This document shows positions 1-64,000 of a DNA stretch of 64,000 nt, in pieces (the stretch's first letter is position 1; each line of letters begins with the position of its first letter). The stretch is from Paramecium tetraurelia. Lineage: Eukaryota > Ciliophora > Oligohymenophorea > Peniculida > Parameciidae. The position numbers were made by a program, and so were the translations under genes. Location of the stretch: the NCBI RefSeq assembly GCF_000165425.1, contig NW_001799030.1, positions 1 to 64,000 of the forward strand, read 5' to 3'. Below the pieces are notes generated by a model. The model was not told where the DNA came from. It did no database searches and saw nothing but the letters and a program-made list of their open reading frames with translations.

Positions 1-5
1 GGTTT

Positions 6-2599
6 TCATGTAAATTGCTTGCTGACCCAATATTCTAGTTTTTCATTCATTCCAAAGTTATCTAAATTCATATAAATAATTTTATATGTATTCCCTTCTG
101 ATAACTTAGTATTATCTTATTCTAATTTTTTGATTTCATTTTGGATGTTCTGAATTTCATTTTTAAAAGATTCAATTTCTTTTTTATTTCTTTCTAATAT
201 ACCATTCTTTTTTTTTATATAACAATTCAAATTTTCTATTTCACCCTCTGCATCCTTTCTAATTTAGTCAGAAAATTTATTTTTTGTATTCAATTTTTGA
301 ATAATCTATTCTTTATTGTTTGATAGTTTTTAGAGTGTTTGGATTTCATTTTCGAACTCTGCGATTTTTGTTTTTAAATACTGAATTCTTTCTTCTTCCA
401 ATTTATTTTCCTTTTCTTTTTCTTTTATACTGGTTTGTTTTTAATTAATCCACGTTTCAGCATTCTTAATTTCTTGAGGAATCTCATGAAAGAATTTCTC
501 AAAAATCTATCTTTGCCAAGTGTCTAATTAAAATATAATATATTTGCTAAATGCAAGTTGTTTTTTATCTGATCTGTCCATTGCTTTACAAAATTAATTT
601 TTATCAATACCCATCATATTTTCAAAGTCGACTAATTGGTCTAGTGCTTCCATTTGATTTATGATATTATAGCTGATCACCCTTTAGTTTTATATCAGAT
701 ATAACACAAATTGCCAAATTTATAATCTCTCCATATTTTTTGTATTTTTTAAATTATATTGGTTATCTTATTCCTCTAAATAATTCAACATTTGATTATC
801 AGTTTTGTAAGCATCTTATATCAACATTGTTAAGACTTCTTTTAGTTAATTGGAGTTGTTGGCTTTGGTGATTAAAAGATATACAGAATTTTTAACTTAA
901 TTGTCATTAAAAATATTTGGAATTAACTGCCTTACATTTTCAAATAATTATATGATGGCGCTACTTCTATTTACAAAAAATGATTCATATGAAAGAGTTA
1001 AAACAATCGCCTTTATTGAATTACAGTTTTTAATGGTTTAATCAATACTAAGCACAGTAGTCAAATCATAAATATCTCCTCTAGTATCATCAAATCCAGG
1101 GCAATCACATAACATTAATTTTTCCTTCCTCGCCACTTTGTACCCTTGTACAAATGTTGTTTCTGAAACAGCTATTGAATGGCCTATTTTAGCAAACTCA
1201 TTTAGAGGAAGATCTTTTTCTAATTTTAATTTGAGAAATTTTCTTCCATATCTATTATATTCCTCTAATTCATGACCTAAATAATAATTAATGGAAGTGC
1301 TTTTTCCTGATCCTGTCCCACCTAAAAAAAATACTAAATCCATTGAGTTTACAGATTTAATGTGGTCAAATGATTCTTTGAGTAGGTCCATTACTTTTAT
1401 AACTTAAAGGGTTTTACTTTTCTTTATTAAATTTGTATAACTAGCCTCCAATACTAAATTCTTTAAAATAGTTTCTTACATCTCCTCTACAATCAATAAA
1501 TCGCTTAATTATTTTATTTTATTCATATTCTCCATAACTAAAGCCGAATTTACTTCTAAGGAACTTAACTTACAATTATTTAGCGCTAAATTATCTAATA
1601 AAGAATGTAACAAGCTTTAATTAATTTCCTCTTTCAAAAATCTTAAAATATTATCTTTGCATTAGCTAATTTCTTCTAATATTTTTAAATTTTTTTGATT
1701 TTCATCTAATTTCATCTATATGATTTATATATTCTCTGAAACATTATTAGGCGTTATAGATTTTGAGTGAGTTTTTTCTTTAAATTACCAACAATAGATA
1801 TCTTTTAATTCTACTTCTTTTATTTCAACTTTTTGTTTTTGTTAGTGAGTAAACCATATTTGTATGAATATTCAAGCAGTTGAAGCATTTGATTTTTTGT
1901 ATATCAGATTTATAATAGATGTTATTGTCAGATTCTTTTAAAAGTTAATAATTAAAATTTACCCCATTAGGCAAATAATAAATTTTATTTAAAGTTAATT
2001 CATATATCCCATATTCAAAGTTGACTTTATAATCCATAAATTCATCCTTTTATCGATAAAATTCTATTTTACACTTCTTATTTTCGGATAATTAATTCAA
2101 TAAATCAATTAGTTTTACTTTAATTTTGCATTAAGTAACTAAGAAAAATTTATGAACCATTTTCTAGTTTAAAACGGAACATTTACTTATTCTCCTCCTG
2201 ATATATTTTAACTTAAATAATTTCAGAGTAAATTGTTTCTTTTCCTTCTGGATCATTTAATTAGAAAAATTTCCCCAAAAAGTAATCCTCACTGTTTGAT
2301 AACTACTATGTGATGGTTTAATCATTATTTGGTTTATTTTTATAAATTTATTCAATTAAAGAATTTAACTTATAAATTGAATCCACCTTCAACAATCTCT
2401 ATTGTAATTATTCCATCTCAATGCTTGTCAATTTTGTAAGAAGTAGATTCATTAATTAACTTTAATTTGTAGTATTATCTTCATTTACTGTGGCGATAAT
2501 AAGTTCTTTAGGCAATAAAGTTTTTTCACTCTCTTCTAATTATTAGAAAAATAATTCTATGTATTTCTAAAATTTTATTTGCTAACTCTATGCCGACAT
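6..2599 (-). CDS. P-loop GTPase with N-terminal zinc-finger-like region and C-terminal coiled coil
   Basis: Three exons (2599-2158, 2138-1830, 1801-6; introns of 19 and 28 nt) give 848 aa ending in TGA at 6-8. The first ATG after an in-frame TGA is used as start. Around residue 411 there is a Walker A motif GGTGSGKST, followed about 70 residues later by a G3-type DCPGF motif, as in AIG1/IRG-like and related GTPases. N-terminal to this lies a Cys pair (CFNC) followed by a Cys and His, resembling a B-box-like metal site. The last ~200 residues are rich in E, K, N and Q with a heptad-like pattern, so a coiled coil is likely. The G domain is seen directly; membrane, immune or trafficking role cannot be assigned. 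Intron 2 is the less certain splice. Confidence 0.75.
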
Positions 2600-2639
2600 G
2601 GTCTTTATTATGAAATTACTTTTTATTTCAAGAAAACAG

Positions 2640-4060
2640 ATTCATTTTGAAAAGACTTATTTCTATTAAATTAATATTTATAGATCAATAATTTATTTTA
2701 ATCAAATCTATATAATATTAGGATTTCATTTGCATTAATATAAGAAATATTTCATGAAAGATTGATTGTTTTATCCAGCGAAGGTCAACATAATTTATTG
2801 TTATCACTTGATTGTAAAAAAAAACACAAAACTTAAGCTTTACTACTGCAAATAATTCGCAATCCCTCATAATGAAATCATAAGTCTTAAAGTGCTAATC
2901 ATTTATTGAATAATTTCAAAAATGTTTTCAGGTAATGGGATATTGTAACTCTTTATATTAATCTAAAATTTTATCAGCATATTATGCTTGTGTAGCACAT
3001 AAAGTTGCATAAGTAATTTAGGATTTCTAAATTTAATTTATTTGATTATCTTGATGAGACCAATTAATTCCTTTTAATTGGATATTCTTCATTAGTTTTC
3101 ACATAAACAGGACTTATTTAAAGTTGAATATTTAATATTAAATATGCTCCCTATAAATAATCGTGTAGATGCTGTTGAATTTACACATTTTTCTTATGAA
3201 AATTTTTGAATGAGCTTTAGTTCAAATTTGATCTATTAAATTCAATTAAAAATAAAAGTTTCTTTTAGCTCAAGTTTCAATAAAAAACAAGGAAATAAAT
3301 CCTTAACCATATTCTCAATTGAATATATATCTAAATCACCTAAATTATAATGGTGATAGCCCAACTCAAGTCCTTCAATTCCCATATTTCCAATCCAAGA
3401 ATAACTTGTCTCTCAACCTAAATAAATCGTAAAACTTTGTATGAGACCATCTTTAAATAAAACATATTTTCAAACGTTTATCGAAATTTTGACTTTATTT
3501 CACAAAAAAACTAGCAAAGTATTCATAAATATTAATTTTTTGAAGCACAATTTATTTAACTTTAATTTTTTGAAACATTTCTTCTGATCTAAATTTTTGA
3601 AACTTCTATTAAATTCTTCAGTCAAATTGCACAAGTAATTGAGATCATAATATTATCATAAGATATGAAATAAATGATATAAATGCCAATTTAACTAAAG
3701 TACATAGAATGAAATGTGGTTGAATTGTGTTTGCTTTATTTTTGATTGTAATTTTCCTCTCATTAACTTCCATCCTTTTGTTTTTCATTTGAAATATATG
3801 TTCATTACTAAAGCTGAAATTCGAGTGATTAAAGCTATCATTTTCATAATGGAGAAATTTATTTAAATTGTGTTAGCAACAGAGGTACTTGATTTTAGCC
3901 AATAGAAGAACATAGCAACTATTTAAGAGTTGATTCTTCTTTTAAAGTCATAATTTTTTAAACTCTTCTGCAAAGGAGAAGAATTTGATTGATTTATATT
4001 GACTCATCAAAAATTCCAATTCTAAGTCTGAATAATAGGCAACAACAATGCTTTCTAATT
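2640..4060 (-). pseudogene. Decayed coding remnants, family not recognised
   Basis: Stretches of protein-like sequence on the minus strand (for example around 3290-3410 and 2800-3080) are broken by TGA codons and frame changes that ordinary short introns do not resolve. I could not build a continuous gene. It lies just upstream of the intact GTPase gene and may be a relic of a gene or of a non-functional exon cluster. Low certainty; a distant, intron-rich gene remains possible. Confidence 0.3.
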
Positions 4061-4139
4061 TAAAAAAAAAAATTAGGTGTTTTTAGCATTGAAATGTTGC
4101 AAAAAATAAATGATCAAGAAGAATCAGAATATTGATTCA

Positions 4140-5700
4140 GCTAATGAACTGATTTCAATTTTACAAAATGAAATGGAAATTGATGAGGATATTGAAGATA
4201 TCATTTAGAAGCTTATGCTAAATGGAATCAACTCTCGCTCAAAATTAGTCTAATTTCCTGTAGAATCTTATCATTAATTGGGGATTCCAAATATATATTG
4301 GGTTGAAAAAACAACTAAGGGGAATAAACAATTAGTTTAATATAGTAACAAAAAATACCTCAAGAATTTTTGATAATGAGAACAGACGATCATTTACCTT
4401 GAAAAATTAATTGAAAATGACGAAATGTTATACTTACTACTTGTAACCTAAGAATTATTAAGATGGTAAAAATGACTAAAGTTTATTGAAAACTTTAGTT
4501 ATAATAGGAAAAAATCAGAGCTGGTAAATCAAAATTAATAAACTTTTTGAGCAATTTTTATTTTGGAGTTTCATATCTAGATTCATTTAGATCACTCATC
4601 GTTTATGAACCTAAGAAATTATAAGCCACTAGTTCAACTCAAGTTGCAACAGAATATATGGTAAAGGGATTTTACAGGAAATTTGCTCTAAGAAAAAATA
4701 GATACTCCAGGGTTTGAGACACACAAGGATATGTGGAGGATGAAAGAATTTCAAAAATAATAACAGAAAATTGGAGGAACTCGATTCTATAACCTTGATT
4801 TGTTTTGTATTATCATGCAATTTAAAATTTTATTTTTTTAATAACTTTTCCAGATGGCTCAAAACAACCTGAAGCACTTTCTGCAATTCAAAGAATACTT
4901 AAAATCCAGTAGTTAATCTTATATCAAAAGTAAGGAAGCCTTAGTGGATAACATTTAATAATGCAGCCTTATAAGATGAAAATCAGATGAAATTTTTGGG
5001 ATCAAGGATATTAATCATTTTAAATATTTTATGCATAAAAAATTTTTAAAATGACTTTGTTACATTGACACTCACCAAAATAGGTTTAAGATATGACATT
5101 TAACAAACCTAAATTTAATAGATGAGATATATTGACATAAAAAAATAATTCTAAATTTAACCAAATTAGTGGGGGAATCAAAAATTTCAAATTCAAGTAA
5201 AAGGTATTTAAAACAAAAAAGTAATTTAGGCAAAAATGAATAAGTAACTAACTGTAATAACTGCCATACAACTTGCCATGACGCATGTTTTGTTAGGGAC
5301 ATAAAATCTGCATTGTTATGTAAGGCGACTTTTGTGCAGTATGCGCCCAGAAACAAAAGAAATGCCATTCAGATGTTCATGATAATATGGAGTTTTATTT
5401 TGTTACAGAAGAACTAACTCAATAAGTTGTAATGGAAGATTTAAAAAGAAGATATTAAACTTCCTCTAGAGAAAAATTAACCAAAAGAAGGCCTACTAAA
5501 ATAAATGGATATAGAACTTTAAATTAATAAAGCAATCTACTAAATATTAATAACATCTCTAATGAAGTCTGTTAATAGATTAAACCAAATTGCACTTTAA
5601 CCAGCAATTAGTGATGTACAACCTGAATTAGCAAATAAAATAAATGATTTATTGATATCAATTTATAACCATAAATATGGTTTTTAAGGTATTTTGCTGC
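4140..5700 (+). pseudogene. Degenerate P-loop GTPase gene
   Basis: A P-loop remnant reading RAGKSKLINF occurs near 4517-4550, and a G3-like DTPGF motif near 4701-4715, but in a different frame. Further TGA stops and frame changes follow. The order of motifs matches a GTPase, and a related intact gene lies at 6-2599 in the opposite orientation. I therefore read this as a decayed GTPase copy. A few of the frame changes could be introns, but not all fit GT..AG introns of normal length. Confidence 0.5.
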
Positions 5701-8700
5701 ACTGATTTACCTTTAAACTTGAGACATTTTATTATTTGATGATTGAGAGGATATTAATTAAGGAATATCAGAAAAGTAAATTAATTTTGCATTAAAAAAA
5801 TGAATTAATCTTGTGTTATCATATGAGATTCAATTAACTGCAATAAACTCACTGACTTGAACTATCTAATAGAATTTCTCATTTTTCAAAATTTAGAATA
5901 TCGCATTTATCAATTTTTTTGTTTTTGTTCTCATTCTGTATTATTAATTCTTACTTGACTCCATGTTACCAATTAACAACACTTTTTTATGCAGAACTGT
6001 TAATTTTGTGGATATTAATTATAACTAAAGTTATTTCTCTTAAAAATTTACACTATTATGATATTATAATTTTAAGTTTGGAATATAAACTTTATTCTTT
6101 AAAGCTTATAAATATAGAATCTAATTTAATCTCTTTCTGAAGAAGTAAAACAATCTTAAATGAGGAGAGCTTGTGTTTTTATAATAGTGTTTTTAAAAAT
6201 GTTTATCTAAATACACATTAAAATTAGGTTCATTAAATAATAATCAAAGAAATAATCTATCATTTCCCCTTTCATGTGATAAAATAATTTATTAACAATT
6301 TTTTATTATAATTCACTATTCTGAATTACTATTATTATTAAACTTCAATTTTTTTGGAATCTAAAGAACTTTAACTTTACTATAAATTTTGGCTATTCCA
6401 TACATTTTGTAAGACTAAATAAGTACAAGGATTAAGTGCTAGTAAGAAATAGTTTTATTTAAATAATATTAATATCTCCTAATTTTTTAGGTTAGATTGT
6501 ATAATCACTTGGTAGCTGAAGAAATATGTCCTCACCTAAAGCTTGATCAACTTTACTAATAAAATCAAAGTTTTAAGAAATATTCTAAGATAACATAATT
6601 TGAATACGAGCTAAAATCTCATTTCTAAATATTCGAATGGATAAGAACAGCAGAATCAAATATTGCAGCCGTAATCTTTTAACATAATAAATTATAGTCC
6701 CCTTTCTGAGCCTGGTAAAAATCCCAAATTTAAGATTCATATCATTTAAAATTATTTACCTCCTATAAAAGATTTAACCTATTATAAAATGCATTTTAAT
6801 TTATCTTCAAAAAATCTAATATAATGATTAAGCTTTGGAAATAGACTTAATCTTTTCTTTATTTATTTAGTGAATTAATTGGCCAGATATCTGCAAGTTG
6901 GATCATCAAAAGAAAATTATGCTTAAATGAATTGATATTTGTACATTAAATAATTAGAAAAGAGGGTTAATTTTACCTGAAATCTTATGAAGGTCTGTTG
7001 ATTAGATTTTAAATTTTATTTGTATAGATTTAGCATCTTTACTTTAACTCTGCTTGAGCTAAAATCAATACTTAAGGTAATTGGATCTTATTTAAAATAT
7101 ACTACTTCAAAATATTATCTTGATAACAAAAACACAGAGATTTTTCAAGCTATATTGTTTCTGATGACGGAACTCTACTGAATAGTTTAATAATAATAAT
7201 AGTAAATGAATCATAATTCAAACTTGTGTAAATTTAAGATAATCAAATGTATCAAAAGGGATGCCATAATAGTATTTTAAATAAACAATAAATTGTGCTT
7301 AAAATTCCTTAGATTAAAAATCAAAAACATTGATGATTAATGAAACCAATTTGGAGATCTCCAAATAATATTTTTTTCTCTTCTTCAACATTCATCTGTA
7401 TCTTATATTTTTTATTATAACTCTATTTCTTCCTTTACCTTAGCCTCATTATGATATTGCGATAAATTTGGAAAATACATTAGAATTAAACTCATTTTGT
7501 TATTTTCAAACTTAATTTCATTGGATAAAGTTCAATTAACCTTGCTTGATTAGGGACACCTGATGTATCAGAATTTTATTGAAAAAAAAATTTATCAATT
7601 TATAGCTATGTAAATTGAATATTCATTATTTCCATAAAAATAACAAAGGAAATGATAGAAAGATTGTGATTACAAATTGAAAGTTTCCTTTAAAATTATG
7701 GTTTCTGTGAATGTGATTCAAATCTAATTTACAACCCTAAAGTCAGGATAAATAAGTGAAAATTTCTGTAAAGGAAATTGAATCAATAGTAACAATTTTA
7801 GATATAAAAGAAATGAAAGAGAAAACAATTTGATTTTAAGAAAATAGACCATTTGAATTCTAATTTAAAGTTAATAAACCAAATATCCTCCTATTGTGGA
7901 ATTTTTGTAACGCACTTTGTTACTATTTTATGTGTTTAGAAATAGTAATATTCTATTAGAACACCATTAATTTATAACGCCCTTATTTAAATGATTCATG
8001 AATCATACAATTTAAAGCAAGTTTCAACTTTTATTACTTATAATCCTTAATCTCTGGTATAGATTTTGTAGTTATTTTATTCATTTTGCCATTGGTGTTG
8101 AATATCAATAACTACTCTGTATCTTATTTGATTAAACTTAATTAACTGGAAATATATATGTAACAATTCCTTGTGCAAGATCACTCTCATAAATTTTTGT
8201 TTCTGTATTTTTTAATCTGATATACTTATTTCATATTTTTTGTAATAATTCGATTAACAATTACTTCCAGCAAATGCAATATTATTATTTTAGTTAATAT
8301 TTCCGATCTCATAGTGAAATGCATTTCAATAATCTCCTCATATAAATGATTTAGACTTACGAATTAGGCATGGGCATTATACAAAGTTTGTTAAAAGGGA
8401 TTAAACTCATTAAAATAATCAATATCGAAAATAGCTTTATTAGCATTATATATTCGATTAAATTTATAAAAGTTATTTTAACACAATTAAAGTTCTATTT
8501 AGATTTTAAATTTGTACTACATTATTTAGTGAATGTTATTAGGATGTAAAGTTTTTAGGATAGATTAATTGTAAAATATCTATAGGGCTTTCGATTACCA
8601 ATTGAAGAATGTAGTTTAAAACTAACTTTTTCATTAATTTTTGTATTTTCTGATAATAATAATCAACTAATAGTTGCACCCTCCCTATTTGTAATAAGAA

Positions 8701-9942
8701 ATACCTACAAAATTCCGAAATTATTTTGATTCAATATTAAACTGAACAACATATTGAAGGAATTCCTTCTTATCAACATTAATGACATTTGAATAATTAA
8801 AATAATAAGTTGACATTTAAAATTAATAGTTGAATACAATGAATAATAACAATGTTCTGTTTTTTTTATCAACGGAATTAGAAGCAATGATGTTTTGAGC
8901 AGGAGAGCATGAGTATTCTTACCTAATTCTCAATTTTTTTTAGTAGGAAATTCAAAATTGTCTAAAAATTTTCTTGTTAATTTCAACCATTACGTAGAAT
9001 CTCAGTAATTCCTAAGCTAACTAGAATAGTCAAAAGACAGCTTGCAAATTTATTGAAAATAAGATTTAAATTAAAGAATATCATCTGTGTTAATCAAATT
9101 GATGAGCAGATTTTAGTTTTTCTCTTAATTCTATTTTTTCTTTTGATTCATCTTTGTCATCTACCTTGTCAAATTTCATTGTTTATTAAAATCACCTGAT
9201 AACCTACATTATCTAAAACGCTTAAGGTAGCAAAAGATATTGCATAAATAACAAAATTTGATTATTGTATTTAAGTTTGAGATAAAAGGGCTATTTCTTT
9301 AAAATCTTACTGCTATAAATTTAATATTTCCAAGCGATATTTATACTATTGAATGAGCATTTTGAGAGGTAGCTTAAGTCAAAAACCATCTTTGGGTTAC
9401 ATTATTCTGTAATTATGTTAATATTTCTCAAGAAAATAATTTGAAAACTCTTGTATTATATTTACAACACTGCAGTAACTTACATTTCATATTTTTCAAT
9501 TGGAACATTTTAGTAACAACAAATTTATGACTGAAATAAGTTTTTGTAAATCTCTTTGTTATTAGAAATGCTTATTGACAAAATTTGTAAAATTGAGAAT
9601 TTTTATTTAATGAATGATATAATATTGTTTTACTTGTAAATGGCATTATCCTAGTGCATAGTATTTAATCTTGATAATATATTATTTAGTAATTAATATT
9701 TCCAATTATAAATATATGATCATATAGTATTATAAATTTTTAAGTTTTTTCAAAGAAGTTTAAGCGATATTTATAATGTAAATTATAATATTCAGAACAA
9801 TGTTGTGTTCTTTTCATTTTTAGAGGAGTACAAAGGTTATTCTTTAAAAAGTCGGAAAACCAATGGGTTGGGAGTATTCTGTAAGATTTTTTAATTAGCT
9901 CTAAATAATAAACTTTTTCAAAAGTAATTATATTAAATTTTA
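5701..9942. other. Long gap without an intact gene
   Basis: About 4.2 kb of very AT-rich DNA with no gene that I can assemble. Protein-like segments occur on the minus strand, for instance near 6400-6700 and 8500-8900, interrupted by frequent TGA codons, so decayed genes are likely. No structural RNA, tandem repeat or mobile element was recognised. Confidence 0.5.
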
Positions 9943-10386
9943 ATGGGAAATGGTATTTGCCACATTGGAGAAGTGAATGGGTAAGAATTAAAACGCTCCC
10001 ACGATAAAATATAAGTTAATCATCTAATAGATCTTCCTAATTCATTCGCTTAAAGTCCTTCTAAACCAACAATAGAAACACAAAACCCAACAATTAGTTT
10101 AAATTAAGATGATTGCTATGATATCCTTCTAACAAGTTCTTTAGATATGGTTCATTTAGATTAAGATGCAACATCATTAAAAAAGTATGACTACAAAGGC
10201 AAAACTAAGATAAGTACATTACCGATATTGCCTGAATTAGCAAAAGATTCATTGAATTCAGGCAATCTAACTGAGCTATAGCTTCCTCATAGCTCAACAA
10301 TTGAACCGAAGCCCATTTTAAAAATATGTGAGTAATTAAAGAGTAATTAAAGCAAAAAGAAAGTAAGATTTAATGATGATGATTGA
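9943..10386 (+). CDS. Small MGNGIC-start protein with C-terminal RVxF-like motif
   Basis: Uninterrupted 147-aa reading frame in the ciliate code (ATG 9943, TGA 10384-10386). It starts MGNGIC, which fits an N-myristoylation signal with a neighbouring palmitoylatable Cys, so membrane attachment is plausible. The C-terminus reads KKKVRFNDDD. KVRF matches the RVxF docking motif for protein phosphatase 1, and the flanking basic and acidic residues are typical of such sites. The middle is low in hydrophobic residues and probably disordered. No family was recognised. PP1 binding and acylation are inferences from short motifs only. Confidence 0.7.
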
Positions 10387-10780
10387 AATTTTGAATTAAA
10401 TATGTTTATTACAGTTGATTTACTATATCTTAAATACGAGAAAAGTCTTGTAATTACAATTTATTAAAAATTATAATTTTTAATTTTCAATATTTTATGA
10501 ATCCACTCTCAGGTTATTGAGTTGAACGAATTATTAGTTAATTTATATTAAATTACTTCAATAATTGAATGAAAGCATACATTATATAATTTTATATATA
10601 TATCTTTTATATCATTAAAGGTAATTGTAAAGCATTTGTAGTTGAACAAAAGCATCGTTAAATTGATCTTGCTTTTAATAAAGCTATTGTTTCAAAATGG
10701 ATGCTTTTTAAATGAACTATTGTTGCCATAGAGCAGACTTTTTTTGGGAAACTCGTTGTTGAATGGAAACAAACAAAGAA
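10387..10780. other. Intergenic AT-rich spacer between convergent genes
   Basis: About 390 bp between two convergent stop codons. Nothing coding, repeated or structured was recognised. Confidence 0.5.
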
Positions 10781-13654
10781 TCATAGATATTGGGATGCTT
10801 TTTCAGATGATTGTATAGAATTTTCCCAATCTCTTAGACTCTTTGATTATAAATGTAGGCAGCTATCAATAGGTCTTCCAGAATGAATTGAATAAGTACC
10901 TAGATGCATTAAAATATATTATACATAATGTCTATTTAAAATATCTGGCTTATCTTTGGCAATTTCAAATATTTTGATTGCTAAGGTGAATGTTTGTTTT
11001 TCTTATATTCTAATAGCTTTGTTAGCAAATTCAAGTATTAAATGTGAGTCATTTGGATTCATCTTGTTATTTGAAAGTTCAAATTCAACCAGCCATTCGC
11101 ATACTCGATATAAAGGTTCCATTTTGTGAATAAGAACGTTAAGATCATTTAAATTTATCAGGTGCAAGAGTTTGTAAATTAATTGGAGTATCTATTCCTT
11201 GACTTTGACTTTACTTGTCAAGCATTGTCTCATGTATTTAAAATTAACAAACAATTTAAGTAACTTTCTTATAGGTCGATAATAAACTTAGTATATTTTT
11301 TTTTCACTTTTTTCTCCAAGTTGTCTCTCCTAATTGAAATCATTATTGTTTCTGGTTAACCAATCAACATAGTAATGTGATAAGCTATAGATCCATTCAT
11401 ACATTTCATCAACAATCTCACTTCTTAGTGATTTGACTGAATCTATGCTTATCATTTTTTTTGTGAATATCAATAAAGTGATGGAGGTTTCAGATATGGG
11501 ATTCAATTGTAGAAATTATTTGAATTAATTAAATCTTTCTTGTTCCCACATCATGGTCATAATTTATTTATATGAAAATCTACCATTTGCATTTAACAGA
11601 CTCTTGAAAATATACATGATCGATTGGATGTCTTACAAATTAGTCACTAAGCCATTCAAACCTACCAAAAATTAATTGAGTAAATTATCGCAATCTTCAG
11701 AATTGTAGAATGCTTCATTTTGAGCATTATAAATACTACACTTAATGCTGTAATAGAGCTCTTATAACTCTGTATCTTGGATTAATTGGAAATGATCAAA
11801 AATACCCAAGCATTCAGCTGGAACTATGATATTATTGATTGTGCATGTGTAGTTGTTGTAGACTTAATCTTTTTCGAATCTGATTTTTGAATTGCTAATT
11901 AATCTTAGACATTTTTTGAGTAGATTTGTATCGGTGATTGTTAGCAGTTGTGTGAAATCAAAGAAGAGTTTTCTCTCTATTTGTATCTATTGCATAATTG
12001 GTTCAAATTTGATGAGTAGATCAGAATCGAATAAGGCTGACCAAAGATAATAGTAAAACTTGGTTTGGATTCCATTGGATAGCAAATGAGCATTGATTTT
12101 CCAAAGGACATCAATTAATTCAATGAAAAAGGCCTGATAATTGAATTGATTAAAAGTCTCAAGATCAAAAGGATATAGAAATCTTTCCATACTTTAATAA
12201 TGGCGTAATTTAACCAAGACATCTAATTAATATGAGGTAGAATAAACCAAACTTTTGAATCCAAGCAATAAGAAATCGAATGCATGCACAACGATTTTTA
12301 AATTACTCAAATTTTAAGCAATAAATTACTAAAAGAATGTGAAGTAGTCTTTGTTGATAAATTATGTAATGACCTTGATATTGTATCTAATATTTTAGTA
12401 ATACTAATTCTCTGTAAGCAAGACCTCAGTCTGAGACAATACCCAATTGCTAAAGAAGTTATAAATAATCTGAATAAAGAGTTAATTAAAGTATTCCTTA
12501 TTGCAGTTTGGCATCTGTCTGTAATATCTACAAATTTCCCTTAAAAATCTAAATACTTGAACTTATTATTCAATTGTATTGGCTTTAGCGAACAACTACA
12601 TGTTAAATACAAGCCAATCTTAGTTAGTATTGGCGTAGATGGTTCGACATGAAAACTTCAAGAGTTTAACAAGATCTAATTGAGTGGGATCGAGTTTCTA
12701 AACTTCTTGAGTCATGAAAAGGATGAGGTCCAGAGCTCTCTGTTCTTTGAGGAAATGCTTTTTGAATATTTTACAGATTTTGCCAAGTACATTCCATAGT
12801 ATATTGCATTGAGGTAGGAGTCTGAGTAGCAATTAGATAAATTCAGGATCTAGAATGCTAGACCATAATCTTTTAATGTCTGAACGTGTAGGATCTACCC
12901 ATTGTAGATTAGAGTTTTCAATCATCAGTTGTTGTATCTCTGCTTCAATGAAACAAGGGTTGAATCTTGATAATTGACATTGAAGGGAGTTGTTATTTTT
13001 AATGTCAGCCCTCCTTAGTTTGTGAAAGTCTTTTTCTTTGGTGTCTGTAATGAATTCTCCTTCCATAATTAGACTAAACAGGTTGATGGCTTTGTCAATA
13101 AGATCAACGTAGTTATTTTTTAAGATTAACATGATACTGTTGAGTAATAGCTCGAGGTTATTTTTGTAGAAGTAATTCTTAACTGCCCTGTGTTGGGAAT
13201 CAAGTGTAATTACGGCGATTTTATGTAACTTGTGATTGGGTGTGAGTCTTCTAATAACAGCTTCTAGAATGGCGAAGGCGGCTATTGGTTTTGCACTTAA
13301 GAGTTCTTGAATGTATAAATTGAAGGAGTTTGTAGGAAGTTTGTCTTAGAAATGAAACATAATTGTTGCTAAAATTGAGCCTAAAAAATGATAAACCGGT
13401 TTTGAAGTAGAATTGATTTTTCTGATGATTTGAAAGACTCCTTGATAAATGTTTTCGAAGCAGGTGATTTCTTGGTGGTTGGTATCGATATATGTGGCAA
13501 TCAGGGATCCGATTATTTATAATGTTAATTCTTTTTCAGTTTGGTTGGCCATATGGAAGAGATTGATCAAGAGTTCTTGGTTCATTGACCTATAGAGTTG
13601 ATCAACTTGGGTTTGGAATTGACAGATAAGGACATTTTCATCTAAAATATTCAT
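10781..13654 (-). CDS. 957-aa helical-repeat (HEAT-like) protein
   Basis: A single continuous frame of 958 codons without introns, ATG at 13652-13654 and TGA at 10781-10783. The protein is almost wholly predicted amphipathic helix, with spaced Leu, Ile, Phe and Trp residues throughout and no low-complexity linker, transmembrane segment or catalytic motif. This general look resembles HEAT/ARM solenoids such as the importin-beta superfamily, but no diagnostic motif was found, so the assignment is open. It is divergent from the METTL14-type gene with only 35 bp between start codons. The absence of introns over 2.9 kb is unusual next to the intron-bearing neighbours. Confidence 0.7.
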
Positions 13655-13689
13655 AGTAAATATATTAATAAATAATAGTTGACTTCAAA
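13655..13689. promoter_or_regulatory. 35-bp bidirectional promoter region
   Basis: The start codons of the divergent helical-repeat gene and the METTL14-type gene are only 35 bp apart. Both promoters and 5' UTRs must share this space or reach into the coding regions. No specific motif is claimed. Confidence 0.5.
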
Positions 13690-14698
13690 ATGCAACAAAA
13701 ATTGTAAAATTTTAACTAATTTCTTAGGAATGATCTGTGTAAGCATTTTTTAGATACAAATGAGCGGCCGTAGAATTCTATAAAGAAATACAAGCCAGAA
13801 GAACGTTTTGAAGATTATCCAAAATCAAAAGAACTGATTCGATTAAAATCTGAGTTGATAAAGAAACATAATCATCCCCCAAATTATATCAAGGCTGATT
13901 TAAGAACATTTGATTTGTAATAGTTGGGCAAAGTATTATGAATACCACATATAATAGTTTGATGTAATTCTAATCGATCCACCCTGGGCAGAATATGCCA
14001 AGAGATTGATGTAGGCAAACATGTAGGTTAAGGAGCATCAATAGTCTTGGACATTAGAGGAATTAAAACAATTGCACATTGATAAAATTGCAGACATTCC
14101 AAGTTTCATCTTCTTATGGTGTGGATCTGAACATTTGGATGATGGCAGAGAGTTATTCAAAACCTGGGGATTCAAAAGATGTGAAGACATTGTTTGGTTG
14201 AAAACTAACAAAGATCATTCAAAATAAAATTAATATGTTGCAGGATAAGATTACGGAGACAATTTATTTAGAAGAGTCAAAGAACATTGTCTGGTGGGTC
14301 TCAGAGGAGATGTAAAGAGAGCCTCAGATCAACATTTCATTCATGCCAACATAGATACGGATGTGATTATAACAGAAGAGGAAGTCATGGGATCCACAAA
14401 AAAACCAGAAGAATTGTATGAGATTATAGAGAGGTTTTGCTTGGGAAGAAAGAGAATTGAGTTATTCGGAGAAATACATAATATTAGAGATGGTTGGTTG
14501 ACAATTGGAACATAACTAAGAGATACTAGACAAATGCCATAACAATATAATTCTTATTTCTAATAAGAACAATTTAGTGAAGAAAAGCCATTCATGGGTC
14601 CTAGGTATTTATAAACAACGATTGAAATTGAAAATTTGAGACCAAAATCCCCTCCAAAAGAGTAATAGTAATAATAACCACAAACATATTTTTATTGA
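13690..14698 (+). CDS. METTL14: METTL14-type MT-A70 adenine-N6 methyltransferase with DPPW motif
   Basis: Two exons (13690-13932, 13958-14698; 25-nt intron) give 327 aa. Segment by segment it follows METTL14: an N-terminal RPQN block, then [10 protein letters not shown] (about residues 82-91), FLWCGS, then [15 protein letters not shown], then [27 protein letters not shown], and a C-terminal LRPKSPP block. In animals METTL14 has EPPL at the catalytic position and is the RNA-binding pseudoenzyme partner of METTL3. Here the MT-A70 catalytic tetrad DPPW is present, so this copy may be active. Ciliates also use MT-A70 proteins for DNA 6mA, so the substrate (mRNA or DNA) is not settled. The Gln-rich tail is written with TAA/TAG codons. 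Confidence 0.93.
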
Positions 14699-14800
14699 GT
14701 ATTTCATTCATTTCATTTATTATCATCTATTATTTGGTCCAAAAATATTTATAAAAATGACAAACATTATTTATCATATATATATATTTGATGAATGATA

Positions 14801-15610
14801 TCACATCACTATTATTGCAAATAGAATCATGAATACTGATAAGACATTGCTGTAGCCTGGAGCTGGAGAATCGGTACAAGATCTGCATTAACCATCTTTC
14901 CAAACCTTTGATTAAGCACTTCCTTTGAAACAGGTTTCGGCTGTGTAATGTTCGTCTTCTCCATCAATACATTTGTTATCCGCTGACCAATGGCATAATG
15001 TTGCATATGGTGAAAAGAATGACATAATAAGGGAGCAAGAATCTTTTGCTTGAATGTCAGAGCATTTTTTGTCTCTGCATTTATCAGTGTCCCAAAAGCA
15101 TTTAGAGTTTTTTTTGCATTAATCGTTATTGTAACTACCATCACTACAGGTTTTCATGGTGACACAGGCAGCAGGGGTGCCAGATAAAACACATACATTG
15201 TTGGAAGTTGATTTGCAATTCTCAACAGCAAATGACTCACATTCTATAGGTTTCTTTGTTCCACATTTATCATCTTCCAATAATACGCATTTGAAGTTTA
15301 TATTGTTGCATTTTTAATCCACAGTCTCTTTGTAATCAGTACATTATTTGAAGTCAACACATTTACCTGAAACCCAACCACAATAGGCCTAGACTCTACA
15401 TAATTCTTGTCCATCTATCATTGAACAACTAATTCTTGGGTCAGCATCACAAACATTTTTTTACTCATTCCAATCACAATTCATATCTCCTGGTTGATAA
15501 CCATCACACTCTTCCTATTTTAACACTTCATCACAAGTGCATCCATTAATTTTAATTTCAGTTGTGTAGCTGACTATTAAGAAGGAGAGGAGGACTAATG
15601 ATCTAACCAT
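14801..15610 (-). CDS. Cys-rich secreted, probably GPI-anchored surface protein
   Basis: One intronless frame of 269 aa (ATG 15608-15610, TGA 14801-14803). It begins with a hydrophobic signal peptide (about residues 1-16), has about 30 regularly spaced Cys residues in the mature part, and ends in a hydrophobic tail of about 17 residues right at the stop codon, as in a GPI-anchor signal. This matches the general design of small ciliate surface proteins (mini-antigens related to immobilisation antigens). It is unlike the other surface-protein family at 48-62 kb. GPI anchoring is inferred, not shown. Confidence 0.8.
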
Positions 15611-16021
15611 AAATGATTTTAATGATGTAATACTCAAATATTCATATTTGAATTCACAAGATATTGTATATAGAATTCAATTAAACATTATTAAATATTA
15701 TTAATATGATTTATGTTAACATTTCCACCTCTCAGTCCTATTTTTATGATTCATCCAAATCGGCAAAACCAAAAGAGTTCATTTTGTATTTTTCTTTTTG
15801 ATATTCTTTTATTTCTATTTTTCCTAAATTGTCATTTTTGATAAGATTTCTAGAGAAAAATTTCAGAGTACAAAAATTGATATCTAATTAGAAAATGTTC
15901 ATAGTTGATCAGGTTTGAGTTATGATAAAATCAATTTTAGAGTTTAGTCTATAATTTTTAATAATATTACTTAACATCTTATTTGGATGCACGAACCATT
16001 CAATTCTATTTTTTTGAATAC
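15611..16021. other. Intergenic spacer
   Basis: About 410 bp of AT-rich DNA upstream of the Cys-rich surface-protein gene; it should contain that gene's promoter, but no motif is distinguished. Confidence 0.4.
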
Positions 16022-16708
16022 ATGAAGAGTATAACTAACGTGAGGTTTCCAAAGTTTCCAAATGAAGTAGAATGCTAGAATCTTATGAGAAGGTCTCTAA
16101 AATTAAGGGATTCATTTTATGATGTCATTAAAATTAGAGCCTTTGAAATTTTAGCTGTATTAAGAGGTAAGTAAACTAAAATTGTAATATCCAATTAACA
16201 CTTTTTTATTTTACCTAAATAATTTAAGGCTTCTTAAAATACTGTATATTAACAAATTTAATCAAGATATCAAAAAATATTATTAGCATAGTTAACTAAT
16301 AGAGATAAGAATTTTCTTAAATTTAAAACATATCAAATCATTTAAATGTTTTGATGAGCCAAATTTGGAAATATGCAAAAGGTAGCTAATTGGTTTAAAT
16401 TATAAAAAAGTAATTTGAATAAATATAGATTCTCCATTTATATTGATACTAATAATTCTAATATTAGAGATAATCAAAGTTAGAATTGGATACTTATAAA
16501 ATCTAATATTTCTAAATGTAATTTATATAGATTTCTAGTGAATTTAATGCTGTCTTAGATAAGTAAAGCTATTGATAATATTGAGTATTTTAGTGCAATT
16601 ATTTAATATTAATATATATTCTAACATATTGTAAAATATAATTTACAACAATTAAATATTACATTAATGTTCCAATCGCTACTTTATCAGTTTAAATTGA
16701 GGTTTAAA
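16022..16708 (+). other. Possible small gene or remnant, frame broken by TGATGA
   Basis: From ATG 16022 a frame of 110 codons runs to TGA 16352-16354. The same frame is open again straight after the double TGA and remains protein-like for a long way. No intron of ordinary length removes the two stops cleanly. It may be a pseudogene or a gene with a misread exon. No family was recognised. Confidence 0.3.
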
Positions 16709-17625
16709 ATGATCAATCAATGTAAAGAAATCAATCCAATTTTTAGTTGATATTAAATAAGAATTCAAATTTTTGAACAACACTCAATAATATTGTACAT
16801 TGCATTCTAAACAACAATTAAATCAATCGACATATCTAATGAAATTTGGTAATTCTTTGGCACCTCATAATTAGCAATTTCACAACAAGATAAATGCTTA
16901 GGTACTCGCATAGGATAGTACATTTCATTAAATGATCCTAAGTTTGATATCAATACAACGAGATATTATTGCCCCATTTCCAGAATTGATGATGTCGGAA
17001 TGTTTGATTTATTGGTCCATGCCATTTAAGCGGAGAATAAGAACTTTTCCACTCACATCACAACTTTGAATGTAATAATTGCAAATATCGTAGGATGGAC
17101 ATATTCTCAATATAAATGGACCTTTCACTAATTACCTTTACCATGGGTATGGCTCAATCGAAATCCCCAAAGACAATATCAATTAAAATTACAAATATAT
17201 TGGCATAGTAGCAGAGTCTTCAGCTATTGCAGCTTTTTTCCAAGTTACAACAATGCTTAATTTGATAGTTAATAGAAGGTATAGCTACCAACGGTGATAA
17301 CACACATATAGGATTGCTTTATGTGGCGGATACTATAGATGAATTAGTTCTGATGGAGGAATTAATTTGGTATGTTGAGGAGAAAAAGATAAATGCTACA
17401 TTTATGCTGAGAAATGAGCAAGATCCAATTGGAAAGGTTTTTAGTGGTCCTAAGGGCTAATTAAAGCCGATATATTTGGAATAGTATTTGCCTTAGCCGA
17501 ATGATCAAACATTAATCCTTGTTTGCGGGAGCAGGTATTGATTGCAAATTTTAATAAGGGCATTTAAAAAAGAAACTAAATAACAACTGGAATATATCCA
17601 TCACCAAAATATAGCTATAATTTGA
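16709..17625 (+). CDS. Cytochrome-b5-reductase-like FAD/NAD oxidoreductase, divergent
   Basis: Six exons (16709-16721, 16747-16848, 16875-17071, 17094-17243, 17269-17534, 17559-17625; introns of 25, 26, 22, 25 and 24 nt) total 795 nt, 264 aa. The order of motifs follows NADH-cytochrome-b5 reductases: GTRIGQYI, then RYYCPIS (for RxYTPIS, FAD binding), GMFDLLV, GHILNINGPF, LYHGYGS, a NAD-domain strand, DNTHIGLLY, then LVCGS near the C-terminus. The usual GGTGITPMLQ nucleotide-binding loop is replaced by AESSAIAAFFQ, and CGPP by CGSR, so NAD(P)H binding may be altered or lost. No cytochrome b5 domain or membrane anchor is visible. Confidence 0.8.
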
Positions 17626-17783
17626 TTATATATTATTTAATATATTATAAAATTTTATATTAATTTAAGATATTATCAAATTAAATCTAATTAAATAACT
17701 GTGAAAAATATTTATATCCAAATTAATAACAATTCACTTCATTTATTATTTTATTTTTAAGAGATATAACCATACGCTAATAA

Positions 17784-18515
17784 ATGTCCCAGAATACCAT
17801 AAAAAATGAATAGGTTCGATAATATTAGAAAGTGCATCAAAACTAAAAGGAGTAACTCAAAGATTTGGTGTTTAAAGAGTCTTATTCCATCAAACAAGTA
17901 ATATATTTAGTCTAGACAGGCTTCTTAACTGTTAAATATTAAATATGCCACTGCCAAATCAATTATGTCCAAAATTCGAAAGTCTAAAATAAAAAAATTT
18001 TTATTCCTCAACAAAAAATTGGGGCAGTGCTAATTCAAGAAAGTTGAATTATCCAAACCTTAATTAGAAATCAAATCTTTAGTGTCAGGATCTTTGATCA
18101 GTTCATGTAATTACTATTTATAATGAATATCTTGTAAAAAATTCAATAATATTATTCATATACTTTTTTGGAGGATTTTGCTGTAAGCAAATATCATTGC
18201 ATAATATATATTGATAATTTAATAACTCAGGTTCATTATAAGTTCACAAGCATATTGTCCATATTATTATTCGAAAGTATGTTTCCTAACAGCATTTTTT
18301 CATCTTTTTTTAAATAACACTAAATACTGGGTATTGATAATAACCCTTCGACGCCATCAATAATTTTCCAATAACTACTGACAGAACACAACATTAGAGT
18401 TTCGATAAAAGCATATCGTCATAGTACTTAAGCAATTAATCTCTTTCTCTACCTTTGTTCACTGGCAAATGAGTTTTACATCTTAAAATGGAATCACCAT
18501 CTATTGTGACCTCAA
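17784..18515 (+). other. Probable gene or pseudogene with one in-frame TGA
   Basis: ATG 17784 opens 87 codons to TGA 18045-18047; the same frame then stays open to about 18510. A 25-nt GT..AG candidate intron covers the stop, but its removal shifts the frame into another TGA. The exon structure is therefore unresolved. No domain was recognised. Confidence 0.3.
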
Positions 18516-18822
18516 AATAAAGTTGAAATCTAAAACACCATTAAACTCTAATTTGAGTAAATAGGTGCACATTAACATAAGGATAGCATCTGAGAAGAGA
18601 ACCCTTTAGGCACATAGGTAATTAAAAAAATCATATCTATAATATATTAATATTGTATTTCAATATGATCATCAAACTCAATAATATGTACTTCTACATT
18701 TTATTCTTTTTGTTCACATGTCTAAATAATAGTTTAATTTAGGTTGAAATTAGGGTTGGAGATAAATTGGATTTTAAAATCAGTACTTGTGTATTTAAAA
18801 CTAAAATAATTATTTTTGATAA

Positions 18823-19110
18823 ATGATTTAGTTGAAACTAGAAGATGTGATTTCTTCTCAGATTAATGAAGCCAGCACTCTTAAAATTGAGATTGATGTC
18901 AGAAATGGTTCACTTGTGGCTAGATAATGTTGTTTGGCACTTAAAAAGTCTAAGTGGAGATGATGACAGCTATTGTTATCAGAAGTGTTAAGGATATGGT
19001 AAATAGCAGAAAGGAGCATAAGAAATTTATAATGTTGCAATATGCAATAGATAAGCATGGCTTACAATTTGGAATAGTTGGAGTAAATAAAATATTGATA
19101 TTAATTTTAT
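18823..19110 (+). other. Short coding segment upstream of CaMKK-like gene, structure unresolved
   Basis: Two overlapping frames (from ATG 18823 and from ATG 18960) look protein-like and could be joined by a 22-nt intron at about 18938-18979. The resulting frame has no stop before it enters the kinase gene that starts at 19120. It could be a small gene with a missed last intron or an upstream part of the kinase gene. Confidence 0.25.
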
Positions 19111-19119
19111 CTTTAAACA

Positions 19120-20616
19120 ATGTTATAATTACCTATTAATAATAGAACACCAGGATAAAATTTTAGTTTTAATTAGTTTGCTTCTGCACCTAATTCTCCC
19201 GATAAAAACACACCGAGTACGATAAAGGATTATATAAAATATCGATAACGAAATTTGCTGGATTTTGTTAAAAGTCGATTATAGAGTCGGCAAAATAGTC
19301 CAAAAAACCTTTTTAAGGTGGATCTAATCTAGTTTGCGAAAAAGAAGTATGACAGCATGCCCAGTCCCATAATGGGGGAACATAAATTTTTATCAACTTA
19401 AAGATCGATTGGCGATTCGATTCAGATTGTGAATGGGTAGGGAATGACAGAAGATACATTATTTGATGAAATAATTGATTTGGAGAATGCGATTAATTCG
19501 AATATATACGAGAAGAGGGTGATGGGATCTTAGAAACAAATAAATCATTCAATCATGAAGAAGGAAGTAACTGAAGATGGTTAAGTGAAAATTAATCAAT
19601 ATACAATATTACAGGAACTTGGCAAGGGATCGTTTGGGAAGGTGAAGTTGGCTAAGGACAACAATAGAAAATATGTAAGAAATTTAGAATTATGATAATA
19701 GGCAGTGAAAATATGTGATAGGAAGAAGTTAAAATTAAGGTTACTGTCAAGCAAAATGGATGCCTATTCATTGTTGGACAAGGAGATCGCAATAATGAAG
19801 AAGGTGGATCACGAAAACATAGTGTAACTGTATGAAGTAATTGAAAATCCGAATAACGATAAATTGTATTTGGTCTTGGAATACATGGACGGACCTTAAC
19901 TCTTATCAATTAAAAATACGAACATTGAGACAATTTGGAGATTATTTCGAGATTTCATGTTGGGACTAGAATATCGTATATAATACAAAAATATAAGTGC
20001 ATAATTTCGCCAATATTGCCCATATGGACATTAAACCTGAAAATCTACTGTTGAACTAGGAACTGAGATTGAAAATAGCTGACTTCGGAGTCTCGTAAAT
20101 TATGGATGACAATTTGGTCAAGTCTAAAATAGGGACATCAGCTTATCAACCTCCAGAAGTGTTCACTGAAGACCAAGTAAGAGGCAAGCCAATCGATGTT
20201 TGGGCTGCTGGGTTGACTTTGTACCAGTTAGTATATAATGAGCACCCTTTTATTTCGTTAAGACAGGATCAATTGAAGAATAACATTCTCACTCTAAACA
20301 TCAAGTGGAGGGAAACTTCAGACTTAACAGATTTACTCAAAAGAATGTTAGACAAGAATCCCAACACTAGAATTACAACCTAACAAGTGTTAGTATCTTT
20401 ATTGAGTTATTTCAGGAACATCCTTGGGTGACCAAAAATGGTCGGTTCCCTCTAAAAAATGAGTACCAAGGCAACTTTTGTGTTACTGAGAATGACATTC
20501 ATAATGCCATCACAAGGTTGTCCTTCAACATGGCTATTAGAACTTTAAATAAATTGAAATAGAAGCTAAATTAATCTCGCTAGCGATTAAAATAAAGAAA
20601 GGCTTAGGAATCATGA
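19120..20616 (+). CDS. CaMKK-like Ser/Thr protein kinase (HMD instead of HRD)
   Basis: Four exons (19120-19674, 19702-19975, 19998-20392, 20416-20616; introns 27, 22 and 23 nt) give 474 aa. After a ~165-residue Ser/Asn-rich N-terminus come the P-loop GKGSFGKV, AVKIC, the catalytic loop HMDIKPENLL, IADFGVS (DFG), GTSAYQPPE (for APE) and DVWAAG. The segment after the kinase core, HPWVTKNG, and the following ~60 residues match CaMK kinases. The Arg of the HRD motif is Met, while the catalytic Asp and Lys remain, so catalysis is likely but activation-loop control may differ. Likely an activating kinase for another kinase, by family. It is followed at once by a second kinase gene. Confidence 0.88.
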
Positions 20617-20686
20617 GAATCTGACTTTAATTTTATTAATTTAGATTATTTTTTCTAATTAACCAAAGAAATTTATTCTAATAATA

Positions 20687-21837
20687 ATGAATTTTAATAT
20701 CAAAGTCACGTTCAACAACTCTCCATGTCATCTTACTATTGATAATGACAATAACTTGATAATCATGAATTAAATTCTTTTGATGACATTTCCTCTAAAT
20801 TTAGATTCAAATATTGTGTGGAAATTAGAAAAAAATGTGCTCCTAGGCTTTGAAATCAACACCCTATTGTTTACAGGTGACCATCATGATCTTCTCAATC
20901 TCAAATCCATCATAGGAAGACTTGTTACCTACAAAAAAATCAGTAATATGTACACCTTTCTCAGCACTATCGGAAAAGGCAACTATTCGCAAGTATGCAT
21001 GCTCCAGTGTAAAATAACAAATAAACTATTTGCTGCAAAATGCATGAAGAAGGAAAACCAATAAGTTGTAAATGATATCAAAAGAGAAATTATGATCTGG
21101 TCTGAGCTGTAGCATAATAACATTGCCAAATTCTATGAAGTCTATGAGAGTACAAACACAATTTATATTGTTATGGAGAAGCTCAATAGATTAAGAAATG
21201 ATTACGATCATGAAGAAATTAAATTAATTATGAAAGTATGATCATTACGTAATTAATTTTTTAGGATATTCTGGAAGGTGTACAGTACATTCATTCCAAA
21301 TACATTATTCATAGAGATTTAAAAATCGATAATATATTGATTGACGACGAAAATCAAATTAAAATCATCGATTTTGGATTGGCTTGCCAATTTAATAATG
21401 TCGAATCCAGACTTATTAGTTGCGGCACTCCCGGTTACATTGCTCCTGAAGTTCTGATGAATAAACCCTTTGATTACAAATCTGATATCTTCAGCATGGG
21501 AGTTGTCATGTATAACCTCTACTTTAATAAACATTTATTCCAAGCTGATTAAGTGTCTGACATTCTCAAACTCAATAAGAAATTCACCCTATCTAGATTG
21601 CCAGTATTCAATATTCCAGATTGTGGTTATCAATTGTTAAGAAGCTTATTGAATCACAATCCTTTATAACGAATAACGGCCTCTTAGGCTCTCTCACATT
21701 GGTATATGAATTCAATCAAGGAGGAACATTTCATAAAGGTTCCTAGAAATCCTAATCCAAAATTTAAGGATCACATTTAATCGTGCTCAATTATTTACTC
21801 GAAAACTACTATAACTTCATACAATAAAATATATTGA
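20687..21837 (+). CDS. Ser/Thr protein kinase
   Basis: Two exons (20687-21235, 21265-21837; 29-nt intron) give 373 aa. A ~90-residue N-terminal region with beta-strand-like pattern precedes the kinase core: GKGNYSQV, AAKCMKK, HRDLKIDNIL, IIDFGLA, GTPGYIAPE and a DIFSMG helix. All core catalytic residues are present (Lys, Glu, HRD, DFG). The N-terminal part resembles the arrangement in ciliate kinases with a PH-like domain before the kinase, but I would not call the fold. Same strand as the CaMKK-like gene, 70 bp downstream, so the two may be a diverged tandem pair or simply neighbours. Confidence 0.9.
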
Positions 21838-22626
21838 TAATATTATATTCATTAATTAATTATTGCACAACTGATCAAATTTAATTGGAATATTAGATTT
21901 AAATTTACATTAATGCATTTTCTTGTCTTATAAAGAGGTAAGAAACTTTTATTGTTTACTATAATATTAATCTTAGATTAGATTTTAGTTTTCTGCCTAT
22001 AATTTATCTAAATAAGGCTTCGTATGTCATAATTTTGGTTCAAGTAATTAAATGATAATTTATAAATGGAATCAAAATCACTGAGTTTTTCTAACATTAA
22101 CCATCCAAAATTACAGAATTGAATTTAATAAATGGTTTGTGCCTATTTGTTAACTAATTTCTCAAGATCATTATTTCAGAAAAGCGAGTCATCCATTCAT
22201 GTATTAATACTCCCTCAATAAGTAATTCTTCAAACCTTGGATTTATTGAAATTACTTAATAAATTTATAAATTATCTAAAAATTTCTACACTTCATTTTG
22301 TGTCCTAGGACAAATAAACTAACTATTGATAGCCTATTTATTTTTACTTCAATCAAATTATCTCTAGGTTTAAGAAGAATAATTTAATTTACACAGATTA
22401 ATTATAAATACATAACCATTCATCAATTGTGAGTATTATATTACAACAATCCATAACTCATACGCAACTATTTTTCATCGTAAATATCTGAATCTGTACA
22501 AAAACAGTTATGAATGCAGAAAAAGAATTTAGATTAAGCAAATGCTATTTAGTTATCAGATATTTTTAAATTCACAAATATAAATAAATTAATAAGTAAA
22601 TGATAATTAGGTCAGCTACCACTTAT
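21838..22626. other. Intergenic spacer
   Basis: About 790 bp of AT-rich DNA with many TGA codons in all frames. No gene, RNA or repeat was recognised. Confidence 0.45.
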
Positions 22627-22976
22627 ATGATGTTTCATTCCAAGACTCCTAAATATCCCATAACAAGGGAATTTTTCAGAAAGTTGTTTTCATGTACTCC
22701 TTCTAATATTCTACTTTAGCAAAACCTCAAGAACCCAAAGAATATTTACTTTAGTCTCCAGATGTGAAAACATTTGCAGCTCATCTCAAATAAATGGAGC
22801 AAATTCCTTCTTAAGGAGAATAGGACTTGGCACTTTTTGATAAATTTCAGATTGGTTCTTCAATATTAAGAAAGTATTTTAGATTCTTTGTATACTTTTG
22901 CTTTAAAATGTGTTACCTTTTATTAGATGAATTCAAGAGATTTATAATATTAGGAATAATATTCTTTTGTTTGTGA
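22627..22976 (+). CDS. Small protein with hydrophobic C-terminus
   Basis: Two exons (22627-22693, 22720-22976; 26-nt intron with TTTAG acceptor) give 107 aa. The N-terminal 65 residues are polar. The C-terminal ~40 residues are aromatic and aliphatic and could form one membrane helix, but they could also be an unspliced intron read through. No family recognised. It converges on the WD40 gene with about 50 bp between stops. Confidence 0.5.
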
Positions 22977-23025
22977 AGAATTTTCATTTACATATATAAC
23001 ATTATCACTATACATATAGTTAAGC

Positions 23026-24480
23026 TCAGAAATTTCTCTAATGAATAATAATTTTCCTCTCATCTACATTATACGCAATTAAATATTGACCATCATTTCT
23101 AAGTGTGGCTCCCTAAAACAGTCCTTTAAATCTTTATATTTGCAAAGGGTCGTTGATTCCTACGAATCTCCACACATCTAATGTATTAGAACTTTGGAAT
23201 ATCATTATTGAATTAGATGGAAGATATTTGATTCTATCAACACATTCCAAATAGGATTGAACTGTTCCAGTTAAAGTAAATTATCCATTATTTTCATTTC
23301 TCCTCCAAATTAATACCTCTTTACTGCCAGTAACGAATTATTCATCATTTATAAAGCAAGCCGAGAAAATTTTATATTCATGTGCATTTCCGATTTTCTA
23401 AGTTAATTTCCACACTCCTAAATTATGTTCGTAGATATTGATAGACCTATCCCAACTTACTGATAATAATAGCTTATCACTTTGACTGATCTAAATCTGT
23501 AATATTTCCCTGAAATGGTCACTTAAAGTTTATGATAACTACCACGAGTTTTCACATTTATTCCAAATCTATATAGTTTTATCGCATCCAGTTGAAAATA
23601 ATTGTTTATCTTACGAATTAATCACTATAGATTTTATACAGTCTCTATGGTGTTTGAGTTCTTAATGCAATTCAAAAGTGCCCTAATTTGAAAGTTTCCA
23701 AACGCGAACAATTTTATCTACTCCTCCAGTGAAAAAGAAATTTTAAGAATTACTTATACAAATCGTTTCTATAAATCCTCTATGAGTGTTAGATTCTTAT
23801 ATTTAATTTATTCTGCCATCTTTAAATGAATAGCTTCTGATCTTATTTTCGCAATTCGCAATAATTACATTATGTCTATGAGCTATTTGTAAATCGAAGC
23901 ATATTTCTTAAGGATGGTCATTCCATTGTTAATATGCTATGAGATCTTCAAATTTTTTTTTATAGTTCTTGACATGCTTCAGTGCAGTATCATAATATTG
24001 ATTAAAAACTCCTTGGTAGGGTTTTAATTTATCAACAACTTCTTAATCAATTAATTAGATGTCTTAACTTTTAAATAGACTAATTTGTTAGGCCATTTTT
24101 TATAATTGGGTGAAAGTTACTTATCCAATTTAATACTGGTTTAACTTCAGATTTTTATATTGTTAGATTATCTACTAAATTTACTTTTCTATTCCCTTTT
24201 CTATTAAATTCATGTTGGCCAGTAATTCTTCAGTCTTTTTGAATAATTTATTTTTCAGTATTTCCAAAGATTTTACCTCCTGGTCAAGCAGGCGATCGAT
24301 TTCTTAATTTTACTATTTTACCATCCCATTGTAGATTTCGAATCCAGCCACGATACTGATTGGTCGAATTAAACCACATTCGTCACAAGCCACTTTATCC
24401 CCTAATTTAACATTTAAATCAATATTCAAAAAGTTTACAAGTCTTGCATGAATAGGACACAGAATATTTATAGAATTCAT
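23026..24480 (-). CDS. WD40-repeat protein with Cys pairs and coiled coil at the N-terminus
   Basis: One intronless frame of 484 aa (ATG 24478-24480, TGA 23026-23028). Residues 1-45 hold CPIH and CDEC, a possible zinc-binding pair. Residues ~60-170 are a predicted coiled coil. From ~185 on there are repeated WD-type units ending in VWK, IWN, IYE, IWR and VWR, with SGG/TGC-like turns between, so a seven-blade propeller is likely. WD40 proteins are scaffolds; this architecture is common in ciliates, and no orthologue was identified. Confidence 0.85.
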
Positions 24481-24794
24481 TTTAAATCGTGATAAAATAT
24501 TAAATTAAAAATGATTAAGAATAGTAATTCAAAACTCTCTGCGACATATATATTTATTGTAACAGTGTGTGATTTGATTCTAGAACACAAGTTCATCAAT
24601 TACTTTCTATTTAAAATCCACAGAAATACTAAATACATGCGAATAGAATTAAAGATACAAATTACGTGTGTAATTCTTATGAATAAATATAATTTCTTTT
24701 TGTTTAAAATGTATTTCTTTAAACATTAAATCGTTTGATATAATTTTTAATATTAAATTGTTAGAATAATTATTATACATTGTCATTAATCAAT
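24481..24794. other. Intergenic spacer
   Basis: About 310 bp between the start of the WD40 gene and the stop of the RRM gene. Very AT-rich; no feature seen. Confidence 0.4.
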
Positions 24795-25475
24795 TCAAGC
24801 TTTGAGTTATTCTTTCTATAATTATGATAAAGATATATAGATACAAATCCTGGGAAGGTGTAATTGATTCCTAATTCTTTAAGTTTTAGTCTCTTCTCCT
24901 CTTCATTAGCCAACAACTTCTAGACTTCTTTGACAATTTATTCATTTGATTTTTCCTACTGTTAATAATAGATGGTACTTTATTTGATTCTTCCACAGCC
25001 TTTTCTGACCAATTGATAAAGAACAGTTTTTAGTTTCCGTGTTTGTATTTGAAAGGGTCTGGATGTTAGTCGCTTAAGACATTGACAACTAACTTCTTTC
25101 CGTTCATTAGATAACCGTTCATGGCCTGTGCTGCGATGGGTGCTACTTCTTTGTCGGCAAATTTAACAAATCCGTATCCTTAGACTCTATTGGTCTAAAA
25201 AGAATGTAAATTTGAGGAATTACTTTTTTGCTTCTAAATAATTTGACTCCGAGCACGTCTCCAAATTAGGTAAAGTATTCCTTCAATCCCTCTTCGACAA
25301 AACCATAAGGTAAATGTCCAACATAAATAATTCCATGTTGTCTTTCTTGTGGTTATTACTCTAATCTGTTGACTTTGCTTTTTATTTTTTATTCTTTATT
25401 TGAGGATTCTTGACTTTATTTCTCAACAATCTTTTATGTTTTGCCAATAACCTTCTAGGTCTTTTTTGTGCTCAT
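24795..25475 (-). CDS. NIFK: NIFK/Nop15-like nucleolar RRM protein
   Basis: Four exons (25475-25224, 25194-24979, 24958-24845, 24815-24795; introns 29, 20 and 29 nt) give 200 aa. A basic N-terminus of ~45 residues leads into one RRM with RNP2 IIYVGHLP and RNP1 GYGFVKF. The RRM is followed by a Lys-rich helix and LKELGINYTFPGF. The RRM plus the GI-Y-FP tail is the pattern of human NIFK and yeast Nop15, which act in 60S ribosome assembly in the nucleolus. The assignment rests on that combination; nucleolar location is inferred. Confidence 0.82.
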
Positions 25476-25534
25476 AATTAAATTATATTAAATTGTGTTA
25501 ATTATTTTAATTTATAAACAACTTTAATAAATTC

Positions 25535-27941
25535 TCAATCAAATACAACTTTTGGTATTTCAATCTCTTCATCCTCATTAACAATCACATTTTATTGTAA
25601 TGTAACAATTTATTAATTTTGTTATTCTCCTTTTGCATTATTGGTATTTGAATGATTCACTATGGAATAAAACATCTCATCCTCTGTTTACTTCTATTGT
25701 TTTGAGCTACTTTCCTCCTCCCCAATAAAGCTCTTAGTCTTCCTGATCTAGGCAGCTATCTATTGGAGATTGTTGTTAATATTTCCAACACTAGCATTCA
25801 TGGACAGATCCATCTAGTTATCTTTACAAGAATAGTATTACTCTTCTGAGTTGACAGACTAGAGGATCTATTAAACCTTGGAAAACTGATCATTGATTGA
25901 TTTCTAGAATATATTGAAATTAATTACAATCGTTGACACATAATTATCTATCGACAAAGTCTTTCTTTTTTGGTAAACAAAATTGATTAACTCCAAAATG
26001 CCAGATGTTGCTTCCTGCAAATCTAAATCAATATCGTAGACCTCTGATTGCATCAAGTATAAAGTGAAATACTTAATGGGCTGAATCAAACATAATTCCA
26101 ATTCATTATAGTTTTGTAACACCACCTTGCATAATCGCAACAAGGACGAAATGACTTCACTGCCACAATGATTTAACAAAATATCATGAGGAAATGAGAA
26201 AATGATAAATAATAGCTGGTACAACCTTTTGGTTAAATCCAGTGAGTGTCCTTGTCTCAAGTTATTCACAACCAGCTGTGACAATGAACTAAATTGATTT
26301 TCAAATCGTTATTTTAGTGTTTTCACACTCGTCTTGTTGAGTTGATCTTAAGGTAGGAATCCCAATTGAATGTCTTTGACTACCTTTTATTTCTTTTTGT
26401 TATCGGCATTTTGGGGTTGATAGATTTGATGTCTTTCCCTTTTCATAAAATTGCTCATGTTTTTCATAAATTTTGGGAATTCAAGTTCAAGTTGTTCAAG
26501 GATTCTTGAGATCACTTCTAATTCAATCCTGGTTGTTAAAAATTCTAAGTTCATATTTAAAGTAATTACTCTGTTATGACATGGATTCACACAACTAGGA
26601 AATGAGTTTGATCATGGAGGTGTTGACTGAAAATGATGATTGAGTAAATTTAAATAAAATTTGAAGGATCGATGTATTCATTATTAGACCTTGACTGAAA
26701 CTGGACAGTACGAGTGTGTGTAATAAGGAAAGTGAAGTGGACTTGCTGAAGTAGTTTAGTTCTTTGAAGGATTCAATGCTGAGAGTGATTCCTCTATCGA
26801 TCATTAATTTGTTGAGCTTGTTTTGTAATTGCTGCATAATGCTTTGATTCAATTGTGTTTCATAGACTACATCTAAATGATCAGCGAAGGAGTTGTTGAG
26901 TTATATGATTTCTCCTATTTTTTGGATGGCACTCTCAATCTAAATATCAATGAGGATGTCTTCTTTGATGAATTGCAATTGTGATTGGAAAAGGAGAGAC
27001 AGGAAATGCAAGGTTTCTCTAAAATTGATGGTAAAATTGTCAGTTGATGTGAGGAATTCCTTGATGATTTGAAAGATGATTGAATACTTGGTCTTTTGGT
27101 TCTTGCCTTCGATCTAATTAAGATTGATATGTTTACATTGAGGAGATTCATCTTGACTTCCTCAGTGGAGAGGTTGGCTTGCCAGTTATTCTGCAAGACT
27201 AGTTTCTCCTTCTCCAAATCAATTAGGGAGGCTACAACATAGTAGGCATCGAAGATTTGTTCCAGGGTGTTGACGACTTGTGATTGGTAGGAGTTGATTC
27301 CTTGCTTGCCTTCCAAGTAGGTGAATTGTAGGACAGCGTAGAGTTGAGCTAAGAGTGTGGCAATTTTGGTTTGGGATCTTCTTTGAATGCAGAGTTCTTA
27401 GATTTGTTTCTAGTGATTTCTGAAGAGGGTGGGGTTGAATAAGACGCATTTAATGAGGGATTGGAGGAGGTTGTGATTCCACTCGATTTGGGACAAATGG
27501 TGGATGTAATTTTTGAATTGATCTTCGTAGAGGTTGATCATCTTGTTGATTTATTGTTGTTGTTGAACTGACTTGGACTTTTGTTTGTAGAGTGAGGACA
27601 GGTACACATAATAAAATATGTTCTGATTGGCTTTGTCATTGGATTGGAGGTTGATCACTGATCCGATTTCGATCAGGATATCATGGTTGTACTTCTATTT
27701 GATTAGGTGGTGAGGTACTATTTACCTTGATTGTGAGACCTTTGATGATCAATTGGAGTATCTGAGATTCCTCCTGAGCATCCAAGTACTTGTCTTTGTT
27801 GGCAAATATTTTGACGCAAATCTGTATGAGGATGGGAGTGAGTGTCTCAGGGTATTGGATGTATTTGTTGATGTCAAATTGAAGTTGCTGCTTTTGATTG
27901 AATTCTTTTTAACCCTAAATACACGATAATAAACTATTCAT
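25535..27941 (-). CDS. 776-aa helical-repeat protein
   Basis: Four exons separated by introns at 27695-27725 (31 nt), 27114-27136 (23 nt) and about 26571-26592 (22 nt; a 25-nt version is equally possible). ATG 27939-27941, TGA 25535-25537. Residues 1-650 are almost all amphipathic helix without linkers, like HEAT/ARM solenoids; the last ~120 are acidic, Gln- and Asn-rich and probably disordered. No diagnostic motif; an importin-beta-type receptor is only one possibility. It is divergent from the coiled-coil gene with 40 bp between start codons. Confidence 0.72.
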
Positions 27942-27981
27942 AATAATGATTTAAAATCACCCTCTCTGTCCTAAATCGGCG

Positions 27982-29162
27982 ATGGAAAAGTACTATATGG
28001 AGCAGCAACTCCCCCAATACCAGACCTTGCCACCCCAGCAGGCTCAGAAAAAGAATCACTCCTATTACAATGACAATGCTAACATTTGGAACAATCATCA
28101 TCAATCCAGTTCTAACATGAAGGTGTTCGCTAAGATCCAGGAGCAGAAACTGAAGGGCGAGAAACGCATCCAGCAATTGCAAAAGCAAGAGCAGAGAGAC
28201 AAGCAAATGTATCAAATGAGCAAGCACATCTACTTCAATCAATTGAGACACGAGGACCAGTTGAGGATGCAGACTCGCAAATTAGAGCGTGCTGGTCTTC
28301 AGAATCTAAGCCAATAGCAATCAGACATCGAGGCAGATCAATTGCTCTTGAAACCGACCCAATACAATACAACATTGTAAGGAAGACCTGAATTCTTTTG
28401 GAATAAAGTGGGTCAGCACTCCCAGAAACATATCAAGATGTTGGTGAATCCCAAAATACTGGCCATGGAGGAGGAGGCAGTCAAATTGATCGAGAAACGC
28501 ATTGAAAAAGAACACATTGTCGAATAAATCAGATGGGACTTAAAACAAGAGAACATGAAACTTATTCGCAAACTCAATGCCAAAAGACAACAAGAAGTCG
28601 ATGAAATTCATCACAAAGCAGGTTTGTCTCCATCTCACAAAATGGCTATCTCCAAAACCACCCATGTCAGACGACCATCTCATGTATCTCGACCTTCACT
28701 TGACATTATCGAATAAACCCTATAACAAATTGAGGAGAAACAGCAAAGAACAAGTCGACCATTCACTGTAGACAGTGAAAAACCCTCATTTTCATTTCAT
28801 GTAAGACCTCAAACTAGTAATTAGAATAGTCATTCATCTAAAAATGTGCAAAGTCTAGCTAAGTAAATGTTATAAGCATAACAAGATAGTAATCACTTAG
28901 TGTCCACAAGCAACGCAATCTTAGGATGGATAGATCTGAATTCAAGGGATTGTATCTAGCATAGGCATGTGATGTGAGTGACAACAATTTCAGTAGAACC
29001 ATACGCTCAAATTGTACTATTCTGAAGGGAATCTCGAATTCGAAGATCAAAGCATAACAGATGCCTCAAAACATCAGGTCTACTAATCAACCTGAGGAGG
29101 ATGTAAATAAAATGTTAGATTCATTTGAAGGCAAATTGTAAGATAGAAAACTCCAATATTGA
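27982..29162 (+). CDS. Coiled-coil protein, unrecognised
   Basis: Two exons (27982-28901, 28925-29162; 23-nt intron) give 385 aa. The protein is rich in Gln, Lys and Glu, with predicted coiled coil at ~40-110 and ~150-210, and a Ser/Thr-rich second half. The exon before the intron is less AT-rich than its neighbours and uses many CAG and GAG codons. No family recognised; a cytoskeletal or ciliary role would be a guess based only on composition and the neighbouring STPG-like gene. Confidence 0.72.
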
Positions 29163-29178
29163 AATTATATATTTTTAA

Positions 29179-30306
29179 TCATTTGATTTCTTCTTCCTCA
29201 ACGATCTACTTCGGAGGAGGCACAAAACTAGAAGTGATTGTCTAAAATCTCCCATCACTGAAATTGTTGGTTTCCAGCATTTTCTAAGACAAATGAGTAA
29301 TCCCTATTCTGGTTTGCGTGTGCTAATTCTATTTGTATACATTCTCAATACAGTATTACCTGCATATAGGATGGCAAAATGGATCTGTGATCGTGTTCCC
29401 TGTCAATCATTTTCCCGAAGTTGGGAGCAGTGGGCACTCTGTAGATCTGACTCTTTTGAGATCTGGAATAAATGTCGAATTCAAAGTATTCTTCAAAAGT
29501 GTAATCCGATTTCTTAGTCATGATGTCATCTCTCCCCTTCTTTGAGTCAAACTTCGGTCCTGCAGATCCTAATTTTCTATTGAATTTTCACATGTATTGA
29601 GTACCTCCTGCCAAATTCAAAATTAGGCTCGTAATCTGGAGCATAATGCTTCCTCTTATAGACAGTCATTTATTCTCTGGAGAGCGATTTGTTCATGGAA
29701 TATTGCGGAGTTCTTGGAACCTTGCTGAATTGGGTAGTGATATTGAGAAAGTTGAATCTCTCCTCGTGTGGCGTTGGTTAACCGAAAAACACTTCCTATC
29801 TAGATACAACAGACATTCTCACCTTCCAGTTTGTCTCGACATATCAACGAAGCAATCTCTCTTCCACACTTGCTTTTCAGGAATGGGCTCTTTATTTCCG
29901 AAATTGATGGCACTCTGCACTCTTTTGGTAGTTTATCTGGGAGTGGATTTGACAAGACTCTTTTGGTAATCAGGAACTATGTGATTTGCTCTGTAAAACA
30001 ATTTAAGTAATGGATGTACTTATCTAATTGATTGAATTTTGGATTGTAATAGCCACAGGGAGGTTAGCCATCGCATCCGATTTTGGTGTAATTGCCAACT
30101 GCTCTCGATAATTGCTTTGTGAAGGGTTATTGTGTTTTTAAGGCTTGTTGAGCATTTGGAGTTAGTTGTTTTTCTTGGGTTTCAGGGATTGGGATTTCAA
30201 AGAGATGGCTCTTCACTCGTTTGCCCATTTTACGATTGAGGATCTCGTCCTTACGAGCGAAGATTATGTACTTCTCACTGGTGATTTTACCAGCTTTGGA
30301 GAACAT
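29179..30306 (-). CDS. STPG/SHIPPO-like (ODF3-type) protein
   Basis: Five exons (30306-30020, 29990-29823, 29799-29605, 29576-29360, 29328-29179; introns 29, 23, 28 and 31 nt) give 338 aa. The protein is basic, Pro-, Tyr- and Gly-rich, with loosely repeated units such as PCGYYNPKF, VKSTPRQ, VPRTPQY, GSAGPKFDS and APNFGK, as in ODF3/SHIPPO and STPG proteins associated with ciliary or sperm-tail microtubules. It ends in an acidic EEEEIK tail. The repeats are degenerate, so the family call is moderate. It ends close to the stop of the upstream coiled-coil gene and starts 55 bp from the divergent helicase gene. Confidence 0.65.
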
Positions 30307-30361
30307 ATTTTAAGGGTCATTGGGATTTAAAAATTAAGGCCATGAAGATATTAATTAAAAT

Positions 30362-33300
30362 ATGTTGCAATCCGAGGATCAATATGTGCCAAACGAGGAA
30401 GAGTACGAGCAGAAGGATCAGACGACCAACACTCGTTTTCGTAAGTTTGTGAAAGAGCAATGGGAGAAGATAGAAAAGAAGAATTTCAGCTAATTCGAGA
30501 CAAGAGTATTGTCAACTCTGCAATAATTGGGTAATAACAGTGCAGACGATTTGATTGAGAAATAAGCAGTCGTGGAGGCTGTGTAGAAGGAGAAGGATAA
30601 CAGCAAGTAAAAGGGTGGTAAGCAGAAGAAACCAGAGTAAGCACCATAATAATAGGAGGTTTAGAAATCGAATGTCATCTACGAAATTTGTGTGGGTCAA
30701 GACTTGTACTTGAAGTATCTGAGACCCAAATTGGTAGAGTATGGCATTCTGAATAAAATTGATGATGGCAATCCCAAATAGGAGGATAAGAAGCAGGCAT
30801 AGGGCAAGAAGGGTGGTAAGAATGTGGTCAAGAAGGAAGATTTGATGCGTATTGAGTTGTCGAAGGAGAAGGTTAATGATCAAACAGTGAAGATGTTATA
30901 ATAGATGGGATTGATCATTTTAAATCAGGATTTAAAACCTAAAGAAAATGAATTTCTCAAAACTGAATAAGCAAGTAAACGTATCAAATCCTTGAAATGG
31001 ATGGAACTCAAGTTCTCAGCCTTGATGATCTATGCCACCTAATTAATCAAATGTCACATCCATTCCAAATTCAGGGATGAGTATGCCTTTGAATTGATCT
31101 ACTTCCTCAAGAATGTCTATCTCAACTACAAAGAATATGAAGGCTAATCCTATTTGGATGAGACTAAGAAAGAGAGATTGGCACCTCAAGCAGTCGAAGA
31201 TCTCAGATATAAGCTCAAAGAATTGTACAAGAACTTTGGTTTCTCAAACAGAGTCTTGTTTAATAAATATCCAAAATTAGTCATCGATACAGATTTAAAT
31301 CAAGCATTTATTAGAACTGATGTTCGTCCATACAAGTCATAGGAAAACCTCTTGGAACTCTTGAAGAGAGCAGAAAAACCTTCCTTGATCTTCTTTAGTA
31401 CCATGGTTGGTACAGGTAAGACAGTGTTGAGTGTTGCCATCGCTTAATACTTGGCTCGCTTGAGAGAGAGTTATGCTATTCAAGAGAACAATGCCTATAA
31501 TTAATTAAAGAATCTTGGTTATAGGAATCCCAGAGAAGTCTAGTTTTTGTATTGTTGTCCCTTGGATACGGTGAGAACCTAAGTTGGTGCTGCTGCATAT
31601 GAGAGGAAACTGAAATTCGCCATTGCATCCATGTGGAAGGACTCCCAGAGTTCTAAACTGGATTCTGATTTGGGATATGCTGAATGTCCAAGATTGGTCA
31701 ATTCTTGGTAAAATAGACAGGAGGAATTCCCAACCTTGGTTGTGGCTGACTTCAAGACTACATTGGAATTATTGAGAGAGAAACACACCTTGTCAGAAAA
31801 GGAGAAGTAAGTAGTTAGATGGTAGGGCAAGGATCGTAAATTGGTATCACATAATCCAGCTAAACATGGAAAGGATTACATATTGTTTATCGATGAACCT
31901 ACAGTTGATGCTGATTTTGCAGATGCAGAAGTGACCAAGATATTGATTGACATTATTCGTCGAGCTCCACCCATTACAATATTATCTAGTGCCACATTGC
32001 CACCTCCTGAGAAAATACCGAGTTTCATTAAGCTTTACAGGAAGGCTTAGATCTCAGAGATTGACATTCCTGTGGTTCATGATTCCTCAATTCCACATTG
32101 GTTGTGTAGGTCTTTTCTCATAGTGGTCACAAGTTCTTGCCACATTATTAGGCATAGAACAAATAGCAATTGGCTGAAATTTTGGATAGATTGGAGAAGA
32201 ATCCATTTATGAAGAGATGTTACAATGCTAATGCTTATTGTGAATTGTATGATAGAATGAAGGGATGTGGAATTGTCAACATTGAAGATTTTGAAACATT
32301 CGATGTTATTACTCAAGAATTTGTTTAAAGAAAAAGCATAGAATTATTGAAGATATTATTAACAGTTGATGATGAATCATTTTAAGAAAGTGTGTTCGGA
32401 AAAAACAAGAAGTTGTTTAATAATAAGATTTAGGTGAATAATAGCAAGAAGGAGAAGAACAAATCTAAGAAGGAGAGGAGGGAGAATATGAGTATGAATA
32501 CGAATACGTCTATGAGGAGGTTGAAGATACAGGAGCAGTTAATTAGACAGAGGAGAATAGTTAATTACAATAACAATAGAAACCAAAATCAAAATATACT
32601 TATACAATTGAAATAGATGATGAGGATAAAATGAAATTCACAGCTCCATATCACAAGTTAGATATTAGACAATTGGGTGGCAATATGGCTCATAAATTCT
32701 TAGGGGGCTGTTTGATTGCTGTAAATTCACCAGTAGAATTCATCAGAGCCAAATTCCATAAATTACTCAAGAAATGTGCTCCAGCCTCAGAATACGTGAA
32801 ACAATATCTAAAATAACACGAGTATTTTGGAGAAAGAAATCCAAAAGAAGGAAAGAGAAATCGATAACGAGGATGAGAGATCCAAGCAAATCCAAGCACT
32901 ATAAGAAAGCATGAAGTTGACTATAGCATTTCCTGATTTCTTGAAAATAAATACATTGGAACATTACAAAGTATGAAATAATTTATAAGAATCAATTAGA
33001 AATTCGTTACCAACGACCCCTTGTATCTAGAACAATATAGAGCCAGAAAGGCATTCTCACTGGAGGGAATCAACTATCAACTTAATATCCCTGATGACAT
33101 TATGTTGTATCTCTTCTCTGGTATTGCAGCATATACAGAAAAGGTATTTATGTGTATGAATCCTATCTTAGTAATCCGAATTGGACATCGATTATTATGA
33201 GGAGGTGTAGAAGTTGGCATCGAATGGGTAATTGGCTCTGATTATTTCTGATGATTCAATGTGCTATGGTGTCAATTACCCCTTGAATCACGTGGTCGTT

Positions 33301-33578
33301 TTTGATGAGATGGCTGAAAAGCGATCCATTGGAGCCTTGTTTTAATTGATAGGAAGAGCTGGTATTGATGTTGAATCGAATGTTTAATAGGTCGTGTCGG
33401 TGTTTCATGGACAGCCAATGCATATTTGGGAGATAAGACATTCGACAGATTGATCAAGTATTTGAATGGGTAGAATGAGGAGACTGAGAGGGACGAAGCT
33501 TACAATATCGAATAGTAAAGTAAGAGAATGATTTAACATCTGATTGAATTGGCAAAAAAGAAAAAGGAGTAGTAATGA
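30362..33578 (+). CDS. SF2-type helicase-like ATPase with DEPT box
   Basis: Seven exons with introns at 32101-32123, 32390-32409, 32796-32832, 32971-32999, 33144-33171 and 33362-33390; total 3051 nt, 1016 aa. Motif I is MVGTGKT, motif II LFIDEPT, motif III ILSSATL, motif V SDDSMCYGVNYPL and motif VI QLIGRAGR. This set and order are those of DExH/Ski2-like superfamily 2 helicases, but motif II is DEPT rather than DExH/D. The N-terminal ~330 residues are basic and Gln-rich. An acidic insert (Glu/Tyr-rich) lies between the two RecA-like domains. The 37-nt intron at 32796 is the least certain; 32390 could be 20 or 23 nt. RNA unwinding is inferred from family. Confidence 0.82.
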
Positions 33579-33600
33579 AATGTATTTATACAATTAAAAA

Positions 33601-34691
33601 ATGATTTCTAAAAATCAAATCGACCAAGTGTATGACTTTCTAAAGAGTATCAATGATGGCACTCTAGAGAGCTATCGGAAGTCACTTCCAGAGCCGTGGA
33701 TTCTAAATTCAGTCATTGACGTTGCACCTTTGACTCCATCGCAACGGATAGTGTGTCTATACTTTGCAGGAGATGAAACTCAGTGTGGTAATGCTTTGGA
33801 GAAGAGACTTGTGTTGAATAAGGAATAGGTTTCGCTATATAACTTAATTTAGAGTGCGGGTAATGTAATTTGAGATAACTTGTTGATGAATGGAGTACCT
33901 CTAACCAATAAATTAATCATCAACCCTAAACCATGAGAGCTGTCATTCAATGTCCTTCATTAAGACAAGCTCTTGAACACATCTTCACCACTTTTTCGAT
34001 TGACCATCTACGACCTGTGCCCACAACTATTCAATCTTCGTTTAATTGGATCAGCCTTCAAATCACTGATCCCCTCTGGGATTATACCATCGAAGTCAGT
34101 CAAGAGCCACTAGTCAGAATCAAGGAGAATCTCCTCAAAGCTCAACAATCCAAATTGTCTCAGAAGGAAGCACAAGAAACCATCGATCTCCTCAATCAAG
34201 ACCAGAGAAATGTCTTGGATAGTGGCATCACTCCCCAATCAACTTCCCAACCTTATTGAACACAATCCTGACCTGTCAAGCTTTTTGCTGGCTCGCATCA
34301 ATCAATGCGGAATCAGTATCCATGAATACTTCGAATGTTTGATTCAAATGAAGATTTCATTGCAGAGTTTGGAAGTCGTCAACAAACTATCCAATTCCAT
34401 CAAATTGCCTGAAGCCTTCCTCCATATGTATTTGACCAAATGCATCCAATATTGCGAAGAGTTGCAAGTACACATCCTTCTTAAATACAGCCCAAGTAAC
34501 AGATGGTGTCCAGATACGTGAGGTTGGTAGCTGTCTTCATCAAAACCCTCATCAAATCAAAAACCCTAGACCCCAAAAAAATGTTCACTGAAATCCAAGG
34601 ATTCTGCATCGAGTTCTCAAAGATACCTGAAGCTTCACAGCTATTCAAACAACTCAAAGAGACAGGTGTAGAAGAAAAATAGCATCAGTGA
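33601..34691 (+). CDS. CNOT11: CNOT11-like CCR4-NOT subunit with an apparent +1 frameshift
   Basis: Exons 33601-33828, 33855-34467 and 34491-34691 (introns 26 and 23 nt). The C-terminal half follows CNOT11 (DUF2363): GITP..QLPNLIEHNP, EYFECLIQMKISLQSLEVVN, YLTKCIQYCEEL, then RLVAVFIKTLI and FCIEFSKIPEA. The exons sum to 1042 nt, one more than a multiple of three: at 34233-34236 the run CCCC should be CCC to keep GITP in frame with NQLPNL. No ordinary intron explains it. Either a sequencing or assembly error in a short C run, or a recent inactivating insertion. CNOT11 links to CNOT10 in the CCR4-NOT deadenylase of other eukaryotes. Confidence 0.85.
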
Positions 34692-34945
34692 TATTGATTG
34701 AATTATGAGATATTGTGAATTATCTCATTCTAATCCTTCCTTCTGTCATCCCTCTCCATCTCTATTCATATTATTATTTAGTTCCAACCATTGATTCTGA
34801 ATTCATTGAAAACTTACTTGAATTTCTTCTTGTTTTTTTCATAAGATCCTCTAATAGCCTTAAACAACTATCATTTTCTTTATAGTATGAAATCCTAATC
34901 CTTAACATAAACCTAAACTTCATCTAAATATTTTTCTATATATTT
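34692..34945. other. Intergenic spacer between convergent genes
   Basis: About 250 bp of AT-rich DNA between two stop codons; no feature seen. Confidence 0.4.
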
Positions 34946-36478
34946 TCACTCAGATGGATTACCTTGATTGATCATGAATTCTATTTATTATAACTAATTA
35001 TAAGATATATCATTAAAACAAATATAAATCTGTTAATCAAGCAATACTTATTTCAAAATCACTGTGTTCCCAGAATGATATGCAGAATTCAATATTAAAT
35101 TGATAGATCCATCATCCTTGTTTTTTAGTATGCTTGCTTGGTTGTTTAGAATTTCCACGAAATCATAGGCATCCACCTTCTACAGTATGACTAATTTAAA
35201 CTGTTCTGGCAATCTTTGGAAGTGCATGAATAACTCAGCTACCAATTTCGTCAAGTAGCTACAGGAAAGCAATCTAAGGTGATCATAGTAATTACATATC
35301 GCTAACGTATTGTAAGCAATCTAGGTTAATGAAGATCTCATTCAAATGATAGTCTGACAATTGTTGATGACTCATTAGATTTTGCAGGAGATACAAGTAT
35401 TCTATGCAGATTTCTTATTTAATGCTTGAGTATTGAGTAAAGTAATTGTGGAGGTAGGGCAGGAACACTTAGATCGTTCTTTCAGCGATGAAAGTGTTGG
35501 GGTAGTAAAGAATGTTGTTGAAACATTTAAACACTTTCTCGATTAGAAATTCATCTCCTGGATTTTGCAAGGAGCTGATCATGGATTCAATCAAACCAAT
35601 TTCAATGAAATGTTGGAGGATGTAATGATCGTCATCTTTTTCAGCAAGGAAATTGGTGAATATTGAAAAGTATTTACTGGGAAATAGATTTAATTTCAAA
35701 ATCTTCTCCCAAACGAACTTGGTCAGAGTCAGGGTCAAAGCTGATGTGACTTTGAATTCAGACAACTTCTACAAGATCTCCAACACTCTCTTGTAGAGAC
35801 TCTCATCATCCATCTACACCTTGTCGATTAAGAATGTGCATTGCGAGATGATGCAATTAAACTTAAGTATTATGATTAAGACCATACATTGTAATGAGGA
35901 ATGTCTGTGAGGTCAATGTCATTAGATTCAAATAGTTTGCACTCCAAAAGCAGAATGGCTTTCCACACTTTTGTGATTGGGGTTTTTTGGGTAAAACTTA
36001 GACCACACTCTGAAGAGTTGAGACCTAAGGATCTCCTCTCTAAATAACAAAACATTTCGATTATCCAATTCAAATTAGATGTTTATCAAAATAAGGCAAA
36101 TCTGATAAATTCATAGTAAAGATTGATTACGCTCTCAATAATCTCACACCATCTATCAAAATTACTCTGAACCTTGTCAGGCTATACCATCCTATCCATC
36201 AAATCCTTCAATATCAGATTCATCAAACCATTTTGCAGCAAATTCTCAACTATATCCTTCCTATCCAAATATGTAAAATTAATCAAGATTACCAACACAT
36301 GATTTATACACATTAATCTCTCCGATGGCAGATTGAACTCCAAAGGAATGTCACTCATCCGAAGTATATCCAAGAACAACTTCAAACCATTCAAATTACC
36401 ACTAAAATGATTGATGAATTGATTCAAAACAACCAAATCGTTTGGGTTTTCCTCCTCCAACAATCTCAAATAGTTCAT
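34946..36478 (-). CDS. Armadillo/HEAT-like repeat protein
   Basis: Five exons (36478-36131, 36101-36025, 35996-35888, 35861-35296, 35273-34946; introns 29, 28, 26 and 22 nt) give 475 aa, all predicted helix with repeated patterns like L..LIEMIS.L..P..E and a conserved-looking YYPNTF turn. This resembles divergent importin-alpha or ARM proteins, but no NLS-binding Trp/Asn array is evident. No orthologue assigned. The splice phases all agree and the total is divisible by three. Confidence 0.7.
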
Positions 36479-38084
36479 ATTGTATTATTTTAACAATTTA
36501 ACCAAATGCTTGAAATCCTACTCCAGATAAGTCTGATATATAAAATTGATAGTCTCATCAGGATTACATTTTTACACCAGATCCCCATCTTATCCAATGC
36601 TCGTGTGTCTCTTTTTAGAAAAGATCTCCTCTCTAGCCTGCTTTCTAATCTGAACCATAAATTGTTCTCTCTTCATTTACAAATGCGAATTCATAGTATA
36701 AATATTAATAATTAGTATTAAATGAGAAGAAGGATGTGAAAAGAATATCATTAAGGTATTTAGACGTGAATGCAATATTCTATGTTATATAAGTAAGATA
36801 CTAGATTTTGATTGAATGCTTTTATTTGGTAGAGAATGAACTGTGAGAGGAGTGAATTAATTAAGACATGAGAATTATGATAAATTGAATGGAAAGATTA
36901 TGGAAATTGAGAGCTCATGATTTGATTAATAATAAAAGTTTGAATGTTTCTCAATGGATTGTTAAATGAATGCAAAGGACCTTTAAGGTAGATTCCATTA
37001 TAATTACCAATCAATAATCAGAGATGATATAATCATTTGGAACAAATTATGCTCTTATTTTTTGTGATAAGATAGGAGTAGAGAGAAGAATAGTCAAAGG
37101 TGATAAAGTAAAGGTAAGAGAGTAATCGAGAGAAAGATTTGAATGCATGTCATGCTTAGGATCAGGAAATTTCCCATATTCATATTTGGCAAGAATTCGC
37201 TCCCAACGACCTTCTAATATGTTATTATAAAATCATCTAATATGTTGAATAAACTAAAGATATACCATTCACAAACGCGCTAACTAAATTGATGCTGGCA
37301 CCAAAGAGAAGGGATGAAATTTATAGATAGAGATCAATAAGAATTAAATTTTACATTACTTAGTCAGGTTGAGACTGGAATTAGTGACTACCAAATACTT
37401 ACGTGATTTGATTAGAAAATTACTAGAGTTGCTAATTGGGGAGATGAATTTAAAGAAGGAACAACATTTAATTTTGCTATTTTTTATTAGAGAATAATTA
37501 CATAAAACTTTACAGGTACCATCTATATCGTTTTGTGAATATTCAATTAAATCTGTGATATAGGTTACTGTTAAGGATGATAATGATATTAGTAAGTAAA
37601 CTCTTGCATTCAGTAATGGATACAAAGAAATTCTATGATAAGACAATTTCGATTAGATTAGAATTGTACAACAATCATTAACTACACAATAGAAATAGAG
37701 TATTGTCAATGAAGTTAATGTTACCTTGTAAAGCAATAGAATATCTATTGATATAAAAAACATCTCATTGTTGGCAGAATTGATGAAATCCACAGGTATT
37801 TATTTAAATTTCAGCAAATTAAGGAGGAATTCTTGGGTTCACAGGACTAGGAATAGATTAATTTAATAATTCGGCGTTGGTACTTCTACTTTCCAAGAAC
37901 TAGGGACGTTTTTTAATGCTGTCATTTGAGGGAAGAAAGATTCGATGAATGATGCATTACAAAAAGTAATCATTGAATAGAATGAGCCAGAAGTAGCAGG
38001 ATTGTTCGATTTGACATTCAAGGTTAAAGACGATGTAATCTTGGGGAGTGCAAACAATCAATAGAAGTTTTAGTTTGTTTCCAA
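36479..38084 (+). other. Probable multi-exon gene or pseudogene, not resolved
   Basis: Long protein-like stretches on the plus strand (about 36970-37190, 37350-37640, 37640-37800, 37940-38088) change frame several times and include TGA codons. One clear 19-nt intron candidate lies at 37795-37813 (GTATTT..TTCAG). The last segment runs in frame to TGA 38086-38088, overlapping the start of the next gene. I could not join the segments with confidence and do not recognise the protein. Confidence 0.35.
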
Positions 38085-39625
38085 ATGATGAATAATGACA
38101 TCATATTTATGAATATCATATTATTCGCAGTGTTGTTATTTGTGAGAGCAGATCACATACCAGAATTTAAGGCTGCCCTAGATTTCAATCAACTTAATAG
38201 CTTCAAGCAACATGTCCTTAAGCCAATTATAGGTCTTATCTAGGGGGCTCATCTCCCACTTGATATACAGTTAAATCAATCAATCCCCCTTATTGGTTAA
38301 GTGGAACTAGACATCAATGAAGTTTATTTATAAGAACTCACTCTCAATTGGGATGATACGTTTATCATGCCTTATCAAAATAGAGAAGATTCAATAATCT
38401 TACAAATGAGATCGGCAAATATCACAGTTGAAGCCTATGCTAGATTAGCCTTTGGAGGATGGTCAATGTTAAATACAGGCACTGTATTTAAGTTGTAGAA
38501 CCTGGATTTCAGCTTAGTCATTCAATTTGATCCCACCACATCCAAAAGATCATGGGTAAGAAACTTAAATATTTTAAGGGTTTCAAACCAATTATCAAAT
38601 ATGTCGACATTGCCTTATCACGCATGCAATTCATCATGGATAATATCATCATACCTCCTCAAGCTGGTATCAATGCCCTTATTGATCTTCTCACTCCCAT
38701 GATTGTGAAACAAACAAAAAAGATGATTCTCCAAGTTGCTTCACCAGCACTCGGGTTGTTATCGTAAAATCAAAGGTTACAACTGGCCCAACAATTCGGT
38801 GATTACATGTATTAATTCCAAATCACCTTCACTCAACCACCTAGTGTGATCTATGGAGAAACTACCTTCATGAGTCTTTAATTGGATATTCAAATAGAAA
38901 ATGTGGACACTGGCAATGGCTGTCCCATCTTCGATACTGGCAGCTTACCAAATCGAGTGAACTCCCATTAAGCCTTGGAACTCATCGTTGGTGGTAACAT
39001 TATCGACCAATTGCTTTGGCTATTGATAGACAGCAATATGTTGGATCTCACCATAGACAACTCCAGTTTGGAAAACATCGACTTGCCAATTTCATTAACT
39101 ACAAATGGAATGAAACTTATCATCCCTGATTTCTATGAGGCATACGGAGCCGATAAAGGCATCTATATACGTATGTATGGAAAGACAGCTGAATAATAAA
39201 TGTATATCAGAAGTGGTAGATTACTCGGAGCCATGACTGTTATGTTGGACTTCATTGTCGATACTGATTCTAGTAATTACCCAAAAAACAAGAGTAGTTG
39301 CGAATCATGTGTAATTGCTTATACTGCCGAAGTCCAATTGGGTCTCATGATCACACTCTACAATAAGTCACCAGAACTCTTTGCAGCTTCAGTCATGCTT
39401 GTCAAGATTATAGACATTGATTAAACTTCAGGGGAACTCTTGACAGTTCAATAGTTAAGCATCATGCAAACACTAAACTCTCTTGTTGGTGCTCTTCTTC
39501 CTACAATCAATCAAGATCTTAACAAAGGCATAGAAAATCCCTTTGTTGGATTTTTTGGACTCAAAGAAATTGATATCACAATGGGGGATAGTTTCATGTC
39601 TTTAGGAGTAGTACTTAATGATTGA
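38085..39625 (+). CDS. BPI/LBP/CETP-family secreted lipid-binding protein
   Basis: Two exons (38085-38555, 38579-39625; 23-nt intron) give 505 aa, close to the usual length for this family. A hydrophobic signal peptide lies at residues ~9-24 (a shorter start at 38109 is possible). The body shows the amphipathic beta pattern of a BPI barrel, with blocks such as PLIGQVELDI, a central LSRMQFIMDNIIIPP segment and a second barrel with DLPISLTTNGMKLIIP. By family it would bind lipids or lipopolysaccharide outside the cell or in vacuoles; ciliates feed on bacteria, so a role with bacterial lipids is plausible but inferred. Confidence 0.78.
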
Positions 39626-40546
39626 TGAAATAAATAGCATATACAAAAACATTAATTTTAAGATTGTTTCTAGATATTTTAATAATATAGAATAACTAAG
39701 CAATATTATAGAAATAGTATTAATCGCCATCTAAATCTTTCACTTTGTAGTTAGTTCTGAATTGTCCATTTCTATTTTAGCAACTTCAATAGATGAAGGA
39801 ATTCATTTCAATATAAAATATATATATCTTATATATATTTTTATTGATATAGAAGAAATTATAGTATGGTTTTTTAATTTTCTTGAAGAATACAATAATA
39901 CATTATTTTCTGTGACTTAATTGCACTTTATTATTGTATAAAATATTTGTGAATAGCAATTTGCATATATTATTGCTATAGAAAAAATATTAATGGAATT
40001 AAAAATATCTCAATATTTTATCAATTTTAATATGGTTATAATAGAATCAAATTATTTTTATTTACTGAGCTCTAAGCGCTTAGTCATCTGCAAATAGTCA
40101 TTAGCTCATATCCCTAATCTTTCAAACGGCCATGCAAATTTCCTTATTGATTCATATTCGAACATTCAATAGTAATAGAAGGTGCAGAACAACTCTAGAT
40201 TTTCCAACAATATAACCTTATATATTTGTTGTTTAAAATGAAATAGTTATTATGAAGCTGCTTAATCATGTATGAATCCCATCAAGATCCTTTTTGATAC
40301 AACATTTCCAGCCTGATATTTATGATTCCTTGCTATTTTTATTTTTTTGTAAGTCACCAAAATCGATATAAGATATCTTAGCTTGATTTAATACTCGTTA
40401 ATGAATTAGTGCCATTCTTATATTCAAATCACTTTGATATTATTGCTCATCCTACAAGTTCATTAATTTGGCATTGTCCAATTTTAGTATATTTTAAAAG
40501 TTATGCGGATTATAAATTGATAGGGATATAAATTGCAATAAAATAA
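39626..40546. other. Intergenic AT-rich region
   Basis: About 920 bp between convergent genes, longer than most spacers in this window. Contains AT runs and one short perfect palindrome (TAAGCGCTTA, near 40073). No coding, RNA or repeat feature supported. Confidence 0.45.
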
Positions 40547-41504
40547 TCAGTCTTAATATTATTATATTCTATCATAAACTTCTCTTTACACTATTTCTAG
40601 TGTAGATTAATCCAATTCTTTTAGAAGAGATAGTATTGCGCATAAGATGTTAGAGTTTCTTTCTTCCTCTGCATATTGTTATCTGATGATCTGTCTTTAG
40701 TATTATTGGGGTTGCTACTATTATAAGTAGATTTGTGATTATTGCTATTGCTAAATCGATGACTGATATTGTTGTTATTGTTGTTGTTGCAAGTACTATT
40801 GTTATTATTATTGTTGTTCTCTTTCTCTACCTGCCTGTTATTGTTGTTATGGGTAGTATTGTTACGGTTATTGTGGCTAATGATATGGTTGCTATTACTA
40901 TATGGATTGTCGTTATTGATTTTGTAATTATTCTCGTTAATTTGAATATCTTCCACCGCCATTATTTGGAGAATATTGATTTGGTTTGGTTACTTCTACA
41001 TGTTGTGCTATTTCTTCATCTGATTTTTGTGATGACTTTGTTGGAGGACTCTATGAAATTCCATATTGCAATTATATTTAGGCGTTTGCTCTATCTTGTT
41101 GGCTGATAACAACGTCGTCCAATTTTTCAAGTGTTGAAGAATTGCAAATCACAGCCTCTCTATAATTTGGATGGTCCGCAATTGGATTTTCTAATGTTTG
41201 AGAGAATTGTACCTTGAAGCCACAAGACTTTCAATTTAGGTAATTGTTATAGGAATTGCAATTCTGTAATACTTGATATGTTGTTCTTCCTCAGGTACAA
41301 TTCCTTAATGTTCTTGCATTTGGCGATGTCGGCGAGCGTGGTAATCCTATTCACTGACAAAGAAAGAACTTCAAGTTGAGGGAGTCTTTCAATGATTGAG
41401 ATATCGTCAAGGTCATTGCCCCATAAGTTCAGTGATTTGATACTATACAAAGCCTCAGTCTTAGCCTTCTAGGCGATTAGTGTTTAAGTTAGTGGTTTAG
41501 ACAT
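40547..41504 (-). CDS. CFAP410: CFAP410 (C21orf2) with long polyglutamine region
   Basis: Two exons (41504-41213, 41190-40547; 22-nt intron) give 311 aa. The N-terminus has leucine-rich repeats that follow CFAP410 closely: SLNLWGNDLDDIS, LEVLSLSVNRITTL, IKELYLRKNNI, LKVLWLQENPI, ADHPNYRE. The C-terminal helix NILCAILSLLKELDQ resembles the CFAP410 C-terminal oligomerisation helix. Between them (~150-260) lies a region of more than 50 Gln residues, written with CAA, TAA, TAG and CAG. CFAP410 works with NEK1 in cilium formation and DNA repair in mammals. The minus-strand ORF rich in Asn and the plus-strand Val/Ile-rich ORF here are shadows of this gene. Confidence 0.92.
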
Positions 41505-41536
41505 AGTTTGTGATAGTTATATTAATAAATTAATAA

Positions 41537-44500
41537 TCAATTTTACAATTTACCAATAATTTCTTCTAAAGATATCCCTTCACTTTGATTCAAAATTTAC
41601 TAAAATTAAGTAACCCTATCTTGCATGTCCTAATCAAGCTTATTTCTCATGAATTCCATGGTTTAGCCAATTAATTCGCATAAGACCTAGACGTCCTATT
41701 TAGAGATAAAGTTCTATAATTGCTCAAAATCAGAATCAAGTTAAGGATGCACAAACTTAAGATTTAATGAATATTCAAAGCAATTCAATTTTACTTTTCC
41801 ATCCTTTAAATATATGAATTCTAATGGTATTTATTATAGATATATTTAATGTGCATGAATTTACTTTAGAATCTAAGCGATACTTAAGTAAAAAGGATTC
41901 CACAAGATCATTCCAGTTGATTATATCTTTTGTGCATTTTCAACCCAAAAATTAAAAGTAATATGCATTACACTTTAATCAATTTACTCACAATTTAATT
42001 CGAAATCAACAAGTTTCATTACGAAATCTTGTTCATTCAATATTACCCAATTTATGAATTACTTCATTCTTGATATGATTTCTATGAAACTCTCACATGA
42101 AGCCTTATGAGAAATTATTTCATAGCGTTAACAAACATTTTCTAATTTTTTTGATTAAAAATTATTTGTATATTTAATGAACTATTTCATTACTTTTAGA
42201 AATGTTTAAATTGGTTTCATTTATTCTTTATCCTTATTATATTCAATTTGATTGAATAGCATTTCGATTAAGTTTCTTACTTTAGGATTTCTTATTTAAT
42301 ATTGATACAGAAATAGCCTCTTTAGAACCAATACAAAAGAGATTCTGATGGCTATAGGTTATGTGCAATCTCTAATCAAATCTTTTATGATTTCATTTTA
42401 AATATTTTGTATTGCAGCTAAATGATGTACATAAAACTATTCATTACCCCCTATGATTTGATAGGGATCAAATCCTTAAAATGGAGTGAAACCAGAAAAA
42501 TAATAGAATAATGACACTCCAAATGAGTACACATCATTCTTTCTACTCTAATAATTGCTGTTTATTAATTCAGGATCTCTGTATGAAATACTCATTTAAT
42601 TTGACCGATCCCCTAGATACTAAGACTTATAAGAATATTTGGACAATCCAAAATCAATAATAACAGGATTATTCTTAGAATCAACTAAAACATTTTCAGG
42701 TTTCAGATCTAGATGCAGCAATCTTCTTTCAAATTATAATGCTGCAAGTCCTAATGATAGTTTGTAAATGAATTTCATCTTATCTTCTTCGCCCCAATCC
42801 TTCACCACCTAGTTATTATTATAAACTTTTGTGACTAGAAAAATTTTTATAATTTTTTATTAACCCAATTCTTCAAAGTAAAGTCCTAATTGTTCAATTT
42901 TTAGACAATATTTAATCTTAGAAACAGTGTTGTCGCAAAGGATGCAGATTTCTTAAAGAATATTTTCAAGTCTAGATTTCTCATCATCAGTCATGGAGTC
43001 TTCTGAGTCTTTAAAATCAAACGAGATCACTTTTGCAGCATAAGATTAACATTAAAAATTGAATTTGTAGATTTAACCATTTCCTCCTTAACCAATCTTC
43101 TATTACTCTAAATCATTATTATTAATTAATTCATAGATTTCACATTTTAGAAAATGAGTTTTTTTTACGAATTCATCTAATAGCTATAATAATTGTGAAT
43201 CCTATTCCCATCTTAATTTAAATTTCAGGACACTATAAAATAGTTTAATGTCTTATCTAATTGGGAGATTCAATTTCAATTTTGATTTAAAATATTCATC
43301 CTGCTGAGTAAAATCGGTAAATAATTCAGATTCACTTAAATTAGAGGATTTTCTTGAAAACTTTTCTGATTTGGTCAGCTCTGAAGGTAAAGGTTATAAA
43401 TTCTGAAGGTACTTATTAGCAATTTAATACTACTCTTTATTTTTAGCTATTTCTTTAAAATAATTTATAGAATTTTCATGAAGGCTTTATTTTTCAAAAT
43501 TACCCAGCAATACACTTTTATTTTAAATCATTTAGTCTTCTTGGGTCTTTATCAGAATTGCACAATTCAATTTACTGTTGGAACTGCTTAATTATGTATA
43601 GGCTTCGATGGCTTCTTCAATTTTACCTTAATAATCTAAAATCTATGCCATTATTTCATGATTCTTTGTTTACAATGCCAACTTAAAAGCTTCCTCAAAA
43701 TCATGTATAAAAATGTAAAGCTATGGTTTCAAATTCAAAGCAAAGAAATTCTTTTATGCAAGTAAAACTCTCAGCAGTGGATACAGATTGAGATTCAAAT
43801 ATTGTAACACACAAATATCTCTATGGCGAACTAAAGCATTTATTATAAGCATTTCCTCTACAGCCCTGTAGTAGCTTTTAATTTCTATACATTAATATAA
43901 CCTATCTTTAGGAGAGTTAAAAATGGAAGTGATGTTTGAAAAAAAATTGGAACTCTTTCGCTTGATGTCTTGTCTCTCCTAACATATTGATTCAGTCTTA
44001 TTCAGTATAAATTCTAATTGTTTCTTCCCTTCATTGTCCTTAAATATGATTTCTTGTTAATCAGCAAGTTTCCAGAATTAGTATTACAGCAAAGTAAAAT
44101 ATCTTTTTTAGTTGCTACTATTACTTTATAGGATGATTGGAGCAATTTGGCCCTTGATATATGTTCTCAATTTAGAGGAATTTTTATAGACGCTCATCAA
44201 CAGTTACAGAAATATACATTGATGGTAGATTTACCTATTCTTCGGTTAATAGAAGTTTATGCCTTAATTTTGGTGTCGCAATATTTAGATGCCTAAGTTT
44301 TTGAGTTTCTTCTGTAATCCATCAATCTCTCCTTACAAAAATTTGATTTTACAAATCTTAAAAGTGATGTAGATGCTATATTTTTCTCTATTTTAATGAT
44401 ATTTTGTTTGATTTTGCAACTTTTTATAAAATTTTAGAGCATATTCCCAGAGTCTTAATTTTGATAAGCATTTTCCAACCAATAGCAGTTTCAAAAAAAG

Positions 44501-45394
44501 ATTATCCTAAATATCTGATAGATCCATAATTTGATTCAACAAAGACTCTTACACAGAAGGTCTCTTGGAATAAAAGAAATTTTGAAATTGTTTATGATCC
44601 AATTGAATCAAACCGAAAATAACAATACCTGCTAACTCATTATGAAATGTTTCAGTTAAATAACCATAATTGTAGTTCTTTTCTATAAATGAGATAGCCA
44701 CTTTCATTTTTGAATCTTCAATTGAGGATTGAATCATTCCTCTATCCCTCTACGATAAAAATTGATAAGAATTAGTAATGATCTACTATCTTTTTTGGAG
44801 TTTGAGATCGTAAAAAATATCCTATGTTTGGGTCTAACTAATGGCAAATGGATAGTAATCCCAATAGAACATTTAATTTAATAATTCGAGCAATTTTTGA
44901 GTACTAACAATCAAATTTACTACTTCCTCCAAAGTGGTAAATTGGACTTACTTAAATTTATTTATTAAGGTATTCTACAACTTTCCAAAATACTCCTAGG
45001 CTGAAGGATCATAATTACACTTCTAAGCCACAAACGTTAAAAACATTCCCCATTCGTTCTCATTGTCTAGATTTATACATTTATTTATATCCAAATTTTA
45101 GCCAATCACAAAAAGTAAAAACCAAGGAATCACTTATATTAGTTATTAAGTATTATTTAATTCGATTTCACTTAAAGGAATAAATATAGTTTTAGCAATT
45201 TGGTTATTCAACTCTTACTCAGAATAATTATACACTTTTATTATTTCATAATAAGAATCATCAAATATTACGGTGTACAATAAAGTAGCGATTTTTTAAT
45301 TTTCGTGACTTACCATTTAACTTATTCGTTTTTAGAGATGGGAGAAATACTTCTGTTACAAATTTTCAATCCTTTACTATCGATCTTAATCCAT
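41537..45394 (-). CDS. Large protein kinase with long helical N-terminal region
   Basis: Introns at 44312-44336 (25), 44193-44217 (25), 44103-44124 (22) and 42835-42864 (30 nt); total 3756 nt, 1251 aa. Residues 1-700 are helical with TPR-like alternation of small and aromatic residues. The kinase core follows: GQGGNGQIY (~742), AAKVI, HLDLKPENVLV (~855), IIDFGLS, SYRDPE and a DVYSFG helix. HRD is HLD here, as in the neighbouring CaMKK-like kinase's HMD; the catalytic Asp, Lys and DFG are kept. About 300 further helical residues follow the core. Function unknown; the long solenoid suggests scaffolding. Confidence 0.83.
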
Positions 45395-45444
45395 TTAGTA
45401 ATTTAATTATTAAATATAATAGTGTTGAATTTTCATAGAATATT

Positions 45445-47325
45445 TCAAGCTATGTGAGAAGGAGGTTTCCAAACAGGAGGATACAGAAACTATTTAATTT
45501 AATTAACAACCTTCTATATGAAAAACTATTTACATCATGACTCCAAAGCTTGGTATATTTAGTTGGACTTAATTTTAGTTTATTCATTTTTAAAGCCCAT
45601 AAATTTTATTCCTTTTATGACAATAGCACTTGCTTATTCCTTTTACTCCTACCTTGCACTGATCGATTTGACTGCCCCCGTCCATACCCTTATATTCTCT
45701 CCGTGTTATGAAAACTGTTGATGCCCTTCGCCTTTGGAGATCCTGACAATCCGACACTTTGGAAGTGAGCACTATTTTTACTACTCTAATCTTGGAATGA
45801 GTGATTAATATTGTATTGAGTTGGATGTTTCTTATTCATGTTCAATTTAGGCAAAAATTATTTTTTGGATTCAGTTTAGATAGCAACACTTGAACTATGT
45901 TACCTCTATGTCATTTCCAAAGATTAAACTTGTAGCTCCTAATCCAATAGACTCAACAAATCAAATTATTTTTGAAGTATAGGTTGTTTTGGATGGAATT
46001 ACATATCATGATGACTAGTATTATGGGAGATATTTTGAGCTACAGTCTCCGCTTTAGACCCAAAAATATCCTTTTAGAATTGATCTCCAATCGCATCCAA
46101 ATCAGGCTCTTCAGCTATTCTTGATTATATTTCCTAGTTGTCTATTATCTCTTTAACTCTGTGTTATTAAGGAAAATCATTCAATGAAACCCTAACATTA
46201 TCAAAAGAATCTAGTTAGTTCTACTTCCAATTCCCTTTCAAAATCAATTAATCGTACTAATAAACTCCTTCTCCATCCATCAAACCTTCTCTCCAATACC
46301 CCTTATAAATTGCCTTGTCAGTCCAAACAATCTATCCATATCCACACCTTTTGTCCTCCATAAAATTCCCAGTGTATAGTGTACCATTGGCATATTCAAA
46401 AGTGCCTTCGCCGCATTTCTTATCATTTGCATAATATCCTTTATATCGATTTATCCCATTATTTGTCTAACTTTACCAAGTTCCATATCCATTCCTTAAC
46501 CCGTTATCAAATTCTCCTTGATAATAATTTCCATTGCTCCAATAATACTCCCCTTTTCCATTTGGTTTTCCATTACGATACTCACCATTGTAAGAATCAC
46601 CATTCTCCAAGTACTCCTTACCCAAACCATGCTTCAGGTCGTTGATTACCTCACCCACATATCTATTAATTTTATTAATATTTTGAAATACATGCAGCCA
46701 TTAACATGTAAACAGAATCCATAACATCTTCCATTCTGCCATTGACCCAAATAATAGTCTGAATGAATCCCTTAATACCATCCAATCCCATGCTAATAAA
46801 TTAATTCTCAAACATTACTTTTTTGCCCTAATGCCATTGACCAACGTATTTAAAACTTCTTGACCAAAACACTCCCTCTCCTTAAGGTAATCCATTTACA
46901 TAGTTCCCGTAATAGTATGAATTGTTTTTGAGGACTTCAAATCCTATTCCTTCCTTTTTGTCCCTTTCAAAAGCACCTTCGTACAATTGCAATGTTTATT
47001 TTATTAAGATGCCTTATCCTTATCGAAGTCCGTCAACTATGCTTCCAAAAAATGCTGCGTTTTTATAGAGTTTGATTTTGATATCTTAAGCCTAACTCAA
47101 ATCAAGGATGATCGGCTTATAGTTTTTAAAAAATTCAATCGCATTGTCTTGAGTCGGAAATTCATACTCATTTATTTGATTAGGTATAGGAAACTTGGTC
47201 TTAATTTGCTGAATTAGCATGTGATATTATTGCAGAATTGGGCTTTGATACACCTCTGAAAGTTATTCATAATGCCACTCTTCTAAATCAGGGAATAATA
47301 GCTATATATTGTATTATTTTATCAT
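45445..47325 (-). CDS. MORN-repeat protein
   Basis: Four exons (47325-46819, 46792-46692, 46662-45534, 45513-45445; introns 26, 29 and 20 nt) give 601 aa. Residues ~115-350 carry about ten MORN units, for example YNGEYRNGKPNGKGEYYW and GYGTW, YTGNFMEDKRCGYG. A helical N-terminus precedes them. The last ~200 residues are Gln/Ser-rich and end in YPPVWKPPSHIA. MORN proteins bind membranes or cortical structures; in ciliates many are cortical or basal-body proteins. The C-terminal part looks like a separate small gene if the frame is not followed through, but it is one continuous frame. Confidence 0.85.
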
Positions 47326-47399
47326 TAATATAGATAATGTTAAACTAATCAACAACATCTTTAACAAACGACAGATGTTGTCATACCATAAGAAATATA

Positions 47400-48120
47400 C
47401 TATAATAAAATTCTATAACTTGGTATTGCTTCACCTCAATTCATAGGACAGAGCCAATGTTAATTTCGGGTATGACTTCTTAGCATCCATACAAAAACTT
47501 AAATTTTCTTGTCATCGCTCATTCTCTCACTTAAAATTCTTATCCAATGCTTTAAGCTATTTATATTCGCTAGTAACTGGTTCCTTATTTCTAATTCATT
47601 CATAGACATTCTATATTTGACCATTCAAATTCAAATCCTACTTATCTGATATCTAAGTATCTTCTCTTTACTTAAAATTTCAAACCTCCAAGAAATTGAA
47701 ATAAAAGGACACTAAGATAAGTTTACACTTAATTCTCACTTTCCTATACTTCTAATTCATTGTCTGAGACACATTTTCCACATATTGCTCTAAAATTCAA
47801 AAATTTTTTCTCTTCACACTATTTTCCAAAGTGTTTTTGTTACTAATCCAATTCAATGAGTTTCAATAAATGGCTTTGTAATTCTGATCTAAAGATGTTT
47901 TTAAAGTATTCTGTGTCTGTTGATTCATATTCTTAAAGATTTATTTGATAGAAACTTAAACAATTCTCTTGACTTATTTGAATTAAACTAGTTACAATGT
48001 TGTTTCTCTTGTCCTTTCTCTACTAATTTCCTGTCTCCATTCTGATAAAAGTCTCATAGAGATTATAAAATAAAAACTACTAAATTAATTCTATATTTCT
48101 TTTTCACCATTATTCTCACT
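47400..48120 (-). other. Probable intron-rich gene, partly resolved
   Basis: Minus-strand coding-like sequence. The 3' part can be spliced with a 24-nt intron (about 47588-47611) and a 23-nt intron (about 47520-47542) into a tail containing LKALDKNFKKFKFLYG and ending SVL. The LD..F+ pattern recalls coiled-coil ciliary proteins such as CFAP43/44, but this is weak. Upstream, three frames compete and I could not settle the exons. It may be a real gene or a remnant. Confidence 0.35.
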
Positions 48121-48189
48121 TTTCAATCACAGATGATGCTCATATTTGAACTTTCTTTCTGTTTAGATAGTTTTTACTTGGATATTATA

Positions 48190-48840
48190 CAAAAACCTTA
48201 AGTTAAATAATAATAGAATTAAAAAATTATGAACAGAAATATTCTATTCAAGTGTTAGACGTGTAACCTCATATTAAAGTATGTCTTTGATCTATCGAGT
48301 TTAAATTATCTTAGATTAAAGTCTCAGTTTTTAATTCTGATTTGGATTACTTCCTTTCTGAACATCCTATTATTAAACAATATGATGTATAGAATCCATA
48401 TAATATACCTGTTTTTTAACTTAATGTTGACTTCATTAAGTCAGAATAATGAGGTTGTTATGGAATATTGGCTATATGGACCAAAGCTAGAAAATACTTT
48501 TAGTTAAGACCATATATTTAGAAACTGTGGGTCTTTATTTCATTCTGGTTGCAATAATTAATAGTATTATGGCTTCCCTTAGACTATATTGCAAAGGTGA
48601 TAGCATTTTTCAAATTACACAACGATTTACTTTTTTAAATTTATGAATTTGTTAGAAAAAAATAATAAGATACGCTTTGCATTTTCCTCTAAATAAAGAT
48701 GCAAGAATGTTGTTTACGCTGTACTTTGTTGACAGAAAGTTAAAATGTTAACTAAATGCGTCTAGAAAGAAATAGAATATAATTTTTGTTTTAAATTGAA
48801 TCAAAATGGGTTTAAATCCATCTTTTAAGCAAGAAAATTT
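48190..48840 (+). other. Coding remnant upstream of surface-protein gene
   Basis: Two overlapping plus-strand frames are protein-like (one is broken by a TGA near 48450). No stable gene model found and no family recognised. The last part must hold the promoter of the surface-protein gene at 48859. Confidence 0.3.
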
Positions 48841-48858
48841 CATTATTAAAATTAAAAA

Positions 48859-50019
48859 ATGAAATCATTCATTGTAGTGGTTGCAATTCTTGCCTTAGCA
48901 TCAGCTTAAAGACTTGATATCAACAGCGCTAGCTGTAACAATTACTTAAAGAAGTTTGGGACAGCTAATAATCCTGATGGATCTGGAGCAACAAAACTTG
49001 CATTCACAGGAGATGTTGCATTTGGAACTGGATCCACTGATGTTAAGGTGAACCTTCGGTATTCCGATGTTGACCTTTTCAATGATGCAACATACTTTGG
49101 TCTTGTTCAAGAAGATGGAAAAACAGCAGCTACCACATGTCTTGACCTTAAATTATGGAAATTCACTTCCAACACCTACTCAGATCCAGTTTAAGTTACT
49201 GATCTTCCCATAACCGCATCAAATAACTTTTAAAAATAATGGAGATACTATACATTCACAATTCCAGGAAAGGATTTAGGAACTAGGTTGGTCACAACAA
49301 CTAATTCCAATTAATTTGTGTACAAAGGCTATTATGCTGTTGCTTATTATGCAGCAGGAACCGACCAAGTCTAGTACACATTTTATTTTGAGTTTCAACT
49401 GACTGTCGACAAGTCAAGCGGTGCCTCCGTTGACACTGCATTCAAGCCATTAACTTAAACGTCAACATTAGGATGTACTCCTAATGCAGCTTGTACCACA
49501 AAAGCTGATACAGTTTTAAAATGGTGCACTGATTTAAATTGCACTGCATTTTCGCAGCCCGATTTACATTTAAATGATCAATTCGTTCTCCAATAAGTCG
49601 TTACAACTGCAAATATGAACTATTATTTGACTGGAACTGAAGTCTGGTATACTGGTAATGGATTGAATAAGAAAGCAACAATAGTTTCAGTTAATAATTC
49701 AGTCAAAGGCCAAGTTATTATCTAATTAAAGGCTGAAATTGCTTGGAGAGCAGTCACAATTAAAGTTACCTCTACTTTATCAACAACTTAAACAGGAGCA
49801 AGAAGAATTTTGGTTTAAACTACCTATGACCCAGTAAGTGGTGAAACATAGCAAATTGAATGTATCAAGGCTCAAGGATCAGAAAAATGTCCAACATGCG
49901 AGGAAGAAAAAAATGCAAATGGATATTCCAGCGATACTTGTGTCGATGGAAATGATGATGATGGCTCTAATGGCTATATCTTAGCAGCAGGATTATTTGC
50001 CATGTTTATAATGGTGTGA
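48859..50019 (+). CDS. Secreted, probably GPI-anchored surface protein (family copy A)
   Basis: Intronless frame, 386 aa, ATG 48859, TGA 50017-50019. It begins with a signal peptide (MKSFIVVVAILALASA) followed by a mature start QRLDIN. The body is Thr/Ser/Asn-rich with few Cys; two Cys pairs lie in the middle and one CPTC near the C-terminus. It ends with an acidic linker and a ~17-residue hydrophobic tail at the stop, fitting a GPI signal. Three further copies lie at 56.7-61.7 kb. The intact copy here differs clearly from the near-identical pair in the inverted repeat. No enzyme motif; probably a surface coat protein. Confidence 0.85.
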
Positions 50020-50221
50020 TTATTTTAATTTGAAGCATTATAAACCAACTAATTATTTTTTTTCATTATTTTTTAGAAATATAAAATGTCATAGAAATTA
50101 TGTAACTTACTTAATAAATGTTTAGATTATAAATTATTCAGAAAATCTTCAAACTTTTTTACTGATGGTGGATAAATTATGGAAATGAGTAATCAAATAT
50201 GAGAATTTAAAATTAATATAT

Positions 50222-51244
50222 TCAGGTTTCTCCTTCAGCTGTTTAATCATTTTCTCCTTCTATTTTAACTCTTCTCCCATTTTCCCAGATTCCAGCTTTT
50301 CTTTCTCCAGTTTCAGTGATGATTACTCCTTTGCCATTTTACTTTCCCAAAGCCCATTCTCCTTCATATCTTTTACCGTTATTCCATGAAAAAACTCCTT
50401 GGCCATGTTTTTTATCGTCTAAATAGTATCCTTTGTAGCTTTTCCCATCTGGCCATACTGTTTCACCATATCCATTCATTTTATTGTTTAACCAATTTCC
50501 TGTGTAAGATTTCCCATCATTCCAGGTATATTTACCTGAACCACTTATTTCATTGTCCAAAAAATCTCCTTCATAAATGCTATTATCTGCAAATTAAAGT
50601 TTTCCCTTTCCATTTTTTTTTCCAAATGTATACATTCCCTTTAGAATTAGAGGATTAATACTTCATATTTAGAGCCATCAGGCCAAACTTCAACTCCTTT
50701 TCCATGCTACTAATCATTCAACCACTCTCCATCGTATTTAGCACCACCAGCATGCACATATGTACCTACCCCATTTGCCATATCATTTGCCCATTATCCT
50801 TCATAAATATCGCCATCTCCATGGACTAAAAATGCTGATGATAACGGAGATACCTAATTTCCCTTTACCCTCAGCTTTATCAGCCTTCCATTCCCCTTCA
50901 TAAAAACCTCCATCAGCCCAAAACTCATATAAATTTTTCAATTTTACATGCAATCCAAAGCCATCCCTCATACAATTGTACCACTCCCCTTCATAATAAC
51001 CTCCATTAATCATGCTTATTCTGGGAAGTTTTTGCCGAATCCCTTTCGTACTCTGAACAAGTTATTAAGATTCATCATTGGCTGGTTTATTGTCCTCTGA
51101 ATAAGAATATAAAAATCAACCATGAGTAAAAGTTTGTGCATCCTATTGTTTCACTTTATCCAATATTTAGTGTTCACTTCCTCCTCTTTGTGTCTATATT
51201 TCTTCTTCCCCTAGCTTTTTAGGAATGCAATTACAACTACCCAT
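50222..51244 (-). CDS. MORN-repeat protein with N-myristoylation signal
   Basis: Four exons (51244-51121, 51096-50854, 50825-50662, 50638-50222; introns 24, 28 and 23 nt) give 315 aa. The protein starts MGSCNC, a strong N-myristoylation plus palmitoylation pattern. An in-frame ATG 36 nt upstream would bury it, so the later start is chosen. After ~55 polar residues come about ten MORN units (YYEGEWYN, YEGQWAND, YTGNWLNNKMNGYG, YKGYYLDDKKHGQG, YEGEWALGK). Likely attached to a membrane or the cortex. It lies 54 bp from the stop of the transporter gene on the same strand. Confidence 0.87.
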
Positions 51245-51297
51245 ATAATAATAATATATATTAATGTATAAAATCGCCATTACTATTATTAGATAAT

Positions 51298-52686
51298 TCA
51301 TTCGGTATAATTTACGCTAGATAACTTTTTACGGGTTCGTTCGGTTGCTAGCAAATAGACTTAAATAACAAGAGCTAAAAAATTGATTCCAACATAAATG
51401 TAAAACAATTGCCCATTCATGAATTGGTCATGAAAATACAGTGTTAACAGAAATTAAGTCAGATTTGAAAAAGGGATACTATTAAATGCCATGTTGAATG
51501 CCAAAGGACCAAATTTTGTGCCAAATTGCTATTGTATCTTAATATATGAATACTTTTGTGCATATTCCAGGGAACAATGTGTACAAACCCCCATATTGTA
51601 AGTAAGTAAGTATAATCCATAACATAAATAGAACTTTTGAATCAGCAATCAAGTTTATTGTTGCTGCCAAAGTCATTACCATTACGATGTTGAAAAACAC
51701 AAGGTATTTATAGTTGATAAAGTCAAGCAAATAGCTCCATAGGAAACGAGACAACCTATTTTTAATGAAATATTGTTACCCATTTGTAAATCCACCTATC
51801 ATGCCAACCAATGAAAAAAATTAGTCATCTGGGATATGAACAATACCAAACTCCTTATAATGAGAGATTAGGATGAATCCAAAACCAGTCAAACAAAATA
51901 CCTAAAAAGTACTTAACCAGAACTCTTTTGTCTTTAGAATATCAAATTATGAATTTACGCCAACTTATGCGTCATTTTAGATTAATTTCCTATTGATATT
52001 ATTAATTAAGTTTACTGATTATATGTGTCGTCATTATGATCGTCACTTTATTTTATTGATTGCATCAAAAACGCTCCGATCAATCCCATTGCTAGATAAA
52101 TGGTGGTAACGATTCTTAAACTTTTCATCAGGTTTTCAGCAACTTCTTCTGGATAGTAGCCATTTACAGGGAGAATGTTGTCAGGGTTTAATAGTCTCTA
52201 TAATATTGGATTAAAAATAAGTGGTGTGAATCCAAATCCACATAGTATTAATCCTGTAACCATGCCTTTTTTTGAAGGAAAAAATTTCAAGGCATTGTCT
52301 ACTGGAATTAAGTACTCAATTCCAATGAAAACCCCTGGCAATAAACCTTAGAAGAAAACAAAAAAGTAGAAGTTGCTATATGTTGCTGCAAACATAGATG
52401 CACAAAAGCACAACATATTTGTTACACTAACCAACTTATGACCAAAACGTCGAGCCATATGAATGCCAAATTGACTGCCTATGGCGATCCCAAAGTATAT
52501 AGCTGGAAAGACGGCAGATACGGTCTTTGTTTCAATATCTGGATATCCATTGAAACGATAGTAAGAACTGACGTTCATGGAAATATTGCCCCAAACTACT
52601 CTAATAAATGAAAGCTTACAATAGAAACCACCTGTAACAAGATGGGTTAGGAAACCCCCAAATATACTCAAATAGCCTTTCCACAT
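51298..52686 (-). CDS. Major facilitator superfamily transporter
   Basis: Three exons (52686-52016, 51989-51554, 51528-51298; introns 26 and 25 nt) give 445 aa. Many hydrophobic segments of ~20 residues run along the whole protein, consistent with 10-12 membrane helices. The first loop after the second predicted helix reads GIHMARRFGHK, the MFS-A type loop (G...D/RR.G+). A hydrophilic central loop of ~50 residues separates two six-helix halves. Overall shape resembles the OFA/monocarboxylate type, but the substrate is not predictable. It is divergent from the cyclic-nucleotide-binding gene with only 14 bp between start codons. Confidence 0.83.
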
Positions 52687-52700
52687 ATTTTTTAATTAAA

Positions 52701-54327
52701 ATGGATAAGCAATAATTATTTGCTGAATGCATTCGCATTCTTCAAATTACACCAATACGTAGAAATCCTGAAGAACTTAACCATCTTTTAATCTTTGCAC
52801 TTACCATAACATTTTTTAGAGAACTTGGTGAATAATCACCCGAAATGCTTCAACGATGCATATAAGTACTCTCATATCGAACTATTAAATCAGGGGATGT
52901 AAAATATAATGATATTCCTTTTAGATACTCTTTAAAGTAGGAGATTCTGGCAGCCTTTTCTATGTCATCCTAAGAGGATCTGTGGGAATTAATATTCGAT
53001 TGCCTAACCCAGATGATTCTCAATAATTTGAGCTCAAAGAAGTCAATATATTGAAAGCCGGAGCAAGCTTTGGAGAACTTGCCCTAATTAATGATGCAAA
53101 AAGAACAGCAACGATTGTGGCAAAAGAAGATTGTGTTTTTGCAGTAATGGAGAAACATCATTACAAATCTATCTTAGGAGCTTAAGAAATCGCGAAAATC
53201 TAGAATAAGATCTCATTCTTATGTTCATTTCCATTTTTTAGTTCTTGGTCTTTTAGGGAAATAAAAACAATCAGTTATCACTTTGAACCTGTTACAGTAA
53301 CCCTTAATTAAGCAATAATTAAATAGAATGAGTACTGCAACCACTTTTATGTTGTAAGAGATGGTGAATTTTAGGTCTAGTTCTCTTATAAAAACAAGCT
53401 ATGCAGTATGTATTAGATTTGATATTTATAATTAGATGCACTTTAGGACCAGGGGAATCTTTCGGATAAGAAGCATTTTTGAGCAAAGAAGGTTAATTTT
53501 TGATCAAATCCTCCATATTTGTTTAGTGGGGGAAGACAAAATATGATATCGTTTGTAAAAGTGAAATAGGAGTTGCTTATAAGATTACAAGAGAAGATAT
53601 CTAGAAGTAAGATTATACATATATGAAGAGACGTTTCTGGGATAGCAAAACGTAGGTCGTCTTTTTGTAATTGTTATCATCCATCCATCATTTCAGATCG
53701 ATTAAAGCAGAGGAATTGATTAAAGAAATTGATAATAAAAGAAAGAAACTCGATGAGCAAATACACTTGCCAATCCCTTTAAAAAAAAGCTATGTGCAAA
53801 AATATAATCTATTATCTTCAAGAAATACTAATGATGATATTTTAAAAGACAAGTAGTATGATGAATTTAAATAATAAGAAAAATAAGCAATAGAACAATT
53901 TACAAAGTTACTTAAAGATAGAAATTGTTCTTATGCTTAGGTGAAGACATTTTTTGATCAAAAGAAATTCGTTTCTTAAGGTTACTTTAAAAAAAGATTT
54001 TACCATAAATAGTTTTTCCGATTTGCTAGCAATAATAGTTAATTTCGAAAATCAGCAAATGAATAAGAATTAGAGTAGATGAATGGTATGCTTACTCAAT
54101 GTTGTAATTAATAAAATGAATTAAATATTAATAACTCTTAATAATTCAATCACCATAAAACATTGAGTAGCCCAACAACAATGGGAAAGTTTATCAAAAG
54201 AATAAAGTTGAAAGTGGCTACCCATTAAAAGAATGAAGATACTTAGACAATTATTAATATTCGAACTCATAGCCCAAATTCATATCGCAGCATGAATAGT
54301 AGGAGAATGAAAACTTATATTGATTGA
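52701..54327 (+). CDS. Protein with two cyclic-nucleotide-binding domains
   Basis: Three exons (52701-52898, 52925-53409, 53436-54327; two 26-nt introns) give 524 aa. Domain 1 (~residues 55-170) has the phosphate-binding cassette as FGELALINDAKRTATIV with the key Glu and Arg. Domain 2 (~residues 185-300) has GPGESFGQEAF, but no Arg at the expected place, so ligand binding there is doubtful. The C-terminal ~220 residues are basic, Gln/Asn-rich and helical, with no kinase domain. It may be a scaffold or regulator in cAMP/cGMP signalling; not a typical PKA regulatory subunit, as no inhibitor site was seen. Confidence 0.85.
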
Positions 54328-54346
54328 GTATATATAATAATATTTA

Positions 54347-55334
54347 TCACAAAAAATAATCAGGCACAGGGTGCCTACCGATCAGTCCTCTTTATTCTAC
54401 ATTAGCTGCTAAGAAAATTTTGAATTTTTTTTCTAAATTGTCATCTAACTCTAATATTGATGCTTAATTTCCAACGCGATAACAGTAATTTGGAGCACTC
54501 CATACTGTTACTAATTGATCGTCAAACATTGTTTTGTATCCTTCTAGAACAAGCTGATGAGCTCTACATATGAAATCGTAACTATTAGTTTTATTGAATT
54601 CTGTAGTAATGTCTCCTCCAAATATATATCCAGCTCCTCTTGGAGAAACTCCCCATCCATTAATATCTTCAGGATCGCTCCACAATAGGTCACACATAGC
54701 TCCTTCATGTGGAACTTCCTACTTTCGATCTAAAGATTTCACCTTATAAATAGTTACACATAAAGCTTACATCATCTATCTCTACAATATTCGGAGATAA
54801 TCCTCCATGAACACAAAATACTCTGTTTTCAATAACTGCGCTAATCGTCAGATAATCAAAAACATCAGTGCAATACCTCCATACATTTGCAGAACCATAT
54901 TTGCGTTGACATTCATCATAGAATCCATAAACTTAAGTTGTTTGCCTTGATTCATGATTTCCTCTTATTCTTAATAATATTTGTAACCATTACATTGTAA
55001 TTCTATCTGGAAAACGAACTTTGAATGCTAATAGTAAAAGAAATGTTTCAACACTATTAAATCCACGATCAACTAAATCTCCTAAAAAAAGGTAATTAGT
55101 GTCTGGACAATCTCCTCCAACTTTAAATAATTCAATGAGATCATGAAACTGTCCATGAATATCCCCACAAATCTAATAATTGAAAAATATTACTGTGACA
55201 GGAGTATGAACAATCTCGACATTGCTTTCGGAAATAAGAATTTCTTTCGCCTTGGTACACAATTGAATCACTTCTTGTTCGGGTAAAAATTGGCAATTCT
55301 TTAGCTTTGCTATCCATTAATCGAAATCACTCAT
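54347..55334 (-). CDS. PP4-like protein phosphatase catalytic subunit, copy 1
   Basis: Four exons (55334-55194, 55172-54994, 54969-54771, 54742-54347; introns 21, 24 and 28 nt) give 304 aa, normal for PP2A/PP4/PP6. Metal-site motifs GDIHG, GDLVDRG and RGNHES, then [14 protein letters not shown] and a C-terminal HPVPDYFL are all present, so it should be active. [10 protein letters not shown] and the DYFL end favour PP4 (or PP2A) over PP6. The residue Cys usual after YCYR is Val here (YRVGN). Intron 1 is 21 nt with no in-frame TGA, so failing to splice it would keep the frame open. Confidence 0.92.
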
Positions 55335-55344
55335 AAATATTTAT

Positions 55345-56378
55345 TCATAAAAAATAATCAGGAATTGGTTTCTTTGCTGGCAATCCTCTATTTTCTTATG
55401 GGGCCGCTTCAAATATTTTATAAGATTTAGCAAGGTTTTCATCTAATTCAAGAATTGAAGCGACATTCCCGCATCTGATTAAATATCAAAAATTACCTAT
55501 AACAATAATTAGGTGCACTCCAGACTGTCACTAATTATTCATTAAACATAACTCTGTATCCTTCCATCACTAATTGATGAGCTCGACATATCAATTCAAT
55601 ATTATTTTTTCTATTGAAATCATCTACAACGTCTCCACCGAATAAATAGCCTGCCCCTCTTGGAGATAAATTCCATCCCTCAATTTCTAAATAATTCTAA
55701 AATCGAGATACCATCAGGATCGCTCCACATCAAGTCACACATAGCTCCATCATGAGGTACTTCTTATTTACGATCGATTGCTCGAATCTACATAAATAAA
55801 TTTCTAAAACATCATCCATTGTCTTTATCGAAGGTGATAATCCACCATGTACACAAAATATCTTCTCCTCTATAACAGCAGCCAAACTCAAATAATCAAA
55901 AATGTCTGTGCAATATCTCCAAACATTTAATGACCCATATTTTCTTAGACATTCATCATAGAAGCCATACACTTAAGTAATTTATCTAGATTCGTGATTC
56001 CCTCGTATTCTATATAAAATGATTAATTTACAATGTTATTCTGTCTGGATAACGTACTTTCAGAGCTAATAATAATAAAAATGTTTCCACGCTGTTAAAT
56101 CCTCTATCAACAAAGTCACCTAAGAATAAATAGTTAGTGTCTGGGCAATCCCCTCCTACTTTGAATAATTCCATTAAATCAAAGAATTGACCATGAATAT
56201 CTCCACAGATCTGAAATTAATAATATTTTACCGTAACTGGGGCATCAACTCGCTGCACATTGCTTTCTTCAACCAGAATTTCTCTAGCCTTTGTACATAG
56301 TGCTTTAACTTCCCCTTCAGTTATGTTTTCGCAGTTCCTTAATTGAGCTATTTGTCTATCTAAATCAGATTGACTCAT
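55345..56378 (-). CDS. PP4-like protein phosphatase catalytic subunit, copy 2
   Basis: Six exons (56378-56232, 56210-56032, 56009-55811, 55787-55712, 55686-55497, 55474-55345; introns 21, 22, 23, 25 and 22 nt) give 306 aa. [35 protein letters not shown] and a C-terminal [10 protein letters not shown] are intact. The first three introns sit at the same places as in copy 1, while the fourth and fifth are extra, so the pair arose by tandem duplication with later intron loss or gain. Ten bp separate its stop codon from the start codon of copy 1. Confidence 0.93.
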
Positions 56379-56724
56379 TTTTAAATTGGAGAAATATGAA
56401 TTTAATAATAATTAGTTTATAAAATTTGATTCGGAAAATAAAAATGTATCTTCAAAAGAGAAACATAATATTATCAAATGATGAATATACTATAGAAATT
56501 TAGTTTACAACATAATTAAGTTTATAAAATATAAATTGTTGAAAATTTTTCCAAATATGAATATTTAGAGATCTTGGAATTGAAAAAAAAATTGTAGGAG
56601 TAGGAGGGAGCAAAACAATAATATTTTATTAATAAATAGTAATCTTTGGATTACTTTTAGTATACTGAGAATTATGATTGATATTTAATTTACTTTTATA
56701 TGACAAATTTGTATGAAAAATAAA
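56379..56724. other. Intergenic spacer
   Basis: About 345 bp, very AT-rich; holds the promoter of the upstream phosphatase copy by position. Nothing else seen. Confidence 0.4.
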
Positions 56725-57876
56725 TCAAACCAATATTAAAAGCAATAGCACGAAAGCAAATGCTATGATGTTTGAAGATGAGCATGCTCGAGCAATTATC
56801 ACTAGCAAAACCTTAAGCATCACATTATTGATCACAGTCGGGACATGTTTCTGCTCCTTCTGCCTTGATGCATTCTATTGGATCTGTTTGTCCACTTACT
56901 GGATCATATGTAGTTTATTCCAAAAGTCTTCTTCCTCCTGCTTAAGTTGTCGATAAAGTAGAGGTAACTTTAATTGTGACTGATCTCCAAGCAATTTCAG
57001 CCTTTAATTAGATAATAACTTGTCCTTTGACTGAATTATTAACTGAAACTATTGTTGCTTTCTTATTCAATCCATTACCAGTATACCAGACTTCAGTTCC
57101 AGTCAAAAAGTAGTTCATACCTGTGGTTGTAACAACTTGTTGGAGAACAAATTGATCATTTAAATGTAAATCTGGTGTTGCAAATGCAGTACATTATAAA
57201 TCTGTACACCATTTTAAGATTGTATCAGCTTTTGCGTTGCAAGCTGCACCATACTTAACATCCTAAAGTGGCTGTTTGAGTTAATGGCTTAAAGGCGGTA
57301 TCAACCGAAGCACCACTTGCTTTGTCAACAGTGACAGAGAATTCAAAAAAGAAAGTGTATTAAACTTAATCAGTTCCTGCAGCATAATAAGCAACAGCAT
57401 AATAGCCTTTGTAGATAAATTAATTTGAATTTGTCGTTTAAACTAACCTGAGTTCCTAAATCCTTTCCTGGAATTGTGAATGAATAATATCTCCATTATT
57501 TCTAAAAGTTATTTGATGCGGTTATGGGTAAATCAGTAACTTAAACTGGATCTGAGTAGGTATTTGAAGTGAATTTCCATAATTTAAGGTCAAGACATGT
57601 GGTGGCTGCCGTTTTTCCATCTTCTTGAACAAGACCAAAATATGTTGCATCATTGAAGAGATCAACATCGGAATATCTAAGGTTCACCTTAACATCAGTG
57701 GATCCACTAACAAATGCAATATCTCCTGTAAATGCCAACTTTGTTGCTCCAGATCCGTCAGCATTATTAGCTGTTCCAAATTTTTCTAAATATTTATTGC
57801 AGTTCGCAGAGCTACTATCAAGCCTTTAGCCTAAGGTAAAAGCAACTAAGAATGCTACAATGATTATTGTTTTCAT
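56725..57876 (-). pseudogene. Surface-protein family copy B, broken by three +1 frameshifts
   Basis: Starts MKTIIIVAFLVAFTLG and follows the family, but has an extra base near 57450 (ACT-C-AGG where the other copies read ACT AGG/AGA), another near 57250 (TGT followed by ten instead of nine bases before GCAGCTTGC) and a third near 56793 just before the C-terminal tail. The first insertion leads to TGA within about 28 codons. The hydrophobic GPI-type tail and its stop are still recognisable in a shifted frame. Region length 1152 nt equals the intact copies only because three insertions add up to one codon. Same strand as the left repeat copy. Confidence 0.8.
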
Positions 57877-58165
57877 TCTATTATATTAATATTCATAAAA
57901 TTATTATTTTACTTATAAATATGCGCATTTATTCTATCTCCCATTCGTTTAGATAATTTCAGCAAATTGACAAATTATTGAAGCAGGATGGAAAATAGCT
58001 AAATATATGATGGTTCCTTTCTAATACAATTCAAAGAAGTATCTATAACTATTTTTAGACTTCATTTTATTTTATTCAATTATACAATTTTGATTCATAA
58101 TCCAAATTTATTAGAAAATTTTGGAATTTTACATTTTAATCTAATTAATGGTTTTAAGCTAAATG
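57877..58165. other. Intergenic spacer before inverted repeat
   Basis: About 290 bp of AT-rich DNA between copy B and the left repeat arm; nothing seen. Confidence 0.4.
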
Positions 58166-59508
58166 ATAATAAATATGTAGTATTAATTTAAATGAATGGT
58201 AAATGATTGGACATATATTAATAAATCAAATTGTAAATGCTAATAATAAAGCCATGAAAACAAAGGTGATGATTTTTGAAAATGAGCATTCTGAACAGCT
58301 ATCACTAGCAAAACCTTAAGCAGCACATTCTTGATCACAGTCGGGACATTTTTCTGCTCCTTCAGCTTTGATGCATTCTAGTTCATTAGTTTCACCACTT
58401 ACTGCATCATATGTAGTTTAAGCCAAAAGTCTTCTTGCTCCTGTTTAGGTGTTCGATAAAGTAGAGGTAACTTTAATTGTGACTGATCTCCAAGCAATTT
58501 CAGCCTTTAATTAGATAATAACTTGGCCTTTGACTGAATTATTAACTGAAACTATTGTTGCTTTCTTATTCAATCCATTACCAGTATACCAGACTTCAGT
58601 TCCAGTCAAAAAGTAGTTCATATTTAGAGTTGTAACAACTTATTGTAGAACGAATTGATCATTTAAATGCAAATCTGGTGTTGCAAATGCAGTGCAATTT
58701 AAATCTGTACACCATTTTAAGGTTGTATCTGCTTTTGTGACGCAAGCTGCATTAGGAGTACATCCTATTGTTGATGATTAACTTAATGGCTTGAATGCTG
58801 TATCAACTGAAGCACCAGTTGCTCTATCAATAGTGACAGAGAATTCAAAATAGAAAGTGTATTAAACTTAATCAGTTCCTGCTGCATAATAAGAAATAGC
58901 ATAATAGCCTTTGTAAATGAATTAATTAGAATTTGTTGTTTAAACTAATCTAGTTTCTAACTCCTTTCCTGGAATTGTGAATGTATAGTATCTCCATTAT
59001 TTTTAAAAGTTATTTGAAGCGGTTATGGGTAAATCAGTAACTTATACTGGATTAGAATAACTATTTGAAGTGAATTTCCATAATTTTAGGTCAAGACATG
59101 TGGTGGCTGCTGTTTTTCCATCTTCTTGAACAAGACCAAAATATGTTGCATCATTGAAGAGATCAACATCGGAATATCTAAGGTTCACCTTAACATCAGT
59201 GGATCCACTAACAAATGCAATATCTCCTGTAAATGCCAACTTTGTTGCTCCAGTTCCATCAGGATTATTAGCTGTTCCAAATTTTTGTAAATATTTATTG
59301 CAGTTCTCGGAGTTAATATCAAGCCTTTAACCTAAGGTAAAAGCAACTAAGAATGCTACAATGATTATTGTTTTCATGTTAATTAAAATAATACTATAAT
59401 CTCATTTTAAACCAAGCTAAAATCCTAAATTTTTATATTTTTTTAATCGATATTCTATTTGATATTTGTAATATATATTTAGAAATTAATTTTTTTCATT
59501 TTTTGCTT
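58166..59508. repeat. Left arm of large inverted repeat
   Basis: 1343 bp whose reverse complement matches 60452-61795. In all segments compared the arms agree base for base, save for one extra C in the right arm. The arm contains the whole surface-protein gene plus about 60 bp beyond its stop and about 130 bp upstream of its start. Confidence 0.9.
58226..59377 (-). CDS. Secreted, probably GPI-anchored surface protein (left repeat copy)
   Basis: Intact 383-aa frame (ATG 59375-59377, TGA 58226-58228), no introns. Signal peptide MKTIIIVAFLVAFTLG, then QRLDIN; central Cys pairs; a C-terminal CPDC..C cluster and a hydrophobic tail ending ALLLAFTI at the stop, as in GPI-anchor signals. Closely related to copy A at 48.9 kb in the middle and more different at the tail. 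Located wholly within the left repeat arm, so promoter and terminator are shared with the right copy. Confidence 0.87.
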
Positions 59509-60451
59509 AATCAATATGAAATAGTGATTTTAAAGAATTTTATTAACTACCCTTCCGAATAGTCACCCATTTAAGATCCCATTTAATTATATTCAATTTG
59601 AAGTATTCATTTATTCATGTTTAAAGTTTCCCTAATCTTTTGTTACTTAATATATTAACATTTAATCATAAGATTAGTTTCTTTACAATCTACTATTGGA
59701 TTTAAATAGATCGAATTCATTCTTTCTGACTATTATTTCTTCTAACAACTGGAAATATTATATTGGCGCCAAATTTTTAAATTATTGATCCAATTTTTTC
59801 TACTTTATTTTAATATCGACTATTAGTTTTATAATTTCAAACTAATCAATAGCAAAATCATATAAAAGGTATTATAGAAAAAATTCTCAATAATACTAAT
59901 TTTTAATCAAGGATTACATACGTCAGATGGAGTGAGTCTAATGGAAAGAAATAAAATATAAAGAAAAGTAAGATAGATAGATAAAATCAAATATCATGAA
60001 TTCACCATTATTATTCTATGGTTGTTCATTCTATATATTCAAATTTTTATTTATCCAAAAGATTTATAAAATATATTATACTTCTTTATTATGAATTTTT
60101 ATTTTATTGTATTCTAATTATCTGATCAATTAATAGTCTTGTCCTTTAACATTAAGATAAGCCATTAATCATTATCTTAATAATTTATCTCCAAGCAAAT
60201 AAAGGCACAAAGGAGATAACTCAGCATTTTAGTTTTGAAATTATTAAAACTAAAATTCTATTGATTAAATCAAAACCCTTAACCTTATCTGCCATCATAA
60301 CTTAATTTTTAGAATAAATTAATGTATATTATTATGTATAAAACTTTACAATTATTCATTCAAATTCAATTAATGTATCATTATAATGCTATCTTAATGG
60401 AAGGATAAGTTTATAAGAATTATAAGAAATCTTTTTAATAAGGATGATTTA
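59509..60451. other. Spacer between the inverted-repeat arms
   Basis: 943 bp, very AT-rich, no gene supported. It lies between two divergent gene copies, so it would hold any promoter elements beyond the ~130 bp kept in each arm. Confidence 0.6.
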
Positions 60452-61795
60452 AAGCAAAAAATGAAAAAAATTAATTTCTAAATATATATTACAAATATCA
60501 AATAGAATATCGATTAAAAAAATATAAAAATTTAGGATTTTAGCTTGGTTTAAAATGAGATTATAGTATTATTTTAATTAACATGAAAACAATAATCATT
60601 GTAGCATTCTTAGTTGCTTTTACCTTAGGTTAAAGGCTTGATATTAACTCCGAGAACTGCAATAAATATTTACAAAAATTTGGAACAGCTAATAATCCTG
60701 ATGGAACTGGAGCAACAAAGTTGGCATTTACAGGAGATATTGCATTTGTTAGTGGATCCACTGATGTTAAGGTGAACCTTAGATATTCCGATGTTGATCT
60801 CTTCAATGATGCAACATATTTTGGTCTTGTTCAAGAAGATGGAAAAACAGCAGCCACCACATGTCTTGACCTAAAATTATGGAAATTCACTTCAAATAGT
60901 TATTCTAATCCAGTATAAGTTACTGATTTACCCATAACCCGCTTCAAATAACTTTTAAAAATAATGGAGATACTATACATTCACAATTCCAGGAAAGGAG
61001 TTAGAAACTAGATTAGTTTAAACAACAAATTCTAATTAATTCATTTACAAAGGCTATTATGCTATTTCTTATTATGCAGCAGGAACTGATTAAGTTTAAT
61101 ACACTTTCTATTTTGAATTCTCTGTCACTATTGATAGAGCAACTGGTGCTTCAGTTGATACAGCATTCAAGCCATTAAGTTAATCATCAACAATAGGATG
61201 TACTCCTAATGCAGCTTGCGTCACAAAAGCAGATACAACCTTAAAATGGTGTACAGATTTAAATTGCACTGCATTTGCAACACCAGATTTGCATTTAAAT
61301 GATCAATTCGTTCTACAATAAGTTGTTACAACTCTAAATATGAACTACTTTTTGACTGGAACTGAAGTCTGGTATACTGGTAATGGATTGAATAAGAAAG
61401 CAACAATAGTTTCAGTTAATAATTCAGTCAAAGGCCAAGTTATTATCTAATTAAAGGCTGAAATTGCTTGGAGATCAGTCACAATTAAAGTTACCTCTAC
61501 TTTATCGAACACCTAAACAGGAGCAAGAAGACTTTTGGCTTAAACTACATATGATGCAGTAAGTGGTGAAACTAATGAACTAGAATGCATCAAAGCTGAA
61601 GGAGCAGAAAAATGTCCCGACTGTGATCAAGAATGTGCTGCTTAAGGTTTTGCTAGTGATAGCTGTTCAGAATGCTCATTTTCAAAAATCATCACCTTTG
61701 TTTTCATGGCTTTATTATTAGCATTTACAATTTGATTTATTAATATATGTCCAATCATTTACCATTCATTTAAATTAATACTACATATTTATTAT
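60452..61795. repeat. Right arm of large inverted repeat
   Basis: 1344 bp, reverse complement of 58166-59508 with one additional C within 60938-60940. Ends sharply on both sides. Confidence 0.9.
60583..61735 (+). pseudogene. Surface-protein gene, right repeat copy with 1-bp insertion
   Basis: Same gene as the left arm copy, but a third C at 60938-60940 (ATAACCCGC instead of ATAACCGC) shifts the frame after residue 118, leading to TGA about 50 codons later. Total 1153 nt against 1152 nt in the left copy. All the rest of the reading frame, tail and stop are preserved. It may be a sequencing or assembly error in an otherwise functional copy, or a very recent inactivation. Confidence 0.8.
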
Positions 61796-62682
61796 TATCA
61801 TGGTCATTTTGTCTTAAGGTTACTTTACCTTATCGTTAAATTTAAGTTGAGTAACTTAATTTCTCTAGGATTATCTAAAAGAACTTATGCAAAAGATTTC
61901 AATTGAAACAGAGTAATTTAATTTAAAGCTAATTTACCTATTATTGGATTATCGCTCAAGTTATTGTTATAATATATTCAATTTATATTTGCTACATATT
62001 ATGTATCTCTTTTATATATGATAATATTGAAAACTATTATTTCAAAATTAATTACTATCGATAATAAATTGTAAAAGCATTAAGACTAACTATTTTTTAT
62101 AGTATATTTTGATTTAGGAACTATTTTTATTTTAAATTGTGATTTAAATGATCTGTAATGATATAAAAATATCAACTCACATCTTCACGATCTAAATTTA
62201 CTTCCTTCCTAATTAATGTTCTTTAAGCTACAAATAATCAAGTGATAAACATTTTTTCGTTAAGAAACTAAGAAAATCAAATAGACTATGTTTCCAAAGT
62301 ACAATAAATTCTTATTTGAGAATTGTATATAAAGCTCTGTAAATTTGATTTGTCCATCTAATGTAAAAAAACAATCTAACAAGTTAATTTATTTTTGAGA
62401 TTGGTGCTATTCATTTAAATTGAATTGGAAAGCATCAATAAATTCTTTTACAAAAGGAATTATTCCTTTCCATTAAAGAGAATTTTTGGATACCTTCAAC
62501 CTATTCTTCTTTTATACTTATGTAAAGTTAAAAACATGATCTCATTAAAAACTTTCAATTCCACATAATAATATATAGAAAGCATAATGAGCTACTAACC
62601 CTTAAGTAGGTAAAGAAAGGGAAAAATATGCTGGATTGTGCAAAATAATTAATAGAATAATAAATCAGCTATTTTTAAATAA
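61796..62682 (-). pseudogene. Gene-free region with possible EF-hand remnant
   Basis: About 890 bp. On the minus strand at roughly 62150-62470 an open stretch contains LDGQIKFTEL after a hydrophobic helix, similar to the second half of an EF-hand calcium loop, but the first Ca-binding positions are incomplete and TGA codons surround it. Only a weak hint of a decayed calmodulin-like gene. The remainder shows nothing. Confidence 0.25.
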
Positions 62683-63592
62683 TCAAATAGCAATTACTAC
62701 AGTCTGTTTGCAAATAGGGCAGTTATTATGCTACAATAACCAACTTTTGATGCATTTAGAGTGGTAATAATGATTGCATCCCAGTTTTCGATATTTCTCA
62801 CCTATTTCCATGTTGCATTGACAAACTGGGCAGACTCCTTAGATATTGTCACTTTGTTGAATAACTCTTTTACGAATTCTTCTGATATCTTCCCTTGCTA
62901 TGCCATTTGACACATTTCTGATAATATTAAATTTAAGAATACCCGATCTAATCTTCCAACTATAGCAATTATTCATAACTCATGTTGTCTACATCAATGG
63001 CTTGAGTTTAATATTGACGTAGTCTTTATTATTGTTATAAAAGTGGCAGCACTTGGGCTGTCATTCTTAGTTAAAGAAGAAGTGCCCTCATTTCCAATAA
63101 TTATTGAAATGGATCATGTTAATGTTATTGGTGCTATGATTATATTTCCTAACATTTTTTTTTGTAATCTTTTTTCTTGCCTTTCAATTTAATAATTAGG
63201 TCCTTTTGGTGTTTTATTTCCTTATCCTTAACATCAATTTTCGAAATAAAATAATCAATTTCTTCTTCTCTTTTCTTCAGTTCTCTTTCTAGTTATTTAT
63301 TAAGCTATGAGAAGAATAAGAATTATAATACTTCACTCATATTTGAAATTTTTTTATCATATTCATAACACTTATCCTTCAATTGCTATCTTAGTTGTTC
63401 ATTTTCATTCAAAAGTTTTTTTTATTCATCTTTACTAAATATAGTTCAATTTATATCAATACGTAAGTAGATTTGAAGTATTTTCTAATTAAGCTTGTTA
63501 GACTGGGGACTATTGGGGAATCTTACTCACAGGTTTTTGTGGAACTGTAATGAAATATATATTTTACTTGTTTCAATCTTTTGTTTTTACAT
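62683..63592 (-). CDS. RING-H2 E3 ubiquitin ligase with coiled coil
   Basis: Introns at 63545-63567 (23), 63435-63462 (28), 63305-63331 (27) and 62918-62942 (25 nt) give 268 aa. The N-terminus is polar, then a long coiled coil (~residues 30-115), a Gln-rich stretch, the block MSYEQLLQLEDQIGNVS, which is conserved just before the RING in BIG BROTHER/RNF-type ligases, and a C-terminal RING-H2: CPVC, CNHYYHSKC, CPIC (C3H2C3). The 27-nt intron has no stop and no phase effect; keeping it would add nine residues inside the coiled coil (277 aa). By family an E3 ubiquitin ligase. Confidence 0.87.
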
Positions 63593-64000
63593 TACTGTAG
63601 ACCTACGAATAGTAAACTTCTTGGTTTATTACATTGATATATTAATTAATATTTTATTTATAATAATTTTTACATGCAATATATCGATTTATATTCATAT
63701 TTTAGATTACAAACGTTCACAAATAGAATGCAGATGCAAGGCGGAGAAACAAAATGAGAAAACTTTTAGAACATAAGCACAAATTCAAAGTTATTTATTG
63801 TGTGGAACATCACAACGAAGATGTGATAAGATAATATGTGCAATCGCATTGATTTCAAATCCTAAATTTATTTTCCAAATGAGACAAACCTTTGGTTTAT
63901 TTCATTAAAGGGATTGAATAATATCAGGTTCAATGAGATTTGAAGACTTAGAATAATAATTATTAGATTGACTGAAACCTAAAGAAAACGTTTAAAACCA
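63593..64000. other. Right edge, no supported gene
   Basis: About 400 bp upstream of the RING gene. Plus-strand reading frames from about 63700 to 63900 are open in part and could be the first exon of a gene beyond the window, but no start or family can be fixed. Confidence 0.3.

Follow-up and report, generated by a model that had tools for sequence, protein, structure and literature searches.

Paralogous genes that lie as divergent or convergent pairs on inverted repeats have been described in Caenorhabditis, where they face opposite ways across a short spacer and where arms of up to 100% identity, intergenic DNA included, have led to the proposal of gene conversion (as outlined in PMC1803023). 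The palindromes of the human Y chromosome offer a second precedent, as their arm identity of more than 99.9% is attributed to gene conversion in the parts of PMC3723533 on which we draw. In Paramecium, the paralogs that stem from whole-genome duplication are described as undergoing widespread gene conversion (PMC11334263 and PMC10195154, each used in part). We found a comparable structure in a window of 64,000 nucleotides (the whole stretch of DNA that was analysed, which starts at one end of the 199,358-bp contig C77): two paralogous genes for a small putative surface protein are set in opposite orientation around a short spacer, on arms that are near-identical up to and including their non-coding edges. 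As in both precedents, gene conversion is the explanation that we propose. With a probability of roughly 55%, sequence comparisons favour an older pair of head-to-head genes that would have been homogenised by conversion, which is an ordinary kind of event for such gene families. The open-access literature on inverted repeats, gene conversion, surface and GPI proteins and small RNAs in Paramecium describes no such family or pair in its titles and the opening parts of its abstracts.

An inverted repeat with one intact and one apparently broken gene copy

The left arm (58163..59508, minus strand) comprises 131 bp of upstream sequence, one whole gene and 63 bp of downstream sequence, and the right arm (60452..61798, plus strand) repeats this unit in inverted orientation beyond a spacer of 943 bp (59509..60451), of which roughly the first 100 bp on either side show weak mutual homology. 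Over 1343 aligned bp, not one substitution separates the arms, and the right arm contains one additional base, a C in the CCC run at 60938..60940 (plus strand), which is the sole difference between them. When searched as DNA against the complete assembly (231 contigs, 69.07 Mb; such searches give lower bounds), the arm is found at full length and 100% identity at two positions, which are the two arms themselves. The next-best matches reach 90% and 87% (near 57 and 49 kb of the same contig), followed by 77% on contig C221, 76% on contig C49 and lower values. Alignment and genome search together confirm the near-identical inverted arms, the one extra C and the 943-bp spacer of the original prediction, and the inverted repeat is a genuine feature of the assembled sequence. 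The word "divergent", which had been applied to its genes, is right for their head-to-head orientation, but not for their sequences, as the arms are practically identical.

Of the eight pairs returned by a BLAST self-comparison of the 199-kb contig, the arms alone are both inverted and near-perfect. Besides them, this comparison shows just one near-identical pair, a 508-bp direct repeat of 99.6% identity outside the window (177042-177549 and 181062-181569 of C77). Elsewhere in the genome, the spacer has a single match, 71 bp at 80% on contig C205, in a search that skips simple repeats and very common words; the matching part is the stretch of about 70 bp at 60035-60102. A transposon was considered as well and rejected, as neither the spacer nor the arms have dispersed copies outside the gene family. 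Within the 64-kb window, neither Rfam at gathering thresholds nor ARAGORN (bacterial code) gave a match.

The left gene (58226..59377, minus strand) is intact under the ciliate code and has an open frame of 383 codons (58229-59377), followed by its stop codon at 58226-58228. Its counterpart on the right arm (60583..61735, plus strand) is the same sequence except for the extra C, which sits within the coding region and causes the frame to end after 168 codons, at a TGA at 61087-61089. Each arm had been expected to carry a complete copy; as assembled, the right copy is apparently incomplete, unless the extra C is an assembly error. The right copy is thus either a young pseudogene or, if the additional base is such an error, a second working copy.

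The protein encoded by the left gene begins with a hydrophobic, signal-like stretch and ends in a hydrophobic tail with a mean hydropathy of 2.8 over the last 15 residues, which makes it a tail of the GPI type as judged by hydropathy. It contains 12 cysteines (3.1% of 383 aa). Compared with the family copy near 49 kb, the gene has a dN/dS of 0.26 (dS 0.52), a sign of purifying selection. Its product is probably a secreted, GPI-anchored protein under purifying selection, and from its sequence we infer a location at the cell surface. Searches for known relatives of the left-arm protein gave sub-cut-off matches only in Pfam and two unconvincing matches in a PDB profile search (best E 1.3), and an AlphaFold2 model built from two window proteins had a mean pLDDT of 42.7, which is too low to support a search for similar folds.

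Host genome and gene family

Reading TAA and TAG as glutamine opens the genes between 55 and 64 kb, where the standard code yields only two open frames of at least 80 aa. A bacterial-code reading of the genes was considered and rejected. The right end of the contig carries TTTGGG/TTGGGG telomere repeats; no telomere was found in the window, which starts at the contig's other end. Code and telomere point to a macronuclear genome of the Paramecium type.

A protein search of this genome returned at least 31 stretches that match the family. The frame is uninterrupted in 11 of the 15 copies examined; besides the right-arm copy, three of the 14 others are interrupted (the copy near 57 kb, C49_197 and C49_188), and unrecognised short introns may account for the interruptions in the two copies on C49. 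Pfam searches with 11 family members found scattered, unrelated models (best E 0.0071) and no convincing relative. The surface-protein genes are a clustered family without a convincing Pfam match, outside the classical giant serotype antigens.

Two further members lie in the window. The third copy (56744..57891, minus strand; 90% DNA identity), which forms a tandem with the left gene, is a pseudogene whose frame changes at least twice, and it shares exact runs of 142, 96, 73 and 47 bp with the left-arm gene. The fourth copy (48859..50019, plus strand) is intact, encodes 386 aa with 80% protein identity and has a tract that is identical at silent sites to the left-arm gene. In a tree of the family, the four copies on C77 cluster together (support 0.997), and five of the seven included copies on C49 form a cluster of their own (support 1.000). 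Among C49_186, C49_190 and C49_195, which are mosaic genes, dN/dS ranges from 0.74 to 0.98. At three places, a family member adjoins a MORN-repeat gene (48859-51100 in the window, 197-200 kb on C49 and 5.7-7.4 kb on C174), with the arrangement inverted on C49; this adjacency looks like synteny from whole-genome duplication.

Proposed gene conversion and its alternatives

Duplication, ongoing conversion and an assembly artefact had been named side by side as possible origins of the arm identity, and conversion is the best supported of the three. C49_190 and C49_195, which are likewise divergent and inverted, share exact runs of 382, 219, 101, 65 and 52 bp that alternate with windows of 20-70% identity, and a permutation of their silent-site runs gives p 0.0005. 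A run of 48 consecutive codons is identical at silent sites between the left gene and the copy near 49 kb (permutation p 0.0001); for the remaining three pairs tested in this way, p was 0.64-0.70. Both the mosaic pair on C49 and this silent-site run speak for conversion within the family.

At the arms themselves, the starting state would have been two paralogous small surface-protein genes that stood head to head within the family cluster. Conversion would then have copied some 1.35 kb, made up of the gene with 131 bp upstream and 63 bp downstream, from one onto the other, which would have left identical arms next to a spacer that retains its older divergence. The right copy would later have gained one base and thereby lost its frame, provided that the base is not a mistake of the assembly. 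We infer conversion as the cause at the arm pair, and with it the germline setting and the direction in which the copy would have been made.

A single recent inverted segmental duplication, by which 1.35 kb with one gene would have been set down as an inverted copy at a distance of about 1 kb, at a site with no prior gene, is a possible but clearly less probable origin. The complete identity of the arms, their non-coding edges included, and their sharp ends would suit such an event, as would the outer flanks, which show no homology to each other. The inner flanks, in contrast, speak weakly against it. Across the two sides of the spacer, identity drops to 69 of 109 alignment columns, and the anchored score of 49 has p 0.0013 and 0.0020 when the null consists of GC-matched C77 stretches (1500 each), and p 0.0004 when it consists of 2500 stretches with less than 30% GC. 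Varying the length gives p 0.0025-0.005 for 60-110 nt and p 0.02 for 200 nt. Of six small tests under different scorings, four had the signal reached by 0 of 60 null draws and two by 1 of 60. The comparison was prompted by an earlier BLAST extension and concerns an AT-rich region, in which even an unrelated-looking AT-rich pair (the left inner flank and C221) still aligns at 57%; the homology signal is modest, and its weakness counts in turn for a fresh duplication.

The right inner flank furthermore resembles the 5' flank of the family copy on C221 (score 68, reached by 0 of 300 null draws), at a nearly equal distance from the start codon (135 versus 131 nt). C221 was the best among nine copies tried, which corrects p from 0.003 to about 0.03, and the left inner flank has no match to the same 5' flank (score 27). 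This likeness to another copy, together with the conversion that is evident elsewhere in the family, argues against a fresh duplication. Comparisons of the flanks of the 57-kb copy with those of both arms yielded no score above the best of 200 shuffles, the highest being that of its 3' flank with the right outer flank (43, shuffle maximum 46), and the downstream flanks of seven other copies gave best raw scores of 12-50 against the outer flanks, as values without a null. A 29-bp repeat (D6), considered as a trace of a tandem unit, was not significant.

An assembly or polishing artefact, in which the arms were falsely made identical or the right arm was falsely placed, is unlikely. Identical arms of 1.34 kb are a blind spot for short-read polishing, and the sole difference between the arms is an indel in a short C run. 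Taken by itself, the extra C may be a leftover read error, one that polishing was unable to remove from an identical repeat; against this, three of the 14 other copies are also interrupted, and broken copies are not unusual. The arms as a whole have four different flanks and a unique spacer, and relatives of the neighbours from both sides surround the same family on C49, all of which is at odds with an artefact. The family cluster on C49 sits between matches to the left and right neighbours on C77: 173.9-175.0 kb of C49 matches the right-side stretch 62650-63713 at 74%, 199.3-200.0 kb matches the MORN gene (50226-50876) at 80.6%, and 200.7-202.8 kb matches the left-side phosphatase pair (54337-56400) at 86%. 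As both sides of the repeat share one neighbourhood there, a mis-join appears unlikely. The gene order on C49 differs from that on C77, and 53000-54028 matches C185 instead, so that rearrangements have happened. The phosphatase genes of the window (54479-56297) are two serine/threonine phosphatase genes in tandem, with 73% DNA identity to each other.

The event behind the repeat had been called very recent, which holds in a relative sense only. At rates of 1.94-2.44e-11 substitutions per site and division, as given for Paramecium in the part of PMC11334263 that we used, 0 changes in 1343 bp place the last homogenisation at no more than about 4.6-5.8e7 cell divisions ago (95% upper bound). With rates as low as these, and with 0 changes compatible with so many divisions, the identity of the arms says little about their age.

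Silencing, switching and comparison with known systems

Both genes run outward from the spacer. Transcription away from it gives two mRNAs of like sense, which are unable to pair with each other, and the gene pair by itself forms no hairpin RNA. Double-stranded RNA from read-through, as suggested by the original prediction, therefore does not arise from the geometry itself; fold-back would require a transcript that enters from outside and runs across both arms, and the orientation of the genes makes such a transcript unlikely. A possible source would be read-through from the gene on the right, provided that it lies on the minus strand, as a long coiled-coil-like frame suggests.

We consider it very unlikely that the right copy, newly converted and with its frame broken, serves as a natural siRNA trigger that sets the expression of the whole family in trans, with conversion keeping the trigger matched to its target and with a transcript that is faulty or comes from outside across the arms. 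Similarly improbable is a regulatory locus at which the broken copy, or an outside transcript across the arms, silences the family in trans through siRNA. In favour of such a role, truncated transgenes trigger trans-silencing in Paramecium, and the authors note in the part consulted of PMC4937312 that a pseudogene could trigger siRNA too; in one serotype, 117 of 2435 small-RNA clusters (about 5%) lie in pseudogenes (according to the portion of PMC6735861 used here). Against it stand the outward genes with their non-complementary mRNAs and a 261-nt piece of the spacer that is not unusually structured when folded (z -0.51). An inversion switch, with expression altered when the arms recombine and the spacer is turned round, is barely conceivable: identical inverted arms can in principle recombine, but the flip would swap near-identical arms and change only the context more than 131 bp upstream, and a scan of ten nearby reading frames found no recombinase domain at E 0.01. 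Antigen switching likewise finds no support, as the protein is without the tested serotype-antigen features of size and cysteine content.

The Paramecium surface antigens (SAg), as characterised in the sections of PMC9788069 that we drew on, resemble the present family in their GPI-type tail and in their duplicates on one chromosome. They are, however, proteins of high molecular mass, screened at more than 1000 aa, whereas the left protein has 383 aa; and they carry periodic cysteines at more than 10%, in contrast to 3.1% here. The Caenorhabditis structure has been shown in three species (as outlined in PMC1803023), whereas the present case comes from one genome and has one broken copy and a 943-bp spacer. 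Human Y palindromes are large and lie on a sex chromosome (by the account in PMC3723533), while the repeat described here holds one gene per arm and belongs to a ciliate. The whole-genome-duplication paralogs of Paramecium are homogenised in the same kind of genome; the conversion reports, in the parts used of PMC11334263 and PMC10195154, concern pairs from genome duplication, whereas ours is a local inverted pair. The locus belongs to a multigene family of GPI-type proteins outside the classical serotype antigens, a family that seems to evolve by local conversion on two related chromosomes. According to PMC11334263, how often and in what pattern gene conversion occurs within the chromosomes of Paramecium is almost wholly uncharted, and pairs like these arms would allow intrachromosomal gene conversion in Paramecium to be measured.
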